A DNA stretch of 58,864 nt, from positions 1-58,864 of the forward strand of contig JAOZQY010000017.1 of the NCBI GenBank assembly GCA_029931975.1. The letters are read 5' to 3'. Positions 1-58,864 of this stretch are shown here, one piece after another (within the stretch, counting starts at the first letter, position 1; each line of letters opens with the position of its first letter). Origin of the DNA: Bacteroidales bacterium (GTDB lineage Bacteria; Bacteroidota; Bacteroidia; Bacteroidales; GCA-2748055). Below the pieces are notes generated by a model, which worked only from the letters and a program-made list of their open reading frames with translations, was not told the origin of the DNA and searched no databases. Position numbers and translations under genes: made by a program.

Positions 1-40
1 GTGGCACAATATTGTCATTAAAAGGGTAAAATGTGAACAA

Positions 41-2407
41 ATGATTCGAAATTACTTTCTTATAGCGATCCGCAACCTCTGGAGAAATAAACTGATCACC
101 TTCATAAACCTGGTGGGAATGGCCATCGGTTTCGGAGTTTTCCTAACCCTGATTTCCTTTGTCCGTGTTGATGCAAGTTTTAATCAATTCCATGAAGATA
201 TTGATCGCATGTATCTCTTGAACATCCGGCTCAATATGAATGGGTCAGAGTATACAACGGAGCGTACAGGTGGTATTTATTCCAGGGTGCTGAAAGATTT
301 ATTTCCCCAGGTCGTGAGCTCCTGCCGCTTGAGTTCACCTATGGAATTTGAATTGGGGATCCCTGTGGGGGATGATGATGATGTACCCATGAAATTCTAT
401 GATGAGAGCCAGGTGGTAATGGTGGATAGTAACTTCTTTGACTATTTTAGTTTTCCACTGCTTGAAGGGGATCCTGATCAGCTTTTTACTTCCATCGATC
501 AGATTGTGATTAGCGAAAGTCTTGCCGAAAAACTATTCGGGGAGGGGGAAGCACTAAACAGGCAGATAAAAATTGGGGAGGGAGGCTACTTCACTGTGGT
601 GGCTGTGGCAAAGGATCCCCCAGAGAATTCAACACTTCGTTTCCAGGCCCTGCTTGGCTTTCATGTTCTGGAGGAAATGGGTTATCCGCTAAATAGTTAT
701 GGAGGGACCATGTATTACAACCATTTTAAACTCATGGAAGGAACCGACCTGGCGGCACTGAACAAAGTCATCAATGAGCATGTGGAAGAAAACTTCGAGG
801 CTGATTTTGAATCCTGGTTTTTCATGGATCGCTTCGATCGGGTTTACCTGTATGGAGAAAGTAAAAATATCATCGGTTATATGTTAAACCTGATAATGGC
901 CATTATCATATTGCTCATTGCCACTATTAATTTCATTAATCTGAGTACTGCTGGTTCTTCTCTTAGAATCAAGGAGATTGCTATACGAAAAAGCAGTGGG
1001 GCCAGCAGGAGGCAACTGGTGATTCAGTTTATGAGTGAATCCTATATACTTCTGCTTCTTGCCTTCTACTTGGGTTTTTTTATAGCGGAACATCTGACAG
1101 CCAATGTCTTTCGTTCTTTTGACTTCTATGCGAAACAGGCTCCCAGAGACCTTGGATATTGGATGATGATCCTGGGGATCTATCTGCTTACCGGATTGAT
1201 GGCAGGGCTCTATCCTTCGCTGAAGATATCGGGCTTTAAGCTCCTGACGTTTTTTACCGGGAAAGGGTTCCAGACTCTGGGCTCTGGACGAAGATCCAGA
1301 AGGGTTCTGATTGTCCTGCAGTTTACCTTCTCCATTTTCTTTATCACCTTCTCCATCTTTGTTATCAGGCAATTCAACTACATGCGGGAAGCCGACCTTG
1401 GGTTCAACCGGGAGGATGTAATTTATATCAGGACCAAAGGTAAGGTTTGGGATCATTACCCCTTGATCAAAGAGGAACTGGAAAAACTTTCTTTTGTGGA
1501 AGAGGTGTGTTCGGCGTCAGACATTCCAGTAAATGTGAATTATGGGGAGATCGATTGGGGTGAGATTGACGGGGAGCGCAACAAGTTTGCCCGGGTCATC
1601 CGGACCAGTCCTGATTTCCTTTCCACCTTTGAGATCGAGCTCCTGCAGGGCGATTATTACAGTAGCGAACGTGATACTCTGAATTACGAATATGTGGTGG
1701 TGAACCGTTCCCTGGTCGATTATATGGGCTGGGAGGATCCTGTGGGCCGAGAGATGTATATGTGGGATCACAATCGAATCATTCTGGGGGTTGTGGAAGA
1801 TATCAACTTCTTTCCCTTCAACCTGGCTGCTTTTGACAATGAGGCCCTGATTTATGTGTATGAACCTGTGCGTGAATACCTCTTTGTTCGTGTGAATCCG
1901 GCTTCAACCACAAAAGAGCTACTGGCCATTGAAGAGATATTCAATAAGCACAATCCGGGTTATGAACTGGAGTATGACTTCATCAGCAATTATAACTATG
2001 CCGTCTTACAGAATTCCGATGGGATCAAGCTGATATTTAAAGTATTTTCCTTTGTCGCCATATTCATTGCTGTGATGGGGCTTATCGGTCTCTCAATATT
2101 TAATAACAGTCGTCGAACCAAGGAAGTTGGGATACGCAAGGTTCTTGGGGCCCAGACAGGCTCTGTAATCAGACTGCTTTTGTCTGAATTTATGCGCTTG
2201 GTGATTTTGTCCAATCTGGTGGCACTGCCCCTGGCTTATCTGGGATTATGGAAGCTTTTCCAGTTCTTCAGCTACTCCACTGCGCTTAAGGTGTCGATCT
2301 TTGTAATTGTTTTCATACTTTCCGTACTCTTCTCCATGGCCACGGTGATCTACCATGCCTGGAGAACGGCGCGTGCCAATCCTATTGATAGCCTCAGGTA
2401 CGAGTAA
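41..2407 (+). CDS. FtsX/MacB-type ABC transporter permease
   Basis: Inner-membrane permease subunit of an ABC transporter, 788 aa, of the two-unit type common in Bacteroidota. The N terminus has the usual lead-in (AIRNLWRNK) before a first membrane helix at about residues 18-40. A periplasmic MacB-like core domain follows (about 45-275), then three helices (about 280-410). The pattern repeats: a basic RRSRRVLIVLQF segment near 430, a second periplasmic domain, and three helices after about 670. It ends in ANPIDSLRYE, the standard C terminus of the family, so the gene is complete. The cognate ATPase is not in the window and only 40 bases precede the gene. Relatives work in lipoprotein handling, peptide efflux or stress sensing. 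The substrate here cannot be told. Confidence 0.88.
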   Translation: MIRNYFLIAIRNLWRNKLITFINLVGMAIGFGVFLTLISFVRVDASFNQFHEDIDRMYLLNIRLNMNGSEYTTERTGGIYSRVLKDLFPQVVSSCRLSSPMEFELGIPVGDDDDVPMKFYDESQVVMVDSNFFDYFSFPLLEGDPDQLFTSIDQIVISESLAEKLFGEGEALNRQIKIGEGGYFTVVAVAKDPPENSTLRFQALLGFHVLEEMGYPLNSYGGTMYYNHFKLMEGTDLAALNKVINEHVEENFEADFESWFFMDRFDRVYLYGESKNIIGYMLNLIMAIIILLIATINFINLSTAGSSLRIKEIAIRKSSGASRRQLVIQFMSESYILLLLAFYLGFFIAEHLTANVFRSFDFYAKQAPRDLGYWMMILGIYLLTGLMAGLYPSLKISGFKLLTFFTGKGFQTLGSGRRSRRVLIVLQFTFSIFFITFSIFVIRQFNYMREADLGFNREDVIYIRTKGKVWDHYPLIKEELEKLSFVEEVCSASDIPVNVNYGEIDWGEIDGERNKFARVIRTSPDFLSTFEIELLQGDYYSSERDTLNYEYVVVNRSLVDYMGWEDPVGREMYMWDHNRIILGVVEDINFFPFNLAAFDNEALIYVYEPVREYLFVRVNPASTTKELLAIEEIFNKHNPGYELEYDFISNYNYAVLQNSDGIKLIFKVFSFVAIFIAVMGLIGLSIFNNSRRTKEVGIRKVLGAQTGSVIRLLLSEFMRLVILSNLVALPLAYLGLWKLFQFFSYSTALKVSIFVIVFILSVLFSMATVIYHAWRTARANPIDSLRYE

Positions 2408-2417
2408 ATCTCTTGAT

Positions 2418-2442
2418 CCGGGGCCCGGTTAAAGGGCCCCGG
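2418..2442. terminator. Perfect hairpin between convergent genes
   Basis: A perfect 9-bp GC-rich inverted repeat (CCGGGGCCC / GGGCCCCGG) with a 7-base loop GGTTAAA lies between the stop codons of the permease (plus) and dodecin (minus) genes. There is no clear T tract on either side, so it is a terminator-like or mRNA-stabilising hairpin rather than a textbook intrinsic terminator. Its place between convergent genes supports a bidirectional role. Confidence 0.6.
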
Positions 2443-2452
2443 AAAATCCAAT

Positions 2453-2662
2453 TTAAGCTTCGTATTTAAAGGAGAGTTTAAGTTTGGTCCGGTAGAATTC
2501 GATTTCCCCGTCCTTTAGGTGGATGTCCTGGGCCAATACTTCCGCAATGCGTAGGTCCCTTAGGGATTTTGATGCTTTGGTGATGGCCTTTTTGGCGGCA
2601 TCTTCCCATGATACTGTGCTGGAGCCAACCAGCTCAATGATTTTGTAAACGCTGTCTGACAT
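2453..2662 (-). CDS. Dodecin family flavin-binding protein
   Basis: Small 69-aa protein of the dodecin family, cytoplasmic dodecamers that store or buffer flavins. The sequence runs MSDSVYKIIELVGSS, then SWEDAAKKAITKAS, then a C-terminal strand with FYRTKLKLSFKYE. This is the beta-alpha-beta-beta pattern and length of dodecins. The usual flavin-stacking Trp is represented by the Trp in the VSWEDA motif. It is a single gene, convergent with the permease and divergent from the nikR-lar operon. No link to nickel metabolism is visible. Confidence 0.88.
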   Translation of the reverse strand: MSDSVYKIIELVGSSTVSWEDAAKKAITKASKSLRDLRIAEVLAQDIHLKDGEIEFYRTKLKLSFKYEA

Positions 2663-2790
2663 GATGCTTAAGTATTATGATTCATTGTAAGTTACAACCT
2701 CAAAAAGATAAAGTCAAGAAATACTTCTGAGCTTTGGTAATATTCCTTATCTTGCCATCAATTAACACCATATTTTAAAAAGGTAACACG

Positions 2791-3192
2791 ATGTCTGTAG
2801 TACGTTTCGGGGTATCATTTGAGAAGAAGGTGCTGGATGCTCTGGATGAATATGTTCTGGAGAACAAGTTTTCCAACCGTTCCCAGGCGCTCAGACAGCT
2901 GGTAAATAAACATATAGTGGAGAAGAAATGGCTCTGCAATAATTGGGTGGCAGGGACAGTTACTCTGGTTTATGATCATCACAGGCGCGATATTGCAAAC
3001 CATCTGGGTGAGATTCAGTTGCAATTTACCGAAGAAATCCTGTCGGTGCAGCGATTTACTTTGAATGAACATAACAGCATGGAGGTAATTGCGCTGAACG
3101 GAATTTCAGCCAGGCTCACCAAACTGGCAGATGAATTAATTTCCCTCAAGGGAATACAGCATGGGAAACTAACAATGAGCAGATTCGACTAA
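2791..3192 (+). CDS. nikR: NikR-like ribbon-helix-helix regulator lacking the nickel ligands
   Basis: 133-aa homologue of the nickel-responsive repressor NikR. Residues 1-45 form the ribbon-helix-helix DNA-binding domain (RFGVSFEKKVLDALD, NRSQALRQLV). Residues 52-133 form the ACT-like regulatory domain, with family landmarks VYDHHRRD (60-67), EHN (93-95), and LKGI...GKLT near the end. From the remembered E. coli and H. pylori NikR sequences, the four square-planar nickel ligands (His, His, His, Cys) fall on Leu77, Arg88, Thr90 and Ser96, so none is kept. It is the first gene of the lar operon; its stop is one base from the larE start, so it probably autoregulates cofactor synthesis. What it senses is unknown: perhaps nickel through other residues, another metal, or a small molecule. 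Confidence 0.85.
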   Translation: MSVVRFGVSFEKKVLDALDEYVLENKFSNRSQALRQLVNKHIVEKKWLCNNWVAGTVTLVYDHHRRDIANHLGEIQLQFTEEILSVQRFTLNEHNSMEVIALNGISARLTKLADELISLKGIQHGKLTMSRFD

Positions 3193-3193
3193 G

Positions 3194-4006
3194 ATGAAAA
3201 AAGAGACAAAAATTAAGCTGGGTATACTGGAAAGGTGGTTTGATGAACGAGCCGGGTCGATCGTTGCATTTTCGGGGGGGGTCGATTCTTCCCTGTTGCT
3301 TTACCTGGCCAGGAAATGGCAGGGAAGAGAGCGGGCCATCGGGGTGATTTCCAAATCGGAAAGCCTGAAAACAAAAGACTTTGAATTTGCCCAATCGTTC
3401 AGCAAGCTTTACGATATCCATATGGAAGTGATCGAGACCCGGGAGCTGGATGATGCGCGTTACAACACCAACCCCATCGACCGGTGTTACTTTTGTAAGG
3501 ACCATCTCTATGGCGATCTTCAGGTGATTCGGAGCAGGTATCCGGGATTTGAAGTATTAAACGGAACCAATAACGACGATTACACCGATTACCGCCCGGG
3601 AATGAAAGCAGCCGACAAATATAATGTGTTTGCTCCGCTGGCACTATGCAGAATAACAAAGACGGAAATCAGGGAGATGGCGCAGCACTTCGGACTGCCA
3701 AACTGGGACAAGCCGGCCAGTCCCTGTCTCAGCTCCCGAATACCCTACACCCATTCCATCACAAAGAGGAAGTTGGTGGAAATAGAGGCGGCCGAGGATC
3801 TGCTTAACAGTTTTGGATTCGAGGATGTAAGGGTGCGACACTATGGTGATCATGGCAGGGTTGAAGTTCCCAGGGAGGAGATTCCCAGGCTGATGGAGAT
3901 GAAAGATTCAGTGGTGGAGAAGATCCGCGAAATCGGTTTTCCGGAGGTGGTGATCGACGAAGAAGGAATGGTTAGTGGCAAATTGAACAGAGCAATAGGA
4001 AAATAG
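3194..4006 (+). CDS. larE: LarE, sulfur transferase for NPN cofactor synthesis
   Basis: 270-aa PP-loop ATP pyrophosphatase that adenylates the pyridinium dicarboxylate mononucleotide made by LarB and supplies sulfur to both carboxylates. The PP-loop SGGVDSS is at residues 27-33. Three cysteines stand out: Cys98 and Cys101 in RCYFCK, and Cys178 in KPASPCLSSRIPY, the position of the sacrificial cysteine of Lactiplantibacillus LarE. The extra pair suggests the cluster-bearing type reported for Thermotoga LarE, which may act catalytically rather than sacrificing a cysteine; that is inference. Second gene of the lar operon, followed after 12 bases by larC. Confidence 0.93.
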   Translation: MKKETKIKLGILERWFDERAGSIVAFSGGVDSSLLLYLARKWQGRERAIGVISKSESLKTKDFEFAQSFSKLYDIHMEVIETRELDDARYNTNPIDRCYFCKDHLYGDLQVIRSRYPGFEVLNGTNNDDYTDYRPGMKAADKYNVFAPLALCRITKTEIREMAQHFGLPNWDKPASPCLSSRIPYTHSITKRKLVEIEAAEDLLNSFGFEDVRVRHYGDHGRVEVPREEIPRLMEMKDSVVEKIREIGFPEVVIDEEGMVSGKLNRAIGK

Positions 4007-4018
4007 CATAAAAATAGC

Positions 4019-5194
4019 ATGAAAAAGATATTGTATTACGATTGTTTTGCAGGGATCAGCGGTGATATGAACCTGGGGGCCCTGGTGGACCTGGGGGTTC
4101 CCGTGGAGCACCTGGAAAAGGAATTGAGTAAACTGAATATTGAGGGTTTCCGTCTGGAGCTAGAGTCCGATATGCGTAAGGGGATCAGTGGGACGAAGAT
4201 TACTGTTGTGATTGAAAACCCCGAAAATGAGAAACACAGGCATTTGCGTCATATAGAAGAGCTGGTCAACAATAGTACCCTTTCTGATCCCATTAAGGAG
4301 AAATCCCTGGCCATTTTTATGAAGGTTGCTGAGGCCGAAGCTAAGGTGCACAATATTGACATTCAAAAGGTCCATTTTCACGAGGTGGGAGCGCTTGACT
4401 CCATTGCCGATATTGTGGGTGCAGCTATCTGCCAGGAGTACCTGGAGGTGGATGAAATTCATGCCTCACCGGTTCAGCTGGGTGGTGGTTTTGTAAAATG
4501 TGCGCATGGGACCATGCCGGTTCCTGCACCGGCCACTGCTGAGATTGTACGGGATCTGCCAGTGAAGACCGGACTCGTGGACTATGAGGCAACTACACCT
4601 ACAGGAGCGGCCATTCTGGCTGCTACCGTGGACAAGTTCTGTGTAGCCATGGAGCTGGTGATCAAAAAAACCGGCTATGGCATCGGTCAGCGTGATGGGG
4701 AAATTCCCAATATATTGAGGGTATATCTGGCTGAGGATTCAGCTCAGCATACGGAAGACCTGAGCGTGGAGGAGGCTATCATGCTGGAGTGTAATATGGA
4801 TGATATGAACCCGGAATGGTATTCCCATATAAACGAAATCCTGTTTGATGCCGGAGCGGCTGATGTATTTATGATACCCATCATCATGAAAAAGTCAAGG
4901 CCCGGTCATATGTTAGGTGTATTGTGCAGGCAGGATACCGTTGCAATGATGAAGGAAATTCTTTTTAGAGAGAGCTCCAGTATCGGGCTAAGGGAATATA
5001 CCATCAGAAAAAACGTACTCCGAAGGGAGATGGTGAAAGTGAAGTTAAAGTATGGTGAAATTGAAGTGAAGCGTAGTTATTACGGGGGAAAGGTGGTGAA
5101 TGAGAAGCCGGAGTTTGAACAGCTTCGCAGATTGGCAATGGAGAATGGTGTAACTCTGGAGGAGATCCGGAAAGAGGTCTATAAACAACTGTAA
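4019..5194 (+). CDS. larC: LarC, nickel insertion enzyme for NPN cofactor
   Basis: 391-aa CTP-dependent cyclometallase that inserts nickel into the bis-thiocarboxylate pincer. It starts MKKILYYDCFAGISGDM, the family signature, with HFHEVGALDSIADIVGA near residue 120 and a C-terminal domain containing NMDDMNPEWY and MKKSRPGHMLGVLC. Unlike the Lactiplantibacillus gene, which is split into larC1 and larC2 and needs a programmed frameshift, this one is a single uninterrupted frame. Its TAA stop shares one base with the larB start (TAATG), so the two are translationally coupled. Confidence 0.94.
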   Translation: MKKILYYDCFAGISGDMNLGALVDLGVPVEHLEKELSKLNIEGFRLELESDMRKGISGTKITVVIENPENEKHRHLRHIEELVNNSTLSDPIKEKSLAIFMKVAEAEAKVHNIDIQKVHFHEVGALDSIADIVGAAICQEYLEVDEIHASPVQLGGGFVKCAHGTMPVPAPATAEIVRDLPVKTGLVDYEATTPTGAAILAATVDKFCVAMELVIKKTGYGIGQRDGEIPNILRVYLAEDSAQHTEDLSVEEAIMLECNMDDMNPEWYSHINEILFDAGAADVFMIPIIMKKSRPGHMLGVLCRQDTVAMMKEILFRESSSIGLREYTIRKNVLRREMVKVKLKYGEIEVKRSYYGGKVVNEKPEFEQLRRLAMENGVTLEEIRKEVYKQL

Positions 5195-5940
5195 TGGATA
5201 AAGCGGAAATTATCAGACTCCTGGAGCAGTATATCAGGGGAGAATTGAAACAGGACGAGACCGCAGAAAAGCTTTCTTCCCTGGGACTGGAAGAGATGGG
5301 ATTTGCGACCCTGGATACGGATCGGTACCGGCGGACAGGGATTCCGGAGGTGATTTATTCTGAGGGGAAGACAGCACAGCAGCTGGCAGATATAGCCGGT
5401 CGTTTTTATGAACGTGGGATTCCCGTACTGGCCACCAGGGCCACCAGGGAGAAGTATGAGGCAGTACTGAAGCAGGTGCCCGGAGCAATCTACCACGACC
5501 TGGCCAGGACCATTGTTTACCGGGCCGAAAAAGCTCAGCCTGCAGAAAAATATATTGCCGTGGTATCGGCAGGAACTTCAGATATGCCTGTTTCGGAGGA
5601 AGCTGCTGTAACAGCCGAATTTCTGGGAAGCCGGGTGGAACGCATCTACGATGTGGGAGTGGCTGGCATCCATCGTTTATTTAACAGGATAGATCTGATC
5701 CGGAATGCCTCCGTGGTGATTGTAGTGGCCGGTATGGAAGGAGCACTGGCCAGTGTGATCGGGGGACTTGTTAGTAGTCCGGTGATCGGGGTGCCCTGCA
5801 GTGCTGGATACGGGGCCAATTTCGGTGGGATTTCAGCCTTGCTTGCCATGCTTAACAGTTGTGCCGCCGGGGTCAGTGTGGTGAATATTGATAATGGTTT
5901 TGGTGCGGCCTGTCAGGCCCACCTTATTGCAAAAAAATGA
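5194..5940 (+). CDS. larB: LarB, pyridinium-3,5-biscarboxylate mononucleotide synthase
   Basis: 248-aa enzyme that carboxylates and hydrolyses nicotinate adenine dinucleotide, the first step of NPN cofactor synthesis. The C-terminal half (about 120-248) is an AIR-carboxylase-like (PurE) domain: VVSAGTSDMPVSEEA, VERIYDVGVAGIHR, VVAGMEGALASVIGGL and VIGVPCSAGYG. The N-terminal helical part contains ATLDTDRYRRTGIPEVIYSEGK. The length is usual for the family. Order in this operon is larE-larC-larB, and the gene overlaps larC by one base. Confidence 0.94.
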   Translation: MDKAEIIRLLEQYIRGELKQDETAEKLSSLGLEEMGFATLDTDRYRRTGIPEVIYSEGKTAQQLADIAGRFYERGIPVLATRATREKYEAVLKQVPGAIYHDLARTIVYRAEKAQPAEKYIAVVSAGTSDMPVSEEAAVTAEFLGSRVERIYDVGVAGIHRLFNRIDLIRNASVVIVVAGMEGALASVIGGLVSSPVIGVPCSAGYGANFGGISALLAMLNSCAAGVSVVNIDNGFGAACQAHLIAKK

Positions 5941-5975
5941 AGACTTCTGTACTGTAAAAAAGCTATGTGCATATT

Positions 5976-6683
5976 ATGAATGAAATGTTGGTCTTACTGA
6001 TGTCGGCCGGAACAATTGGGGTGATCCATACCCTGCTTGGTCCCGACCACTATCTCCCTTTTATTGTCCTGAGCAGGGCCCGTAACTGGACCCGCACCCG
6101 CACCCTCTGGATCACCTTTATCTCCGGAGTGGGGCATGTGACAGGGTCGGTGATCCTGGGAATGATCGGGATTGCCATGGGCATCAGCCTGAGCAAGATT
6201 GAAGCCATTGAATCGAGTCGTGGAAGTTTGGTGGGATGGATGCTTATTGCTTTTGGCTTGCTCTATACTGGCTATGGAATATATAAGTATTTCAAAAAGG
6301 GTGCACATATGCACTTACCAGCCTTCCTGCGTCCCAAATCCATTCGTCACAGCGATCTTCATCTCCATGAAGGAGATCTAAAAGAGGAGGAGGATGCAGG
6401 CCGGTTGACACCCTGGATACTCTTCCTGATTTTTGTCTTTGGGCCCTGCGAGGTGCTGATTCCCATGTTGGTGTACCCGGCTGCGAATCATAGCGGATTG
6501 GGTGTTTTTTTGGTAGCGCTGGTCTTCGGGATTGCCACTGTGGGAACCATGTTGCTTGTGGTCATGCTTGGCTACAAAGGACTCTCGCTGGTGAGGTTCA
6601 AAGGCAGGGAACACCAGTTGCATTTGTTCGCCGGACTTGTTATCCTGGCTGCCGGGGCAGGAATGCAGTTTATGGGATTGTAA
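5976..6683 (+). CDS. UreH/NicO-type nickel permease of the lar operon
   Basis: About 235-aa inner-membrane protein with six or so helices. The first helix carries HTLLGPDHYLP, the H-x4-[GA]PDH signature of UreH-type nickel transporters. A second conserved segment is SGVGHVTGS, and a third is FGPCEVLIPM. A His-rich cytoplasmic loop (MHLPAF, RHSDLHLHEGD) lies in the middle, as in many nickel and cobalt permeases. It ends 35 bases after larB with the same orientation, so it very likely supplies nickel to LarC. A GTG at 5967 could add three residues; the ATG at 5976 is preferred. Transport direction (import rather than efflux) is inferred from context. Confidence 0.8.
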   Translation: MNEMLVLLMSAGTIGVIHTLLGPDHYLPFIVLSRARNWTRTRTLWITFISGVGHVTGSVILGMIGIAMGISLSKIEAIESSRGSLVGWMLIAFGLLYTGYGIYKYFKKGAHMHLPAFLRPKSIRHSDLHLHEGDLKEEEDAGRLTPWILFLIFVFGPCEVLIPMLVYPAANHSGLGVFLVALVFGIATVGTMLLVVMLGYKGLSLVRFKGREHQLHLFAGLVILAAGAGMQFMGL

Positions 6684-6721
6684 GAACTTGCCGGTTAATC
6701 AATTGATTCTGTATACCTTGA

Positions 6722-8356
6722 TCATTCCCTAACGCATCTTGCAGAGCTAGTATTGGGACGGTTCCCTTCCCAACGTTCGATTCCGCCGTGACCGGTTACC
6801 AGCATCCTGTAGATTGCTAAGCCTTCACCGGGGACTGAGGAGGTCCAGAATACCGTAAAGTCTCCCAAGCCTTGAGAAGTCCCGCTTTCCGGAAAGATCA
6901 TACCGCTGGGCCAGGCTGAGAAATTGGTGGAGTTGGTGGCCAGGGCATTGGGTTCATTCCAGGGGGGGGATTCGGCCAGTTTGAGCATCCCTCCTTCATC
7001 ATCGCCCCGCTGGTTCAAATAGTCCAGTTCTTCTGCCGGAACTCCCAGAAACTCCTTCATGACCATCCACTTCTCATCGGAAGCAATGTGCCATCCTTCG
7101 GGACAGACCCCCTGTGTGGGCTCCAGGGAATACTGCATCATCTCATCCCAGGTATACAAGCCTCCATAGCTGTTACAGTTTGAGGGATTGTCATCATAGC
7201 AGAATTTCTCAATTTTTCCATTGTCCCGCTGATCTCCTTCAATGGTCATGAATGTGCCCACATTCAGGTTTTCTGCCATCCAGCACTGACCACCAATCTG
7301 CACGGTGGCATATTCCTGTTGGTCCCTTGGATCGACCAGAAGCTCCCCACAGCTGCAAAGAGTCCTCAGTCGCATGGGTTCACCATACCCCACCCCTTCC
7401 TCATTGACAGCATAGGCCCTGATGAAGTATACCGTGTAGTGCGTAAATCCGGAAATTGTTGTGGAATATACGTCTGTGCCGGAGTCAATTCTTTTGAGAA
7501 CGCCATTTTCCACGGTGGGGACTTCATTATCGATCTCACCGAGTAGCACACCTTTTTCTATGATAGCTGAGCTGCCTGTATTGGAGATATATCCCCCAAA
7601 TTCAAGACTCGTAACACCTACAGTTATTAAGTGAGTCTCAACGGTAGGCATCTCTTTAAACCTGGTTGTAAACTCCAGATCCTCTCCATATCCGGTTCCT
7701 TGTTCGTTGGTGGCATAGGCTCTAGCATAATACTTTGTCCCCATCTGCAGTTCATCCAGTATTCCATTGAATTCTCCTAAACCAGCACCAGAGGCGGTAT
7801 GCTCACCCGAGATAACTGGACCTGGATTCTGTCCCCAGCAGATTCCTCTCTCTGTGACAGCAGAACTCCCATCTGAAATAACACTTCCAGAAATTCCTGC
7901 TTCGTGCAAAGTTACAAAAAGGGTGTCAAGGCTTACTACGACAGGAATTTCTGCTACCAGGGTTGTGAATTCAAGAGATTCCGCACTGTATTCCTGCTCA
8001 CCAACATCAATGTAAGTCCATACATAATATGCGGATGACGGTTCAAGATCCAGAAGGGTTCCGCTTACCTGGCCGGTCTTATTTGTCTTGCCCAGAGAGA
8101 CTTTGTTTCCGGGATTTATTTCCTGTCCTTCCAGGACCCAGCGAAAGCCATGGTCCAGAACCTTTTTTCCCCCAAGGTCGATAAGGGGTGTTATAAACTC
8201 GACCTCAGGTGGGTCAAGGTCCGGAATCTCTTTGACTTTAACCACCGGGAGGTTGCTGATTTTTAATCCGGCTTTTACACTTTTCACTTCCTGAGCACTG
8301 ATAGCCGTGCAGGAAAGTATTAAGATGCCTATGAGTATGAAGCAGGATTGTCTCAT
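6722..8356 (-). CDS. Secreted protein with Fn3-like repeats and a FISUMP domain
   Basis: 544-aa exported protein. Residues 1-22 form a signal peptide (ILILSCTAISAQ). Three or four fibronectin-III-like repeats follow (about 45-330), each with the pattern ITERGICWG...AYATNEQGTGYGEDLEFTT. The C-terminal part (about 335-544) is a Fibrobacter succinogenes major paralogous (FISUMP) domain: QCWMAENLNVGT, CPEGWHIASDEKW and FWTSS...RCVRE at the end. FISUMP proteins are cell-surface proteins of unknown function, abundant in Bacteroidota and Fibrobacter. Two bases separate its start from the stop of the interrupted gene upstream, so they formed one operon. Confidence 0.82.
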   Translation of the reverse strand: MRQSCFILIGILILSCTAISAQEVKSVKAGLKISNLPVVKVKEIPDLDPPEVEFITPLIDLGGKKVLDHGFRWVLEGQEINPGNKVSLGKTNKTGQVSGTLLDLEPSSAYYVWTYIDVGEQEYSAESLEFTTLVAEIPVVVSLDTLFVTLHEAGISGSVISDGSSAVTERGICWGQNPGPVISGEHTASGAGLGEFNGILDELQMGTKYYARAYATNEQGTGYGEDLEFTTRFKEMPTVETHLITVGVTSLEFGGYISNTGSSAIIEKGVLLGEIDNEVPTVENGVLKRIDSGTDVYSTTISGFTHYTVYFIRAYAVNEEGVGYGEPMRLRTLCSCGELLVDPRDQQEYATVQIGGQCWMAENLNVGTFMTIEGDQRDNGKIEKFCYDDNPSNCNSYGGLYTWDEMMQYSLEPTQGVCPEGWHIASDEKWMVMKEFLGVPAEELDYLNQRGDDEGGMLKLAESPPWNEPNALATNSTNFSAWPSGMIFPESGTSQGLGDFTVFWTSSVPGEGLAIYRMLVTGHGGIERWEGNRPNTSSARCVRE

Positions 8357-8358
8357 GG

Positions 8359-9168
8359 CTAAAAGGTATATCGCAGTGTGATCATTGGTGCAGAAGAGAG
8401 TGGCTCTATTACAGGTTCAATGGAGAATCCACTTTGATTCTCAGAGGATTGGGGCTGACCGGAATCTGAACTGCCTATAATGGTCCATACCATGTCAGTG
8501 ATCCAGATTCCCAGAGCAGAATATGCCAGGATTCTGGATGTTCTATCCTGGCTATATGCTTTATCATAGAGGCTTGACGCTTCATTCGGAGTGCTGGATT
8601 CCAGGTAGGTAGAAAAATCATTGTAAGCTTGATTGTTCAGATAAATGGATCCACCCAGGCATCCGTAAGCCATTATTCCCTTGATCCAGTGAGGCTTATT
8701 TTTAATTCTGGAGAGACCCCATCCCGGGAAGAGCAGCGATTGAGCCAGAATGACTGGTCTCTTATAGGATTGAACTTCTGCTGTTGAGTTCTTGACAGAA
8801 GATTCTTCCTCAACAATCAGCGGAGTCTCACGCAGTGCAAAGATCTGTACAAAGATCTATTCATCCAGGAAAATACTGTCAGCTTCTATGCTCCACAGGA
8901 TCTTTTTATTGAATCCGCCGCTTACTTCATTTCCAATATCTCCAGAAAGAGAGCGAGCCGGAATTACTTCGTTGGCGCTATTGGTGATTTCGATCCGTAT
9001 GGAAAACAGCTCTGTACTTTTGCTATTGAGAATATCGTATGCAATAAGCACTCTGTTCCCCTGCACGGACAAGCGGGGTTTGGAAATCTCTACAGTGTTT
9101 TGTCCCAGGCAAGGGTTGGAAGAGAGGAGCAATACAGCTGCAATCAGCATGTAAGCTGTAATTTTCAT
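8359..9168 (-). pseudogene. Secreted protein gene interrupted by an in-frame amber codon
   Basis: One reading frame of 269 codons broken by a single TAG at 8857-8859. The N part starts at the ATG at 9168 with a signal peptide (MKITAYMLIAAVLLLSS..CLGQ) and a beta-rich domain ending FNKKILWSIEADSIFLDE. After the stop the same frame runs 61 codons without another stop (FALRETPLIVEEE, QSLLFPGWGLSRIKNKPHW) into the C-terminal part MAYGCLGGSIYLN, ending in MITLRYTF. The stop lies in a 12-bp tandem duplication (8836-8847 and 8848-8859, 10 of 12 identical), where CAG in one copy corresponds to TAG in the other. An ATG at 9201 could extend the start, but the signal peptide favours 9168. The C part may still be translated from an internal ATG at 8673. 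Family not recognised. Confidence 0.75.
8836..8859. repeat. 12-bp tandem duplication containing the amber codon
   Basis: Two adjacent 12-mers on the plus strand, TGCAAAGATCTG (8836-8847) and TACAAAGATCTA (8848-8859), differ at two positions. Read on the minus strand they are CAG ATC TTT GCA and TAG ATC TTT GTA. Both differences are C/T, and one creates the stop. A 12-base duplication is frame-neutral, so the break came from the later point change. Confidence 0.8.
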
Positions 9169-9249
9169 CACATCAAAGATGTTACAATGTACCTGATGCA
9201 ACTCAATTTACGGCACTAATCCCTTAATCACAAATTAAATTTGACATGC

Positions 9250-10242
<993 letters not shown>

Positions 10243-10249
10243 GGAGTAA

Positions 10250-10298
10250 AGGTTATTAGGTTAGTAAGTTAATGGGTTAATGGCTTAGTGGGTCAATG
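10250..10298. repeat. Degenerate GGTTAATG-like short repeats upstream of the isomerase
   Basis: The bases just upstream of the isomerase start read as imperfect 7-9-mers of the type GGTTATTAG, GTTAGTAAG, TTAATGGG, TTAATGGC, TTAGTGGG, TCAATG. This low-complexity pattern is common in Bacteroidota spacers and probably arose by slippage. No function is assigned. The rest of the 190-base divergent spacer up to 10435 is AT-rich and shows no recognisable gene. Confidence 0.5.
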
Positions 10299-10435
10299 CA
10301 TATTTTGGTCTTGCTAATTTAAGAAAGTTAGGGGATTTTTATTAAAGGGCTTGTTTTGTATTTTAATTTCTGTTTGCGTAGATTTCAGGAAACTTTTTGA
10401 TTGGCAGTTGGTTAATAGTATTTAGTAACATCCAT

Positions 10436-11488
10436 ATGCACCGTTTCTTTGTTTTAACCGGAATAACTGCTCTTTTCTCAGCTGCACTATTTGCACAATA
10501 TGAAGATGTGCCAAGTTTTGAAGATACCATGATGGTTTACGAGGACCTCTTTGGTATTAAAGAGCCACTGGTGTTAACGCTGAAATTCAATATAAAAAAG
10601 TTTAAACGAACTAAGAATGATGAGAAGTATCATCAGGCCGAGTTGACTTGCCATGTGGATTCCGCCTTTGAGGTTAAACATACAGTCAGGGTGAGGGCAC
10701 GAGGGAGATACAGAAGAGATAATTGTAGTATGCCTCCCTTCTGGTTGAATATCAGGTATGCCGGAATTGAAGCAGAGGATCTGGCAGATGTGATAAAGAT
10801 GAAGGTGGTGACCCGGTGCAGAGGCGCCACAGCGTATAAAGATTATGTACTCAGAGAGTACCTGGTTTACCAGATTTATAACCTTCTTTCTCCCTATAGC
10901 TTCAATACCAGGCTGGTGAAGCTCAAATATATTGATACAGGTAAAAAGAACAAGGTGACTGAGGACTGGGGTTTTATTATTGAGCCGGAGTCTATGATGG
11001 CTGAAAGGAACAATTGTATGCCCATAAAGAGTGACAAACTATCTATCCGAACGGTCAATGTGGAGTGGATAGATAAGGTGGCATACTTTCATTATATGAT
11101 AGGGCAATGCGACTATTCGGTGACCGGGAGGCACAATCTGAAAATACTTACTCCCAAAGAATACGGACCTACCGGTTATATTCCGGTCCCCTATGATTTT
11201 GATTATACCGGCCTGGTGGATGCCAATTATGCCATTCCAGATGATAACCTGGGAATCTCTTCAGTGAAGGAGCGTTACTACCTGGGTGCTTGCAGGAGTA
11301 AGGAGATACATCAGCAGACCATCCAGTGGCTTGCATCCTATCGGGAAGAAATTACTGAGCTGATTTTGAATTTTGAATATTTGGATGAGGTGGAAAGGCT
11401 GGAGATGGTCAACTATCTTGACAGCTATTTCAATGAGGCTGAGGGCAAGCGTTTTGTAGAACGAAGTATAACTCCCACCTGTCGCTAA
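10436..11488 (+). CDS. Exported CotH-like (kinase-fold) family protein, copy 1
   Basis: About 350 aa. The ATG at 10436 is chosen over one at 10397 because it puts a signal peptide (MHRFFVLTGITALFSAALFAQ) at the N terminus. The mature protein has conserved stretches shared with the second copy at 17166: RARGRYRRDNCSMPPFWLN, KVVTRC, YVLREYLVYQIYN, FIIEPESMMAER, DYSVTGRHNLKIL and VPYDFDYTGLV. The layout (Lys in KVVT, Glu-rich helix, EPE, N-terminal to a D-F-D motif) resembles the CotH kinase-like fold, but this is inference from pattern, not a firm family match. It ends in PTCR; the paralogue ends in RTCR. Function unknown, likely periplasmic. Confidence 0.72.
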   Translation: MHRFFVLTGITALFSAALFAQYEDVPSFEDTMMVYEDLFGIKEPLVLTLKFNIKKFKRTKNDEKYHQAELTCHVDSAFEVKHTVRVRARGRYRRDNCSMPPFWLNIRYAGIEAEDLADVIKMKVVTRCRGATAYKDYVLREYLVYQIYNLLSPYSFNTRLVKLKYIDTGKKNKVTEDWGFIIEPESMMAERNNCMPIKSDKLSIRTVNVEWIDKVAYFHYMIGQCDYSVTGRHNLKILTPKEYGPTGYIPVPYDFDYTGLVDANYAIPDDNLGISSVKERYYLGACRSKEIHQQTIQWLASYREEITELILNFEYLDEVERLEMVNYLDSYFNEAEGKRFVERSITPTCR

Positions 11489-11623
11489 GCAGACTCTTCA
11501 AGAAACAATTCGGCGGCTATGGTTCCCGTTTTTTCTTATGGTCCGGCAGCGAAATATTTCAAAGGAGTGTATGAGAATCCAGAAATTTTCCACAAATTAG
11601 AGCTGTTGCAAGATACAGACTAA
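11489..11623 (+). pseudogene. C-terminal remnant of an alkaline phosphatase
   Basis: In the frame of the preceding gene, directly after its TAA, 44 codons read ADSSRNNSAAMVPVFSYGPA, then AKYFKGVYENPEIFHKLE and a TAA stop. From memory this matches the extreme C terminus of PhoA-type alkaline phosphatases (NHTAAMVPVFAYGP...F.GVYENTEI..K). The rest of that roughly 500-residue enzyme, with all metal and nucleophile sites, is absent. The stop shares one base with the start of the acetyltransferase gene (TAATG), so the lost gene was once translationally coupled to it. A deletion probably joined the CotH-like gene to this tail. Confidence 0.68.
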
Positions 11624-12234
11624 TGAAAAAATCGGATCGCGAATTAATTATTGAAATGGTCACAGAGGCTTTCGAGCAAAATCCCCGTGCCATGGCGATG
11701 ATAAAAAAGAAGAACCCGATACGAAGTATTCGGCTGATGGCTGAGTACGCCTACTATCTTATAAGGAAGTTTGATGGAATCTATCTCTCTGAAGATAAGA
11801 GTACTGTTCTTTTTTACTACACTAAGAAGGAATACCGCAGAACTCTTGTGGATTATCTGAAATACGGACAAATGTTCATGAAGGCCATCAAACCTTCCCA
11901 ACTCTTACCCACGCTGAAGCGGGAGAAGTATATCGCTAGCCTTCGGCCCGATTATGAGGACTTTATATATGTTTGGATACTGGCAAGTGATCAGAAGAGG
12001 ACCAGCATCAGGGGTTTGGCCGATATCAACAAGCATCTTCATGAATTGTCGGAACATTTGCAACTGCCCATCCTCATTGAGACTACCATTGAAAAGCTTC
12101 TCAGGCTTTACAGATATGTGGGATTTGAGCAATACCATAAATGGCACGACGATGAGGCAGACATAACCGTCTGGTTCCTGCAACGGGAATTGGATAAGGT
12201 AAAAGAGGAACGGGAAAAGCAGAAATCTGCTTAA
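11623..12234 (+). CDS. GNAT-like acetyltransferase family protein
   Basis: 203-aa cytoplasmic protein. It begins MKKSDRELIIEMVTEAFEQNP, followed by SIRLMAEYAYYLIRKFDGIYLSEDKS, and in the C-terminal half has FIYVWILASDQKRTSIRGL, ETTIEKLLRLYRYVGFEQYHKW and ITVWFLQREL. Together these fit a divergent GNAT N-acetyltransferase as seen in Bacteroidota: a helical N-terminal part, an acetyl-CoA region, and a C-terminal YRYVGFE strand. The acceptor is unknown. Its start overlaps the stop of the alkaline phosphatase remnant by one base, so it has lost its original operon partner. It converges with leuB, with 12 bases between stops. Confidence 0.62.
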   Translation: MKKSDRELIIEMVTEAFEQNPRAMAMIKKKNPIRSIRLMAEYAYYLIRKFDGIYLSEDKSTVLFYYTKKEYRRTLVDYLKYGQMFMKAIKPSQLLPTLKREKYIASLRPDYEDFIYVWILASDQKRTSIRGLADINKHLHELSEHLQLPILIETTIEKLLRLYRYVGFEQYHKWHDDEADITVWFLQRELDKVKEEREKQKSA

Positions 12235-12246
12235 AAACCTGAGTGC

Positions 12247-13302
12247 TTAAAGATTCGCTGCCAGCCAGTCGCCTACTTCAGAGGTCTTGTAAGCTTTCCC
12301 TTCGGAGATATCCTCCGTAACCACGCCTGCTGTCATAGATTTGTCAACCACATCTCTGATTGCCTGAGCCTCTTCCATAAGGTCCAGGGCAAGCTCCAGC
12401 AGCATGGCTGCGGAAAGTACCGTGGCAAGCGGATTAGCAATATCCTTGCCTGTTGCCTGGGGATAGGAGCCATGGATCGGTTCAAATACCGAGGTGTGGA
12501 TTCCTACTGAGGCCGAAGGGAGCAATCCCAGCGATCCGGTGATCACACTGGCCTCATCCGAAAGGATATCACCGAACATATTTTCGGTCACCATTACATC
12601 AAATTTCTTTGGCCACTGAATGATCTGCATGGCTGCATTATCCACAAACATGTAGTCTACTTCGATCTCAGGATGCTCAGGAGTCATCTCCTGGGCAATC
12701 TCTCTCCAGAGTCTGGAAGTGGCCAGCACATTGGCCTTGTCAACAACGGTAAGCCGCTTGTCTCTTTTGGCCGCATATTCAAATCCCAGTTCCAGGATGC
12801 GCTCTACTTCAGGCCTGGTGTACACACAATTATCAAAAGCCATGTTCAGGTCCTCGGACCGACCTTTGTCACCAAAGTAGATGCCACCTGTGAGTTCTCT
12901 TATCACAACGAAATCGGCACCTTCCACCAGCTCCCTGCGCAGTGGCGATTTATGGATCAGGGAAGGAAAGGTGGTCACCGGGCGGATATTGGCGTAAAGT
13001 CCCAGTTTTTTGCGCATGGCCAGTAAGCCCTGCTCCGGCCTTACTTTTGCTTTGGGATCGTTATCATATTTGGGATCGCCAATGGCTCCAAAAAGCACAG
13101 CATCTGAATTCATACAGAGCATATATGTTTCTTCGGGAAAGGGATCGCCCACCTGATCGATGGCGGTGGCTCCAACAATTGCTTCTGTAAAATTAAAGGT
13201 GTGCTTAAACTTCTTACCCACAGCCTCCAGTACTTTTATGGCCTGTGCTACGATTTCGGGACCAATGCCGTCTCCCGCTAATACTGCAATATTATAGTTC
13301 AT
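12247..13302 (-). CDS. leuB: 3-isopropylmalate dehydrogenase
   Basis: 351-aa NAD-dependent decarboxylating dehydrogenase, which oxidises 3-isopropylmalate in leucine synthesis (or methylmalate if the citramalate route is used). Landmarks: [20 protein letters not shown] at the start, [10 protein letters not shown] near residue 72, [10 protein letters not shown] near 136, [25 protein letters not shown] near 238, and [18 protein letters not shown] near 270. Length is normal. It is the last gene of the minus-strand leu operon, and its ATG directly follows the stop of the synthase gene with no gap. Confidence 0.95.
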
Positions 13303-14820
13303 CTAGTTATTTGTTTCAATGATATTTAGCATTCTGGTGGTGCACTTGATGGCTGCAACCGTTTGGTCGGAATCCAGTGCCCGGGTTTTAATGAGATTAC
13401 CCTTGTGATTCCAGGTGATCATACACTCCACAAGTGCATCAGTCTTTCCTCCCGGGGGAATGGTGACCACGTAATCGGTCAGCACCGGGTGCTCCTTCTT
13501 CAGTTCGTCATAGATAAGCCAGAGGGCCTTCATAAAAGCATCATACTGTCCATCGCCCGATGAGGTTTTTTCATAAAGCTGGTCATCGATCTCTATGGCT
13601 ACCGTGGCAACCGAATGGAGTCCGCGTGCCACCGAAAGCTGGTAGTTCCGGATTTTGATGCATTCTTCCACGCGTTTGCCCCGCAGCACATCGGAGATGA
13701 TATAGGGAAGGTCGTCCCGGGTGATAATCTCTTTTTTGTCTCCCAGCTTTATAACCCGTTCTGTGACCAGTTTTGCATCTTCCTTGCTCAGTTCAATGCC
13801 AAGTTCTTCCAGATTCTTTAATATGCTGGCCTTGCCCGACATTTTCCCCAGGGCATAGCTTCTTTTTCTTCCAAATCTTTCAGGAAGCAGGTCATTGAAA
13901 TAGAGATGATCTTTCTGATCACCATCTGCATGGATTCCGCTGGTTTGAGTAAATACGTTTTCCCCGATCAGGGGTTTATTTGAAGGGATCCTTACTCCGG
14001 AGAAGGACTCCAGCATCTTACTGGCGTGGTAGAGTTTTTCCTCATCCACATCCATTTCATATTTAAAGTGATCCTTAACCACACCGATCACACTTGATAA
14101 GGGAACATTCCCGGCCCGTTCTCCCAGTCCGTTAAGCGTGGTATGGATGCCGGAGATACCTGCCTTGATGGCAGAGAAAACATTGGCCGTTGCCAGGTCG
14201 TAATCATTGTGGGCATGAAAGTCGAAATTCAGTTCGGGATAACGGCTCACCATATCAAGGCAGAAATCATAGGTTTCCTGCTGGTTGAGAATTCCCAGTG
14301 TATCAGGGAGCATATACCTTTCAATGCTTTCATCTTTCAGAGCATCCAGCATCTGGTACATATAGTCTGGCGATTCTCGCATACCATTGGACCAGTCCTC
14401 GAAATAGATATTCATCCGGATATCCATCTCCCTGGCCAGCCGAAGCACTTCTTTTATATCGGTTATATGCTGCTCGGGGGTTTTTCGTAGCTGGAGCTGA
14501 CAGTGCTTCAGGGATCCTTTTGTAAGCAGGTTATTTACTTTTCCCCCGGCGTCTTTGATCCACTTTAGTGAGATGTCACCGTCAATGAAACCAAGCACTT
14601 CCACCTTTTCAATATGACCCTTTTCTTTAGCCCAGGAAAAGATCTTTCTGGCGCCCCGGTATTCTCCTTCGGAGACTCTGGCAGAGGCCACTTCAATGCG
14701 GTCCACTTTCAGATCATCAAGCAGCACCTTGGCGATATTGAGCTTTTCTGTTGCTGTAAACGATACCCCGGAGGTTTGTTCCCCGTCCCGGAGCGTGGTA
14801 TCCATAATGGTGATTTTCAT
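13303..14820 (-). CDS. 2-isopropylmalate/(R)-citramalate synthase family enzyme
   Basis: 505-aa HMGL-like acyltransferase. The TIM barrel starts KITIMDTTLRDGEQTSGVSF, with the metal-binding FHAHNDYDLATAN (about residue 200) and NGLGERAGN (about 230). A linker (QTSGIHADG) leads to a LeuA dimerisation/allosteric domain at about 385-505. It condenses acetyl-CoA with a 2-oxo acid: 2-oxoisovalerate (leucine route) or pyruvate (citramalate route to isoleucine). Sequence alone does not settle which. Many Bacteroidota carry a classical leuA plus this second type beside leuCDB, and no other leuA is in the window. Eleven bases separate it from leuD and none from leuB. Confidence 0.85.
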   Translation of the reverse strand: MKITIMDTTLRDGEQTSGVSFTATEKLNIAKVLLDDLKVDRIEVASARVSEGEYRGARKIFSWAKEKGHIEKVEVLGFIDGDISLKWIKDAGGKVNNLLTKGSLKHCQLQLRKTPEQHITDIKEVLRLAREMDIRMNIYFEDWSNGMRESPDYMYQMLDALKDESIERYMLPDTLGILNQQETYDFCLDMVSRYPELNFDFHAHNDYDLATANVFSAIKAGISGIHTTLNGLGERAGNVPLSSVIGVVKDHFKYEMDVDEEKLYHASKMLESFSGVRIPSNKPLIGENVFTQTSGIHADGDQKDHLYFNDLLPERFGRKRSYALGKMSGKASILKNLEELGIELSKEDAKLVTERVIKLGDKKEIITRDDLPYIISDVLRGKRVEECIKIRNYQLSVARGLHSVATVAIEIDDQLYEKTSSGDGQYDAFMKALWLIYDELKKEHPVLTDYVVTIPPGGKTDALVECMITWNHKGNLIKTRALDSDQTVAAIKCTTRMLNIIETNN

Positions 14821-14831
14821 AAGCTGATGAT

Positions 14832-15425
14832 TTAGCTTCTGCTTAGTTCAAACTGTTCAATCTTCTCTTTGATGCTCAGCAGATAATCAATATCGTCATA
14901 GCCTTTTAAGAGGCACTCTTTCTTATAAGGGTTTATTTCGAAATTCTCAGATGCACCGGAGGCCTTGAGGCTGATCTCCTGTTTTTCCAAATCTACTTTG
15001 ATTATGGTGGAGGCATCCTTCTCAATAGCCTCTAACAGGGTGCTAAGGAAAGATTCCGAAACCTGTACAGGAAGTAGACCGTTGTTAAGGGCATTGTTCT
15101 TGAAGATATCAGCAAAGAAGCTGGAAACCACCACTTTGAAACCGTAATCATGGATGGCCCAGGCAGCGTGTTCCCTGCTTGATCCACTTCCGAAATTCTT
15201 CCCTGCCACCAGGATGGTGCCTGAATAAGTGTCGCTGTTCAGCACAAAATCTGCTTTGGGCTCTCCAAGCTTAGTATAGCGCCAGTCGCGGAACAAGTTT
15301 TCTCCGAATCCTTCCCGGGTAGTGGCCTTCAGGAAACGGGCAGGGATTATCTGGTCGGTATCCACATTTTCGATGGGCAGGGGTACTGCCGGGGATTCTA
15401 TGGTATTGAATATATCGGTTGGCAT
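14832..15425 (-). CDS. leuD: 3-isopropylmalate dehydratase small subunit
   Basis: 197-aa swivel-domain subunit that pairs with LeuC to isomerise 2- to 3-isopropylmalate (or citramalate to methylmalate). Motifs: [16 protein letters not shown] near residue 18, [20 protein letters not shown] near 77, which contributes the substrate-binding loop, and [17 protein letters not shown] near 105. Length is normal for the bacterial small subunit. It lies between leuC (45 bases upstream) and the synthase gene (11 bases downstream). Confidence 0.95.
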
Positions 15426-15470
15426 TTGAATGACTTTAATGTATTACAAATGAATGGTGCTAATGTTCTG

Positions 15471-16871
15471 TTAAAGTAGTGTTCTTGGATCAGTAACTAC
15501 TCCGGAAATAGCAGCTGCAGCTGCAGTAAGGGGACTTGCCAGCATGGTACGTGAGCCTGGTCCCTGTCTGCCTTCAAAATTCCGGTTGGAGGTGGCCACG
15601 GCCAGCATCCCTTCCGGTATCTTGTCATCATTCATCGCCAGGCAGGCGGAACAACCGGGCTGTCTCAGTTTGAAACCGGCAGCGTCCAGAGTTTGTGAGA
15701 TTCCCTCCTTATGAGCTTGTTCTTCAACCTGCTTGGATCCTGGGACAATCCAGGCAGTAACATGTTCTGCTTTCTTTCTTCCTTTGACAAACTGAGCCAC
15801 TTCCCTCAGATCCTCGATCCTCCCATTGGTACAGCTGCCCACAAAAACGTAATCTACTTTTCTTCCGGCGATGGGACTCCCCGGATTGAATCCCATGTAT
15901 GCAAGGGATTTTTCATAGGACTCTCTGTTGCCAGCTTCAACTTCCTCCACAGCAGGAATCTTACCCGCGATTTTTGCTCCCATTCCCGGATTGGTACCGT
16001 AGGTAATCATGGGTTCAATATCAGTAGCATCAAAGTGTAATTCCTTGTCAAATGTGGCATTACTATCGCTCTTCAGGAGTTTCCATTCTTCCACGGCCTG
16101 ATCAAAATCTGATCCTGCAGGGGCAAATACACGTCCCTTCATGTATTTGAATGTGGTCTCATCGGGAGCTATCAGTCCGCCCCGTGCACCGCTCTCAATA
16201 CTCATATTACAGACGGTCATCCGGCCTTCCATGGAGAGGCTCCTGATGGCCGATCCGGCATACTCTATAAAATATCCTGTGCCGCCACTGGTGGAAATCT
16301 TTGCTATGATATAAAGCACCACATCCTTGGCTGTGACTCCAGCAGAAAGCTCTCCGTCCACTGTGATTCGCATTTTCTTCGGTTTAGGCTGAAGGATGCA
16401 TTGTGTGGCCAGTACCATTTCCACCTCTGAGGTGCCGATTCCAAAGGCCACACTGCCAAAGGCTCCGTGTGTGGAGGTATGACTGTCGCCGCAGACCATG
16501 GTGAGGCCCGGTTGTGTGATGCCCAGTTCGGGACCTATCACATGGACTATTCCGTGGTAAGGATGGTTCAATCCATAAAGAGTAATCCCATGTTTTTCAC
16601 AGTTTTCGGTGAGTTTGTTCACCTGGAACCTGGACAGCTGATCCTTAATGGGGAGGTGCTGATCAATGGTCGGGACATTGTGATCGGGTGTTGCCACAGT
16701 GTTCTCCGGACGACTAACGGGGATTCCCCGGCTTTCGATGCCGGCAAAGGCCTGCGGACTGGTCACTTCATGGACCAGGTGCCTGTCAATATAGAGGACT
16801 GAGGGACCTCCTTTGATTTCATCCACCACATGCTTATCCCAGATCTTATCAAATAGTGTTTTTTTTGCCAT
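15471..16871 (-). CDS. leuC: 3-isopropylmalate dehydratase large subunit
   Basis: 466-aa aconitase-family large subunit. The three [4Fe-4S] ligands are intact: Cys347 in GSCTNGR, and Cys407 and Cys410 in GCSACLAMN. Other signatures are [24 protein letters not shown] near residue 130 and [13 protein letters not shown] near the C terminus. It is the first gene of the minus-strand leu operon, so the promoter lies at about 16872-17000. A matching Bacteroidota-type promoter box is annotated at 16898-16931. Confidence 0.96.
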
Positions 16872-16897
16872 TTCGTGTCAAAATGTAACGTAAGATG

Positions 16898-16931
16898 CAA
16901 ATGTAAGAAACTTATGCTACAAATTGACAAA
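16898..16931 (-). promoter_or_regulatory. Candidate promoter of the leu operon
   Basis: On the minus strand a perfect TAnnTTTG box (TACATTTG, plus-strand 16898-16905) lies 27 bases before the leuC ATG. A TTTG at plus-strand 16928-16931 sits 22 bases upstream of it, matching the -33/-7 promoter of Bacteroidota. No attenuator peptide or T-box-like leader is visible in the short 5' region. Confidence 0.45.
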
Positions 16932-16997
16932 AAATCAGCCGTTTTAATATCAAATTATCACTCGGCGTGTTGTGGAAGCACATGTAAGGAAATTTCT

Positions 16998-17005
16998 TAT
17001 TTTTG
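16998..17005 (+). promoter_or_regulatory. Candidate -7 box before the orphan signal-peptide frame
   Basis: TATTTTTG matches TAnnTTTG and ends four bases before the ATG at 17009, so a transcript from it would have almost no leader. No convincing TTTG lies at the right distance upstream, so this is weak. Confidence 0.25.
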
Positions 17006-17008
17006 AGT

Positions 17009-17146
17009 ATGCACACGTCCCGGTTTTTTCATCTATTTCTTTTGTACTTATTGAATATCCTGTTTCTATTTTCAGATCCACTCTTTGCACAGGCCCGCCA
17101 GGGAGGGACTACGGGGGGAAGGAAAGATGGAATTGAATTTTTTTAA
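17009..17146 (+). pseudogene. Orphan signal peptide, 5' remnant of an exported protein
   Basis: A 45-codon frame starting MHTSRFFHLFLLYLLNILFL, followed by FSDPLFAQARQGGTTGGRKD and a TAA. It has a basic-hydrophobic signal peptide with a clear cleavage site (LFAQ/A), then only about 17 residues. This is what is left when a secreted protein gene loses its body. It is in a different frame from the CotH-like gene that follows, which has its own signal peptide, so it is not that gene's start. It could also be a genuine small secreted peptide. The parent family is not recognisable. Confidence 0.45.
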
Positions 17147-17165
17147 TAAATCCATAAATTTATAT

Positions 17166-18245
17166 ATGATTATTTCACCGCGTGCCCCTTGCTCCATGCT
17201 TTTTTTGATGGGCTTTTTATGGCTCGTCCCGTGCTCGCTTTATTCCCAACTGGAGCAGCTGCATGTCCGTCAGGTTGATACAATTACCACTTTCATCGAT
17301 CCCTTTGATGTGACCGATCCCATGCATATCACACTTACTCTTGATTTAAAAAAGTACCAGCGCGAAAAATATAAGGGGGAATATTTGCCGGTCCATTTTC
17401 GCTACGATATCAATGATACCCTGTGTGTGGAAAAAGAAATGCGGCTGAAAGCTCGGGGTACATTCAGGCGAAGTCATTGCAATATGGCCCCTTTCTGGTT
17501 GAATTTCCGGACTGCCGGAGAGAAGGATGAGGGGAGTCCGGCAGCCATTAAGCGGATTAAAATTGTGACTCACTGTAAAGGGTCAGAAGCTTATGAGGAG
17601 TATGTCCTGAAGGAATACCTTTGCTACAGGATTTACAACATCATTTCTCCCATTAGTTACAGGGCCAGGTTGATCAGGATGACCTATGTAGACACGGGAA
17701 GAAAGAACAGAATAACGGGAGGCTGGGCTTTTATGATCGAGCCTGAGAATATGCTGGCACAACGCACCGATGGGATAGTGATCAAGCGGGATGATTTGGG
17801 CTTCAATCGAATGCAGCCAGATAAGTTGGATGTGTTTTCCCTGTTTCAGTATATGGTCGGTAATTCTGATTATTCGGTCTATGGTCGGCACAATGTTAAA
17901 ATTCTGGGGCTTCCCGGTTTCGGAAGTAGAGGATATACGCCGGTACCTTACGATTTCGACTATACAGGTTTGGTGAATACCTACTATGCAGTGCCAGATG
18001 AAAATCTGGGAATCACATCGGTCAGGGAACGTTGTTACCTGGGGCCATGTCGAAACGATGAAGCATTTCTAGCGGCCATTGCACATATCAACCAGTACCG
18101 GGAAGATATATTCCAGCTGGTGAATAGTTTTGAATATCTTGACCAAAAGAATAAAAAGGAGGTCATCACTTACCTGGAGGATTATTTCATTTTAGCCGGA
18201 TCCTTGAATGCCCTTACCTATTCCCTGAAAAGAACCTGCCGATAG
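17166..18245 (+). CDS. Exported CotH-like (kinase-fold) family protein, copy 2
   Basis: About 359 aa and a paralogue of the gene at 10436. The ATG at 17166 is preferred over 17085 or 17127 because it gives a signal peptide (MIISPRAPCSMLFLMGFLWL..SLYSQ). Conserved blocks are the same in order: KARGTFRRSHCNMAPFWLN, KIVTHCKG, YVLKEYLCYRIYN, FMIEPENMLAQR, DYSVYGRHNVKIL, VPYDFDYTGLV and ENLGITSVRERCYLG; it ends RTCR. The resemblance to the CotH kinase-like fold is inferred from pattern. The two copies have the same orientation and flank the leu operon about 6.7 kb apart. Function unknown. Confidence 0.72.
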   Translation: MIISPRAPCSMLFLMGFLWLVPCSLYSQLEQLHVRQVDTITTFIDPFDVTDPMHITLTLDLKKYQREKYKGEYLPVHFRYDINDTLCVEKEMRLKARGTFRRSHCNMAPFWLNFRTAGEKDEGSPAAIKRIKIVTHCKGSEAYEEYVLKEYLCYRIYNIISPISYRARLIRMTYVDTGRKNRITGGWAFMIEPENMLAQRTDGIVIKRDDLGFNRMQPDKLDVFSLFQYMVGNSDYSVYGRHNVKILGLPGFGSRGYTPVPYDFDYTGLVNTYYAVPDENLGITSVRERCYLGPCRNDEAFLAAIAHINQYREDIFQLVNSFEYLDQKNKKEVITYLEDYFILAGSLNALTYSLKRTCR

Positions 18246-18425
18246 TGCGCCTTCAGAATTATCAATTCCTGAGCTTTTTCTAAATCTCTTTTTTAACTGT
18301 TTCTGTTTGGAGGTCCCATTAGCGGGAAGGCCTGAAGTGAACGATCCCTGAAAAGATAAGGCAGAAAAGGGCGATGTTCATATAATATGTGCTAATTTTG
18401 ACGAATTGTTACTAAATATTGCGAT
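18246..18425. other. Spacer with a possible promoter for the aspartate kinase gene
   Basis: 180 bases without a supported gene. TAATTTTG at 18393-18400 fits the TAnnTTTG -7 box and would start transcription about 20 bases before the aspartate kinase ATG; no good -33 box is seen. A short minus-strand frame opens with a signal-like stretch (MNIALFCLIFSG) but stops after 20 codons, and I do not call it a gene. Confidence 0.35.
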
Positions 18426-19811
18426 ATGCTAACAGTTCATAAGATAGGTGGCACTTCCATGTCCAAATTTGAAGATGTGCTTCAAAACATTGTAAAGGGG
18501 CAGGCACAGGGAGGCAATTTTTACGATCGGATTTTTGTGGTTTCGGCTTACAAGCATGTGACTAATTGGTTGCTGGAACATAAAAAGACAGGGGAGCCCG
18601 GGGTGTATGACCTCTTTGTGATAAACAGGGATTACCGTCAGGCTCTGGAGCTTTTGTTTGAAAAACTGATTGCCATCAACCACGAGCTGGAGGGAATCGG
18701 TTTGGATCTGGTGGTGGCCGACGAATTTATCAGAGAGCGGATTGACCAGTGCAGGAACTACCTGGTGAACCTGGAGGGGGTCCTGGCCTCAGGATATGTG
18801 AATAAACAGAATATACTGTTGGCTGCGCGGGAAATTCTGGCATCCATCGGGGAGGCGCATTCGGCATTCAATTCGGTGAATATTTTGAAAAATAACGGCA
18901 TTGATTCCATCTTTGTGGATCTCTGCGGCTTTCATGATGCGGAGTACCTGACCATTGATGAGCGAATAAAACGTGCATTTGCACATATTGATTACTCTTC
19001 TACAGTCCCCATAGCCACCGGCTATACCAAAGGAACCGAAGGAATTATGCGTGAGTTTGACCGTGGTTACTCGGAAGTTACCTTTAGTAAGATCGCTGTG
19101 ACAGTGAAGGCAGACGAAGCGGTGATACATAAGGAATACCATCTCTCCAGTGCCGATCCGGCCATAGTGGGAGTGGAGCACTCAAAACCAGTGGGGGCAA
19201 GCAATTTTAATGTGGCCGATCAGCTGGCCGATATTGGCATGGAGGCGATCCATCCCAAGGCGTCCAAGCCACTGGAGCTAGCCGGGATCAATATACGGAT
19301 CAAGAACACCTTTGAACCGGAACACCCCGGAACATTGATTTCCAACGACTATATGGGAGAGGAATCGCGGGTGGAGATTATCTCGGGAACCGACCAGGTG
19401 ATTGCCCTGGAGGTGCACGATCCCTTTATGGTGGGACAGGTGGGATATGATTTGAACCTGATGAAGGTGATCCAGCGGCATAAGATCTCTTATATATTGA
19501 AGGCTACCAATGCCAACAGCATTACCATGGTCTTCTGGCAAAAGGAGGTATCGGATGGAATGATTACCGAACTCAAGGGGCTCTATCACAAGGTGACGGT
19601 AAAGGAGGCTGCACTGGTATGTGCCATGGGTACCAATATTACTTATCCCGGATCCCTGGCCAAGGCTGCCATGGCACTCTTTGAGGGCGGCGTGAATGTG
19701 GAGGCGGTTTCCCAGTCCCTAATGCAGGTTAATATGCAATTCGTTATTGAGCGGAAAGACTACCACAATGCCATCAGGGTGCTCAACCAGGCACTCTGCG
19801 AGGAGGGATGA
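18426..19811 (+). CDS. Aspartate kinase, Ask_Ect-like
   Basis: 461-aa ATP-dependent kinase making aspartyl phosphate, the entry to lysine, threonine, methionine and, in some species, ectoine synthesis. The N-terminal kinase domain starts TVHKIGGTSMSKFEDVL and has FVVSAYKHVTNWLLEHKKTG, PIATGYTKGTEG (about residue 200) and HPKASKPLELAGI (about 280). Two ACT domains follow (about 320-461), with ALVCAMGTNI and EAVSQSLMQVNMQFVIE. The IGGTSMS start and the LLEHKKTGEPGVYDLF block resemble, from memory, the ectoine-associated Ask_Ect subfamily rather than LysC or ThrA. No ectABC gene is present here. A stand-alone gene. Confidence 0.9.
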   Translation: MLTVHKIGGTSMSKFEDVLQNIVKGQAQGGNFYDRIFVVSAYKHVTNWLLEHKKTGEPGVYDLFVINRDYRQALELLFEKLIAINHELEGIGLDLVVADEFIRERIDQCRNYLVNLEGVLASGYVNKQNILLAAREILASIGEAHSAFNSVNILKNNGIDSIFVDLCGFHDAEYLTIDERIKRAFAHIDYSSTVPIATGYTKGTEGIMREFDRGYSEVTFSKIAVTVKADEAVIHKEYHLSSADPAIVGVEHSKPVGASNFNVADQLADIGMEAIHPKASKPLELAGINIRIKNTFEPEHPGTLISNDYMGEESRVEIISGTDQVIALEVHDPFMVGQVGYDLNLMKVIQRHKISYILKATNANSITMVFWQKEVSDGMITELKGLYHKVTVKEAALVCAMGTNITYPGSLAKAAMALFEGGVNVEAVSQSLMQVNMQFVIERKDYHNAIRVLNQALCEEG

Positions 19812-19863
19812 TAAAACCTTTGCTGACGTTTCTCATCAAAGAAAGAACCATTACACTACAGGA

Positions 19864-20585
19864 ATGACCTTAACCAAGACAACCTTAAGCAAAGTTGCTC
19901 TATTCATTATGTGCTTTTTTATCTCTTTTTCACTGCCAGGTCAGGAGGTGGAGACCGATAGTTCGGTACAGAGAGAGGACGGCCTCCGCATATTTATTGA
20001 CTGCGAGCGTTGCGATATGAATTATATACGCGACAAGGTTTCCTACGTGAACTATGTAAGGGATGTGAAGGAAGCTCAGCTATATATACTGGAAACCAGA
20101 GAGACAACCGGAAGTGGTGGAAGAAAATATACCTATACTTTTGTGGGTCAGCAGGAATTCGCCGGACAGAATGATACCCTTGTCTATTCGAGCCGGCCCG
20201 ATGATTCCAGGGACTACCAAAGAATCTGGAGGACACAGATGCTGAAAATGGGACTGATGCCCTACGTGGCAAATCGGCCTCAGCTTCGAAAATAACCCAT
20301 GACTGGAAAATTGAACTCGATTTTGATCATCGTTATACCAGGACCAAATATACCTATGATGACACCCTCTATACCAACGATAAAAGTTACCAGGGCCTGG
20401 AACTGCTGGTGGTGAAAAGCCTGGGGGAACACTGGTCGGCCGGCTTGAAAAGCGAACAACGCTCTTCATCCTACAACAATATCCGACTTTCTGTGGACCT
20501 CTTGCCTTCCTTAGAGTATAATATCTTCCACGCTTCGGGAACGGCAGAAGACGGTTTTTCTAAAGGCAGAATAGTAGAATTATAG
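19864..20585 (+). pseudogene. Eroded outer-membrane/exported protein gene
   Basis: The first part (19864-20295) encodes a signal peptide (ALFIMCFFISFSLPGQ) and the start of a known Bacteroidota type: LRIFIDCERCDMNYIRDKV, VNYVRDVKEAQLYIL and QMLKMGLMPYVAN, ending in a TAA. In another frame, from about 20280, the sequence resumes as coding: ITHDWKIELDFDHRYTRTKY, LLVVKSLGEHWSAGLKSE and LPSLEYNIF. It then drifts to a stop at 20583-20585. Intact relatives, as I recall them, have a long stretch between the two pieces and a beta-barrel afterwards, so at least two deletions with a frame change have occurred. The tail meets the opposing Ldh_2 remnant with a 6-base overlap. Confidence 0.68.
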
Positions 20586-21060
20586 CTTGATTATCTCCTT
20601 CCAGAGCTCCTCATTCATGCCTTCCAAATAGGCCAGGGTCTCTTCTACCAGGTAAGTACACTGCTCAGTGTTCATATGACGATTAATATCTATCGCTATA
20701 AAAACCTGGAAAGGATCTGCTTCGATTCCAGGATTTCACCAGGGTTCTTTGTGAGTTCCTTTCCGTACAAAATATGGCATTGGAGATGCCCGCTCTCTGT
20801 AAACCATCCTACTGTTCAAGGGCATTGAAACCCTGTTTCAGTTCTGGCTCTATACCAGGCAGGACTTTACCATTTTTTACATTACCAATAAATCGGGGGA
20901 AACGGTTGATTCCATGAGAAAATACACCGTCGATACTTGTTTCAGCAAACACCTTTGCTATAGCTGCTGCCTGGTTTTAAGGAAATCCATATTTCAGAAG
21001 GATCTCTCCGAATTTGCTCTTTAGTGTTTGAAAGTCTATGATTATCTCAAAACAGTACTT
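20580..21060 (-). pseudogene. Remnant of an Ldh_2-family malate/L-lactate dehydrogenase gene
   Basis: The minus strand from about 21060 reads IIIDFQTLKSKFGEILLKYG, then after a TAA (20977-20979) QAAAIAKVFAETSIDGVFSH, GINRFPRFIGNVKNGKVLPG and IEPELKQGFNALEQ. A TAG (20809-20811) then sits where family members have Trp of the WDG motif, followed by DGLQRAGISNAIFCTER. This is the N-terminal third of an Ldh_2 (YlbC/DlgD-like) NAD(P)-dependent oxidoreductase. In another frame, with a TGA at 20736-20738, the C terminus follows (PFQVFIAIDINRHMN, VEETLAYLEGMNEELWKE) to a TAA at 20580. About 200 central residues are missing. Clearly non-functional. Confidence 0.78.
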
Positions 21061-21219
21061 AAGGAGTAAGCCCGGCTATCAGGATGATGGCTATATTTCT
21101 AAGCTTTTCCATATTCCTTTCTCTTTTTGAGACAAGTCCCGGTACAAAAAGTTGCAGGATCGGGAGACGAAACCATAAATTCTTTTATATCTTCAAGCCC
21201 TGTTTTAAACCCCCAAATC

Positions 21220-21873
21220 ATGAGACGGCACAGCATTTGTGTGATATTTTTTTTTCTTAGCCTCATTCTGGCAGTGATGGGCTGTAAAGGTAAACCCCTT
21301 GGTGAGAGAGTGAAGGCAGAGGACTTGAAGACAGAGGAGAGCAAGAAGGAGGAGTGGCATATGATCGACGAACCTGCTAAGGGGCAGGTGGGCCCGGTCG
21401 AAGAGGAGGCTTTCCGTCAGGCAGCATTTGAAGGGGAACTGGAGAATGTGAAAGCACTGCTAAATCAGGGAGTGGATTGCAATGTTGCAGATCAGGAAGG
21501 ACATACTGCATTGATGTTTGCGGCATTTAACGGTTATTCGGATGTGGTAGGTCACCTTATTGAAATCGGAGCTGTGGTGGATCAGCGCGATATGATGGAT
21601 CGTACCGCTCTGCTTTACGGGGCAACCGGGCCCTTTCCTGAAACCGTAAAAATCCTGCTGGATAAGGGAGCCAATCCTAATGCCTTGGATTCTAATGAAC
21701 ACTTTTCCCCGCTGATGCATGCGGCTGCTGAGGGTCACCTGGAGGTGGTGAAGCTATTGCTCAAATATGGAGCAGACAGATCATTAAAAGACATTGATGG
21801 GGATGATGCCTCCTCCTTTGCGCTGCAGGCCGGCCATATGCATGTGGTAGAATACCTGAAACTGGCAGAGTAA
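21220..21873 (+). CDS. Ankyrin-repeat lipoprotein
   Basis: About 217 aa. The ATG at 21220 gives a lipoprotein signal (ICVIFFFLSLILAVMGC, Cys about residue 21); an ATG at 21127 would place it internally. After a charged linker come four or five ankyrin repeats from about residue 75: AAFEGELENVKALLNQGVD, HTALMFAAFNGYSDVVGHLI, TALLYGATGPFPETVKILLD and SPLMHAAAEGHLEVVKLLLK, then a last partial repeat. It probably sits in a membrane facing the periplasm and binds a protein partner. No partner gene is obvious; upstream are two eroded genes. Confidence 0.86.
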   Translation: MRRHSICVIFFFLSLILAVMGCKGKPLGERVKAEDLKTEESKKEEWHMIDEPAKGQVGPVEEEAFRQAAFEGELENVKALLNQGVDCNVADQEGHTALMFAAFNGYSDVVGHLIEIGAVVDQRDMMDRTALLYGATGPFPETVKILLDKGANPNALDSNEHFSPLMHAAAEGHLEVVKLLLKYGADRSLKDIDGDDASSFALQAGHMHVVEYLKLAE

Positions 21874-21941
21874 TTAAACCTTCTTTGGTTTAGATAGTCG
21901 AAATAGGGATTGGCCTGGAATTAAATAACAAGATTCATCAA

Positions 21942-22685
21942 ATGAAATTTGGTGTAGTAAAGGCTGTTGCTACAGCCATTTTTTTCATATGTATGATTCA
22001 GCTACCCCTGTGGGGGCAGCAGGCTGCTGTGAATTCTCCCCGGGGCTACGCTGGACTTGTGGTAGGTGCCTATGGCCAGGACCAGGAACTGGTTAATGGA
22101 ATGCAGTACTACGATCGCCATTCACGCAGTCTGGGACACCCTTACCTTTTAGAGGGTTGGGTGCATCAGGGCTCGGTTACTATCCGCCACCATCTGTATG
22201 ATAATGTAATGCTTCGCTATGATATACATGCCCAACAGGTAGAAGTTGAATACCGGACCATGAATGGAGCACTTAATCAGGTAATCCTGGTTTGTGACCG
22301 GGTAAATGAATTTACCATCGGAACTATGCATTTTCGGAACTTGAATCTGGAGGAATCACAGGAGTTTTTCCAGATGATTGGCGAGGACAGATTGATCCTC
22401 TACATTCGGTGGAAGAAGAAACTGGTTCCGGTCAGTGGGAATTCCAGTTTCATTGAGGAGTTCACAGCTCCCAAGCGATCCTACCTCCTTCAACTGGATG
22501 GATCCATTGCAGCCTTTAAAAACAAGAAGAGCCTTGTTAAGCTATTTCCGGATCAGATGCAAAAGCAGCTCAAGAGGCTAATCCGAACCAATCACCTGGT
22601 CCTGCGGACAGCCACCCCGGAGCAATTGGAGCTCTTCATTTTTGCTGCTTCTGACCTTATTAATAGAGGGGCCCATCCATGGTAA
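21942..22685 (+). CDS. Exported protein of unknown function
   Basis: 247 aa with a signal peptide (VKAVATAIFFICMIQLPLWG/QQ). The mature part contains GYAGLVVGAYGQDQELVNG, HPYLLEGWVHQGSVTIRH, LYDNVMLRYDIHAQQVEVEY and APKRSYLLQLDGSIAAFKN, and is rich in predicted strands; the C-terminal 60 residues look helical (LVKLFPDQMQKQLKRLIR). I do not recognise the family. Its end overlaps the start of the TonB receptor gene by 7 bases (ATGGTAA), so it is translationally coupled and is probably a periplasmic or surface partner of that uptake system. Confidence 0.72.
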   Translation: MKFGVVKAVATAIFFICMIQLPLWGQQAAVNSPRGYAGLVVGAYGQDQELVNGMQYYDRHSRSLGHPYLLEGWVHQGSVTIRHHLYDNVMLRYDIHAQQVEVEYRTMNGALNQVILVCDRVNEFTIGTMHFRNLNLEESQEFFQMIGEDRLILYIRWKKKLVPVSGNSSFIEEFTAPKRSYLLQLDGSIAAFKNKKSLVKLFPDQMQKQLKRLIRTNHLVLRTATPEQLELFIFAASDLINRGAHPW

Positions 22686-25462
22686 GAGAGCTGTTCGCTA
22701 TCCTGTTCATCATCTTCCTGTCTTCTCTTTACCTGGAGGCACAGGATTCGGATGATGTGCTTTTTAGTGGTGAATTCCAGGATGTCCCCTTTGAACAGTT
22801 TGTGGACGCGGTGGAGCAAGAGACAGGGGTGACTTTTTACTTTCTGGACAGCTGGGTTCAGGGTATCAGGGTCACCGTTTCGGGCAATGAGATCTCTTTG
22901 TGCCACATCTTGAAATCTACTCTGCTTCCTGCCGGCCTCTATGTTTATCTGGAGGGTGGAGGCGTTTACCTGACACAACAACAACTGATCCACAGGCTCC
23001 CCGATTATACGGGGAGGGCAGATGAATCCGATCTGCTAAATGAGGGAAATTCCGGGGTGAGTACTGCCGAACAACGGTATATAGATGGTCGCAAAGCAGG
23101 AATGCTGGAGACCATCACGGTGGGAAGCAGGTCACCGGGTGAAGGAAAGAATGTGGCAGTACTTCATGGAAAGATTACAGACCTGGAGACAGGTGATCCG
23201 CTGATAGGGGCGACCGTCTATTTTGAAGAAATAAAAAAGGGTGCGGCCACCGATGTGGACGGCCGCTTCAGTTTTGTGATCCGACCAGGTAAATATACCG
23301 TTGAGTTTAAATGCATGGGTATGGAGGATAAACTCAATAATATGGAGGTATTCTCCGGGGGTGACCTTTCCATCACCATGGAAAAGAGCGTGATTGCACT
23401 AAGCGAAGTAGTGGTTCATGCCAACAGGTATCACAATGTGAAGGGTACGCAGATGGGGTTTGACCGGCTGAATTACAAGGTAATGAAAGAGGTTCCCGTG
23501 GTTATGGGAGAGAAGGATGTGCTGAAGGTGATACAGATGCTTCCGGGTGTGCAGTCGGTCGGAGAGGGCGCCGCCGGATTCAATGTGCGTGGCAGTGCAG
23601 CCGATCAGAACATGATCTATATTAACAAGGTGCCGGTATATAACAGCTCCCATCTCTTTGGTTTTTTTACTTCCTTCAGCTCCGATATTGTTAAAGATTT
23701 CACCCTGTATAAGAGTAACCTGCCAGCCTCCCTCGGGGGTCGGCTCGCTTCGTTTTTTGATATTACATGCAAGCAGGGGAATATGAATCGCTATACTGCA
23801 CACGGAGGGATCAGTCCTGTCACGGGTCGGCTCTCTTTGGAGGGCCCCATCAAAAAAGGAAAAAGTTCTTTTATTCTTGCCGGACGGTCCTCTTACTCCG
23901 ACTGGATTCTGAAACGACTGGAAGATCCGCAATTAAGGGAAAGTAAAACCAATTTTTATGACCTGTCGGGAGCCCTTTCCTGGGAGCCCGGTGAAAAAAC
24001 ACTTATAAAAGCCTTTGGGTATTACAGCAATGATAAATTTTCGCTGGGGACCACCAACGATTATGCTTACTCTAATGCGGGGGGATCTCTGAATATAAGG
24101 CACAGGCTGAGTGACAGGGTGACGGGCGACCTGGCCTTTGTATACGGTACCTACGAGTTTGAAACGGTCGATAAAACGGTGGCCTCCGAAGCCTGGACCC
24201 AGAAATACCGGATCGACCATTATGAAGCTAAACTGGATATGACATGGCTCTCTCTGGGTAAGCATAAACTCACTTTTGGAGGCAATGGCATCCTGTACAA
24301 TCTGAACAGGGGATCGATATTGCCCTACGGGGACTTTTCTATGAGAGCACCGGTTGAACTTGGACTTGATAATGGTGTGGAGACTGCCGTTTATCTTGCC
24401 GATGAGATCTCCCTGACACCGCGTCTGACCTTTTACGGGGGGATACGATATGCTCTCTTTATGTCTTTGGGCCCGGGCGAGGTCATGGTTTACGGAGAGG
24501 GCCTATCCCACCAGTCAGGCAATGTGGTGGATGTGCTGGATCCGGAGCCCTTTGAAGTAGTGAAAACCTATTCAAGTCTCGAACCCAGGGCTTCTTTGAA
24601 CCTGATGTTGGGCGCCAATAATTCGCTGAAGTTTTCTTACAACAGGGTGAAGCAGTTTCTGTTTATGCTCAGCAATACCCTGGCTATTTCACCTACCGAT
24701 CAGTGGAAACTGGTGGATTACAACATTACACCTCCTATGGTGGATCAGCTCTCACTGGGGTTTTACCAGGATTTTCCAAGGGGCGGGGTCAACACATCCA
24801 TCGAGTTCTACTATAAGAAACTTGAAAATGTGGTGGATTATCGGGATGGCGCGAATTTTATCAGCACAGCCCATGTGGAAACAGTCACCCTCCAGGGTAC
24901 ACAGGAGGCCTATGGAATGGAAGCGCTGTTCAGAAAGAGTGCAGGAAAGATCAGTGGCTGGGTGGCTTACAGCTATTCGCGTTCAATGATGCAGGTTGCT
25001 TCGCAGATTCCGGGAGAAAATATTAATATGGGAAATCCCTATCCCTCCAATTTTGACCGGCCCCACAACCTGAGCGTGGTAAGCAACCTGAAACTGAATC
25101 GGAGGCTCAGTCTTTCGGCCAATATGGTTTATTCCACCGGACGCCCGGTTACTTATCCTGTATCAATATTTTATGTGGAGAATTTGCAGTTTGTGGATTA
25201 TTCAGACAGGAATGCTTACCGGATACCCGACTATTTCCGGCTCGATCTATCCATCAACCTGGAGGGTAACTTGAGAGAGCGAAAGTTATTTCATTCTTAC
25301 TGGATGCTCAATTTTTACAATGTGACGGGCAGGAGAAATGCCTATTCGGTGTATTTTCAGAACGACGAGGGAACGATTAATGGATACAAACTTTCTATTT
25401 TCGGGCAGACCATCATCACCCTGTCGTGGAACTTTAAATTAGGGAACTATGCCAGTGAATAG
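22679..25462 (+). CDS. TonB-dependent receptor with STN and carboxypeptidase-regulatory domains
   Basis: 927-aa outer-membrane receptor. Signal peptide about 1-21 (ending LEAQ). An STN (secretin/TonB N-terminal) domain spans about 25-105 (DVPFEQFVDAVEQETGVTF), a CarboxypepD-regulatory-like domain about 158-245 (ITDLETGDPLIGATVYFEE), and a plug about 250-370 (KVIQMLPGVQSVGEGAAGFN). A 22-strand barrel makes up the rest. STN domains usually talk to a FecR-type anti-sigma factor, but none is encoded here. It overlaps the DUF4249 gene by 14 bases. The unit exported protein/receptor/DUF4249/MG2-like looks like one operon importing an unknown substrate. Confidence 0.9.
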   Translation: MVRELFAILFIIFLSSLYLEAQDSDDVLFSGEFQDVPFEQFVDAVEQETGVTFYFLDSWVQGIRVTVSGNEISLCHILKSTLLPAGLYVYLEGGGVYLTQQQLIHRLPDYTGRADESDLLNEGNSGVSTAEQRYIDGRKAGMLETITVGSRSPGEGKNVAVLHGKITDLETGDPLIGATVYFEEIKKGAATDVDGRFSFVIRPGKYTVEFKCMGMEDKLNNMEVFSGGDLSITMEKSVIALSEVVVHANRYHNVKGTQMGFDRLNYKVMKEVPVVMGEKDVLKVIQMLPGVQSVGEGAAGFNVRGSAADQNMIYINKVPVYNSSHLFGFFTSFSSDIVKDFTLYKSNLPASLGGRLASFFDITCKQGNMNRYTAHGGISPVTGRLSLEGPIKKGKSSFILAGRSSYSDWILKRLEDPQLRESKTNFYDLSGALSWEPGEKTLIKAFGYYSNDKFSLGTTNDYAYSNAGGSLNIRHRLSDRVTGDLAFVYGTYEFETVDKTVASEAWTQKYRIDHYEAKLDMTWLSLGKHKLTFGGNGILYNLNRGSILPYGDFSMRAPVELGLDNGVETAVYLADEISLTPRLTFYGGIRYALFMSLGPGEVMVYGEGLSHQSGNVVDVLDPEPFEVVKTYSSLEPRASLNLMLGANNSLKFSYNRVKQFLFMLSNTLAISPTDQWKLVDYNITPPMVDQLSLGFYQDFPRGGVNTSIEFYYKKLENVVDYRDGANFISTAHVETVTLQGTQEAYGMEALFRKSAGKISGWVAYSYSRSMMQVASQIPGENINMGNPYPSNFDRPHNLSVVSNLKLNRRLSLSANMVYSTGRPVTYPVSIFYVENLQFVDYSDRNAYRIPDYFRLDLSINLEGNLRERKLFHSYWMLNFYNVTGRRNAYSVYFQNDEGTINGYKLSIFGQTIITLSWNFKLGNYASE

Positions 25463-26597
25463 GAAATACATCATACTATTATTGATGCTGATCCTTGCCT
25501 CCTGCATTGATCCTTTCGAACCTCTCATCGAAGAGCGGCAGGAGTTGACGGTGATTGATGGGGTAATTACGGACCAGCCCGGAATCCACCAGGTGAGGGT
25601 GTCGCGTTCGACCCCCTATAACGATCCCTCCTTTATGCCGGTGCAGGGATGCGTGGTGACCGTAGAAGATGAACAGGGTAATCTGGAACATTATACAGAG
25701 AACTGGAATACCCCTGGGGTTTATGAGGTTTGGCTGGATGAACCTTTCCTGGGAGTTGGGAAATCCTATGCACTTTATGTGGTAGGCCCGAATGGTACTC
25801 TATACCAATCTGATTATGATACCCTGCTGGCATGTCCACCGGTCGATTCGATATATTATGAAGTTAATAGTATTTATGATCCGGGAGCCGACAAGAGTTA
25901 TGAGGGGCTTCAATTCTATAACAATGTAATCGGTGAGAATGGAGGATGTGGAAATTTCCGATGGAAACTTACGGAGAGCTGGGAGTACCATTCCCCCTAT
26001 ACAAGTGACTATATATGGATGTATGGTTATTTATATTCTTTGCTGGAGGATACGGTTTCGACCTGCTATCTCACAGAGCCCATCTCTACGGTTTACGCGG
26101 CCTCCACGGATCTGCTTTCTGAAAACCGGCTGCTTAAGAATAGACTGAATTATGTATCCAACCAGACGCCCCGGCTGGGGATTCGTTACAGCCTGTTGGT
26201 GGAACAGCAATCTCTCAGCGGGCAGGCCTACAGGTATTGGAATGAACTGAAGGCCCAGTCTGATCAGTCCGCCAGCCTGTATGAGACACAGCCTGCCAGC
26301 GTACTTGGGAATATCTACAATTACAACTCCAACGAGAAGGTACTGGGATGCTTCTATGCCACCCAGATTCAGGAGAAGAGGGTCTTCGTTGAGGTGGAGG
26401 AACTTGATTTTACAGTTGGATTTTATACCTGCGTACTCGATACCATACAGGACTTCAATAGTTTTGTGCCTGAAAACTACTATTACCTGTTTTCTCTGGC
26501 TCCGTTACCACCTGGACCACCCTGGTTAAAAGGTCCCAAAAGATGTTTTGACTGTACCCAGTGGGGTGGTGAGAATAAAAAACCTGATTTCTGGTAG
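25449..26597 (+). CDS. DUF4249 lipoprotein partner of the TonB receptor
   Basis: 382 aa. Lipoprotein signal MPVNRKYIILLLMLILASC (Cys19) followed by IDPFEPL, the usual start of DUF4249 proteins. An N-terminal Ig-like domain contains LTVIDGVITDQPGIHQVRVSRS and VTVEDEQGNLEHYTEN. The C-terminal part is long and beta-rich, ending CFDCTQWGG..KPDFW, also typical. DUF4249 genes commonly follow TonB receptors of this kind and are thought to act as surface or periplasmic companions, like SusD analogues, but no biochemical role is established. It overlaps the receptor gene, and the following gene starts on the next base after its stop. Confidence 0.85.
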   Translation: MPVNRKYIILLLMLILASCIDPFEPLIEERQELTVIDGVITDQPGIHQVRVSRSTPYNDPSFMPVQGCVVTVEDEQGNLEHYTENWNTPGVYEVWLDEPFLGVGKSYALYVVGPNGTLYQSDYDTLLACPPVDSIYYEVNSIYDPGADKSYEGLQFYNNVIGENGGCGNFRWKLTESWEYHSPYTSDYIWMYGYLYSLLEDTVSTCYLTEPISTVYAASTDLLSENRLLKNRLNYVSNQTPRLGIRYSLLVEQQSLSGQAYRYWNELKAQSDQSASLYETQPASVLGNIYNYNSNEKVLGCFYATQIQEKRVFVEVEELDFTVGFYTCVLDTIQDFNSFVPENYYYLFSLAPLPPGPPWLKGPKRCFDCTQWGGENKKPDFW

Positions 26598-28340
26598 ATG
26601 CAAGGAACGAAGAAAACATATAAATTATTTCTTGTGGGACTGCTTTCCGGGATGAGCCTGTTCTCCCTCTTTGCCCAGTCACCTTTCGAGCCTGTCTACG
26701 CAGAAGAAGCGGCAACAATTGTGGATCAGGTGCAGCTATTTACCGACCGTAACATATACACCGTGGATGAAAGCATTCATTTTATGGCGGAGCTCCGGGT
26801 GTTTGGAGGTGCTGAACTTGATAGCTGGAGCAGCATGCTCTACGTGGAGCTGGTTTCTCTTGACGGTAAAGCGATGGTGCATGAAAAATACAGAATTACG
26901 GGGGGGAGAGTAAATGGTTCCATACATGTACCTTCGGGGGCTCTGACCGGTGATTACTTGTTGAAGGCCTATACTCGTTGGATGCGGAACCGGGAGACGG
27001 ATAGTTTCTCTTACACTCCCCTGAAAATAATTAATCCCTTCAGGAAGGAGTTAAGTGCTTCATCTGTTGTGATTACCACACAGGAAATGCCTGTGAGAGT
27101 TCTATATCATGAGGGTATTCTGGCATGCAGCACTTCCTCTTCAGAATACACGGCAGGGGACCATATACTGATGAAATTATCCGTGGAAGAGCAGCTGATG
27201 CGACAAGCCATGGTTTGCTGTGTTACGGTAGTTCCGGAAGGAGCCATAGATCTTTTGGGGGGACAATATCAGGAAGGGGACAGGAAGAGGAGACAGGAGC
27301 CCTTCCGGGTCAGTTATCTGCCCGATATGGGCGACAGACTACCCCTGTCAGGGAGTGTGGTGGATTCCGATCAGCAGCCAGTTCCCTATACTACGCTTCA
27401 CTTTTCTCTCTTGGGTGCGTTTCCGGACTATTATGCTGCCATCAGCGATGAGAAGGGCAGATTCAATCTGTCCAGCTCATGGGGCGAAGGGAATCAGGAG
27501 TTTTTTGTGACCCCAGAGCAGTATGAGTCCAGTGATCTGGAAGTCCGTATTGATCAGGAATTTGATGGCCGACCGGGGCTGTCTCTCTCCGGGGAATTCA
27601 GTCTTTCAGAGGAAGAAAGTGAACTGGCCAGGAAGCTGACTCTGAACATGCAGCTTTCCAAGGCTTACCGGACCCTTGAAACTTCCGGAGCAAAAACTGA
27701 AAAAGTGGATGATGGGTACAGAGGAAAGGGAATTCCCTTCTACGGTACCAGAGTTAAGCGCTTAATAATCGATGACTACGTAAGGCTCCCCAATCTGGAG
27801 GAGGTCTTTATCAATCTTGTTCCGGAGGTGCAATTCTATAAGAAAAAAGGGAAGACCAGGATCAGGATTATGAGTGAAAATAACTCCATTGGGGTTTACA
27901 AGCCACTTATAATGATTGATAATATTTCTGTGTTTGATGAAGAGGCCTTACTGGCCCTTTCGCCGGAGAAGATTGAACGAATCGACCTGGTTAATGATAT
28001 CTACCTGAAGGGAAGTGTGGCTTTTGGCGGGATATTGGCCATCTATTCCAGAAAGGGCGATATGGCAGGAATTGACCTTCCAGAAGGGTCATACTTTTTC
28101 GATTTGCAGGGGATTTATCAAAATGCTCCGGAGATTGAGCTTACAATTCTGCCAGGAAGCAGGATCCCGGATACCAGGAATACCATTTACTGGAACAGCG
28201 AGGTGTTGGTGGACCGGGAAAATCCGGCAGAGATCCCTTTCCGGGCTCCGGCTACTCCTGGCAATTATGTGATTCTGGTCAGGGCTCTTTCGCCTGATGG
28301 GGAAATTTTATCGGCTTCCTCCAGGTTTACGGTGGAGTAA
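26598..28340 (+). CDS. Exported MG2-like (alpha-2-macroglobulin-type) domain protein
   Basis: 580 aa, signal peptide to about residue 26 (GMSLFSLFAQ). Residues about 40-150 look like an MG2-type macroglobulin domain: LFTDRNIYTVDESIHFMAEL, then a strand pattern to GDYLLKAYTRWMRN. A regulatory/Ig-like segment lies near 255-300 (LPLSGSVVDSDQQPVPYTTL). The central part near 395-480 resembles a TonB-plug-like fold (LEEVFINLVPEVQFYKKKGK, KPLIMIDNISVFDE, IERIDLVNDIYLKGSVAFGG). Such proteins occur in Bacteroidota beside TonB/DUF4249 pairs; role unknown. It starts one base after the DUF4249 stop, so it belongs to that operon. It converges with the CotH gene, with 9 bases between. Confidence 0.72.
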   Translation: MQGTKKTYKLFLVGLLSGMSLFSLFAQSPFEPVYAEEAATIVDQVQLFTDRNIYTVDESIHFMAELRVFGGAELDSWSSMLYVELVSLDGKAMVHEKYRITGGRVNGSIHVPSGALTGDYLLKAYTRWMRNRETDSFSYTPLKIINPFRKELSASSVVITTQEMPVRVLYHEGILACSTSSSEYTAGDHILMKLSVEEQLMRQAMVCCVTVVPEGAIDLLGGQYQEGDRKRRQEPFRVSYLPDMGDRLPLSGSVVDSDQQPVPYTTLHFSLLGAFPDYYAAISDEKGRFNLSSSWGEGNQEFFVTPEQYESSDLEVRIDQEFDGRPGLSLSGEFSLSEEESELARKLTLNMQLSKAYRTLETSGAKTEKVDDGYRGKGIPFYGTRVKRLIIDDYVRLPNLEEVFINLVPEVQFYKKKGKTRIRIMSENNSIGVYKPLIMIDNISVFDEEALLALSPEKIERIDLVNDIYLKGSVAFGGILAIYSRKGDMAGIDLPEGSYFFDLQGIYQNAPEIELTILPGSRIPDTRNTIYWNSEVLVDRENPAEIPFRAPATPGNYVILVRALSPDGEILSASSRFTVE

Positions 28341-28349
28341 TCATTTTCA

Positions 28350-31300
28350 CTAAGACTCCGTCTTAATAATCTTTCTTGAGATTCGTTCCCTTCCATGTTC
28401 CACCACCAGCAGGTAGATCCCTGCCGGTAGTCCGGAGACATCAAGTGCTCCTGCATATCCCTGGGTCCATCGGTCTGCTGTTGACTGCAGACATTGCCTC
28501 CCGGTCAGGTCGTAGAGACTGATCCGTGCCTGTGGATCAGAGTCATGGCTGCAGGTGAGTCTGATATTCAGCCGATCTGACACCGGGTTAGGGAAGAGGT
28601 CCAGTTGTGAGACCTGGTTTATTACATCCTGCTTCACAGAAAGGGATAGTTGGTTGGAATCTCCCGGAGTATAGTTTGTCATGGGCATCCAGTTGCTACT
28701 TCCATCGGGGTAGCGTCCAAATGATATATTGCTTCCCTGACTGCCAAATTCCCGAGAATCGATCCAGTAGAGAAGCTCTCCGCTCTGGGTGGAGAGTCCA
28801 ACGAATTCACCATTGCTGCTCAGTTTAAAGTTGGTATGAAGTGGACCAAAGCCGGGCTTCTGATCCGCATAGAAGATCAGAAAACTATGGGTTCCGATGG
28901 TGGTTTGTTCCGGATAATCAAATGGAATCTGCCATTTGGCGGGCGTATCCCGGTCATCTGTGAGGTAGAGACCTGCCAGGTCTATCTTCTCGCTTCCTCC
29001 GTTGTAGATTTCTATCCAGTCTGAATCTCTCCCAGACGAGTCCGTGAAGGCTCCCTGATTGGAAGCCATAAATTCGTTGATATACAGCTCAGCAACCAGT
29101 TCCGGCTGATTTAAGGAAGTAACTGCCCGGATAGAGATCTCATTATCCGGGGTCAGTGTGAGAAGTCGATCTTTATAGGTGAAAAAGGTATCCGGATTGG
29201 GACTCAGCCCCTGCAGCTCCAGATCAAAACTAAGGTCAGAGCTGGTGGGATCGTATTGGTGAACCTCTACGGCCAGGATGTTGGTGCCGGAAAGCAACGT
29301 CTCTGCATTGACGTTGAAACTCATGTAGCTATTTTCTTGTGCTTCATCCACAAAGCTTGTAGCCAGCGTTGTGGGGAGAATCTCCCCTGCAGGCATATTG
29401 TTTCTGAGCAACTCATTTCCGTTGAGGTAGGCCACCACACCATCGTCACGAATTATCTGCAGGGCAAGCTCCTGGAATTGTTCCGGATAAGCAATGTCAA
29501 ATTTAAGCCGGAAATAATAAGAGATGTGTTTCTGCTCAATGTTTCCTCCAAAATCAAGAATGGTGGCTTCATCCCCGTCTCCATATCCCAGCTCACCAGC
29601 TCCTTCAGACCAGGCTGAGTCATCAAAGTCCTCCTCCTTCCATTGGGTGTCGGGATCGAGGCCCGAATCATTGTATTTCCATACGGAGCGGGGTGGAACT
29701 AGAACACTTACTTCAGTATTTCCGGTGCCTACCTCCCAGTGGCTAAAGCGATAACCCGGTTTTGCAATGCAATTAAGGTTTAGCTCTGTACCTGCCAGGT
29801 AGCTTCCCTGCATTCCATCCGGTGCCACCTGTACATCGTTAAGCTCCACCCGGTAGGTCCCGGTCGTGGGTGCCACCTCCAGGCTTATTTCCCTGCCCAG
29901 CTCAAAAAAGTTGCACATATTAGTGCGAACATAAGCGGGCCTCTCACTGGCAAAAGTTCTGAGTTCATTCACATATTCCTCCCAACTTTCCATGGACCAG
30001 GGCCTGTTCCAGCGTGCTATCTGGTCGGGGACCACATCCATTAAATGATAGTAGAAGGAGTCGATTTGATGATGGACCCGTTGGGTAGTCAGAGTGGTAT
30101 TGAGATGCATCAGGTATTTCTGTATAAATTTTTTCCTGAAACCTTCGTTCTCCAGCAGCCGGCGAATGATCAGGGTGGCCCACCTTGGGTTGGGCCATTC
30201 GTCTGTATTGTTGGCTGTTGCGAATGAAAACATATCCAGGGCAGGATTGAAATCGTAGAGACCCATGGTGAAGTCCAGGTCGAACAGAATCCAGCGCCAT
30301 TTAGAGCCGGGAGCATGCGCCTTCCATAACTTCTGGTTGTTCCCGGGCCAGTCGCGGTGGGCAAAAAAGAGTTCGGTGATCAGGTAGTCCATATAAGAAT
30401 CAATATCTACCCGGTCGGCCACCCAGTCAAAATTGGACTGTTCAGCCAGGGAGTTGTTCTCCAGAAAGTGTTGTAGGCTGTCATAGGCATCAATGCTTCC
30501 GGCAAATGACTGACTCTTTTTGACATCTATCTTGATGAAATCGATCTCCTCGGGATCCAAACCGTAGTTGGCGGTAACATAGTGCTCGTTCGTTTTCTCA
30601 CGTAGGTTGTAGATGCCGAAGAATTCACCATTCAGAAATACACGGACCGTTTCATACCCCTGATAGTCCACATTCATCTTTGGCCATACCACGGATTGTA
30701 TCATGGCATCCCGGAACATGGTATATTGATTATCACTTCCCGAATTTCTCAGGACCAATCCCTTGAAAGCATGGATCTCAGGCTTGTCACTGAAGAAGGG
30801 ATACTTCATGCTGCTGTTTCCATAGCGCCCACGGGCAAATAAGGCCAGTGATTTCATGGGTGCTGTACGACTGCATGCCCCATGCATTTTTACACCCACA
30901 TCCTGCTGAATCGTTCTTTCCCCGAATAGGTTAAAGTATTCAAAACTGAGTGGCCGCTCCCAGTCCTGGTTCCAGTTGACTGGTACATCCGTGCAATTTC
31001 CGGGGATCCCGTTGCTTCCAACCACATAAATCCCTGTTTCGTCATCCCAGAAGTGAAGCGGATCGGTGGAAATAGAGAAGACCGGCATGGCAAAGCTATT
31101 GCCTATGATGAAGGAAGAAGTAGAGATGGGACCTTCTTCAAATCCCTCTTGCCAGAGGCGGGCACGTACCACGGTGTTCTGAGAGACCTGGATGGGTTCT
31201 GAATAGCTGGGATCGTCGCTATCAGGTTCCGATCCGTCCAGGGTATATCTAATGAATCCGGGCCCATCAGCCTCCATGATGACCTCCACGGAGTTGCTGT

Positions 31301-31844
31301 GGATGGCTGCTGGGGGAGTAATGGAAACCCCGGCTGAATATAGGAAGCCCGATTCACTGTCGTTTTGTTCTTCTGGAGTGGAATGGCTGAAATAGAGCCT
31401 GGAGCCATCCATGGAGATCCCAAAGGAGATATCCGCATGCATTTGAGGGAATTGGAGGGAGTCGCTAAGGGTGCCCGTTTGCTCAAAAAGATAAACCGTT
31501 TCGCCCGAAGCACTCAGTTTGAAATTAGCGTGGCAAGCTATGGTGCTGCTGGTGCCATCGGCCCAGACCAGCTGGAAGGCACCTGCTGCGAGCTGGGTCC
31601 CTGCCGGAAACTGCCATTTCTCAGGGTCCTTCAGCTTGTCGCTCAGGTAATAGGCCGAAAGATCTATGACATCGCCTGTTCCATTATAAATCTCGATCCA
31701 GTCGCCTGGTTCACCGGTGTGGGGATTGGATAGCCCACTATCGTTGACGGCCATCACTTCATTGATTAGAAGCTGCGACTTAAGTGGGATGCCTGTAAGG
31801 GCCAGGAAAAGCAGTGTTAGGAGTTTAGTTCTAAACATATCCAC
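28350..31844 (-). CDS. CotH kinase/lamin-tail surface protein with T9SS sorting domain
   Basis: 1164-aa secreted protein. Signal peptide about 1-23. The first lamin-tail domain is about 24-150 (LINEVMAVNDSGLSNPHTGE, WIEIYNGTGDVIDL). A chitobiase-like Ig domain lies about 185-235 (IRYTLDGSEPDSDDPSY). The CotH-type kinase domain is about 310-640: VGVKMHGACSRTAPMKSLAL, LRNSGSDNQYTMFRDAM, VFLNGEFFGIYNLREKTNE and WILFDLDFTMGLYDF. Then come a lectin-like segment, a second lamin-tail domain (about 925-1060) and a T9SS type A C-terminal domain (LFPNPVSDRLNIRL...GIYLLVVEHG). It is exported by the type IX system and probably surface-bound. CotH-fold proteins phosphorylate proteins in spores; here the target is unknown. 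Confidence 0.88.
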   Translation of the reverse strand: MDMFRTKLLTLLFLALTGIPLKSQLLINEVMAVNDSGLSNPHTGEPGDWIEIYNGTGDVIDLSAYYLSDKLKDPEKWQFPAGTQLAAGAFQLVWADGTSSTIACHANFKLSASGETVYLFEQTGTLSDSLQFPQMHADISFGISMDGSRLYFSHSTPEEQNDSESGFLYSAGVSITPPAAIHSNSVEVIMEADGPGFIRYTLDGSEPDSDDPSYSEPIQVSQNTVVRARLWQEGFEEGPISTSSFIIGNSFAMPVFSISTDPLHFWDDETGIYVVGSNGIPGNCTDVPVNWNQDWERPLSFEYFNLFGERTIQQDVGVKMHGACSRTAPMKSLALFARGRYGNSSMKYPFFSDKPEIHAFKGLVLRNSGSDNQYTMFRDAMIQSVVWPKMNVDYQGYETVRVFLNGEFFGIYNLREKTNEHYVTANYGLDPEEIDFIKIDVKKSQSFAGSIDAYDSLQHFLENNSLAEQSNFDWVADRVDIDSYMDYLITELFFAHRDWPGNNQKLWKAHAPGSKWRWILFDLDFTMGLYDFNPALDMFSFATANNTDEWPNPRWATLIIRRLLENEGFRKKFIQKYLMHLNTTLTTQRVHHQIDSFYYHLMDVVPDQIARWNRPWSMESWEEYVNELRTFASERPAYVRTNMCNFFELGREISLEVAPTTGTYRVELNDVQVAPDGMQGSYLAGTELNLNCIAKPGYRFSHWEVGTGNTEVSVLVPPRSVWKYNDSGLDPDTQWKEEDFDDSAWSEGAGELGYGDGDEATILDFGGNIEQKHISYYFRLKFDIAYPEQFQELALQIIRDDGVVAYLNGNELLRNNMPAGEILPTTLATSFVDEAQENSYMSFNVNAETLLSGTNILAVEVHQYDPTSSDLSFDLELQGLSPNPDTFFTYKDRLLTLTPDNEISIRAVTSLNQPELVAELYINEFMASNQGAFTDSSGRDSDWIEIYNGGSEKIDLAGLYLTDDRDTPAKWQIPFDYPEQTTIGTHSFLIFYADQKPGFGPLHTNFKLSSNGEFVGLSTQSGELLYWIDSREFGSQGSNISFGRYPDGSSNWMPMTNYTPGDSNQLSLSVKQDVINQVSQLDLFPNPVSDRLNIRLTCSHDSDPQARISLYDLTGRQCLQSTADRWTQGYAGALDVSGLPAGIYLLVVEHGRERISRKIIKTES

Positions 31845-31897
31845 TCTGAGATGACTCTAAAATAGATAAAAAAATTCAGGGGAGAGATGAAAAACAA

Positions 31898-31905
31898 TAA
31901 CTTTG
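31898..31905 (+). promoter_or_regulatory. Candidate -7 box of the menaquinone operon
   Basis: TAACTTTG is a perfect TAnnTTTG box ending four bases before the menG ATG. Start of transcription would fall on or next to the start codon, giving a leaderless or nearly leaderless mRNA. No clear TTTG at -33 is present, which lowers confidence. Confidence 0.4.
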
Positions 31906-31909
31906 GCGT

Positions 31910-32638
31910 ATGAACGATTTTCCTCTCCATGATTTCTATGGAGATATTTATACTTCCTATGACCGGGTGAATCGTATTTTTACCTTTGGAAAGGATCGCG
32001 CATGGCGCCGGAAGGCAGCAGCTGAATTGCTTGCTAATGAGCCTGACAGGGTGTTGGATCTGTGTACCGGAACTGGAGATTTCATCCTGGAGCTGGCCGG
32101 ACAGTCGGCCGAATCTGGCAGAAATATAGAGCTGGGCGGATATGATTTCAGCAGGGAGATGCTTCAGGAAGCAGAGCGGAAAAAAGGAGAGTTACAAAAA
32201 AGAAAAAGCCTCCCTGATATCAGTTTTAAGGAGGGTGATGCAGGAGCAATGCCCTATGAAGATGGTCATTTCGATGCCCTGGGCATCACCTTCGGCCTTC
32301 GGAACCTGGTCTATGAAAACTCAAATGCAAAGCAGCACTTATCAGAAATATACCGGGTGCTGCGACCGGGTGGACAGTTTGTGGTGCTCGAGAGCAGCAA
32401 GCCTGCGAGTCCGCTCTGGACTGTGTTTAACAGCATCTACCTTCGGTTTTTTCTTCCCTACCTGGGAGGACTAATATCGGGGAACCTGAAGGCCTATAAG
32501 TACCTGGCCAACTCATCAAAGAACTACTACTCAATCAGAGAGATGGAGATGATCCTGGAGAGTGCTGGCTTTCATGCCCTTCGTAGCAGGGCTCTTTTCC
32601 TGGGATCTGTTATGCTCCTGGTGCTTGAGAAGAAATAG
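31910..32638 (+). CDS. menG: Demethylmenaquinone methyltransferase
   Basis: 242-aa SAM-dependent methyltransferase of the UbiE/MenG family that makes menaquinone from demethylmenaquinone. Motif I is VLDLCTGTGDFILELA (about residue 49). Further marks are GDAGAMPYEDGHFDALGITF (about 110), VLRPGGQFVVLESSKP, and the family-specific PYLGGLISGNLKAYKYLANS with KNYYSI. Full length. First gene of the plus-strand men cluster, divergent from the CotH gene with a 65-base spacer. Confidence 0.94.
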   Translation: MNDFPLHDFYGDIYTSYDRVNRIFTFGKDRAWRRKAAAELLANEPDRVLDLCTGTGDFILELAGQSAESGRNIELGGYDFSREMLQEAERKKGELQKRKSLPDISFKEGDAGAMPYEDGHFDALGITFGLRNLVYENSNAKQHLSEIYRVLRPGGQFVVLESSKPASPLWTVFNSIYLRFFLPYLGGLISGNLKAYKYLANSSKNYYSIREMEMILESAGFHALRSRALFLGSVMLLVLEKK

Positions 32639-32654
32639 GGAAATTGTATATTTG
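32625..32654 (+). promoter_or_regulatory. Candidate internal promoter before the thioesterase gene
   Basis: TATATTTG (32647-32654) is a perfect TAnnTTTG box. TTGA at 32625-32628 lies 18 bases upstream as a partial -33 element. It would drive menI and the genes after it separately from menG, with a leader of about 15 bases. Confidence 0.4.
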
Positions 32655-32673
32655 GGCTAGCAGATTTGACGTG

Positions 32674-33093
32674 ATGACTATTGAAGAGATAAACAGGGCG
32701 TGCAAGGATACATTTATGGAGCTCCTGGGAATAGAGTTTACCAAAGCTACAGAGACATCCCTTGAAGCTCATATGCCAATTACACCAGCTCTATATCAGC
32801 CTATGGAGGTGGTGCACGGGGGTGCTCTGATTTCCCTGGCCGAAAGTGTGGGGAGCGCTGCTTCCTTCCTGCTGGTGGATCCGGAGCATTTTAATGTGCT
32901 GGGCAGCTCGGTCAACAGTCAGCACATTTCTCCCGCAAGAAAAGGAACACTATACGCAAAGGCCACCCTGTTGATGAGAGGTAATTTTAAACATATCTGG
33001 GATGTGGAAATAAAGGATGATGCCGGTAAACTAATTTCCATCAGCCGTGTTACCAATAGTATTAAACCAAGAAACCCGAAAGCAGTACGCTGA
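32674..33093 (+). CDS. menI: Hotdog thioesterase, probable DHNA-CoA thioesterase
   Basis: 139-aa PaaI/YdiI-type hotdog-fold thioesterase. The ATG at 32674 gives the usual family start (TIEEINRACKDTFMELLGI). The active-site helix VVHGGALISLAESVGS holds the catalytic Glu and matches YdiI/MenI closely. Further marks are NSQHISPARKGTLYAKA and DAGKLISISRVTNSI. Its place between menG and menF argues that it releases 1,4-dihydroxy-2-naphthoate from its CoA thioester, the step after MenB. By sequence alone it could be a general thioesterase. Confidence 0.82.
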   Translation: MTIEEINRACKDTFMELLGIEFTKATETSLEAHMPITPALYQPMEVVHGGALISLAESVGSAASFLLVDPEHFNVLGSSVNSQHISPARKGTLYAKATLLMRGNFKHIWDVEIKDDAGKLISISRVTNSIKPRNPKAVR

Positions 33094-33102
33094 GCGACCA
33101 CA

Positions 33103-34230
33103 ATGAACAAAGGTCTTATAGCCATCCATAACGCCTGCATTGCCAAAAACCTCCCGTTTGTAACCTTTCGTCTGCCCCAGCAGGAGCATAGTATTACCTA
33201 TATACAGACCACTTCGGGAAATGTAGAGTGGCTTAATATTACGGATATCTCCGGGGAGACCGGTTTTATTATGGCCCCTTTTGATACCAGGAACGGTCAC
33301 CGCTATATCCTGGTGAAACCCGATTTGGTGATTAAGGAGGAAGAGATCGGCCGGGAGACCATCAGAAGGGTGGAGCAACTGGAATCGAGGTCGCAGCCGA
33401 TGTGGAACCTTGAGGAGCCTGTGGTGACAGGAAGTAAGGCCTACCTGGAGCAGGTGGATGCCATCAAGTCGTCCATTTCCACGGGTGCCTTTCAAAAGGC
33501 GGTGCTTTCCCGCATTCGGGTGGTAAATGGAAAGCACATGGAGCTGGTTCCCAAACTCTACCAGGCCATTTGCAGGAAGCACCCCAATGCTTTCAGCTAT
33601 CTGTTTAAAAGCGATGATCATTTTTGGATGGGAGCCTCCCCGGAACCCCTGCTCAGACTCCGGGGAGGGAAGGTCTCCACGGTTTCCCTGGCAGGCACCA
33701 GGCCCTTTGCTGAAAAGCACATGGATCTAAACAGGTGGACCGCCAAGGAGGTACTGGAACAGGAGTATGTAACACGCTATATCCATGATGTACTAAGGGA
33801 TTTCGATGTAAAGGATTACAGGGTAAGCTCACCTTATGTAAAGAAAGCGGGGAACCTTCTGCATTTGCGCACAGATTTTTCACTGGACTATAACAAATTG
33901 AACGGCAGGTTATGGGAATTTGTGGATGCCATGCACCCTACACCAGCTGTGGCGGGTCAGCCCAAGGAGGATGCCATTCAGTTTATTAAAAATCTGGAAC
34001 CACACGACCGGGATTATTATACGGGATTCCTGGGACCGGTCTCATGCGACGGAGAGACCGACCTCTTTGTGAATTTACGATGCATGAAAATCACCCCCAA
34101 TTATATTTCCCTCTATGTGGGTGGAGGCATTACCCTGGAGTCTGATTCAGCCGAAGAATGGAAAGAAACCCGGCTGAAAGCAAAATCGCTACTAAGGATA
34201 CTGGGGACTTATATTAAAAACCTGGAGTAA
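33103..34230 (+). CDS. menF: Isochorismate synthase
   Basis: 375-aa chorismate-binding enzyme that converts chorismate to isochorismate, the first committed step of menaquinone synthesis. The catalytic domain is recognisable from FQKAVLSRIRVV (about residue 131), WMGASPEPLLRLRGGKV and VSLAGTRPF (about 173), to HPTPAVAGQPKEDA (about 283) and DRDYYTGFLGPVS with LFVNLRCMKI. The length is normal for Bacteroidota MenF, which lacks an extended N-terminal domain. Its TAA shares one base with the menD start (TAATG). Confidence 0.93.
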   Translation: MNKGLIAIHNACIAKNLPFVTFRLPQQEHSITYIQTTSGNVEWLNITDISGETGFIMAPFDTRNGHRYILVKPDLVIKEEEIGRETIRRVEQLESRSQPMWNLEEPVVTGSKAYLEQVDAIKSSISTGAFQKAVLSRIRVVNGKHMELVPKLYQAICRKHPNAFSYLFKSDDHFWMGASPEPLLRLRGGKVSTVSLAGTRPFAEKHMDLNRWTAKEVLEQEYVTRYIHDVLRDFDVKDYRVSSPYVKKAGNLLHLRTDFSLDYNKLNGRLWEFVDAMHPTPAVAGQPKEDAIQFIKNLEPHDRDYYTGFLGPVSCDGETDLFVNLRCMKITPNYISLYVGGGITLESDSAEEWKETRLKAKSLLRILGTYIKNLE

Positions 34231-35846
34231 TGCCCTTGCACCATCTCCAACATATTGCCGAACTGGGTCCTCTGCTTAAAAGGCATGGTGCCACCCATGT
34301 GATCATAGCCCCTGGAAGCAGAAATGCACCTCTTATCCAGCTATTTACCGCAGATGAGGACTTCGAATGTCATAGCATTGTGGATGAACGTTCTGCAGGC
34401 TATGTGGCTCTGGGAATGGCCCGAGAGCTTGGAGAACCAGTGATAGTACTGACCACATCTGGTACCGCGGTACTGAATCTCTCTCCGGCCATTGCCGAAG
34501 CTTTTCATCAGAGGATTCCCCTGCTGATACTTACAGCCGATCGCCCCAGGGAGATACTTTCCCAGTTTAGCAACCAGGTAATTGATCAGCGTGCACCCTA
34601 TTTCAACCATTCAAAGGGCTTCTTTGAATTTCCTGCTGAAGTACGGAGCCATGAAGAATTGGAAAAAGGAATGGAGTGCGTTGAGAGATTGTTAAAGGAG
34701 GCCCTGCAGCAAGCAAAAGGACCGGTGCATCTAAACCTGCCTCTGACAGAGCCCCTTTATATACCTCTTCCTTCACCTGTATTGTCACAGGAGGAAGCGC
34801 TGACTTCATTGCTACAGTCATCCACCCCATCTTCTTTGTCTGCCGCTAATTTTTCCGGGAAAAAAATTTTGATTCTTGCGGGCATGGGGAAGGCTCAAAA
34901 AGAACTGCGCTCTATCCTTGAACAGATTGTATTGAGTAAACAGGCTGTGGTAGTGGCGGAGAACATCTCCAACCTGGCCTCGGAATATTTTATTTCTACG
35001 CCTGAACTGGTGCTGTCAGGTGCATCAGATGATGAAAGGGAGACTTTGAAACCTGATCTGGTGATTGCCTTTGGGCAGCAGGTTGTTTCCAAGCGAATGA
35101 AACTCTTTGTGCAGGCGCTGGATAAGGTCGAACTTACAGAGCTTCCTGAGGATGGTAATGCAGCAAGCATATTAAAAGAATTGATCGGATCGATAGAGGA
35201 GGACAACTTTTATGGTAAAAAATGGAAGGAACTTGAAGGCCGGGAGCAAGAACATTCTGCAGCCTATCTATCCGATGCTTCCTTCGGGAGTTTGAGTGCC
35301 CTTGGCCGAATCCTTGATGCTGTTCCTGACGGCAGTGTGGTTCACCTGGGAAACAGCTCCACCATACGATTTTCACAATTGCTTCCTTCCAGGCCCGATC
35401 TCATATACTCATCCAACAGGGGGACCTCCGGAATCGATGGATCCGTATCCACAGCTGTAGGGGCGGCCATGGTATCGGAGCAGCAACACCTGCTGGTGGT
35501 GGGGGACCTCAGTTTTGTATATGACTCAAACGCCCTCTGGAACAAAGATTTTCCTGAGAACCTGAAAATTGTGGTGATCAACGATGGAGGAGGAGGAATT
35601 TTTCGCCTGCTGGAGGGACCCGGGCGTATGGCTTTTTTCGAAGAGTTCAGTATCACCCGGCACCCGGTATCCATGGAACTTCTCTCAGGGGCCTTTGGCA
35701 GAGGCTATGGAAGGGCGTCGGATTTCAATGAGCTGAATAGCCAGCTTTTTGGTTTTTTCACCCCGGGAAAAGGCAAAGCAGTGCTAGAGGTGGACTGTAC
35801 GGCCAGTGATAATAGTCGTATCTTTAAAGAATTATTCAATAAATAG
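34230..35846 (+). CDS. menD: SEPHCHC synthase (MenD)
   Basis: 538-aa thiamine diphosphate enzyme that condenses isochorismate with 2-oxoglutarate. N-terminal PYR domain: HVIIAPGSRNAPLIQLF, SIVDERSAGYVALGMARE (catalytic Glu region) and TTSGTAVLNLSPAIAEA. C-terminal PP domain: SNRGTSGIDGSVSTAVGAAM and VVGDLSFVYDSNALW (metal-binding GD), then VINDGGGGIFRLL. Complete. Overlaps menF by one base and precedes menB by 9 bases. Confidence 0.95.
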   Translation: MPLHHLQHIAELGPLLKRHGATHVIIAPGSRNAPLIQLFTADEDFECHSIVDERSAGYVALGMARELGEPVIVLTTSGTAVLNLSPAIAEAFHQRIPLLILTADRPREILSQFSNQVIDQRAPYFNHSKGFFEFPAEVRSHEELEKGMECVERLLKEALQQAKGPVHLNLPLTEPLYIPLPSPVLSQEEALTSLLQSSTPSSLSAANFSGKKILILAGMGKAQKELRSILEQIVLSKQAVVVAENISNLASEYFISTPELVLSGASDDERETLKPDLVIAFGQQVVSKRMKLFVQALDKVELTELPEDGNAASILKELIGSIEEDNFYGKKWKELEGREQEHSAAYLSDASFGSLSALGRILDAVPDGSVVHLGNSSTIRFSQLLPSRPDLIYSSNRGTSGIDGSVSTAVGAAMVSEQQHLLVVGDLSFVYDSNALWNKDFPENLKIVVINDGGGGIFRLLEGPGRMAFFEEFSITRHPVSMELLSGAFGRGYGRASDFNELNSQLFGFFTPGKGKAVLEVDCTASDNSRIFKELFNK

Positions 35847-35855
35847 TCATAAGAG

Positions 35856-36677
35856 ATGGATAAAAGAGAGTGGAAGAGCCTCAGGGAATTTGAGGAGATC
35901 CGTTTTGAATATATTGAGGGAATAGCAAAGATTACCATCAATCGTCCACGCTACTATAATGCTTTTACCCCCGATACTACACGGGAGATCAGCGAGGCCC
36001 TTGTAGTCTGCAGGGAGAACCCGGAAATCAGAGTGGTGATTCTTACCGGTGAAGGAGAGAAGGCCTTTTGCAGTGGGGGCGATCAGAATGTAAAAAGCTT
36101 TGCTGGTTATGTGGGAAAAGACGGAGTACCCAGGCTCAATGTGCTTGATGTACAGCGCCAGATCAGGAGTCTGCCCAAACCGGTGATAGCCATGGTTAAT
36201 GGCTATGCCATTGGCGGGGGACATGTGCTGCATGTGGTGTGTGATCTATCTATTGCTTCAGAAAATGCCCGCTTCGGTCAGACTGGACCCAAGGTGGGAA
36301 GCTTTGATGCGGGATTCGGTTCATCCTACCTGGCCAGACATGTGGGGCAGAAGAAGGCCAGGGAGATCTGGTTTCTATGTGAGCAGTACACAGCAGCTGA
36401 GGCTCTGGAAATGGGACTGGTTAACAAGGTGGTGCCACTGGACAAGCTGGAGGATACCACGGTGGGGTGGTGCCAAAAGATCATGCGCCATAGTCCTATT
36501 GCCCTCCGGATGATCAAGGCCGGACTTAATGCGGAATTGGACGGACAGGCCGGGATCCAGGAGCTGGCAGGGAATGCCACCATGCTTTACTATATGACTG
36601 AAGAGGCACAGGAAGGAAAAAATGCTTTCCTGGAAAAACGGGATCCTGACTGGGATCAGTTCCCTAAATTACCCTGA
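35856..36677 (+). CDS. menB: 1,4-dihydroxy-2-naphthoyl-CoA synthase
   Basis: 273-aa crotonase-fold enzyme that closes the second ring from o-succinylbenzoyl-CoA. Landmarks: [37 protein letters not shown] (oxyanion loop, about residue 75), [20 protein letters not shown] (about 113), and [22 protein letters not shown] (about 143), which is specific for MenB. C terminus [14 protein letters not shown] is typical. Complete and in the expected place after menD. Confidence 0.95.
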
Positions 36678-36715
36678 GCCCTTAACTCAAAGTTTTTCAC
36701 TAATTTTATCTGCGG

Positions 36716-37618
36716 ATGAACACTACCCAAATATGGATAAAGGCATTTAGACTGCGGACTCTACCGCTGGCACTTTCTGCCACAACGCTGGGTAGTTTGG
36801 TGGCACATGCCGAGAACCGGTTCCGCTGGAGTGTATTTATATTTGGCACCCTGACCACTCTCTTCCTGCAGATCCTTTCCAACCTTGCCAATGATTATGG
36901 TGATGCCCGCAAAGGAACCGACAGTGAGCATCGTATCGGACCTCTTAGGGTGACTCAGTCGGGAATGGTATCCAAAAAGCAGATCGAGTGGATGATTGGT
37001 ATCTTTGTGCTGCTGAGTCTTTTATCGGGCTCCCTATTGATCTGGTTTGGCTTGCGGGGCGACAATATGTTGCTCTACGGGCTCTTTTTCCTCCTTGGTA
37101 TTTCTGCCATCTATGCGGCAGTTAAATATACCATTGGAAAGCGCCCCTACGGATATAAGGGCTTAGGTGATATCATGGTATTTATCTATTTCGGGATCCT
37201 GGGAGTGGCAGGCACCTATTTTCTTCATACACACACGCTGCATCCCAGCATTTTGCTGCCTGCCTCTTCAGTGGGCCTCTTCAGTATGGGGGTGCTGAAC
37301 CTGAATAATCTAAGGGATCATGAAAATGATGCCGTGAATGGGAAGAATACCCTGGTGGTACGTATGGGAGTTCAATGGGCCAAAGCTTATCATGTGATCC
37401 TGTTGCTTACTGCCCTGGTACTGGCTGTTATCTATACCGTCCTCAATTTTGAATCCTATTATCAGCTGATTTTCCTGCTTCCTGTACCGCTGCTGATTTC
37501 TGATATCAACAAGGTAATTACCAATACAGTTCCTGTGGAACTGAACAGGGAGTTGAAACGACTGGCCATGGCGACCCTTCTTTTTTCGATTTCATTTGGA
37601 ATTGGATTGGTGCTTTAG
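36716..37618 (+). CDS. menA: 1,4-dihydroxy-2-naphthoate polyprenyltransferase
   Basis: 300-aa integral membrane UbiA-family prenyltransferase that attaches the polyprenyl tail to DHNA. It has about eight helices. The first Asp-rich site is NDYGDARKGTDSEH (about residue 60), and the second is NLRDHENDAVNGKNTLVVRMG (about 200). The start WIKAFRLRTLPLALSATTLG is typical of MenA. Its stop is followed immediately by the menC start. Confidence 0.94.
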   Translation: MNTTQIWIKAFRLRTLPLALSATTLGSLVAHAENRFRWSVFIFGTLTTLFLQILSNLANDYGDARKGTDSEHRIGPLRVTQSGMVSKKQIEWMIGIFVLLSLLSGSLLIWFGLRGDNMLLYGLFFLLGISAIYAAVKYTIGKRPYGYKGLGDIMVFIYFGILGVAGTYFLHTHTLHPSILLPASSVGLFSMGVLNLNNLRDHENDAVNGKNTLVVRMGVQWAKAYHVILLLTALVLAVIYTVLNFESYYQLIFLLPVPLLISDINKVITNTVPVELNRELKRLAMATLLFSISFGIGLVL

Positions 37619-38665
37619 ATGGTCCGGGCATCCTATATAAGGCATCCCCTGGTATTTGTCAGGCCTGCAGGCACCTCTCGGGGCGTCCTGGACCAGAAAC
37701 CCTGCTGGTATATCAAACTTACTTCAGAAGAAGGCATCACCGGAATTGGTGAAGTCTCTTTTATTCCGGGTCTCAGTGTGGAGGAGCTGGAGGATTTGGA
37801 GAATAAACTGGACCATGTTTGCAAACTGATCAGCAGGGGGGAGATGGACCCGCTGCAAACGCTTCCGTCCATGCCAGGGGTGCAATTTGCACTTGAGATG
37901 GCTATCAAGGATCTGGAAACTGGGGGGAAGCGTATCCTCTATCCTTCTGAATTTACAGAAGGCCTTCAGGGGATGCCAACCAATGGATTAATCTGGATGG
38001 GTCCAAAACCCTTTATGATCAGTCAGATCAGGGAGAAAATGCATCTTGGTTTCAAGGTGCTGAAGTTGAAGGTGGGTTCACTGAACTTTACGGAGGAACT
38101 GGAGATGGTGAGGTGGATCCGTTCCGAATTTGGAGAGGGCGACCTGGAGATACGGCTGGATGCCAATGGTGCCTGGACACTTGTTGAAGCCATGGGAAAG
38201 ATGGAACAGTTAGCTCGCTCAGGTATTCACTCCATCGAACAACCTCTTGCTCCGGGGCAGCTGAATGACATGGCACAGCTTTGCCGCGATTCGATTATTC
38301 CGGTGGCCCTTGATGAGGAATTGATTGGAATAAGCGATCCGACCGAGAGGAGTGCACTCCTGGAGGAAGTGAAGCCAGCATATATAATTTTGAAGCCTGG
38401 TTTGCTGGGTGGGTTTTCGGTGGCGGCCCACTGGATTGCACTGGCCGGGGTTTATGGGATCGGATGGTGGATTACTTCAGCTCTGGAGTCAAACCTCGGA
38501 CTCAATGCCATCTCACAGTGGACCTTTCAACTGGAAGCAATAAGGCACCAGGGACTGGGAACGGGGGCGCTTTACACTAATAATATTCCCTCCCCGCTGG
38601 CCCTGACGGGCGAGCAACTCTGGTTCAGACCCAAAAATAAATGGAACCTGAAAACAATCCTGTAG
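37619..38665 (+). CDS. menC: o-succinylbenzoate synthase
   Basis: 348-aa enolase-superfamily enzyme that dehydrates SHCHC to o-succinylbenzoate. The catalytic set is present: KLKVGS (Lys pair, about residue 142), RLDANGAW (metal Asp, about 178), SIEQPLAPG (metal Glu, about 207), ALDEEL (metal Asp, about 231) and ILKPGLLGGF (catalytic Lys, about 259). Complete. The menE start lies inside its last 25 bases, so the two are translationally coupled. Confidence 0.93.
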   Translation: MVRASYIRHPLVFVRPAGTSRGVLDQKPCWYIKLTSEEGITGIGEVSFIPGLSVEELEDLENKLDHVCKLISRGEMDPLQTLPSMPGVQFALEMAIKDLETGGKRILYPSEFTEGLQGMPTNGLIWMGPKPFMISQIREKMHLGFKVLKLKVGSLNFTEELEMVRWIRSEFGEGDLEIRLDANGAWTLVEAMGKMEQLARSGIHSIEQPLAPGQLNDMAQLCRDSIIPVALDEELIGISDPTERSALLEEVKPAYIILKPGLLGGFSVAAHWIALAGVYGIGWWITSALESNLGLNAISQWTFQLEAIRHQGLGTGALYTNNIPSPLALTGEQLWFRPKNKWNLKTIL

Positions 38666-39759
38666 TGAAGAACCCTCCAGTTTTACCGGAACCCATCCTT
38701 TTGGAAGGCATTGGTTTTACGCTGGAAGCTTTGCTGGATTATTGCAAAAAACAATCCAAAGATTTATCCCTGCCCCGGTGGAGAAGAGATGTAAGCTCTT
38801 TTATAGCGCTATTCCTGGATCCTAAAAGCAGCAAGATTATTCAGAAAAGCAGTGGTTCCACCGGCGATCCCAAATCATTCACTCTTTCCAGAGAGGCCAT
38901 GTGTTTAAGTGCGGAAAGAACCCTCCGCTATATAAATCTTAAAAGGGGCGATCGTGCCCTTCTTGCACTTCCCATCCACTATATTGCAGGAAAGATGATG
39001 GTGGTGAGGGCCCTTCTGGGAGGATTGGACCTGGTGCTGACAGAGCCCTCTTCCCGACCCTTAAAGGATCTGTCCGGAGTAATCGATTTTGCAGCTATGG
39101 TCCCCCTTCAGATCGAGGAATCGCTCCAGGGGGGTGATTCCCTGGAGCAGATTTCCAAACTGATTATAGGTGGAGGTGAACTGTATCCTGCTACCCGGAA
39201 GAGACTCGCTTCCATGCTCAGGCCCGAAGTCTTTGAAACTTTCGGAATGACAGAAACCTATACTCATTTTGCATTGAAACGGATCAATGGTCCCGATCCA
39301 CAATCTGATTTCCGCCTGCTGGAGGGAGTTCAGATTCAACTTGATTCCAGGGGCTGCCTTGAGGTGGAGGTAAGCGGGATCACTTCCGGAGCACTGCTCA
39401 CCAATGACTTGGTGGAGCTAAACATGGCGGGCGATGGATTCTCCTGGCTGGGAAGGTTCGATAACCTGATCAACAGTGGGGGTATAAAAATTATTCCCGA
39501 GCTGCTGGAAGGACAGGCCAGGGAAGCCATCGGGCATGATTGCATCGTCTTGTCAGAACCGGATCGGAAACTGGGCATGCGACTTGTTTTGCTGGTGGAG
39601 TTTGAAGGCAGCGATCCGCCCATTATCAGGTGGCTTGAACTTTTACGCCGCCGCCTTTCTGCCTATGAGATACCCCGACGGGTATTGACCGTCCAAACTC
39701 TTCCGAGAAATCCTTCCATGAAACCCGACAGAACATCTGCCCGGAGATTATTGTTATAG
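38641..39759 (+). CDS. menE: o-succinylbenzoate-CoA ligase
   Basis: 372-aa ANL-family adenylating enzyme activating o-succinylbenzoate with CoA. P-loop KSSGSTGDPKSFTLSREAM (about residue 75), core motif FETFGMTETYTHFALK (about 198), and the hinge WLGRFDNLINSGGIKI (about 267). The C-terminal subdomain is short but present (LPRNPSMKPDR). It is shorter than the Bacillus enzyme (about 480 aa) but normal for Bacteroidota. Last gene of the men cluster; menH is not found in the cluster. Confidence 0.92.
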   Translation: MEPENNPVVKNPPVLPEPILLEGIGFTLEALLDYCKKQSKDLSLPRWRRDVSSFIALFLDPKSSKIIQKSSGSTGDPKSFTLSREAMCLSAERTLRYINLKRGDRALLALPIHYIAGKMMVVRALLGGLDLVLTEPSSRPLKDLSGVIDFAAMVPLQIEESLQGGDSLEQISKLIIGGGELYPATRKRLASMLRPEVFETFGMTETYTHFALKRINGPDPQSDFRLLEGVQIQLDSRGCLEVEVSGITSGALLTNDLVELNMAGDGFSWLGRFDNLINSGGIKIIPELLEGQAREAIGHDCIVLSEPDRKLGMRLVLLVEFEGSDPPIIRWLELLRRRLSAYEIPRRVLTVQTLPRNPSMKPDRTSARRLLL

Positions 39760-39790
39760 TAATTAATTACTTAACCAATTCAATGTCAAA

Positions 39791-40120
39791 ATGAAAGCAT
39801 TAAAAATTATCATGATTATTGTGGGGGTTCGGGTGGCCGCCATTCTGATTGTTCCTCTGTTCTCACCCGCCAATGCCGAAGTAAGCGCAGAGACGGAGAC
39901 TGCCTTTGTACAGTACCTGGATTATGATGAATCCACAGGCCATTCCAATCATACCGGACCCTATGAAGAGTTTACCACCTCCTATGGCAAATTGAGCGAA
40001 TATGTCATCACCAATGGTCTGGAGCTTACTGGTGAGGCTTTTGAATTCTATGTTACCGGAATGATGCAAGAATCCGATAATTCCAAATGGGAGACCCTAA
40101 TTGCTTTTCCTTTGAAATAG
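39791..40120 (+). CDS. GyrI-like effector-binding remnant with lost internal domain
   Basis: 109-aa frame. It begins with a membrane anchor (MKALKIIMIIVGVRVAAILI) of the kind that starts membrane-bound SRPBCC/GyrI-like proteins. It ends with the second half of a GyrI-like domain: HTGPYEEFTTSYGKLSEYVI, NGLELTGEAFEFYV and KWETLIAFPLK. Family members I recall are over 300 aa, with an SRPBCC domain between. Here the anchor runs into the GyrI tail within about 25 residues, so the middle appears deleted in frame. It may be made as a short protein but should not bind a ligand normally. It lies between menE and the Cys-cluster gene. Confidence 0.62.
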   Translation: MKALKIIMIIVGVRVAAILIVPLFSPANAEVSAETETAFVQYLDYDESTGHSNHTGPYEEFTTSYGKLSEYVITNGLELTGEAFEFYVTGMMQESDNSKWETLIAFPLK

Positions 40121-40121
40121 G

Positions 40122-40802
40122 ATGGAAAGCAAGGAGATCAAGCGGGTTTTTTACAGAGATGGCTATCGGCTGGCGCATGAGCACCTTGATCAGGGGATCA
40201 CTGTTTCAAATCTAAAAATGGCCATTGCTCAACTTTACCAGGCAGTGGATGATCTGCTGGAATCCTTCCTGGAGCGTTCTTGCAAAGATGGAATACCGGC
40301 CGACTGCAAAGAGGGCTGTTCCTGGTGCTGTTTTCAGGAAGTATTTGCCGTAAGCCATGAATTTCTCTATCTCCAGGAGTATGCAAAGCAGAATTTTTCG
40401 GAAGAGGTGAGGGAGCATATCCTTGCCAGGGCCCAGGAAAAGGTGATGCTAAGCATGAACAAGCCGCTGGAGGAGCAGCTAAAGATAAGATCTGCCTGTC
40501 CCTTCCTTAATGAAGGGAGTTGTGTGGCTTATGAGGCAAGGCCCATGGCCTGCCGGATCTACCTCTCTTCATCGCTACGCTCCTGCAAAAGAGATTATGA
40601 TCTGCCTGGCAATCAGAAAAGCATCCCCGACCTGTTTGAGTTTCCACTTCTGGCCGGTCGTATGCTCAATGAAGGATTTGTGGCCTATCTGAAACAATCA
40701 GGCCTCCCTTCATCCGAACTGCCCATCGAGCAGGGATACAGCTCCATGATTACTCTGGGGCAGACCATGGAGGACTGGATTGGGGGGGGCAGCACTTCTT
40801 AA
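40122..40802 (+). CDS. YkgJ-type cysteine-cluster protein
   Basis: 226-aa cytoplasmic protein of the YkgJ/Fe-S-type zinc-cluster family (CxxxCxxCC). The first cluster is CKEGCSWCC (about residues 64-72) and the second includes CPFLNEGSC and RPMACRIY (about 126-150), with SLRSC after it. These cysteines probably bind iron-sulfur or zinc; the function of the family is not established. It starts two bases after the GyrI-like frame and may share its transcript. Confidence 0.8.
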   Translation: MESKEIKRVFYRDGYRLAHEHLDQGITVSNLKMAIAQLYQAVDDLLESFLERSCKDGIPADCKEGCSWCCFQEVFAVSHEFLYLQEYAKQNFSEEVREHILARAQEKVMLSMNKPLEEQLKIRSACPFLNEGSCVAYEARPMACRIYLSSSLRSCKRDYDLPGNQKSIPDLFEFPLLAGRMLNEGFVAYLKQSGLPSSELPIEQGYSSMITLGQTMEDWIGGGSTS

Positions 40803-40870
40803 TAGCATAATAACTCCATGTTCCATATCATACCCTGAGGTGTATTGATTCCATTTATCTATATTCGCGT

Positions 40871-42085
40871 ATGCAAAAGATCACCATTGGAATTATTCGT
40901 GAAACCAAGACACCACCCGATAAGCGGGTTCCTTTAACACCTTCTCAATGTAGCTCTCTGCTTGAGCGTTACGATCAGTTGGATATACTGGTTCAGCCTT
41001 CGGATTACCGTTGTTTTTCCAATGATGAGTATCGTACTGCAGGAATAGCACTTTCAGAGGATATCACTTCCTGTGATATCCTGATGGGTGTGAAGGAGGT
41101 GAAACAGGATGCCCTGATAGACCAGAAGACTTATCTCTTCTTTTCCCACACAGCCAAGAAGCAGCCTTACAACAGGGAACTCTTGCAGCAGGTGGTTCGA
41201 AAGGGAATCAGGCTGGTGGATTATGAATATCTGACCGATGAAAAGGGTATGCGAGTGGTGGCTTTTGGCCGATGGGCCGGTGTTGTTGGGGCTTATAACG
41301 GTTTGAGGGCTTATGGTTTGAAGGGAGGGGATTTCGATCTGAAGCCTGCCCATGAATGCTTTGATCTGGAGGAGTTACGCCTGGAGTTGAAGAAGGTGGA
41401 GTTGAACAATATACGTATTTTGCTTAGCGGTGGAGGACGGGTGGCAGGTGGAGCCCTTGATATCCTTGACCATGCTGGGATCAGCCAGGTGAGTCCGGAA
41501 GATTTCCTGGAGCTTAGCTATGACCATTCGGTATATACCCGTCTCGATCCCTGGCACTATACCCGAAGGAAAGATGGAACAGCCTTTGATTTTGCTCACT
41601 TCATGAAGCATCCTGAGCAGTATGAGAACAGCATTATGCCCTATGCGGCCCGCACCAATATTTTTGTGGCCTGCCATTTTTGGGATCCGAAGTCACCGGT
41701 GATGATAAGCAGAGAAGCCCTGGCTGGAGGGGACTATCCCGTCTCCCTGGTGGCCGATATCAGTTGTGATATAGATGGGCCCATTGCTCCTACCATAAGG
41801 GCCTCTACCATAGCTTCTCCTTTTTACGGTTATGATCCAGCCACAGGCAGTGAAACAGGAGCTTTTGATAAAGGAGCCATTACAGTAATGGCGGTAGATA
41901 ATCTTCCCGGAGAGCTTCCCAGGGATGCATCGGCCGACTTTGGTGAAGCATTAATTGCAAATGTGATCCCAGAATTACTTGGCGAAAGGGATAGTGGCAT
42001 GGTGGATCGTGCCTCCATTGTTGCCAATGGCGTGCTTACTGACCTTTATGGCTACCTGGAAGACTACCTGGCAGGAAAAGAGTAG
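40871..42085 (+). CDS. Alanine dehydrogenase/saccharopine dehydrogenase (Lys1)-like oxidoreductase
   Basis: 404-aa NAD(P)-binding protein of the AlaDH/PNT fold. N-terminal domain: TIGIIRETKTPPDKRVPLTP, VKEVKQDALIDQKTYLFF and SHTAKKQPYNREL. The nucleotide-binding part starts at IRILLSGGGRVAGGALDIL (about residue 175). The C-terminal half has VSLVADISCDIDGPIAPTIR, as in lysine-forming saccharopine dehydrogenases of the Lys1 type. The substrate is probably an amino acid or imino acid; saccharopine-like chemistry is inferred. A stand-alone plus gene, convergent with the amino-sugar operon, with adjacent stops. Confidence 0.78.
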   Translation: MQKITIGIIRETKTPPDKRVPLTPSQCSSLLERYDQLDILVQPSDYRCFSNDEYRTAGIALSEDITSCDILMGVKEVKQDALIDQKTYLFFSHTAKKQPYNRELLQQVVRKGIRLVDYEYLTDEKGMRVVAFGRWAGVVGAYNGLRAYGLKGGDFDLKPAHECFDLEELRLELKKVELNNIRILLSGGGRVAGGALDILDHAGISQVSPEDFLELSYDHSVYTRLDPWHYTRRKDGTAFDFAHFMKHPEQYENSIMPYAARTNIFVACHFWDPKSPVMISREALAGGDYPVSLVADISCDIDGPIAPTIRASTIASPFYGYDPATGSETGAFDKGAITVMAVDNLPGELPRDASADFGEALIANVIPELLGERDSGMVDRASIVANGVLTDLYGYLEDYLAGKE

Positions 42086-42802
42086 TTAATTCAGCAAAGA
42101 CTGTTCCACCAGGCATTCCACATTTGGGTGCTGCCAGAGATGGGAAGCGGGGAGGTCATTTGAGACTTTGCCTTCAAGGAATTTTCCGGCGATTTCCTTT
42201 TTCCCGGGCCCGGAAACCAGCATAATAATTTTTCGTGAGCTCAGGATCTCTTCCATGCCCAGTGTAAGCCCGTATCCGGGTAAGTTTTCCATAGATGCGA
42301 TCATGGCATGTTGGAGTGATTTTTCACTGAGGGAGGCCACATGAGCCTTAGCCTGAAGTTGCGGGCCTGGTTCATTCAGTGCCAGATGTCCGTTCGCTCC
42401 CAATCCCAGGATGCATATATCGATTGGACCCTCTCTTTTTAGCCGGGTACTGATTCTAAGACACTCCTCTTTTGGATCATCGGGATCGGAGTGAAATGAG
42501 ATGTAGCGATCCGGTGAAATATGGAGCGGCATGAGCAGCTTCTTTTGCAGGAAATATTCACATGATACCGGGTGCATCTCCGGTATTCCGCCCCACTCAT
42601 CCAGCTTGATGATTCGTAGTAGCTTGAATATTTCTGGTTTTTCCTTTGCCTTTATGGCCAGTTCCTGGTAAAGTCCATCGGGGGATGCTCCCGTTGCCGC
42701 GCAGAGCAAAAGCCTGGGCTTTTTCTCTAACTCATCCTTGACCAGGGAGGCGGAAAAGCTGCTCATCTCCTGGAAATCTTTGCAGTATGTGATATTCATC
42801 AA
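42086..42802 (-). CDS. NagB/AgaI-type amino-sugar-6-phosphate deaminase/isomerase
   Basis: 238-aa enzyme of the glucosamine/galactosamine-6-phosphate isomerase family. Key stretches: LLLCAATGASPDGLYQEL (phosphate loop, about residue 31), IKLDEWGG (catalytic Asp, about 65), CILGLGANGHLALNEPGP (about 130) and LTLGMEEILSSRKIIMLV. The ILGLGxNGHLALNEP form is closer to AgaI (galactosamine-6-phosphate) than to classical NagB, which I infer from memory. It is the last gene of the minus operon and overlaps the Gfo/Idh/MocA gene by 4 bases. Confidence 0.85.
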   Translation of the reverse strand: MMNITYCKDFQEMSSFSASLVKDELEKKPRLLLCAATGASPDGLYQELAIKAKEKPEIFKLLRIIKLDEWGGIPEMHPVSCEYFLQKKLLMPLHISPDRYISFHSDPDDPKEECLRISTRLKREGPIDICILGLGANGHLALNEPGPQLQAKAHVASLSEKSLQHAMIASMENLPGYGLTLGMEEILSSRKIIMLVSGPGKKEIAGKFLEGKVSNDLPASHLWQHPNVECLVEQSLLN

Positions 42803-43884
42803 TCTCTATTTTTCCACAGGTCATAGGGCTTGGCTGCATCGGTTTTGAAGGGTAGCTCCACCTTTTTACCTTTTCCGGCCGATTCGTAAGCCGCAAAGAC
42901 AATCTCCATTACGGCCCTGCCATCTTCACCTGTTACCAGTGGCTGTTTATCGTTTTTCACACAATCTACAAAGTGTTCCATTTCCTGGGGGAAGCCGTAG
43001 TTCCAATTTTCTTCGTACATGGTATAGCTCCAGCCCACCGTGTTTCCCGCTTTCTCTACGGCATAGCCGATCCCCTTGTTGCTGTATGTCTGGATGGAAT
43101 TTCCCTGGAGCACATCTGCATAGGCCACTCCTTCACTACCGTGGATCTCGGCCCGGTCGTCCATGCCGCCCGGCTTGGTCCAACTCTCTTCGGCCAAGGC
43201 GGTGACCCCGTTTTCAAACTCCAGGATAATAATGCTGTTATCCTCACCTTTTGTCTTTTCCATATGAACGGTGGTACTCATTTGGGCATATACCGATTTA
43301 ACGGGATTCTTGTTATTGATCCAGCGAAAGAACTGGAAGGCATGGCAGCCCATATCCATGGTGACACCACCTCCAGAGCGCTCCACATCCCAGAAATGCG
43401 GGGCATGGGGACCGTCGTGTTTTTCCGATTGCTTCAATAAAATTGGCTTTCCCAGGGCGCCTTCATCTAAAAGGCTCTTCAACCTTACATACTTGGGGGT
43501 GAAACAGAGTTCTTCGGCATACATAAGTTTCACCCCAGCTGTCTTGCAGGCTTCAATCATTCGGTCCGCTTCAGCCAGATTTAAGCAGAAGGGCTTTTCC
43601 ACTACGATATGTTTTCCTGCTGCAGCTACCTTCAGTGTGATTTCACAGTGCAGGTGGTTGGGGGCTCCCAGTATCACCATATCAATTTCTTCCATGGCCA
43701 GCATGGCATCCAGATCGGTGAAGTGCCCTGGAATATTAAACTTTTCGGCAAATTTACTGGCATGACCCGGGGTGGGTGACATGACTGCCAGGAGTTCTGC
43801 GTCCTTGATTTTTTGAAAAGAATCGGCATGAATGGAGGCAATGAATTGAGACCCGATCAATCCTACCCCTACTTTTTTATCCAT
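42799..43884 (-). CDS. Gfo/Idh/MocA-family oxidoreductase
   Basis: 361-aa NAD(P)-dependent sugar or cyclitol oxidoreductase. Rossmann N terminus VGVGLIGSQFIASIHADSF, then MVILGAPNHLHCEITLKVAA and HIVVEKPFCLNLAEAD (EKP motif, about residue 96). The C-terminal half has WDVERSGGGVTMDMGCHAFQ and ALAEESWTKPGGMDDRAEIHG. The DMGCH stretch holds the usual catalytic His area. The substrate is unknown. Its start overlaps the ROK gene by 16 bases and its end overlaps the isomerase by 4, so the three are tightly coupled. Confidence 0.88.
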   Translation of the reverse strand: MDKKVGVGLIGSQFIASIHADSFQKIKDAELLAVMSPTPGHASKFAEKFNIPGHFTDLDAMLAMEEIDMVILGAPNHLHCEITLKVAAAGKHIVVEKPFCLNLAEADRMIEACKTAGVKLMYAEELCFTPKYVRLKSLLDEGALGKPILLKQSEKHDGPHAPHFWDVERSGGGVTMDMGCHAFQFFRWINNKNPVKSVYAQMSTTVHMEKTKGEDNSIIILEFENGVTALAEESWTKPGGMDDRAEIHGSEGVAYADVLQGNSIQTYSNKGIGYAVEKAGNTVGWSYTMYEENWNYGFPQEMEHFVDCVKNDKQPLVTGEDGRAVMEIVFAAYESAGKGKKVELPFKTDAAKPYDLWKNRD

Positions 43885-44762
43885 TTTAGTGCAGTTTTGG
43901 GCTTATTTTGTGCATCCGGACAGAGCGCTGCGGCGCCCAGGATGGCAATGTTTTCTGTGTTGGTAAAGCGAACCTGGAAGTTTTCCAGGACCGAGGGGAA
44001 TGGAATGGAAGAAATGGAGCGCCACATGGCCTCTTCGTAAAGCTTGTGGGCTGCAGCTACCGATCCCCCGATAATCACCAGGGGCGGGTCCACTGCCATA
44101 ATGATGGTTTTGATGGCATTTCCCAGGTGGGTTCCATAGCTGTCGAAGGCCTTCTGTGCGTTCTGGTCTCCCTTTGAGGCTGCTTGGGCCAGCTCCTCGC
44201 CATTTTTTCCGTACTGACGCTGGAAAAATGGTCCCCCGGTGTATTCTTCATAGATTCCGTCCAGGTAGGGCATGGTTCCGAATTCACCTGAGCAGCAATG
44301 TGCATCCGGAATCAGCTGACCGTTTTTAACGATTCCCGAACCCATGCCGGTCCCCAGGGTGATGCCCACGAAATCGGGATGGTCTGCATGGGCCCCATAT
44401 CGGTATTCGCCTATGGCAAAGCAGTTTGAGTCGTTGTCAATATATACCGGCGTGTTGAACTCCTCCTCCAGGATCATTTTCAATTGAATAGCCTTCCAGT
44501 TGGGGATGTTCAGGACGTCGTAGACAGCACCACTCTCCCGGTCCACCAATCCGGGGACCCCTACGCCAATTCCGCTTACCTTTTTATCCATCAGCTGCCT
44601 CACCAGCTTGATGATGATCCCTACGGCGTCCATGGGATCTTCGGACGATTGATTGAGTTTTTCGGTAAGCTGTTTCTGAAGGATGCCTGCAGAAACTTTC
44701 CCGGCGGCCACTTTGGTGCCTCCCAGGTCCACTCCAATAAGGGTTTGATTTTCTTTTTTCAT
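43869..44762 (-). CDS. ROK-family sugar kinase
   Basis: 297-aa cytoplasmic sugar kinase (glucokinase-like ROK). ATP loop GVDLGGTKVAAGKV (about residue 9), VGVPGLVDRESGAVYDVLNI (about 67), YIDNDSNCFAIGEY (catalytic Asp, about 105) and GITLGTGMGSGIV (about 133). The zinc site is reduced to HCCSGEFGTMP: the full ROK CxCGxxGC motif is not seen, so the metal site looks divergent. Probably phosphorylates a hexose or amino sugar for the isomerase downstream. Confidence 0.88.
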   Translation of the reverse strand: MKKENQTLIGVDLGGTKVAAGKVSAGILQKQLTEKLNQSSEDPMDAVGIIIKLVRQLMDKKVSGIGVGVPGLVDRESGAVYDVLNIPNWKAIQLKMILEEEFNTPVYIDNDSNCFAIGEYRYGAHADHPDFVGITLGTGMGSGIVKNGQLIPDAHCCSGEFGTMPYLDGIYEEYTGGPFFQRQYGKNGEELAQAASKGDQNAQKAFDSYGTHLGNAIKTIIMAVDPPLVIIGGSVAAAHKLYEEAMWRSISSIPFPSVLENFQVRFTNTENIAILGAAALCPDAQNKPKTALKWIKK

Positions 44763-44773
44763 AGAGGCTTATC

Positions 44774-44992
44774 TCAGTTGAAGTGCCGGGTGTTATCCTT
44801 GGCCTTCTTATCTTTCCATCTGTCCATATTTCTCAGACTGATGATTAACCCGATACCTCCAATACCCAGCAGGGCATATCCCAGTGGCCGGATCATGGCC
44901 AGCCTGATGGTAAGCATAATGCCAATTACCAGCAGCACCATGCTGACGGCCCACATGGCACGGTAATCACGTGGTTTTTTCTGTTGGTACAT
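44774..44992 (-). CDS. Small two-helix membrane protein
   Basis: 72 aa. A basic N terminus (MYQQKKPRDYRA) precedes two predicted membrane helices (WAVSMVLLVIGIMLTIRLAM and LGYALLGIGGIGLIISL), followed by a charged tail (RNMDRWKDKKAKDN). Lies 5 bases after the rpe stop and 11 bases before the ROK start, so it is co-transcribed. Function unknown. Confidence 0.7.
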   Translation of the reverse strand: MYQQKKPRDYRAMWAVSMVLLVIGIMLTIRLAMIRPLGYALLGIGGIGLIISLRNMDRWKDKKAKDNTRHFN

Positions 44993-44997
44993 GAGTC

Positions 44998-45651
44998 CTA
45001 GTTGTTCTTAAGATTTGTAATGACCTGAAGGGGATCGCTGGCCGAGAAGATGGTATTTCCCACCACAAAAACATCCACACCTGCTTCGATCAGGCTTCCA
45101 ATATTGGTTTCAGTTACACCGCCATCCACCTGGATCAGAGTATCCGCTCCGGCTTCAGTGATCATCTTCTTTAACTTTCTTATTTTGGCATAGGATTGCT
45201 CAATGAATTTTTGTCCCCCGAAACCCGGATTCACAGACATAATCAGCACCATATTCAGGTCCGGTAGTATGTTTTCAAGCAGTGACACATCGGTGTGTGG
45301 ATTCAGGGAAACAGCCGGTTTCATGCCCAGTTCTTTAATCCGGTGAATGGTGCGATGAAGGTGGGTGCAGGCTTCATAATGCACTGTGAGCCAATCTGCT
45401 CCAGCTTCGCGATAGGCCTCCAGATATCGGTCCGGATCCACAATCATCAGGTGGACATCCAGGGTTTTTTTAGCCACTGATTTAATCTGCCTGATCACAG
45501 GGAAACCAAAGGTGAGGTTGGGTACAAATACACCATCCATAATATCGAGGTGCAAAAGGTCTGCTTCAGAGCTGTTAAGCATCTCAATTTCGCTCTCCAG
45601 GTGGAGAAAGTCGGCAGTTAAAATAGAGGGTGCAATTAAATGGTTGCTCAT
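44998..45651 (-). CDS. rpe: Ribulose-phosphate 3-epimerase
   Basis: 217-aa TIM-barrel epimerase of the pentose phosphate pathway. IAPSILTADFLHLESEIEML at the start, HLDIMDGVFVPNLTFG (metal His/Asp, about residue 35), LDVHLMIVDPDRYL (about 67), MSVNPGFGGQKFIE (about 139) and IQVDGGVTETNI (catalytic Asp, about 173). Complete. First gene of the minus operon with the ROK kinase and oxidoreductase, divergent from the second TonB receptor across a 104-base AT-rich spacer. Confidence 0.95.
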   Translation of the reverse strand: MSNHLIAPSILTADFLHLESEIEMLNSSEADLLHLDIMDGVFVPNLTFGFPVIRQIKSVAKKTLDVHLMIVDPDRYLEAYREAGADWLTVHYEACTHLHRTIHRIKELGMKPAVSLNPHTDVSLLENILPDLNMVLIMSVNPGFGGQKFIEQSYAKIRKLKKMITEAGADTLIQVDGGVTETNIGSLIEAGVDVFVVGNTIFSASDPLQVITNLKNN

Positions 45652-45755
45652 ATTTATTCTCTTTCCCGTAAAAATACATTTTTAAAATTATACGCAACCA
45701 ATGTAATGTGCCGTTTCTCTTACAATATTAGGTTTTATTACCTTTATTTTTTTTA

Positions 45756-48155
45756 ATGAAAAACGACTCTATGTTCCGACGACAAATATTAACAGGAATT
45801 CTCTCTATCTTTCTATTTGCTAGTCTGTTCGGACAGCAGTATACCTTTAGTGGCTATATTGAGGATCAGGCCACAGGTGAGAAGCTTATTGCCGCCACTG
45901 TGTACGATCGAGCTTCAGGAAAAGGGACTTCTACCAATGAGTATGGGTTTTTTAGTCTTACCATTCCTTCCGGAGAAGTGCAACTACTGATCTCTTATGT
46001 GGGATACAGAACGCATACAGATAGCTTCAATCTTGTTGCTGATCTTAGTATGAACATCTCCCTGGTACCCATGTTGGAGTTGGAGGAGGTGGTGGTTAGC
46101 ACTAACCGTCCCCGCGATATCGTGGAGGATGTACAGATGAGTGCGCTTCATATTCCCATTAAGGAGATTAAGTCCATTCCCATGTTTATGGGCGAGGCAG
46201 ATGTGATTAAGACCATCCAGCTTATGCCGGGGGTGCAGTCGGGTACCGAAGGGACAAGTGGCATATATGTGCGGGGTGGCGGACCTGATCAGAACCTTTT
46301 TCTGCTGGACGGGGTGCCCATTTATAATGCCAACCACCTCTTCGGTTTCTTCTCGGTTTTTAATCCCGATGCCATTTCCAATATTACCATGACCAAGGGG
46401 GGATTTCCGGCCCACTATGGAGGAAGACTTTCCTCGGTGGTGGATATCCGGTTGAAGGAAGGGAATATGAAGGAGTTTCACGGGGCGGGTTCGGTGGGAC
46501 TGATCGCTTCGAAGCTTACACTCGAGGGACCAATCATCAAGGATAAGACCTCCTTTATCGTTTCGGCCCGGCGTACCTACCTTGATGTGTTGGCCCGGCC
46601 CATCATCAAAGCCGTTAACAAACAGAATGGGATCGAAGGACTGACCGGCTACTATTTCTATGACCTGAATGCAAAGATAAATCACAAATTTTCGAATAAG
46701 GACAGGGTCTATCTGAGCATATACCACGGGCGCGACAGGCTCTTTATCAACGAGGAGGAGAAGTGGATCGACAACGATACCTCCTACCATCGGAAGTCTG
46801 AATCGGGATTGTTCTGGGGGAACTTAACAACAGCGCTGCGTTGGAACCATCTGTATGGGAACAAATTGTTTAGCAATGTTTCTTTGATTTACAGCAACTA
46901 TAAGTTCGATACCTTTGATGATACCCAGACCCTGGTAAACGGCAAGTACGATGTGGGTTATGCCTATGATTATTTTTCCGGCATTGTGGATTATGGCGGG
47001 GTCATCGATTTTGATTACCGGCCGGCCCCCTCCCATACCATACGATTCGGGGGAAAATACCTCTACCACACCTTCTCCCCGGGCATCGAAACTTTGGAGT
47101 CCACCGATGACACTCTGAGCCTGCAGTTTAATGCCGACCCCATTTATGCTCATGAGTACTATGTGTATGCGGAGGACAATTTCCAGCTGGGTTCGCGTAT
47201 CAGGGCCAATATCGGACTGCATTACTCCGGTTTTTTTGTAAAAGATGAATTCTATCACTCTCTCCAGCCCCGTTTTACCGGCAGGCTTCTGATTACCCCC
47301 AACTTCTCATTTAAGGCAGCCTTTTCACGAATGGATCAGTATATTCATTTGCTGACCAATGCGACCATTGGATTGCCCACTGATATCTGGGTGCCGGCTA
47401 CCGACCTTACCAAACCTCAGAGCTCCTACCAGTATGCCGCTGGCCTGGCCTATAATCTTAATGATAGCTGGTATTTCACCCTGGAGGGCTACTATAAGAC
47501 CATGAACAATCTGATCGATTATGCCGAGGGTTCCAGTTTCTTTGAGTACGGTGTCAACTGGGAGGACAAGATCGAACGGAAAGGGAAGGGCGCTTCCTAC
47601 GGATTGGAGTTCCTGGCACGGAAGGATGTGGGAAAGCTAAGGGGCTGGGTGGGCTATACCCTCTCCAGGGCAGAGGTGCAATTTGAAAATCTTAACAATG
47701 GCGAGATCTACCCCTATACTTACGATCGGCGACATGATATTTCTATTGTAGTGATGTACCGGGTAAGTGACCGCACGGACATTTCAGCCACCTGGGTTTA
47801 TGGAACGGGCAAGGCCCGAACCCTGGCGGTCTCCCGATATGCCCCCGATAATTATAGTTTTGATGATGGTAACTATAATCATTATGCCACCTATTACTAC
47901 AACTCTGAAATTGAATATTTCCAGGGCAAGAACTCCTATCGGGAACCGGCCTATCACCGGCTGGACTTTGGGATCAACCGGCACAAGGAAAAGAAGTGGG
48001 GGACCCAGACCTGGAGTTTTGGACTCTACAATGCCTACAACAGGCAAAATCCCTTCTATCTCTATTTCGGATATGACAATTATGGCAACCGTGCCCTGAA
48101 ACAGATGAGCATCTTTATGATGATCCCATCCATTTCTTACTCATTTGAATTTTAA
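45756..48155 (+). CDS. TonB-dependent receptor without STN domain
   Basis: 799-aa outer-membrane receptor. Signal peptide about 1-27 (LFASLFGQ). A CarboxypepD-regulatory-like domain covers about 30-120 (YIEDQATGEKLIAATVYDR, ending LELEEVVVSTNR). The plug is about 125-240 (KTIQLMPGVQSGTEGTSGIY, GGGPDQNLFLLDGVPIYNAN), and the rest is barrel. It resembles the receptor at 22679 in plug and barrel but lacks the STN domain. It is followed after 5 bases by a DUF4249 gene, the same pairing as the first system. The substrate is unknown. A T-rich stretch precedes the ATG. Confidence 0.9.
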   Translation: MKNDSMFRRQILTGILSIFLFASLFGQQYTFSGYIEDQATGEKLIAATVYDRASGKGTSTNEYGFFSLTIPSGEVQLLISYVGYRTHTDSFNLVADLSMNISLVPMLELEEVVVSTNRPRDIVEDVQMSALHIPIKEIKSIPMFMGEADVIKTIQLMPGVQSGTEGTSGIYVRGGGPDQNLFLLDGVPIYNANHLFGFFSVFNPDAISNITMTKGGFPAHYGGRLSSVVDIRLKEGNMKEFHGAGSVGLIASKLTLEGPIIKDKTSFIVSARRTYLDVLARPIIKAVNKQNGIEGLTGYYFYDLNAKINHKFSNKDRVYLSIYHGRDRLFINEEEKWIDNDTSYHRKSESGLFWGNLTTALRWNHLYGNKLFSNVSLIYSNYKFDTFDDTQTLVNGKYDVGYAYDYFSGIVDYGGVIDFDYRPAPSHTIRFGGKYLYHTFSPGIETLESTDDTLSLQFNADPIYAHEYYVYAEDNFQLGSRIRANIGLHYSGFFVKDEFYHSLQPRFTGRLLITPNFSFKAAFSRMDQYIHLLTNATIGLPTDIWVPATDLTKPQSSYQYAAGLAYNLNDSWYFTLEGYYKTMNNLIDYAEGSSFFEYGVNWEDKIERKGKGASYGLEFLARKDVGKLRGWVGYTLSRAEVQFENLNNGEIYPYTYDRRHDISIVVMYRVSDRTDISATWVYGTGKARTLAVSRYAPDNYSFDDGNYNHYATYYYNSEIEYFQGKNSYREPAYHRLDFGINRHKEKKWGTQTWSFGLYNAYNRQNPFYLYFGYDNYGNRALKQMSIFMMIPSISYSFEF

Positions 48156-48160
48156 GCACC

Positions 48161-49195
48161 ATGAAAAAGCAAAATAACTTCTTGTCTCTGTTAATCGGGG
48201 TGCTTGCTATCCTGGCATCTTCCTGCGAATCGGTCCTCTTTATTGAGTTGGAGGAGTCGGATAAACTGATCGTGATGAACGGAGCTCTTAGCAATGATTC
48301 TACAGTGATGGTGCAGGTAAGCCGTACCAGGCATATCCTGGACAATGCGAACATTGCTCCCCTGGAGGATGCGAAGGTAAGTCTTTACAGGGCTGGCTCC
48401 CTGCTGGAACAGCTCGACCATATGGGAAATGGCTTTTTTCGAGCCACAGCCTTTCATCCGGCGGTGGGTGAAGAGCTGAGTATTGAAGTGGAGCAGGCGG
48501 GATATCCATCGGTGTCGGCACGTTGCGTAGTACCTGAAACCGTTGGTATAGAGGCGGTGGATACCGCCACAATGATCCAGGAATACAGTGAATACAATTA
48601 TACCTTTACCCAGGAGTCTTTTCAGATGGATGTAAGCCTCATTGATCCACCGGGTGTGGAGAATTACTACCTGCTGAATCTGGAGGTGGACAAATCTTAT
48701 ACTTCCTGGAGGGATACATCCTACCAGTTTATTGATTCGCTATACCACAACGGGGAGTGGCATTATTTTGTGTCCGATACAACTTATGCGCTTAGCGATA
48801 CCTTTCGTTATAAAGATCAACCCCATATTGGCTCTTCCGATCTGATCGTGGAGTCCATTACCAGTCAGGGCATCCTGTTTTCCGATCAGTTAATCGATGG
48901 CAAGGAATACTCGATTCGCGCCTATACCAATCTGCAGTCGGTTCGCTCGGCCGATTCGGCGGTGGTGGATATCCGCCTGAATTCCATATCGGAATCCTAT
49001 TACAAGTACCTGAAAACACGACAGAAGCACTATGAGACCAAGGAGGATCCATTTGCAGTACCTGTTATCGTCTACACGAATGTGGAGGGAGGTACCGGGT
49101 TTTTGGGTGGCTATTCATCAGATGTGCATACTATCACTACCTTTGTGTCAGAGTTTGGTGATGATTACTGGTATTACGAATACGAATACAAATGA
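48161..49195 (+). CDS. DUF4249 lipoprotein, second copy
   Basis: 344 aa. Lipoprotein signal (LLIGVLAILASSC, Cys21) followed by ESVLFIELEESDKLIVMNGA, the family-type start. The next domain contains VMVQVSRTRHILDNANIAPL and DAKVSLYRAGSLLEQ, then a beta-rich C-terminal half (YYLLNLEVDKSYTSWRDT) ending VEGGTGFLGGYS and an aromatic tail (WYYEYEYK). Paired with the TonB receptor immediately upstream, as in the first system. Its stop overlaps the tex start by four bases (ATGA), though tex is probably unrelated in function. Confidence 0.82.
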   Translation: MKKQNNFLSLLIGVLAILASSCESVLFIELEESDKLIVMNGALSNDSTVMVQVSRTRHILDNANIAPLEDAKVSLYRAGSLLEQLDHMGNGFFRATAFHPAVGEELSIEVEQAGYPSVSARCVVPETVGIEAVDTATMIQEYSEYNYTFTQESFQMDVSLIDPPGVENYYLLNLEVDKSYTSWRDTSYQFIDSLYHNGEWHYFVSDTTYALSDTFRYKDQPHIGSSDLIVESITSQGILFSDQLIDGKEYSIRAYTNLQSVRSADSAVVDIRLNSISESYYKYLKTRQKHYETKEDPFAVPVIVYTNVEGGTGFLGGYSSDVHTITTFVSEFGDDYWYYEYEYK

Positions 49196-51321
49196 TTGTT
49201 TTTGAAGAAGTGATTGCCGGTCGGACAGGAATTTCTCTGAGGCAGGTGAAAAATACCATTGAATTGCTGGAGGAAGGGGCAAGCATTCCTTTTATCTCTC
49301 GCTACCGGAAGGAACACACAGGTAGTCTGGATGAGGTTCAAATTACCGATATCAGGGATGCACTCAATCAGTTGAAGGAGCTTCAGAAGCGACAGGACTA
49401 TATACTGAAAACCATTGATGAGCAAGAGAAACTGACCCCTTCACTGAGGCGGAAGATTGAGGAGTGTCTGGACCCGGTACAGCTGGAGGATATCTACCTG
49501 CCATATAAGCCAAAACGAAAAACCCGGGCTACTGTGGCAAGGGACAGGGGGCTTGAGCCCCTGGCCAAGATCCTGATGAAGCAGCAGGAGATGAATATCC
49601 AAAAAGCAGCATTCACATTCCTGAATGAGGAAGTTGAAAGTGAGGAAGATGCCTTACAGGGCGCCCGGGATATCATTGCCGAATGGGTCAATGAGAATGC
49701 CAGGTCCAGGAAAACCGTCCGTTACCATTTTGATCGCAGTGCGCAGATCTCTTCAAAAATGGTGAAAGGCAAAGAGGAGGAGGGGGCCAAGTACCGGGAT
49801 TATTTTGAGTTTGCTGAAGCCCTGAAAAAATGTCCAGGTCACCGGATTCTGGCCATGCGCAGGGGCGAGCATGAAGGCTTTCTGAAAATCGGTATTGATC
49901 CTGAGGCTCAAATTGTGACTGATGCCCTGGAGGATCAATGGGTGAAGAGTCCCTACGATGTTGGACAGCAGGTGGCATTGGCCGTAAAGGATGCTTACAA
50001 GCGCCTGATGCAGCCTTCCATCGAAAATGAATACAAGGCGCTATATAAGGAGCGGGCCGACCAGGAGGCCATCAAGGTTTTTGCCGATAACCTGAGGCAG
50101 TTGCTTCTGGCATCACCGCTGGGACAGAAAAAGGTGTTGGCTCTGGATCCCGGTTTTCGCAGCGGTTGTAAGCTGGTATGCCTGGATGAGCAGGGGAACC
50201 TTATTCACAATGAAACAATCTATCCCCACCCGCCCCAATCGGATCGTGCAGGATCCACCCGCAAGGTGAGTTCCCTGGTGCAGCAATACAACATTGAAGC
50301 TGTGGCCATTGGCAATGGCACAGCCAGCCGGGAGACCGAGCGTTTTATCAGGATGATACGCTTCCCGCATGATATTGAGGTATACGTAGTCAATGAATCG
50401 GGGGCCTCCATATATTCGGCATCTAAAATTGCCCGGGATGAATTTCCCGATTATGATGTAACGGTACGGGGAGCTGTTTCCATAGGCAGGCGTCTGATGG
50501 ATCCGCTTGCCGAACTGGTGAAGATCGATCCTAAATCCATCGGGGTTGGACAGTACCAGCATGATGTGGACCAGGGAAATCTGAAGAAGAGTCTTGACGA
50601 GGTGGTGGAGAGCTGCGTCAACATGGTGGGTGTGAATGTAAACACAGCCAGCATGCATCTGCTTACCTATGTCTCGGGACTGGGTCCGGTGCTGGCGCAG
50701 AATGTGGTGGATTACCGGCATGAAGTGGGTGTATTCACTTCCCGGGAGCAGCTGAAGAAAGTGCCCCGCATGGGGGAGAAGGCCTTTGAGCAGTGTGCCG
50801 GTTTCTTACGAATTGAAGGGGCCAAAAATCCCCTGGATAATTCGGCAGTGCATCCGGAGAGTTATCATATCGTGGAGCAGATGGCGGCAGACCTGCAGGT
50901 GGATCTGACCCAGCTGGTGAACGATGAATCCCTGGCAAAACAAATCGAGCTGGAGCGCTATGTAAAGGGAGGCATCGGCCTCCCCACCCTGAATGATATT
51001 CGTGCCGAGCTGGTGAAGCCGGGAAGGGACCCCAGGGAGCAGATCGAAGTCTTTGAGTTTGACCAGACGGTTTATAAAGTGGAGGATCTCATCCCGGGAA
51101 TGGAGCTTCCCGGAATTGTTACCAATATCACCAAGTTCGGAGCCTTTGTGGATGTGGGTGTAAAGCAGGACGGACTGGTTCATATCTCCCAGCTGGCCGA
51201 CCGTTTTGTGACGGATCCAAACGACATAGTCAAGATCCACCAGCACGTGAAGGTCAAAGTACTGGAAGTGGATATCTCCCGCAATCGGATCCAGCTATCC
51301 ATGAAAGGGATTGGGAAATAG
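49192..51321 (+). CDS. tex: Tex-family RNA-binding transcription accessory protein
   Basis: 709-aa cytoplasmic Tex protein, which binds RNA and transcription complexes. N-terminal helical domain: LRQVKNTIELLEEGASIPFI, RYRKEHTGSLDEVQI. YqgF-like domain from about residue 310: KVLALDPGFRSGCKLVCLDE, GNGTASRETERFI. Helix-hairpin-helix region at about 490-560: NVVDYRHEVGVFTSREQLKK, VPRMGEKAFEQCAGFLRI. S1 domain at about 635-705: LPGIVTNITKFGAFVDVGVK, QDGLVHISQLADRFV. Slightly shorter than the E. coli form (about 770) but all domains are present. Confidence 0.94.
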   Translation: MIVFEEVIAGRTGISLRQVKNTIELLEEGASIPFISRYRKEHTGSLDEVQITDIRDALNQLKELQKRQDYILKTIDEQEKLTPSLRRKIEECLDPVQLEDIYLPYKPKRKTRATVARDRGLEPLAKILMKQQEMNIQKAAFTFLNEEVESEEDALQGARDIIAEWVNENARSRKTVRYHFDRSAQISSKMVKGKEEEGAKYRDYFEFAEALKKCPGHRILAMRRGEHEGFLKIGIDPEAQIVTDALEDQWVKSPYDVGQQVALAVKDAYKRLMQPSIENEYKALYKERADQEAIKVFADNLRQLLLASPLGQKKVLALDPGFRSGCKLVCLDEQGNLIHNETIYPHPPQSDRAGSTRKVSSLVQQYNIEAVAIGNGTASRETERFIRMIRFPHDIEVYVVNESGASIYSASKIARDEFPDYDVTVRGAVSIGRRLMDPLAELVKIDPKSIGVGQYQHDVDQGNLKKSLDEVVESCVNMVGVNVNTASMHLLTYVSGLGPVLAQNVVDYRHEVGVFTSREQLKKVPRMGEKAFEQCAGFLRIEGAKNPLDNSAVHPESYHIVEQMAADLQVDLTQLVNDESLAKQIELERYVKGGIGLPTLNDIRAELVKPGRDPREQIEVFEFDQTVYKVEDLIPGMELPGIVTNITKFGAFVDVGVKQDGLVHISQLADRFVTDPNDIVKIHQHVKVKVLEVDISRNRIQLSMKGIGK

Positions 51322-51420
51322 CTTTTGTAGTAACTGATTTCGCTTATTAGAACTTGAGCATTTGACATGTATCACATAATTTTCACTAAATTCGGTATCT
51401 CAATCCAAAAATCCGGTTTC

Positions 51421-53541
51421 ATGAAAACATTAACACGTGTCGTGCTGACCATACTGGCAGTAATGATGGCACAAGCATGTAAAACAACAATATCAATGGA
51501 AGCACCAGTTGCTGAGAAGAAAGCTAAAGAACTGACCATGCATGGTCAGACCCGCATCGATAATTATTACTGGCTCAGAGAGCGTGAGAATCCTGAAGTG
51601 ATAGCCTACCTGGAAGCAGAGAACTCCTACAGGGAGTCTGTGATGAAGGGAACCGAGCAGTTTCAGAAAGATCTCTTCGAAGAGATTGTAAGCAGAATCA
51701 AGCAGGATGATGAGAGTGTTCCCTATAAGGAGAATGGCTATTTCTACTATGTCCGTTATGAAGAAGGCAAGGAGTATCCAATTTTCTGTAGGAAGAAGGA
51801 GACCATGGAAGCTGAGGAGGAGATTATGGCCAATGTGAACGAGATGGCCGAAGGCTTTTCATATTACCAGGTGGGAGGGATGAGTGTAAGTCCCGACAAC
51901 CGTTATGTGGCCATGGGGATCGATACGGTAAGCCGCAGAAAGTACACCATTTATATCAAGGACATGGAGACCGGGAAGATGCTGGGAGACCAGATTCCCC
52001 TGACCACTGGTGGGGCCTCCTGGGCCAGCGACAGCAAGACCCTGTTTTATACTCAGAAAGATGATGAGACGCTAAGAAGTAAAGCCATATTCCGGCATGT
52101 GATGGGAGCGGAAGCATCGGGCGATGTGAAGGTATACGAGGAGATGGATGAGACCTTTGGTACAACGGTTTATCTTACCAAATCAAAGAAGTTCATGGTG
52201 ATTGGGTGTTTCAGCACCCTGACTTCCGAGTTTCGTATTCTTCCAGCCGATGATCCTGAAGGAGAATTTAAGGTGTTTCAGCCACGTGAAAGGGGACTGG
52301 AATACAATATTTCCCACTATGGAGACCATTTCTATATTATTACCAACCTGGAAGCCATCAACTTCAGGCTCATGAAAACTCCGGTTGACAAGACTGAGAA
52401 GGAGAACTGGGAAGAGGTGATCGCACATCGCCCAGATGTTTTCCTTGAGGGTGTGGAGATCTTCAAAAAGTACCTGGTACTGGATGAACGGAAAGAAGGT
52501 CTGACCAGACTGCGTGTAATCCCCTGGGATGGCAGTCAGGAACACTATATCGATATGGGCGAAGAGGTGTATACGGCCTCCATCTCCGTCAATCCCGAAT
52601 TTGACAGTGAGCTGCTCAGGTACCGTTATTCTTCACTGACCACTCCCAATACGACCCTTGATTACCATATGACACAGCAGGAGAAGACTGTATTGAAGCA
52701 GGATGAGGTTTTGGGAGGCAGCTTTGATCCGGCCAATTATGAGGCTAAACGAATCTATGCCACAGCTGATGATGGAAAGCAAATTCCCATGAGTATTGTG
52801 TACCGGAAAGGGATGAAGCTGGATGGAAGTAACCCGACCCTTTTATATGGATATGGATCCTATGGGTACACTATGGACCCGGAATTTCGTTCCACCCGAC
52901 TTACTTTGCTGGACAGGGGATTTGTGTATGCCATTGCCCATATCCGTGGCAGCCAGGTCAATGGCCGGCCCTGGTATGAGGATGGCAAGCTCCTGAAGAA
53001 GAAGAATACCTTTACCGACTTTAATGATTGTGCCGAGCAGTTGATTAAGGATAAATATACCAGTGCGGACCATCTCTATGCCATGGGCGGCAGTGCAGGT
53101 GGACTGCTGATGGGTGCAATTATCAATCTGCAGCCTGAGCTCTATCATGGGGTGATTGCAGCAGTTCCCTTTGTGGATGTGGTAACCACCATGCTGGATG
53201 AGGATATTCCGCTGACCACCAGTGAATATGATGAGTGGGGAAATCCAAACGAGAAAGAGTACTATGACTATATGCTCAGCTATTCACCCTACGATCAGGT
53301 GGAGGCTAAAGATTATCCCAATTTGTTGGTGACCACTGGTTTGCATGACAGCCAGGTGCAGTACTGGGAGCCGGCCAAATGGGTGGCCAAATTAAGGGAG
53401 ATGAAGACGGATGACAATCTGTTGCTTTTGTATTGCAATATGGAAACCGGTCACGGAGGAGCATCCGGAAGGTTTGAGCAGTACAAGGAGACCGCCATGG
53501 AGTATGCCTTCCTTTTCAGCCTGGAGGGGATAGTGGAGTAG
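51421..53541 (+). CDS. Oligopeptidase B-type serine peptidase, probable lipoprotein
   Basis: 706-aa S9A-family peptidase that cleaves short peptides, usually after basic residues. The ATG at 51421 gives a lipoprotein-like signal (VVLTILAVMMAQAC, Cys about 18); 51367 would add a non-signal extension. The N-terminal beta-propeller starts at TRIDNYYWLRERENPEV. In the C-terminal hydrolase domain, Ser558 lies in GGSAGG, the Asp in LVTTGLHDSQV, and the His in METGHGGASGRF, a form specific to oligopeptidase B. YGSYGYTMDPEFRSTRL is also typical. Probably in the periplasm, unlike the cytoplasmic E. coli enzyme. Confidence 0.92.
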   Translation: MKTLTRVVLTILAVMMAQACKTTISMEAPVAEKKAKELTMHGQTRIDNYYWLRERENPEVIAYLEAENSYRESVMKGTEQFQKDLFEEIVSRIKQDDESVPYKENGYFYYVRYEEGKEYPIFCRKKETMEAEEEIMANVNEMAEGFSYYQVGGMSVSPDNRYVAMGIDTVSRRKYTIYIKDMETGKMLGDQIPLTTGGASWASDSKTLFYTQKDDETLRSKAIFRHVMGAEASGDVKVYEEMDETFGTTVYLTKSKKFMVIGCFSTLTSEFRILPADDPEGEFKVFQPRERGLEYNISHYGDHFYIITNLEAINFRLMKTPVDKTEKENWEEVIAHRPDVFLEGVEIFKKYLVLDERKEGLTRLRVIPWDGSQEHYIDMGEEVYTASISVNPEFDSELLRYRYSSLTTPNTTLDYHMTQQEKTVLKQDEVLGGSFDPANYEAKRIYATADDGKQIPMSIVYRKGMKLDGSNPTLLYGYGSYGYTMDPEFRSTRLTLLDRGFVYAIAHIRGSQVNGRPWYEDGKLLKKKNTFTDFNDCAEQLIKDKYTSADHLYAMGGSAGGLLMGAIINLQPELYHGVIAAVPFVDVVTTMLDEDIPLTTSEYDEWGNPNEKEYYDYMLSYSPYDQVEAKDYPNLLVTTGLHDSQVQYWEPAKWVAKLREMKTDDNLLLLYCNMETGHGGASGRFEQYKETAMEYAFLFSLEGIVE

Positions 53542-53565
53542 TTATTTAGCTAAGAGAAGGAATAT

Positions 53566-53970
53566 ATGTTGCCATATACAAGCAAAATTCAGTACCGGGT
53601 TCTTTATGCGGATACCGATATGATGGGGGTGGTCTATTACGGGAATTACGGGAAGCTTTTCGAGATTGGCCGTACGGAGATGATCCGGGAGATGGGGATG
53701 CCCTATCTTGAACTGGAGAAGAAGGGAATCATCATGCCAGTCTATTCGCTGGAGTCAAGATACATGAATGTCCTGCGCTATGATGAGCTGATTACCATTG
53801 AGACCACGGTGAAGACACTGCCAGCAGCCCGCATGGAGTTTTTCCATAAGATTTATAATGAAGATGGAACCCTGGCCCATGAGGCCAAGGTGGTGCTGGT
53901 TTTTCTGGATATGAAGAGCAACAGGCCCGTAAGGGCACCTGAACAGCTGCTGAATATTATGCAGGATTAA
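53566..53970 (+). CDS. YbgC/FadM-type acyl-CoA thioesterase
   Basis: 134-aa hotdog-fold thioesterase. The active-site stretch QYRVLYADTDMMGVVYYGNY (about residues 9-28) has the Asp of YbgC-type enzymes. It is followed by FEIGRTEMIREMGMPYLELE and by VYSLESRYMNVLRYDELITI. The substrate is probably a short acyl-CoA; YbgC homologues are linked to the Tol-Pal system, but no tol genes are here. Its end overlaps the opposing metallophosphoesterase gene by 4 bases. Confidence 0.87.
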   Translation: MLPYTSKIQYRVLYADTDMMGVVYYGNYGKLFEIGRTEMIREMGMPYLELEKKGIIMPVYSLESRYMNVLRYDELITIETTVKTLPAARMEFFHKIYNEDGTLAHEAKVVLVFLDMKSNRPVRAPEQLLNIMQD

Positions 53971-54806
53971 TCTTTCTGCAGGGTGAGTAATGTAATTTCC
54001 GGACGTATTCCCACCCGGCCGGGAAATCCTGTATAGCCCAGGCCTCTGTTGACATAGAGCTGCTGACCATTTTCCCCGTAGAGTCCGGCCCAGTGCTTGT
54101 AGGTCCATTGTGATGGGCTCCATCTGAATTTCCCGATCTCAATACCAAACTGCATGCCATGGGTATGCCCGGAGAGAGTCAGGGCAATATCTTTTTTAGC
54201 ACGTACCTGTAGATCCCAGTGGGAGGGGTCGTGTGACAACAGAATTTTTACATGCTCTGGATTCACGCCGGACATGGCCTTTTGGAGCTCTCCATGTTGT
54301 GGAAAGGGAGGTTTCCCCCAGTTCTCCACCCCAGTGATCTCCAGGGAAGCGCCATTCAGGGAGATGTCGGAGAACTGAACGATCCGGAGTCCGTCGAAGG
54401 ACTCTGGAAGGGCCTTTATTTTTATGGTTTCACGAAAGACTTTCAGATTGGTACGCCCGCTGATCATGCCCATTCCAAAGGCAATAAAAGTAAGAAGCCC
54501 AAGTAAAAGTCCCGGCAGCAGAAACCACTTTCTCAGGCTTCCTGCATCAAAACGAAACAAAGCTGAAATAAGGGAGGCCAGGTCGCCCATCAACTGGGAG
54601 GCATTAAAGAGAAGCTTGGGAACATAGAGCATCAGGAAGATTCCCATAGTCAACAGGGTCATCCCCCAGTAGATGTAGTAGAAAAGTGGGTTTCCATCTA
54701 TTCCGAAAGAAAAGAGATACTCAATGCCCCGGAGGGCATAAAGGTCCATCCCGAGCATAAAGAGCACAAAGAGGGCGATAATGACAAGTGGTCTCACAGG
54801 GTACAA
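53967..54806 (-). CDS. Membrane metallophosphoesterase with the metal-site core deleted
   Basis: 279 aa. The N-terminal part has four membrane helices (about 8-25, 42-62, 75-95, 115-135), as in the YkuE-like Bacteroidota family. The catalytic part begins correctly (FDGLRIVQFSDI, about residues 140-151) but jumps to SLNGASLEITGVENWGKPPF. It ends with LLSHDPSHWD, LTLSGHTHGMQFGIEIGKF and GYTGFPGRVGIRPEITLL. Intact relatives I recall are about 370-400 aa: the His of D-x-H, the GD and the GNHD motifs should lie at this jump and are gone. The frame is kept. Either a recent in-frame deletion or a chimera at about 54355-54368; probably inactive. Confidence 0.75.
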   Translation of the reverse strand: MYPVRPLVIIALFVLFMLGMDLYALRGIEYLFSFGIDGNPLFYYIYWGMTLLTMGIFLMLYVPKLLFNASQLMGDLASLISALFRFDAGSLRKWFLLPGLLLGLLTFIAFGMGMISGRTNLKVFRETIKIKALPESFDGLRIVQFSDISLNGASLEITGVENWGKPPFPQHGELQKAMSGVNPEHVKILLSHDPSHWDLQVRAKKDIALTLSGHTHGMQFGIEIGKFRWSPSQWTYKHWAGLYGENGQQLYVNRGLGYTGFPGRVGIRPEITLLTLQKD

Positions 54807-54855
54807 ATAAACAAGAGATATGCTTTACATAGTGTGAAAGGATTGTAAATTTAGG

Positions 54856-57800
54856 ATGATGAAAACCACACGCCCCCAATTCGAACAATTTTGGCTAATG
54901 CTGGCCATTCAGATTATTTTTCTCTCTTATACTTATGCGCAGGACCCATCGGGTGACCAGGATTTTCTGGTAGCACCTCTTCCGGAGTTGCTAAAAAGTG
55001 AAGAAGGCATACTTATTGAGTCCTCTGAACAATGGGAGGAAATCCGCAGAGCTGAGATTCTGGAACTTTTCAGGGAGCATGTATATGGAAGAGTACCCGA
55101 ATCAAATGTTCGCGTTAATCATCGGCTTGTCTATGAAGACCGTGAGGCACTTGGAGGGAGTGCCATTCAGAAGGAGGTAGTCTTGCAGGTATGTAAGGGA
55201 GAGGATACCCTGGAGATGAGCCTGCTGATCTTTCTTCCTTCCGATCAGGTGGAGCCGGTGCCTTTGTTCGTGGGATTAAATTTCTATGGGAACCAGAGCA
55301 TTCACGCTGATCCTAATATCAGCCTTACAGATAGCTGGGTGAGCAACAACAAGGATTTTGGAATCACTGAAAATAGGGCCACCGCTGCATCCCGGGGAGT
55401 GAGAGCGAGCCGTTGGCCGGTGGAACTGATCCTCTCCAGGGGCTATGGACTGGCCACCATGTATTACGGGGATATTGATCCTGATTTTGATGATGGGTTT
55501 AAGGATGGAATCCATGGCCTTTTGGATCCGGAAGAACCCGGCCGGGATTCTGCCTCATGGGGATCCATATCAGCCTGGGCGTGGGGACTCTCAAGGGCCA
55601 TGGATTATTTTGAAAAGGATATTGAAATTGACCAGAAGCGTGTGGCGGTAATGGGCCATTCCAGACTGGGTAAGACCTCCCTTTGGGCCGGGGCGAAGGA
55701 TAAACGTTTTGCCCTGGTGATTTCTAACAATTCCGGGTGTGGGGGAGCGGCCCTTTCGAGAAGACCATATGGGGAGCGGGTGAGCAAGATCAATACTGTT
55801 TTTCCCCACTGGTTTGCAAAGCGCTTTCATGAGTACAACGATAATGAAGGTGCACTGCCTGTGGACCAGCATATGCTTATGGCACTGGTGGCCCCCCGGC
55901 CCCTCTATGTTGCAAGTGCCCGGGAGGACAACTGGGCCGATCAGCCTGGGGAATATCTTTCGCTTGTATACGGAAGTGAGGCTTATAAATTATACGACAA
56001 GAATATACATCTTGATAAGAAGATGCCGGGAGTGGACCAGCCGGTGAGCAGTGGCAAGTTGGGATATCATATGCGAAGCGGGAAACATGATGTGACTCGC
56101 TTCGATTGGGAGCAGTATCTGGATTTTGCAGACAGGCACCTGTTATCTGCTAAAAGCAGGACCTTTGCTTACCCGGTGAGCAAGGAGTGGATCGAGGAAA
56201 CCTTGTTCGCAAGCAGTCCCAGGCTGATCCTGATGCCCAGGGTGGAGTATACTATTTGGAACAAGCTGGATTCGGGCGATACTTTGATTGCAATGGGACT
56301 GGAGCTGCTACGTCACAATGCAGAATCAATGCTGGAAATGGAAGCCCTGACCAGGATTCAGACAGGAAGAAGGCTGCTGGGAGTTTCAAGGGAGGCCATT
56401 CGCAGGCTTACAACACTCGCGTTAATATACAGGCTCGAAAGAGAACATCCTTTCCTGGATCGGCTGGAGCTGGAGCTGAAGGCCGTATGTTCTTTCAGTG
56501 ACTGGAATCCTTCCCATTTCCTGGATGTGGGGGAGATGGCTGCCGGTGTGGCTTTTGCCCTGGATTGGGCCGGTGAATGGATTTCCCCGGAAGTGGAGCA
56601 AGAAGCGCGCTATGCCCTGATAAACAAAGCGCTGAAGCCAGCTCTCCTGGCTTCAAACAATCATACCTGGATAAATGCACAGCACAACTGGAACCTGGTT
56701 TGTCATGGCGGACTCTCGCTGGCGGCACTGACTGTGTTTGAGGATGAACCGGAGCTGGCTACAGCCATTCTTCGACAGGCCGTTGAGAAGATTCCTCTTG
56801 CCCTGAAACCTTATGCCCCGGAAGGTATCTATCCGGAAGGTTCTTCTTACTGGTTCTATGCAAGCACCTACCTGAGCTTAACTATATCGGCCTTTGAATC
56901 TGCTCTGGGCACAGATTTCGGTTTTTCATTAGCTCCCGGAGTTTTGGAGAGTGCTATATACAGCCAGGTACTGGCAGGCCCATCTGGTGAATATTTTGAT
57001 TTTTTTGATTCCAGTCTGGAAGGCTTTTTTAGCCTTACCCATTTCGGACTGCTTTCCTGGTTCGCCCGCAGATCGGGTTCAGGAATGGATTGGAATTCAC
57101 TGGCTGAGCTTTTGGAGAAGAAACTGGGTGAACAGGACAGTGGACCGGGACCGCGGTTCTATGCGGCACATTTTCTGAATCTGGCCCTTCTGTCCGGAGG
57201 AGAGAAGGAGGAGTTTATCTGGCCCGAAACCTGGTCCGGAAGAGGTGAAGAGCCCGTGGTGATCCTCAGGGACAGCAAGAACAATAAGGATGCCTTTTTC
57301 CTGGCTGCCAAGGGGGGCAGGGCGGCCGACAATCATGGCAACATGGATGCCGGCTCATTCGTATTTGAAAAGGATGGGGTGCGCTGGTCTGTAGATCCCG
57401 GGAACCAGGGCTACCATGTACTGGAGCAGGTCCTGGGCGGGGAACTGTGGAACGCTGCCCAGGATTCCCGCAGATGGGATCTGCTGACCAAGAATAATTT
57501 TGGGCACAGTGTTCTGAGCATAAATGGAGAGAAATTCCTGGTAGATGGTCGCGCAGAACTGGTTCGTCGGGATAGCCGAAGCCTTCAGCCCGAGTATACC
57601 TTCGATCTTTCAGCCCTCTACGGTGAGAATTTGGAAAAGGCGCATCGAACCTTCAAGAGGGTTTCTAAAAGCTGCCTGGGAATTACCGACAGGGTGAGCT
57701 TCTCAGCGCTGACTGAATTACTGACCTGGCAAATGATGACACAGGCAGAAGTGGACGTAGACGGGAACCTGCTTATATTGCAACAGGATGGTAAAACACT

Positions 57801-57978
57801 TTATCTCCGGATCGAAGACCAGCTACCCTTTGAAGTTAAGGTGGTCGCTCTTTCACCGCCGCCACTTCCCTACGATAAGGACCTGGAGGGATTAAAACGA
57901 CTGGAGATTCACTGGAAAAGAGCTGATTTTCCTGGTTCTTCGGCGGTACTGAACATTGAACTTGATTCAGAAAAGTGA
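54856..57978 (+). CDS. Fusion of CE15 glucuronoyl esterase and heparinase II/III-type lyase
   Basis: 1040-aa exported enzyme (signal peptide to about residue 29, TYAQ). Residues about 30-435 are a CE15 glucuronoyl esterase that cuts ester bonds of glucuronate: GLNFYGNQSIH, nucleophile Ser269 in MGHSRLGK, catalytic His411 in GYHMRSGKHD, and WEQYLDFADRHL as the usual end. Residues from about 455 (SSPRLIL) are an alpha/alpha-toroid lyase of the heparinase II/III superfamily: GRRLLGVSREAIRR, FSDWNPSHFLDVGEMA, INAQHNWNLVCHGG (His610, Asn611, Trp612) and YPEGSSYWFYASTYLSL. A C-terminal beta-sandwich contains ADNHGNMDAGSFVFEKDGVR. The linker is about 20 residues. Ends overlapping the sulfatase start (GTGA). 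Confidence 0.85.
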   Translation: MMKTTRPQFEQFWLMLAIQIIFLSYTYAQDPSGDQDFLVAPLPELLKSEEGILIESSEQWEEIRRAEILELFREHVYGRVPESNVRVNHRLVYEDREALGGSAIQKEVVLQVCKGEDTLEMSLLIFLPSDQVEPVPLFVGLNFYGNQSIHADPNISLTDSWVSNNKDFGITENRATAASRGVRASRWPVELILSRGYGLATMYYGDIDPDFDDGFKDGIHGLLDPEEPGRDSASWGSISAWAWGLSRAMDYFEKDIEIDQKRVAVMGHSRLGKTSLWAGAKDKRFALVISNNSGCGGAALSRRPYGERVSKINTVFPHWFAKRFHEYNDNEGALPVDQHMLMALVAPRPLYVASAREDNWADQPGEYLSLVYGSEAYKLYDKNIHLDKKMPGVDQPVSSGKLGYHMRSGKHDVTRFDWEQYLDFADRHLLSAKSRTFAYPVSKEWIEETLFASSPRLILMPRVEYTIWNKLDSGDTLIAMGLELLRHNAESMLEMEALTRIQTGRRLLGVSREAIRRLTTLALIYRLEREHPFLDRLELELKAVCSFSDWNPSHFLDVGEMAAGVAFALDWAGEWISPEVEQEARYALINKALKPALLASNNHTWINAQHNWNLVCHGGLSLAALTVFEDEPELATAILRQAVEKIPLALKPYAPEGIYPEGSSYWFYASTYLSLTISAFESALGTDFGFSLAPGVLESAIYSQVLAGPSGEYFDFFDSSLEGFFSLTHFGLLSWFARRSGSGMDWNSLAELLEKKLGEQDSGPGPRFYAAHFLNLALLSGGEKEEFIWPETWSGRGEEPVVILRDSKNNKDAFFLAAKGGRAADNHGNMDAGSFVFEKDGVRWSVDPGNQGYHVLEQVLGGELWNAAQDSRRWDLLTKNNFGHSVLSINGEKFLVDGRAELVRRDSRSLQPEYTFDLSALYGENLEKAHRTFKRVSKSCLGITDRVSFSALTELLTWQMMTQAEVDVDGNLLILQQDGKTLYLRIEDQLPFEVKVVALSPPPLPYDKDLEGLKRLEIHWKRADFPGSSAVLNIELDSEK

Positions 57979-58864
57979 GAAAGAAATATATTTGCCGACC
58001 TATCTTGATCCTTTTATCTTTTGGTCTCATATTGCTGAGGGCTTGTGGCCTGGAACCCGCAAGCGAGAAACCTAATTTTGTCTGGATCATCTCCGAGGAC
58101 AACTCCACCCACTATATGGAGCTGTTCGATCCAGATGGCATTGCCACTCCGAATATCGAAAAGATGGCCCAGGATGGCATTCTTTTTACCCGGGCCTTTT
58201 CCAATGCACCGGTATGCAGCGTGGCCCGCTCCACCCTGATCTCTTCCTGTTATGCCCCGAGAACTGGGACCCAGTTTCACAGGCGCTCAGAGCTGGTTCC
58301 CATGCCTCCGGATACTAAGATGTTTCCGGCCTATTTGAGAGAGGCAGGCTATTATACTACCAACAATAGTAAGGAGGATTACAACTACATTAAGGGTGAG
58401 GATGTGTGGGATGAATCATCCACGGTGGCTGACTGGGGCAAGAGGGCTTACTCGAAAGTACTTTTGTATTTTATTTTGGCGATCATGGGGGTGTATTGCC
58501 TGGCAGCAAGGCTTATGTTTATGAGACCGGCCTGCATGTTCCCCTGGTGGTCAGGATTCCTGAGAACTTCAGGCATCTGGTGAATCTGAAACGGGGGGAA
58601 GCCACTGATGGATTCGTAAGTTTTGTTGATTTTGGACCCACCCTGCTGGAGCTGGCCGGGGTGGAGATTCCGGAGATGGTTGACGGTTCGCCTTTCCTGG
58701 GTAAAGACTTTTCGGAAGAGAAGATCAAGAAGCAGGAGCTTAGCTATGGCTATGCCGATCGCTTTGATGAGAAGTATGATATGGTCCGCACCCTGAGAAA
58801 AGGAGATCTTAAATATATGCGAAGCTACCAGCCTTTTAACGTGGATGGACTACAGAATAACTAC
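57975..58864 (+). pseudogene. Sulfatase gene with out-of-frame internal deletion, runs off window end
   Basis: The first part (57975 to about 58441) encodes a lipoprotein-like signal (ending LRAC) and the start of an S1 sulfatase: KPNFVWIISEDNSTHYMELF, NAPVCSVARSTL with the formylglycine Cys (C-S-V-A-R), and EDYNYIKGEDVWDESS. From 58442, in a different frame, the sulfatase resumes: EGLLESTFVFYFGDHGGVLP, GSKAYVYETGLHVPLVVRIP and DFGPTLLELAGVEIP, continuing to the end. The middle (probably over 100 residues, including part of the metal site) is missing at about 58435-58450. Read in its original frame the protein would end at 58583 with a nonsense tail. The GTG start overlaps the upstream stop. 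Non-functional as it stands. Confidence 0.8.

Follow-up and report, generated by a model that had tools for sequence, protein, structure and literature searches.

A NikR-lineage regulator lacking the nickel site, with a NikR-type operator sequence, at the head of a lar operon in Bacteroidales

The regulator and its operon

The window analysed here, a stretch of 58,864 nucleotides from a Bacteroidales bacterium (contig JAOZQY010000017.1 of assembly GCA_029931975.1), carries on its forward strand a gene at 2791-3192 for a NikR-lineage regulator of 133 amino acids, composed of a ribbon-helix-helix (RHH) part and an ACT-like NikR_C domain, followed by genes of NPN cofactor synthesis in the same orientation. 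After a gap of 1 bp comes larE (3194-4006), encoding the sacrificial sulfur transferase (TIGR00268, 270.6 bits against a cut-off of 150), and after a further 12 bp larC (4019-5194), the nickel insertion gene (TIGR00299, 218.9 bits; NF052512, 143.2 bits; PF01969, 489.6 bits); larB (5194-5940; NF033503, 297.6 bits against a cut-off of 175) overlaps larC by 1 bp, and a membrane permease gene (5967-6683, with an alternative ATG at 5976) stands last. The three lar genes occur together and each scores above its profile cut-off; the names LarE, LarC and LarB given to their products by NCBIfam uphold the original prediction that the regulator heads larE-larC-larB. On the reverse strand, a dodecin gene (2453-2662; PF07311, 89.2 bits) diverges from the operon across a 128-bp spacer common to both, and probably lies outside the regulator-lar operon.

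A nickel permease had also been predicted in this operon; a membrane permease is indeed present, whereas its nickel label is deduced from a motif and from gene neighbourhoods. Its single Pfam match is DsbD_2 (PF13386, 26.5 bits against a cut-off of 24.9), no NCBIfam model matched it, and by the motif we take it to be UreH/NicO-like. Because its family lies less than 4 kb from nickel-site nikR genes in 11 distinct loci, we regard the permease as a probable nickel importer. The order larE-larC-larB-permease of the window also occurs at two loci (L220, G157:C96; L224, G222:C169) without a NikR, without the operator described below and behind differing upstream genes.

When the PDB was searched with phmmer, the regulator matched P. 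horikoshii NikR (2bj1) with an E value of 8.2e-29 over residues 1-130, and the NikRs of H. pylori and E. coli were also among the matches; these NikRs are its best PDB matches and have the same RHH part and ACT-like domain. The regulator scores 83.9 bits with Pfam NikR_C (PF08753, cut-off 22) and 125.8 bits with the NCBIfam NikR model (PRK04460, cut-off 105); the RHH profile PF01402 alone stays below its threshold (17.2 bits against 20.5), and the RHH part is recognized from the full-length alignment to NikR chains 2bj1 and 2wvb. The landmarks VYDHHRRD, EHN and LKGI..GKLT, noted in the original prediction, are all in the sequence. An AlphaFold2 model (monomer, mean pLDDT 86, pTM 0.61, from a 32-row alignment) has NikR structures as its top fold matches, with Z 16.3 and an rmsd of 6.9 Å over 133 residues against NikR 2bj3, and Z 16.0 and an rmsd of 1.0 Å over 83 of 83 residues against the Ni-bound C-terminal domain of E. 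coli NikR (1q5y). Next comes TM1266 (PDB 2nzc), a stand-alone domain of the same fold whose entry title reads 'uncharacterized' (Z 13.2, rmsd 1.5 Å over 79 residues, 18% identity); it aligns from model residue 51 onward and has no RHH part. ACT domains of amino-acid-regulated enzymes are also among the structural neighbours.

The nickel ligands of E. coli NikR are His76, His87, His89 and Cys95 (PMC7055735). Model residues 51-133 lie on residues 50-132 of the 1q5y chain without a gap and at a constant offset of +1, so the assignment of the ligand columns is safe: the four ligands map to window residues 77, 88, 90 and 96, which by sequence alignment as well are L77, R88, T90 and S96 in place of His, His, His and Cys. 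The predicted absence of all four ligands is thereby borne out by both alignments, and the gapless match rules out an alternative placement of His or Cys ligands. The window protein lacks what defines NikR as a nickel sensor, its square-planar His3Cys site being gone, whereas the E. coli, H. pylori and P. horikoshii NikRs have all four ligands. Known NikRs also control nickel import, urease or hydrogenase genes, whereas this regulator heads NPN cofactor genes. Since it passes the NCBIfam cut-off, annotation pipelines would name it a nickel-responsive regulator despite the missing site.

Distribution and ancestry of site loss

Among 18 genomes of the genus, 13 have a NikR match (one partial) and 13 have LarC; 12 have both, G014 has NikR alone, G004 has LarC alone (at a contig edge) and four have neither. 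All 12 complete NikR copies of the genus have a stop-free reading frame and lack the nickel site, with LRTS, MRTS, RRTS or RRMS in the ligand columns; their nearest nickel-site relatives are 55-61% identical to the window regulator. A tree was built from 119 rows and only 129 columns with the ligand columns omitted, leaving out 18 of the 137 distinct NikR rows, all of them with His-His-His-Cys (HHHC). It places the 12 genus copies with four more distant rows in a site-less clade of 16 rows (support 98/91, from a bootstrap that had not settled). Three of the distant rows, with EQMT, TRL- and IRIH, stand beside lar genes, and the fourth, with ERIH, has no lar gene in the examined flank. A second lar-linked pair (SHFY and AQFL), with the gene order nikR-permease-larE-larB-larC, is likewise site-less and stands apart in the tree (support 100/91); a single origin of lar linkage was rejected by the AU test (p 0.0005). 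A lone decayed copy had been considered as the alternative to a conserved clade, and it is a clade that we find: the examined lar-linked homologues all lack the standard site. The genus copies are under purifying selection: the three pairs with the least saturation, which have dS of 0.39-0.64 and all lie among L004, L005 and L006, give dN/dS of 0.017, 0.026 and 0.051; the seven other pairs listed have dN/dS of 0.034-0.158 at dS above 1.

Two side groups appeared in the same data. The ERIH member (L131; G022:C151, NikR ORF at 7504) is followed, in place of lar genes, by genes that by eye resemble those of a KDPG aldolase and a sugar-acid kinase, and it retains the predicted operator (row L013). 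A separate NikR clade of 11 rows (L097, L099-L105, L109, L110 and L114; L098 duplicates L097 and L105 contains row L021; support 100/100) has ligand columns of the Gln/Gln/Tyr/Cys (QQYC) type; the next gene encodes a TonB receptor in 10 of the 11, and a full-length [NiFe] hydrogenase is present in 5 of the 8 genomes examined.

Around the former site, the column of R88 holds Arg in 15/16 clade rows and His in 99/99 nickel-site rows, and E82 is likewise present in 15/16 clade rows. The remaining candidates for metal ligands, Cys49 (16/16), His64 (15/16), His124 (14/16) and His63 (12/16, with Pro or Ile in the other four), are seen against a background of nickel-site rows in which His63 occurs in 96, His124 in 93 and His64 in 90 of 99. 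Both His63 and His64 are kept across the genus and both are absent from the second lar pair. Cys49 was rejected as a new ligand common to the site-less groups, being present in 34/99 nickel-site rows and in 9 of the 10 that lie closest to site-less rows in the tree. His94 varies inside the genus and is therefore not a replacement ligand. No single new residue set is shared by all lar-linked lineages, whose ligand columns read LRTS, MRTS, RRTS, RRMS, IRIH, EQMT, TRL-, SHFY and AQFL. Clade and nickel-site rows share R5-F6-G7-V8-S9 as the majority sequence of the DNA-reading strand. Trp54, the relay tryptophan in H. pylori NikR (PMC9860126), aligns with W47, which is present in 16/16 clade rows; the relay lysines 64 and 140 align with V53 and M129, which are also the majority residues in nickel-site rows and are therefore uninformative on site loss.

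A single draw from the order comprised 295 genomes, of which 67 had NikR, 38 had LarC and, counted by hand, 25 had both. Where NikR adjoins lar genes it is site-less in 7/7 genomes (G000, G002, G015, G029, G201, G244 and G306, the last included on the strength of larE only, which lies at a contig end), and where it lies on another contig than the lar genes it is HHHC in 18/18 (Fisher p 2.1e-6, uncorrected for ancestry). Since many nickel-site loci had a flank of only 1.5 kb, adjacency to lar genes was read from contig positions; in draft contigs a neighbour may be missed. The rule is striking and rests on two phylogenetic events: with just two independent lar linkages in the tree, a test on pairs, which needs at least six informative ones, cannot reach significance. 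In addition, 21 of the 119 rows in the tree deviate from HHHC without being linked to lar genes, and G201 carries another NikR (SGYY) that has no lar genes nearby; since site-less NikRs without lar genes exist, lar linkage accompanies site loss and is not required for it. The second lar pair lies near such site-less, non-lar NikRs, and site loss there may therefore predate lar linkage; this pair also lacks Arg88.

The window's genome (assembly 96% complete) has one NikR match and, on other contigs, three LarA homologues (PF09861). The nickel enzymes searched were the [NiFe] hydrogenase large subunit and urease; in this genome neither the large subunit nor urease alpha was found, and together with the three LarA homologues this suggests that NPN may be its main use of nickel. 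Full or two-part matches to the hydrogenase large subunit occur in 2/13 lar-linked genomes (G010 and G201) against 9/18 nickel-site genomes, and short matches of 69 residues in a further 4/13 and 4/18, in a search set that also took in one unrelated genome (G116). The lower number of hydrogenase large subunits in lar-linked genomes is suggestive only.

The NikR-type operator sequence

A putative NikR-type operator, TTAACAC-N14-GTAACAC, lies on the forward strand at 2762-2789 (half-sites 2762-2768 and 2783-2789) and ends one base 5' of the ATG of the regulator. The NikR signal of the delta-proteobacteria is GTGTTAC-[N13/14]-GTAACAC, with the opposite orientation also given, in the part of PMC545781 available to us; the window site matches these half-sites with 1 mismatch, in a direct-repeat orientation that occurs most often in the scored rows of the order and is not listed in that part of the paper. 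The predicted delta-proteobacterial regulon thus shares half-sites and N13/14 spacing with the window, and its targets are in nickel transport, the sites preceding nikMQO-type transporters and hydrogenase (PMC545781, same part), whereas the window site precedes lar genes. The E. coli operator, GTATGA-N16-TCATAC according to the portion of PMC7055735 available, likewise has two half-sites over about 28 bp, as predicted here. Judged by its operator sequence, the window protein resembles a NikR where DNA is concerned.

We scored rows for a half-site pair in either orientation with N13/14 spacing and at most 3 mismatches, ending at most 3 nt from the ATG. Such a site is present in 14/16 rows of the site-less clade, in 2/2 rows of the second lar pair, in 50/69 nickel-site rows of the order and genome_contigs set, in 6/30 nickel-site rows from a draw of the phylum, in 6/8 of the remaining rows with an incomplete or missing nickel site, the QQYC group excepted (of the 8, two are His-His-His-Thr, HHHT) and in 0/11 rows of the QQYC group; shuffled controls gave at most 0.0025. 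The two clade rows without it are L115 and L011, the latter from G014, where no LarC was found. The HHHC NikRs of Bacteroidales and Balneolales are similar to the window in having the predicted operator before the ATG in most cases, and some of them adjoin a TonB receptor, a FecCD-type ABC transporter or a member of the window's permease family; they differ in keeping His3Cys and in not standing beside LarC in the 18 surveyed genomes with both. What is new here is a NikR-type operator sequence directly before a site-less, lar-heading NikR, and shared by many relatives, whether or not they have the nickel site.

The lar genes themselves were scanned from -300 to +150 of each lar reading frame (N13/14, at most 3 mismatches), a procedure that recovers the window site with 1 mismatch. 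Of the lar regions that have no adjacent NikR, 28 were scanned (16 from nickel-site genomes and 12 from genomes without NikR): no lar gene start had a site with 2 mismatches or fewer, which holds for all 16 regions of the HHHC genomes, and a site with 3 mismatches was found in 3/28 (75 starts tested; region L228 has just 178 nt of upstream sequence, and G168, G262 and G284, whose LarC matches are weak and partial in two cases and a fragment in the other, were left out). Likewise, no site with 2 mismatches or fewer was found at the three LarA loci of the window's genome. A genome-wide regulon from the operator pattern alone was discarded: summed over the 18 genus genomes, the reversed control pattern gave 115 matches against 35, and therefore only the position before a start codon is informative. 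Read with its position, the sequence at 2762-2789 lends support to the proposal that the regulator controls the lar operon.

The operator is also predicted upstream of a TonB receptor in 3/3 genus members having that receptor (G001, G014 and G015); it has 0, 2 and 1 mismatches and its end is 2, 2 and 20 nt from the assumed start codon, respectively, and the spacing is N13 in G014 and G015. The receptor of G001 is about 50% identical to receptors adjoining nickel-site NikRs; no such receptor was found at E 1e-30 in the other 15 genus genomes, the window's own included. G006 and G016 have an operator-like site before another type of TonB receptor, and that of G016 (L177:1501-1527, G016:C58) occurs in an 88% complete assembly that yielded neither NikR nor LarC.

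As for the promoter, a possible Bacteroidota -7 box, TATCTTGC, was read by eye and with low confidence at 2748-2755 on the forward strand, for which we presume the consensus TAnnTTTG. By eye, no convincing -33 element precedes it, and a sigma-70 promoter scan gave a chance-level result (6 found against 5.8 expected).

Possible effectors of the regulator

The reading we favour, though we give it a little less than an even chance, is that the window protein is a NikR-lineage autorepressor of the lar operon that has kept its DNA target, lost the nickel switch and responds to an NPN-pathway signal instead. With the DNA-reading half of NikR apparently unchanged and the nickel site gone, the regulator would bind the two half-sites that lead up to its own start codon and would thereby repress its own operon, nikR-larE-larC-larB-permease; we infer repression because the predicted operator ends at the start codon. 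In some relatives, the regulator may also repress the TonB receptor of the type found beside nickel-site NikRs. The effector, the least certain part of the mechanism, would be an NPN-pathway signal that takes over the role of free Ni2+ at the His3Cys site. NPN itself or one of its phosphate-bearing precursors is the most plausible candidate; the ACT-like domain would hold it in the region of Arg88, and the outcome would be end-product feedback on cofactor synthesis and nickel uptake. Such feedback would explain why the regulator sits in the lar operon and over nickel uptake genes, and why the nickel site was lost and a conserved Arg gained. Against this stand the origin of lar linkage only twice in the tree, the second lar pair without Arg88 and with site loss that may be the older event, the two clade rows without the operator (L115 and L011), the three LarA loci without a close site, the hydrogenase-like large subunits of G010 and G201 with short matches in four more genomes, and the related lar operon order without any NikR (L220 and L224). 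The wider proposal, that the Bacteroidales NikR fold twice moved to lar genes, lost its site, kept its operator and reads NPN or a precursor through the ACT-like domain, is tentative and, taken as a whole, rather doubtful.

A ligand-independent autorepressor fits the data nearly as well as NPN-pathway sensing. Arg88, Glu82 and their neighbours would here lock the tetramer in its DNA-binding state and give a fixed, self-limited lar level; the differing ligand-column residues among lineages would be expected if only the loss of metal dependence matters, R88 and E82 each recur in 15/16 clade rows, and an operator ending at the ATG suits autorepression, which by itself is common. We nevertheless consider it somewhat unlikely, since R88 is kept over several genera of one clade, suggesting a specific role, E82 is also found in P. 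horikoshii NikR and hence is not special, and it is hard to see what a biosynthetic operon would gain from a repressor that is always locked. It is less probable again that nickel is still sensed, with ordinary nickel-dependent repression, through other ligands (His63, His64, His124, Cys49 or the His41 region). The probable nickel permease in the operon, the three relatives with an operator before a TonB receptor of the nickel-site-NikR type and the frequency of these residues in the clade all speak for nickel, but the histidines are as common in nickel-site NikRs, Cys49 follows ancestry and none looks new; moreover, Pro or Ile replaces His63 in four clade rows, and the second lar pair has neither His63 nor His64.

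Induction of NPN synthesis by a 2-hydroxy acid of LarA (lactate, malate or gluconate) would accord with the ACT domains of amino-acid-regulated enzymes among the model's neighbours and with the genes beside L131 that resemble those of sugar-acid use by eye (KDPG aldolase and sugar-acid kinase). We think it improbable, given that the operon contains no LarA gene, that the LarA loci have no site with 2 mismatches or fewer, and that the probable nickel permease of the operon speaks for cofactor supply. Least credible of all, to the point of being nearly dismissed, is a decaying and functionless NikR copy: the loss of all four ligands would suit it, but the frame is intact in 12/12 genus copies, dN/dS is low in the least saturated pairs, operator and operon are kept in most, and this is the only NikR found in the genome.

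If NPN-pathway sensing is true, the window-type NikR would be the first of its kind, as we know of no regulator that senses the NPN cofactor, and its effector bears on how cells gauge that cofactor. Predictions of nickel regulation based on the NikR name may be wrong for the site-less clade, which together with its relatives forms a natural experiment in which operator and fold are the same and the metal switch is present in some members and absent from others. In the open-access literature, as represented mostly by listings, we came across no report of a NikR-type protein controlling NPN synthesis, and the available parts of PMC11796402, PMC545781, PMC7055735, PMC2667541, PMC9860126, PMC10134865 and PMC7583248 describe neither a site-less nor a lar-controlling NikR. 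NikR is mentioned once in the accessible text of PMC11796402, as an idea for an E. coli strain, and PMC7583248 covers the genomic contexts of LarA, with no mention of regulation in its accessible portion. Apart from these questions, two NikRs of the HHHT type (L028 from G023 and L030 from G018) have lost only the cysteine ligand and kept the operator.
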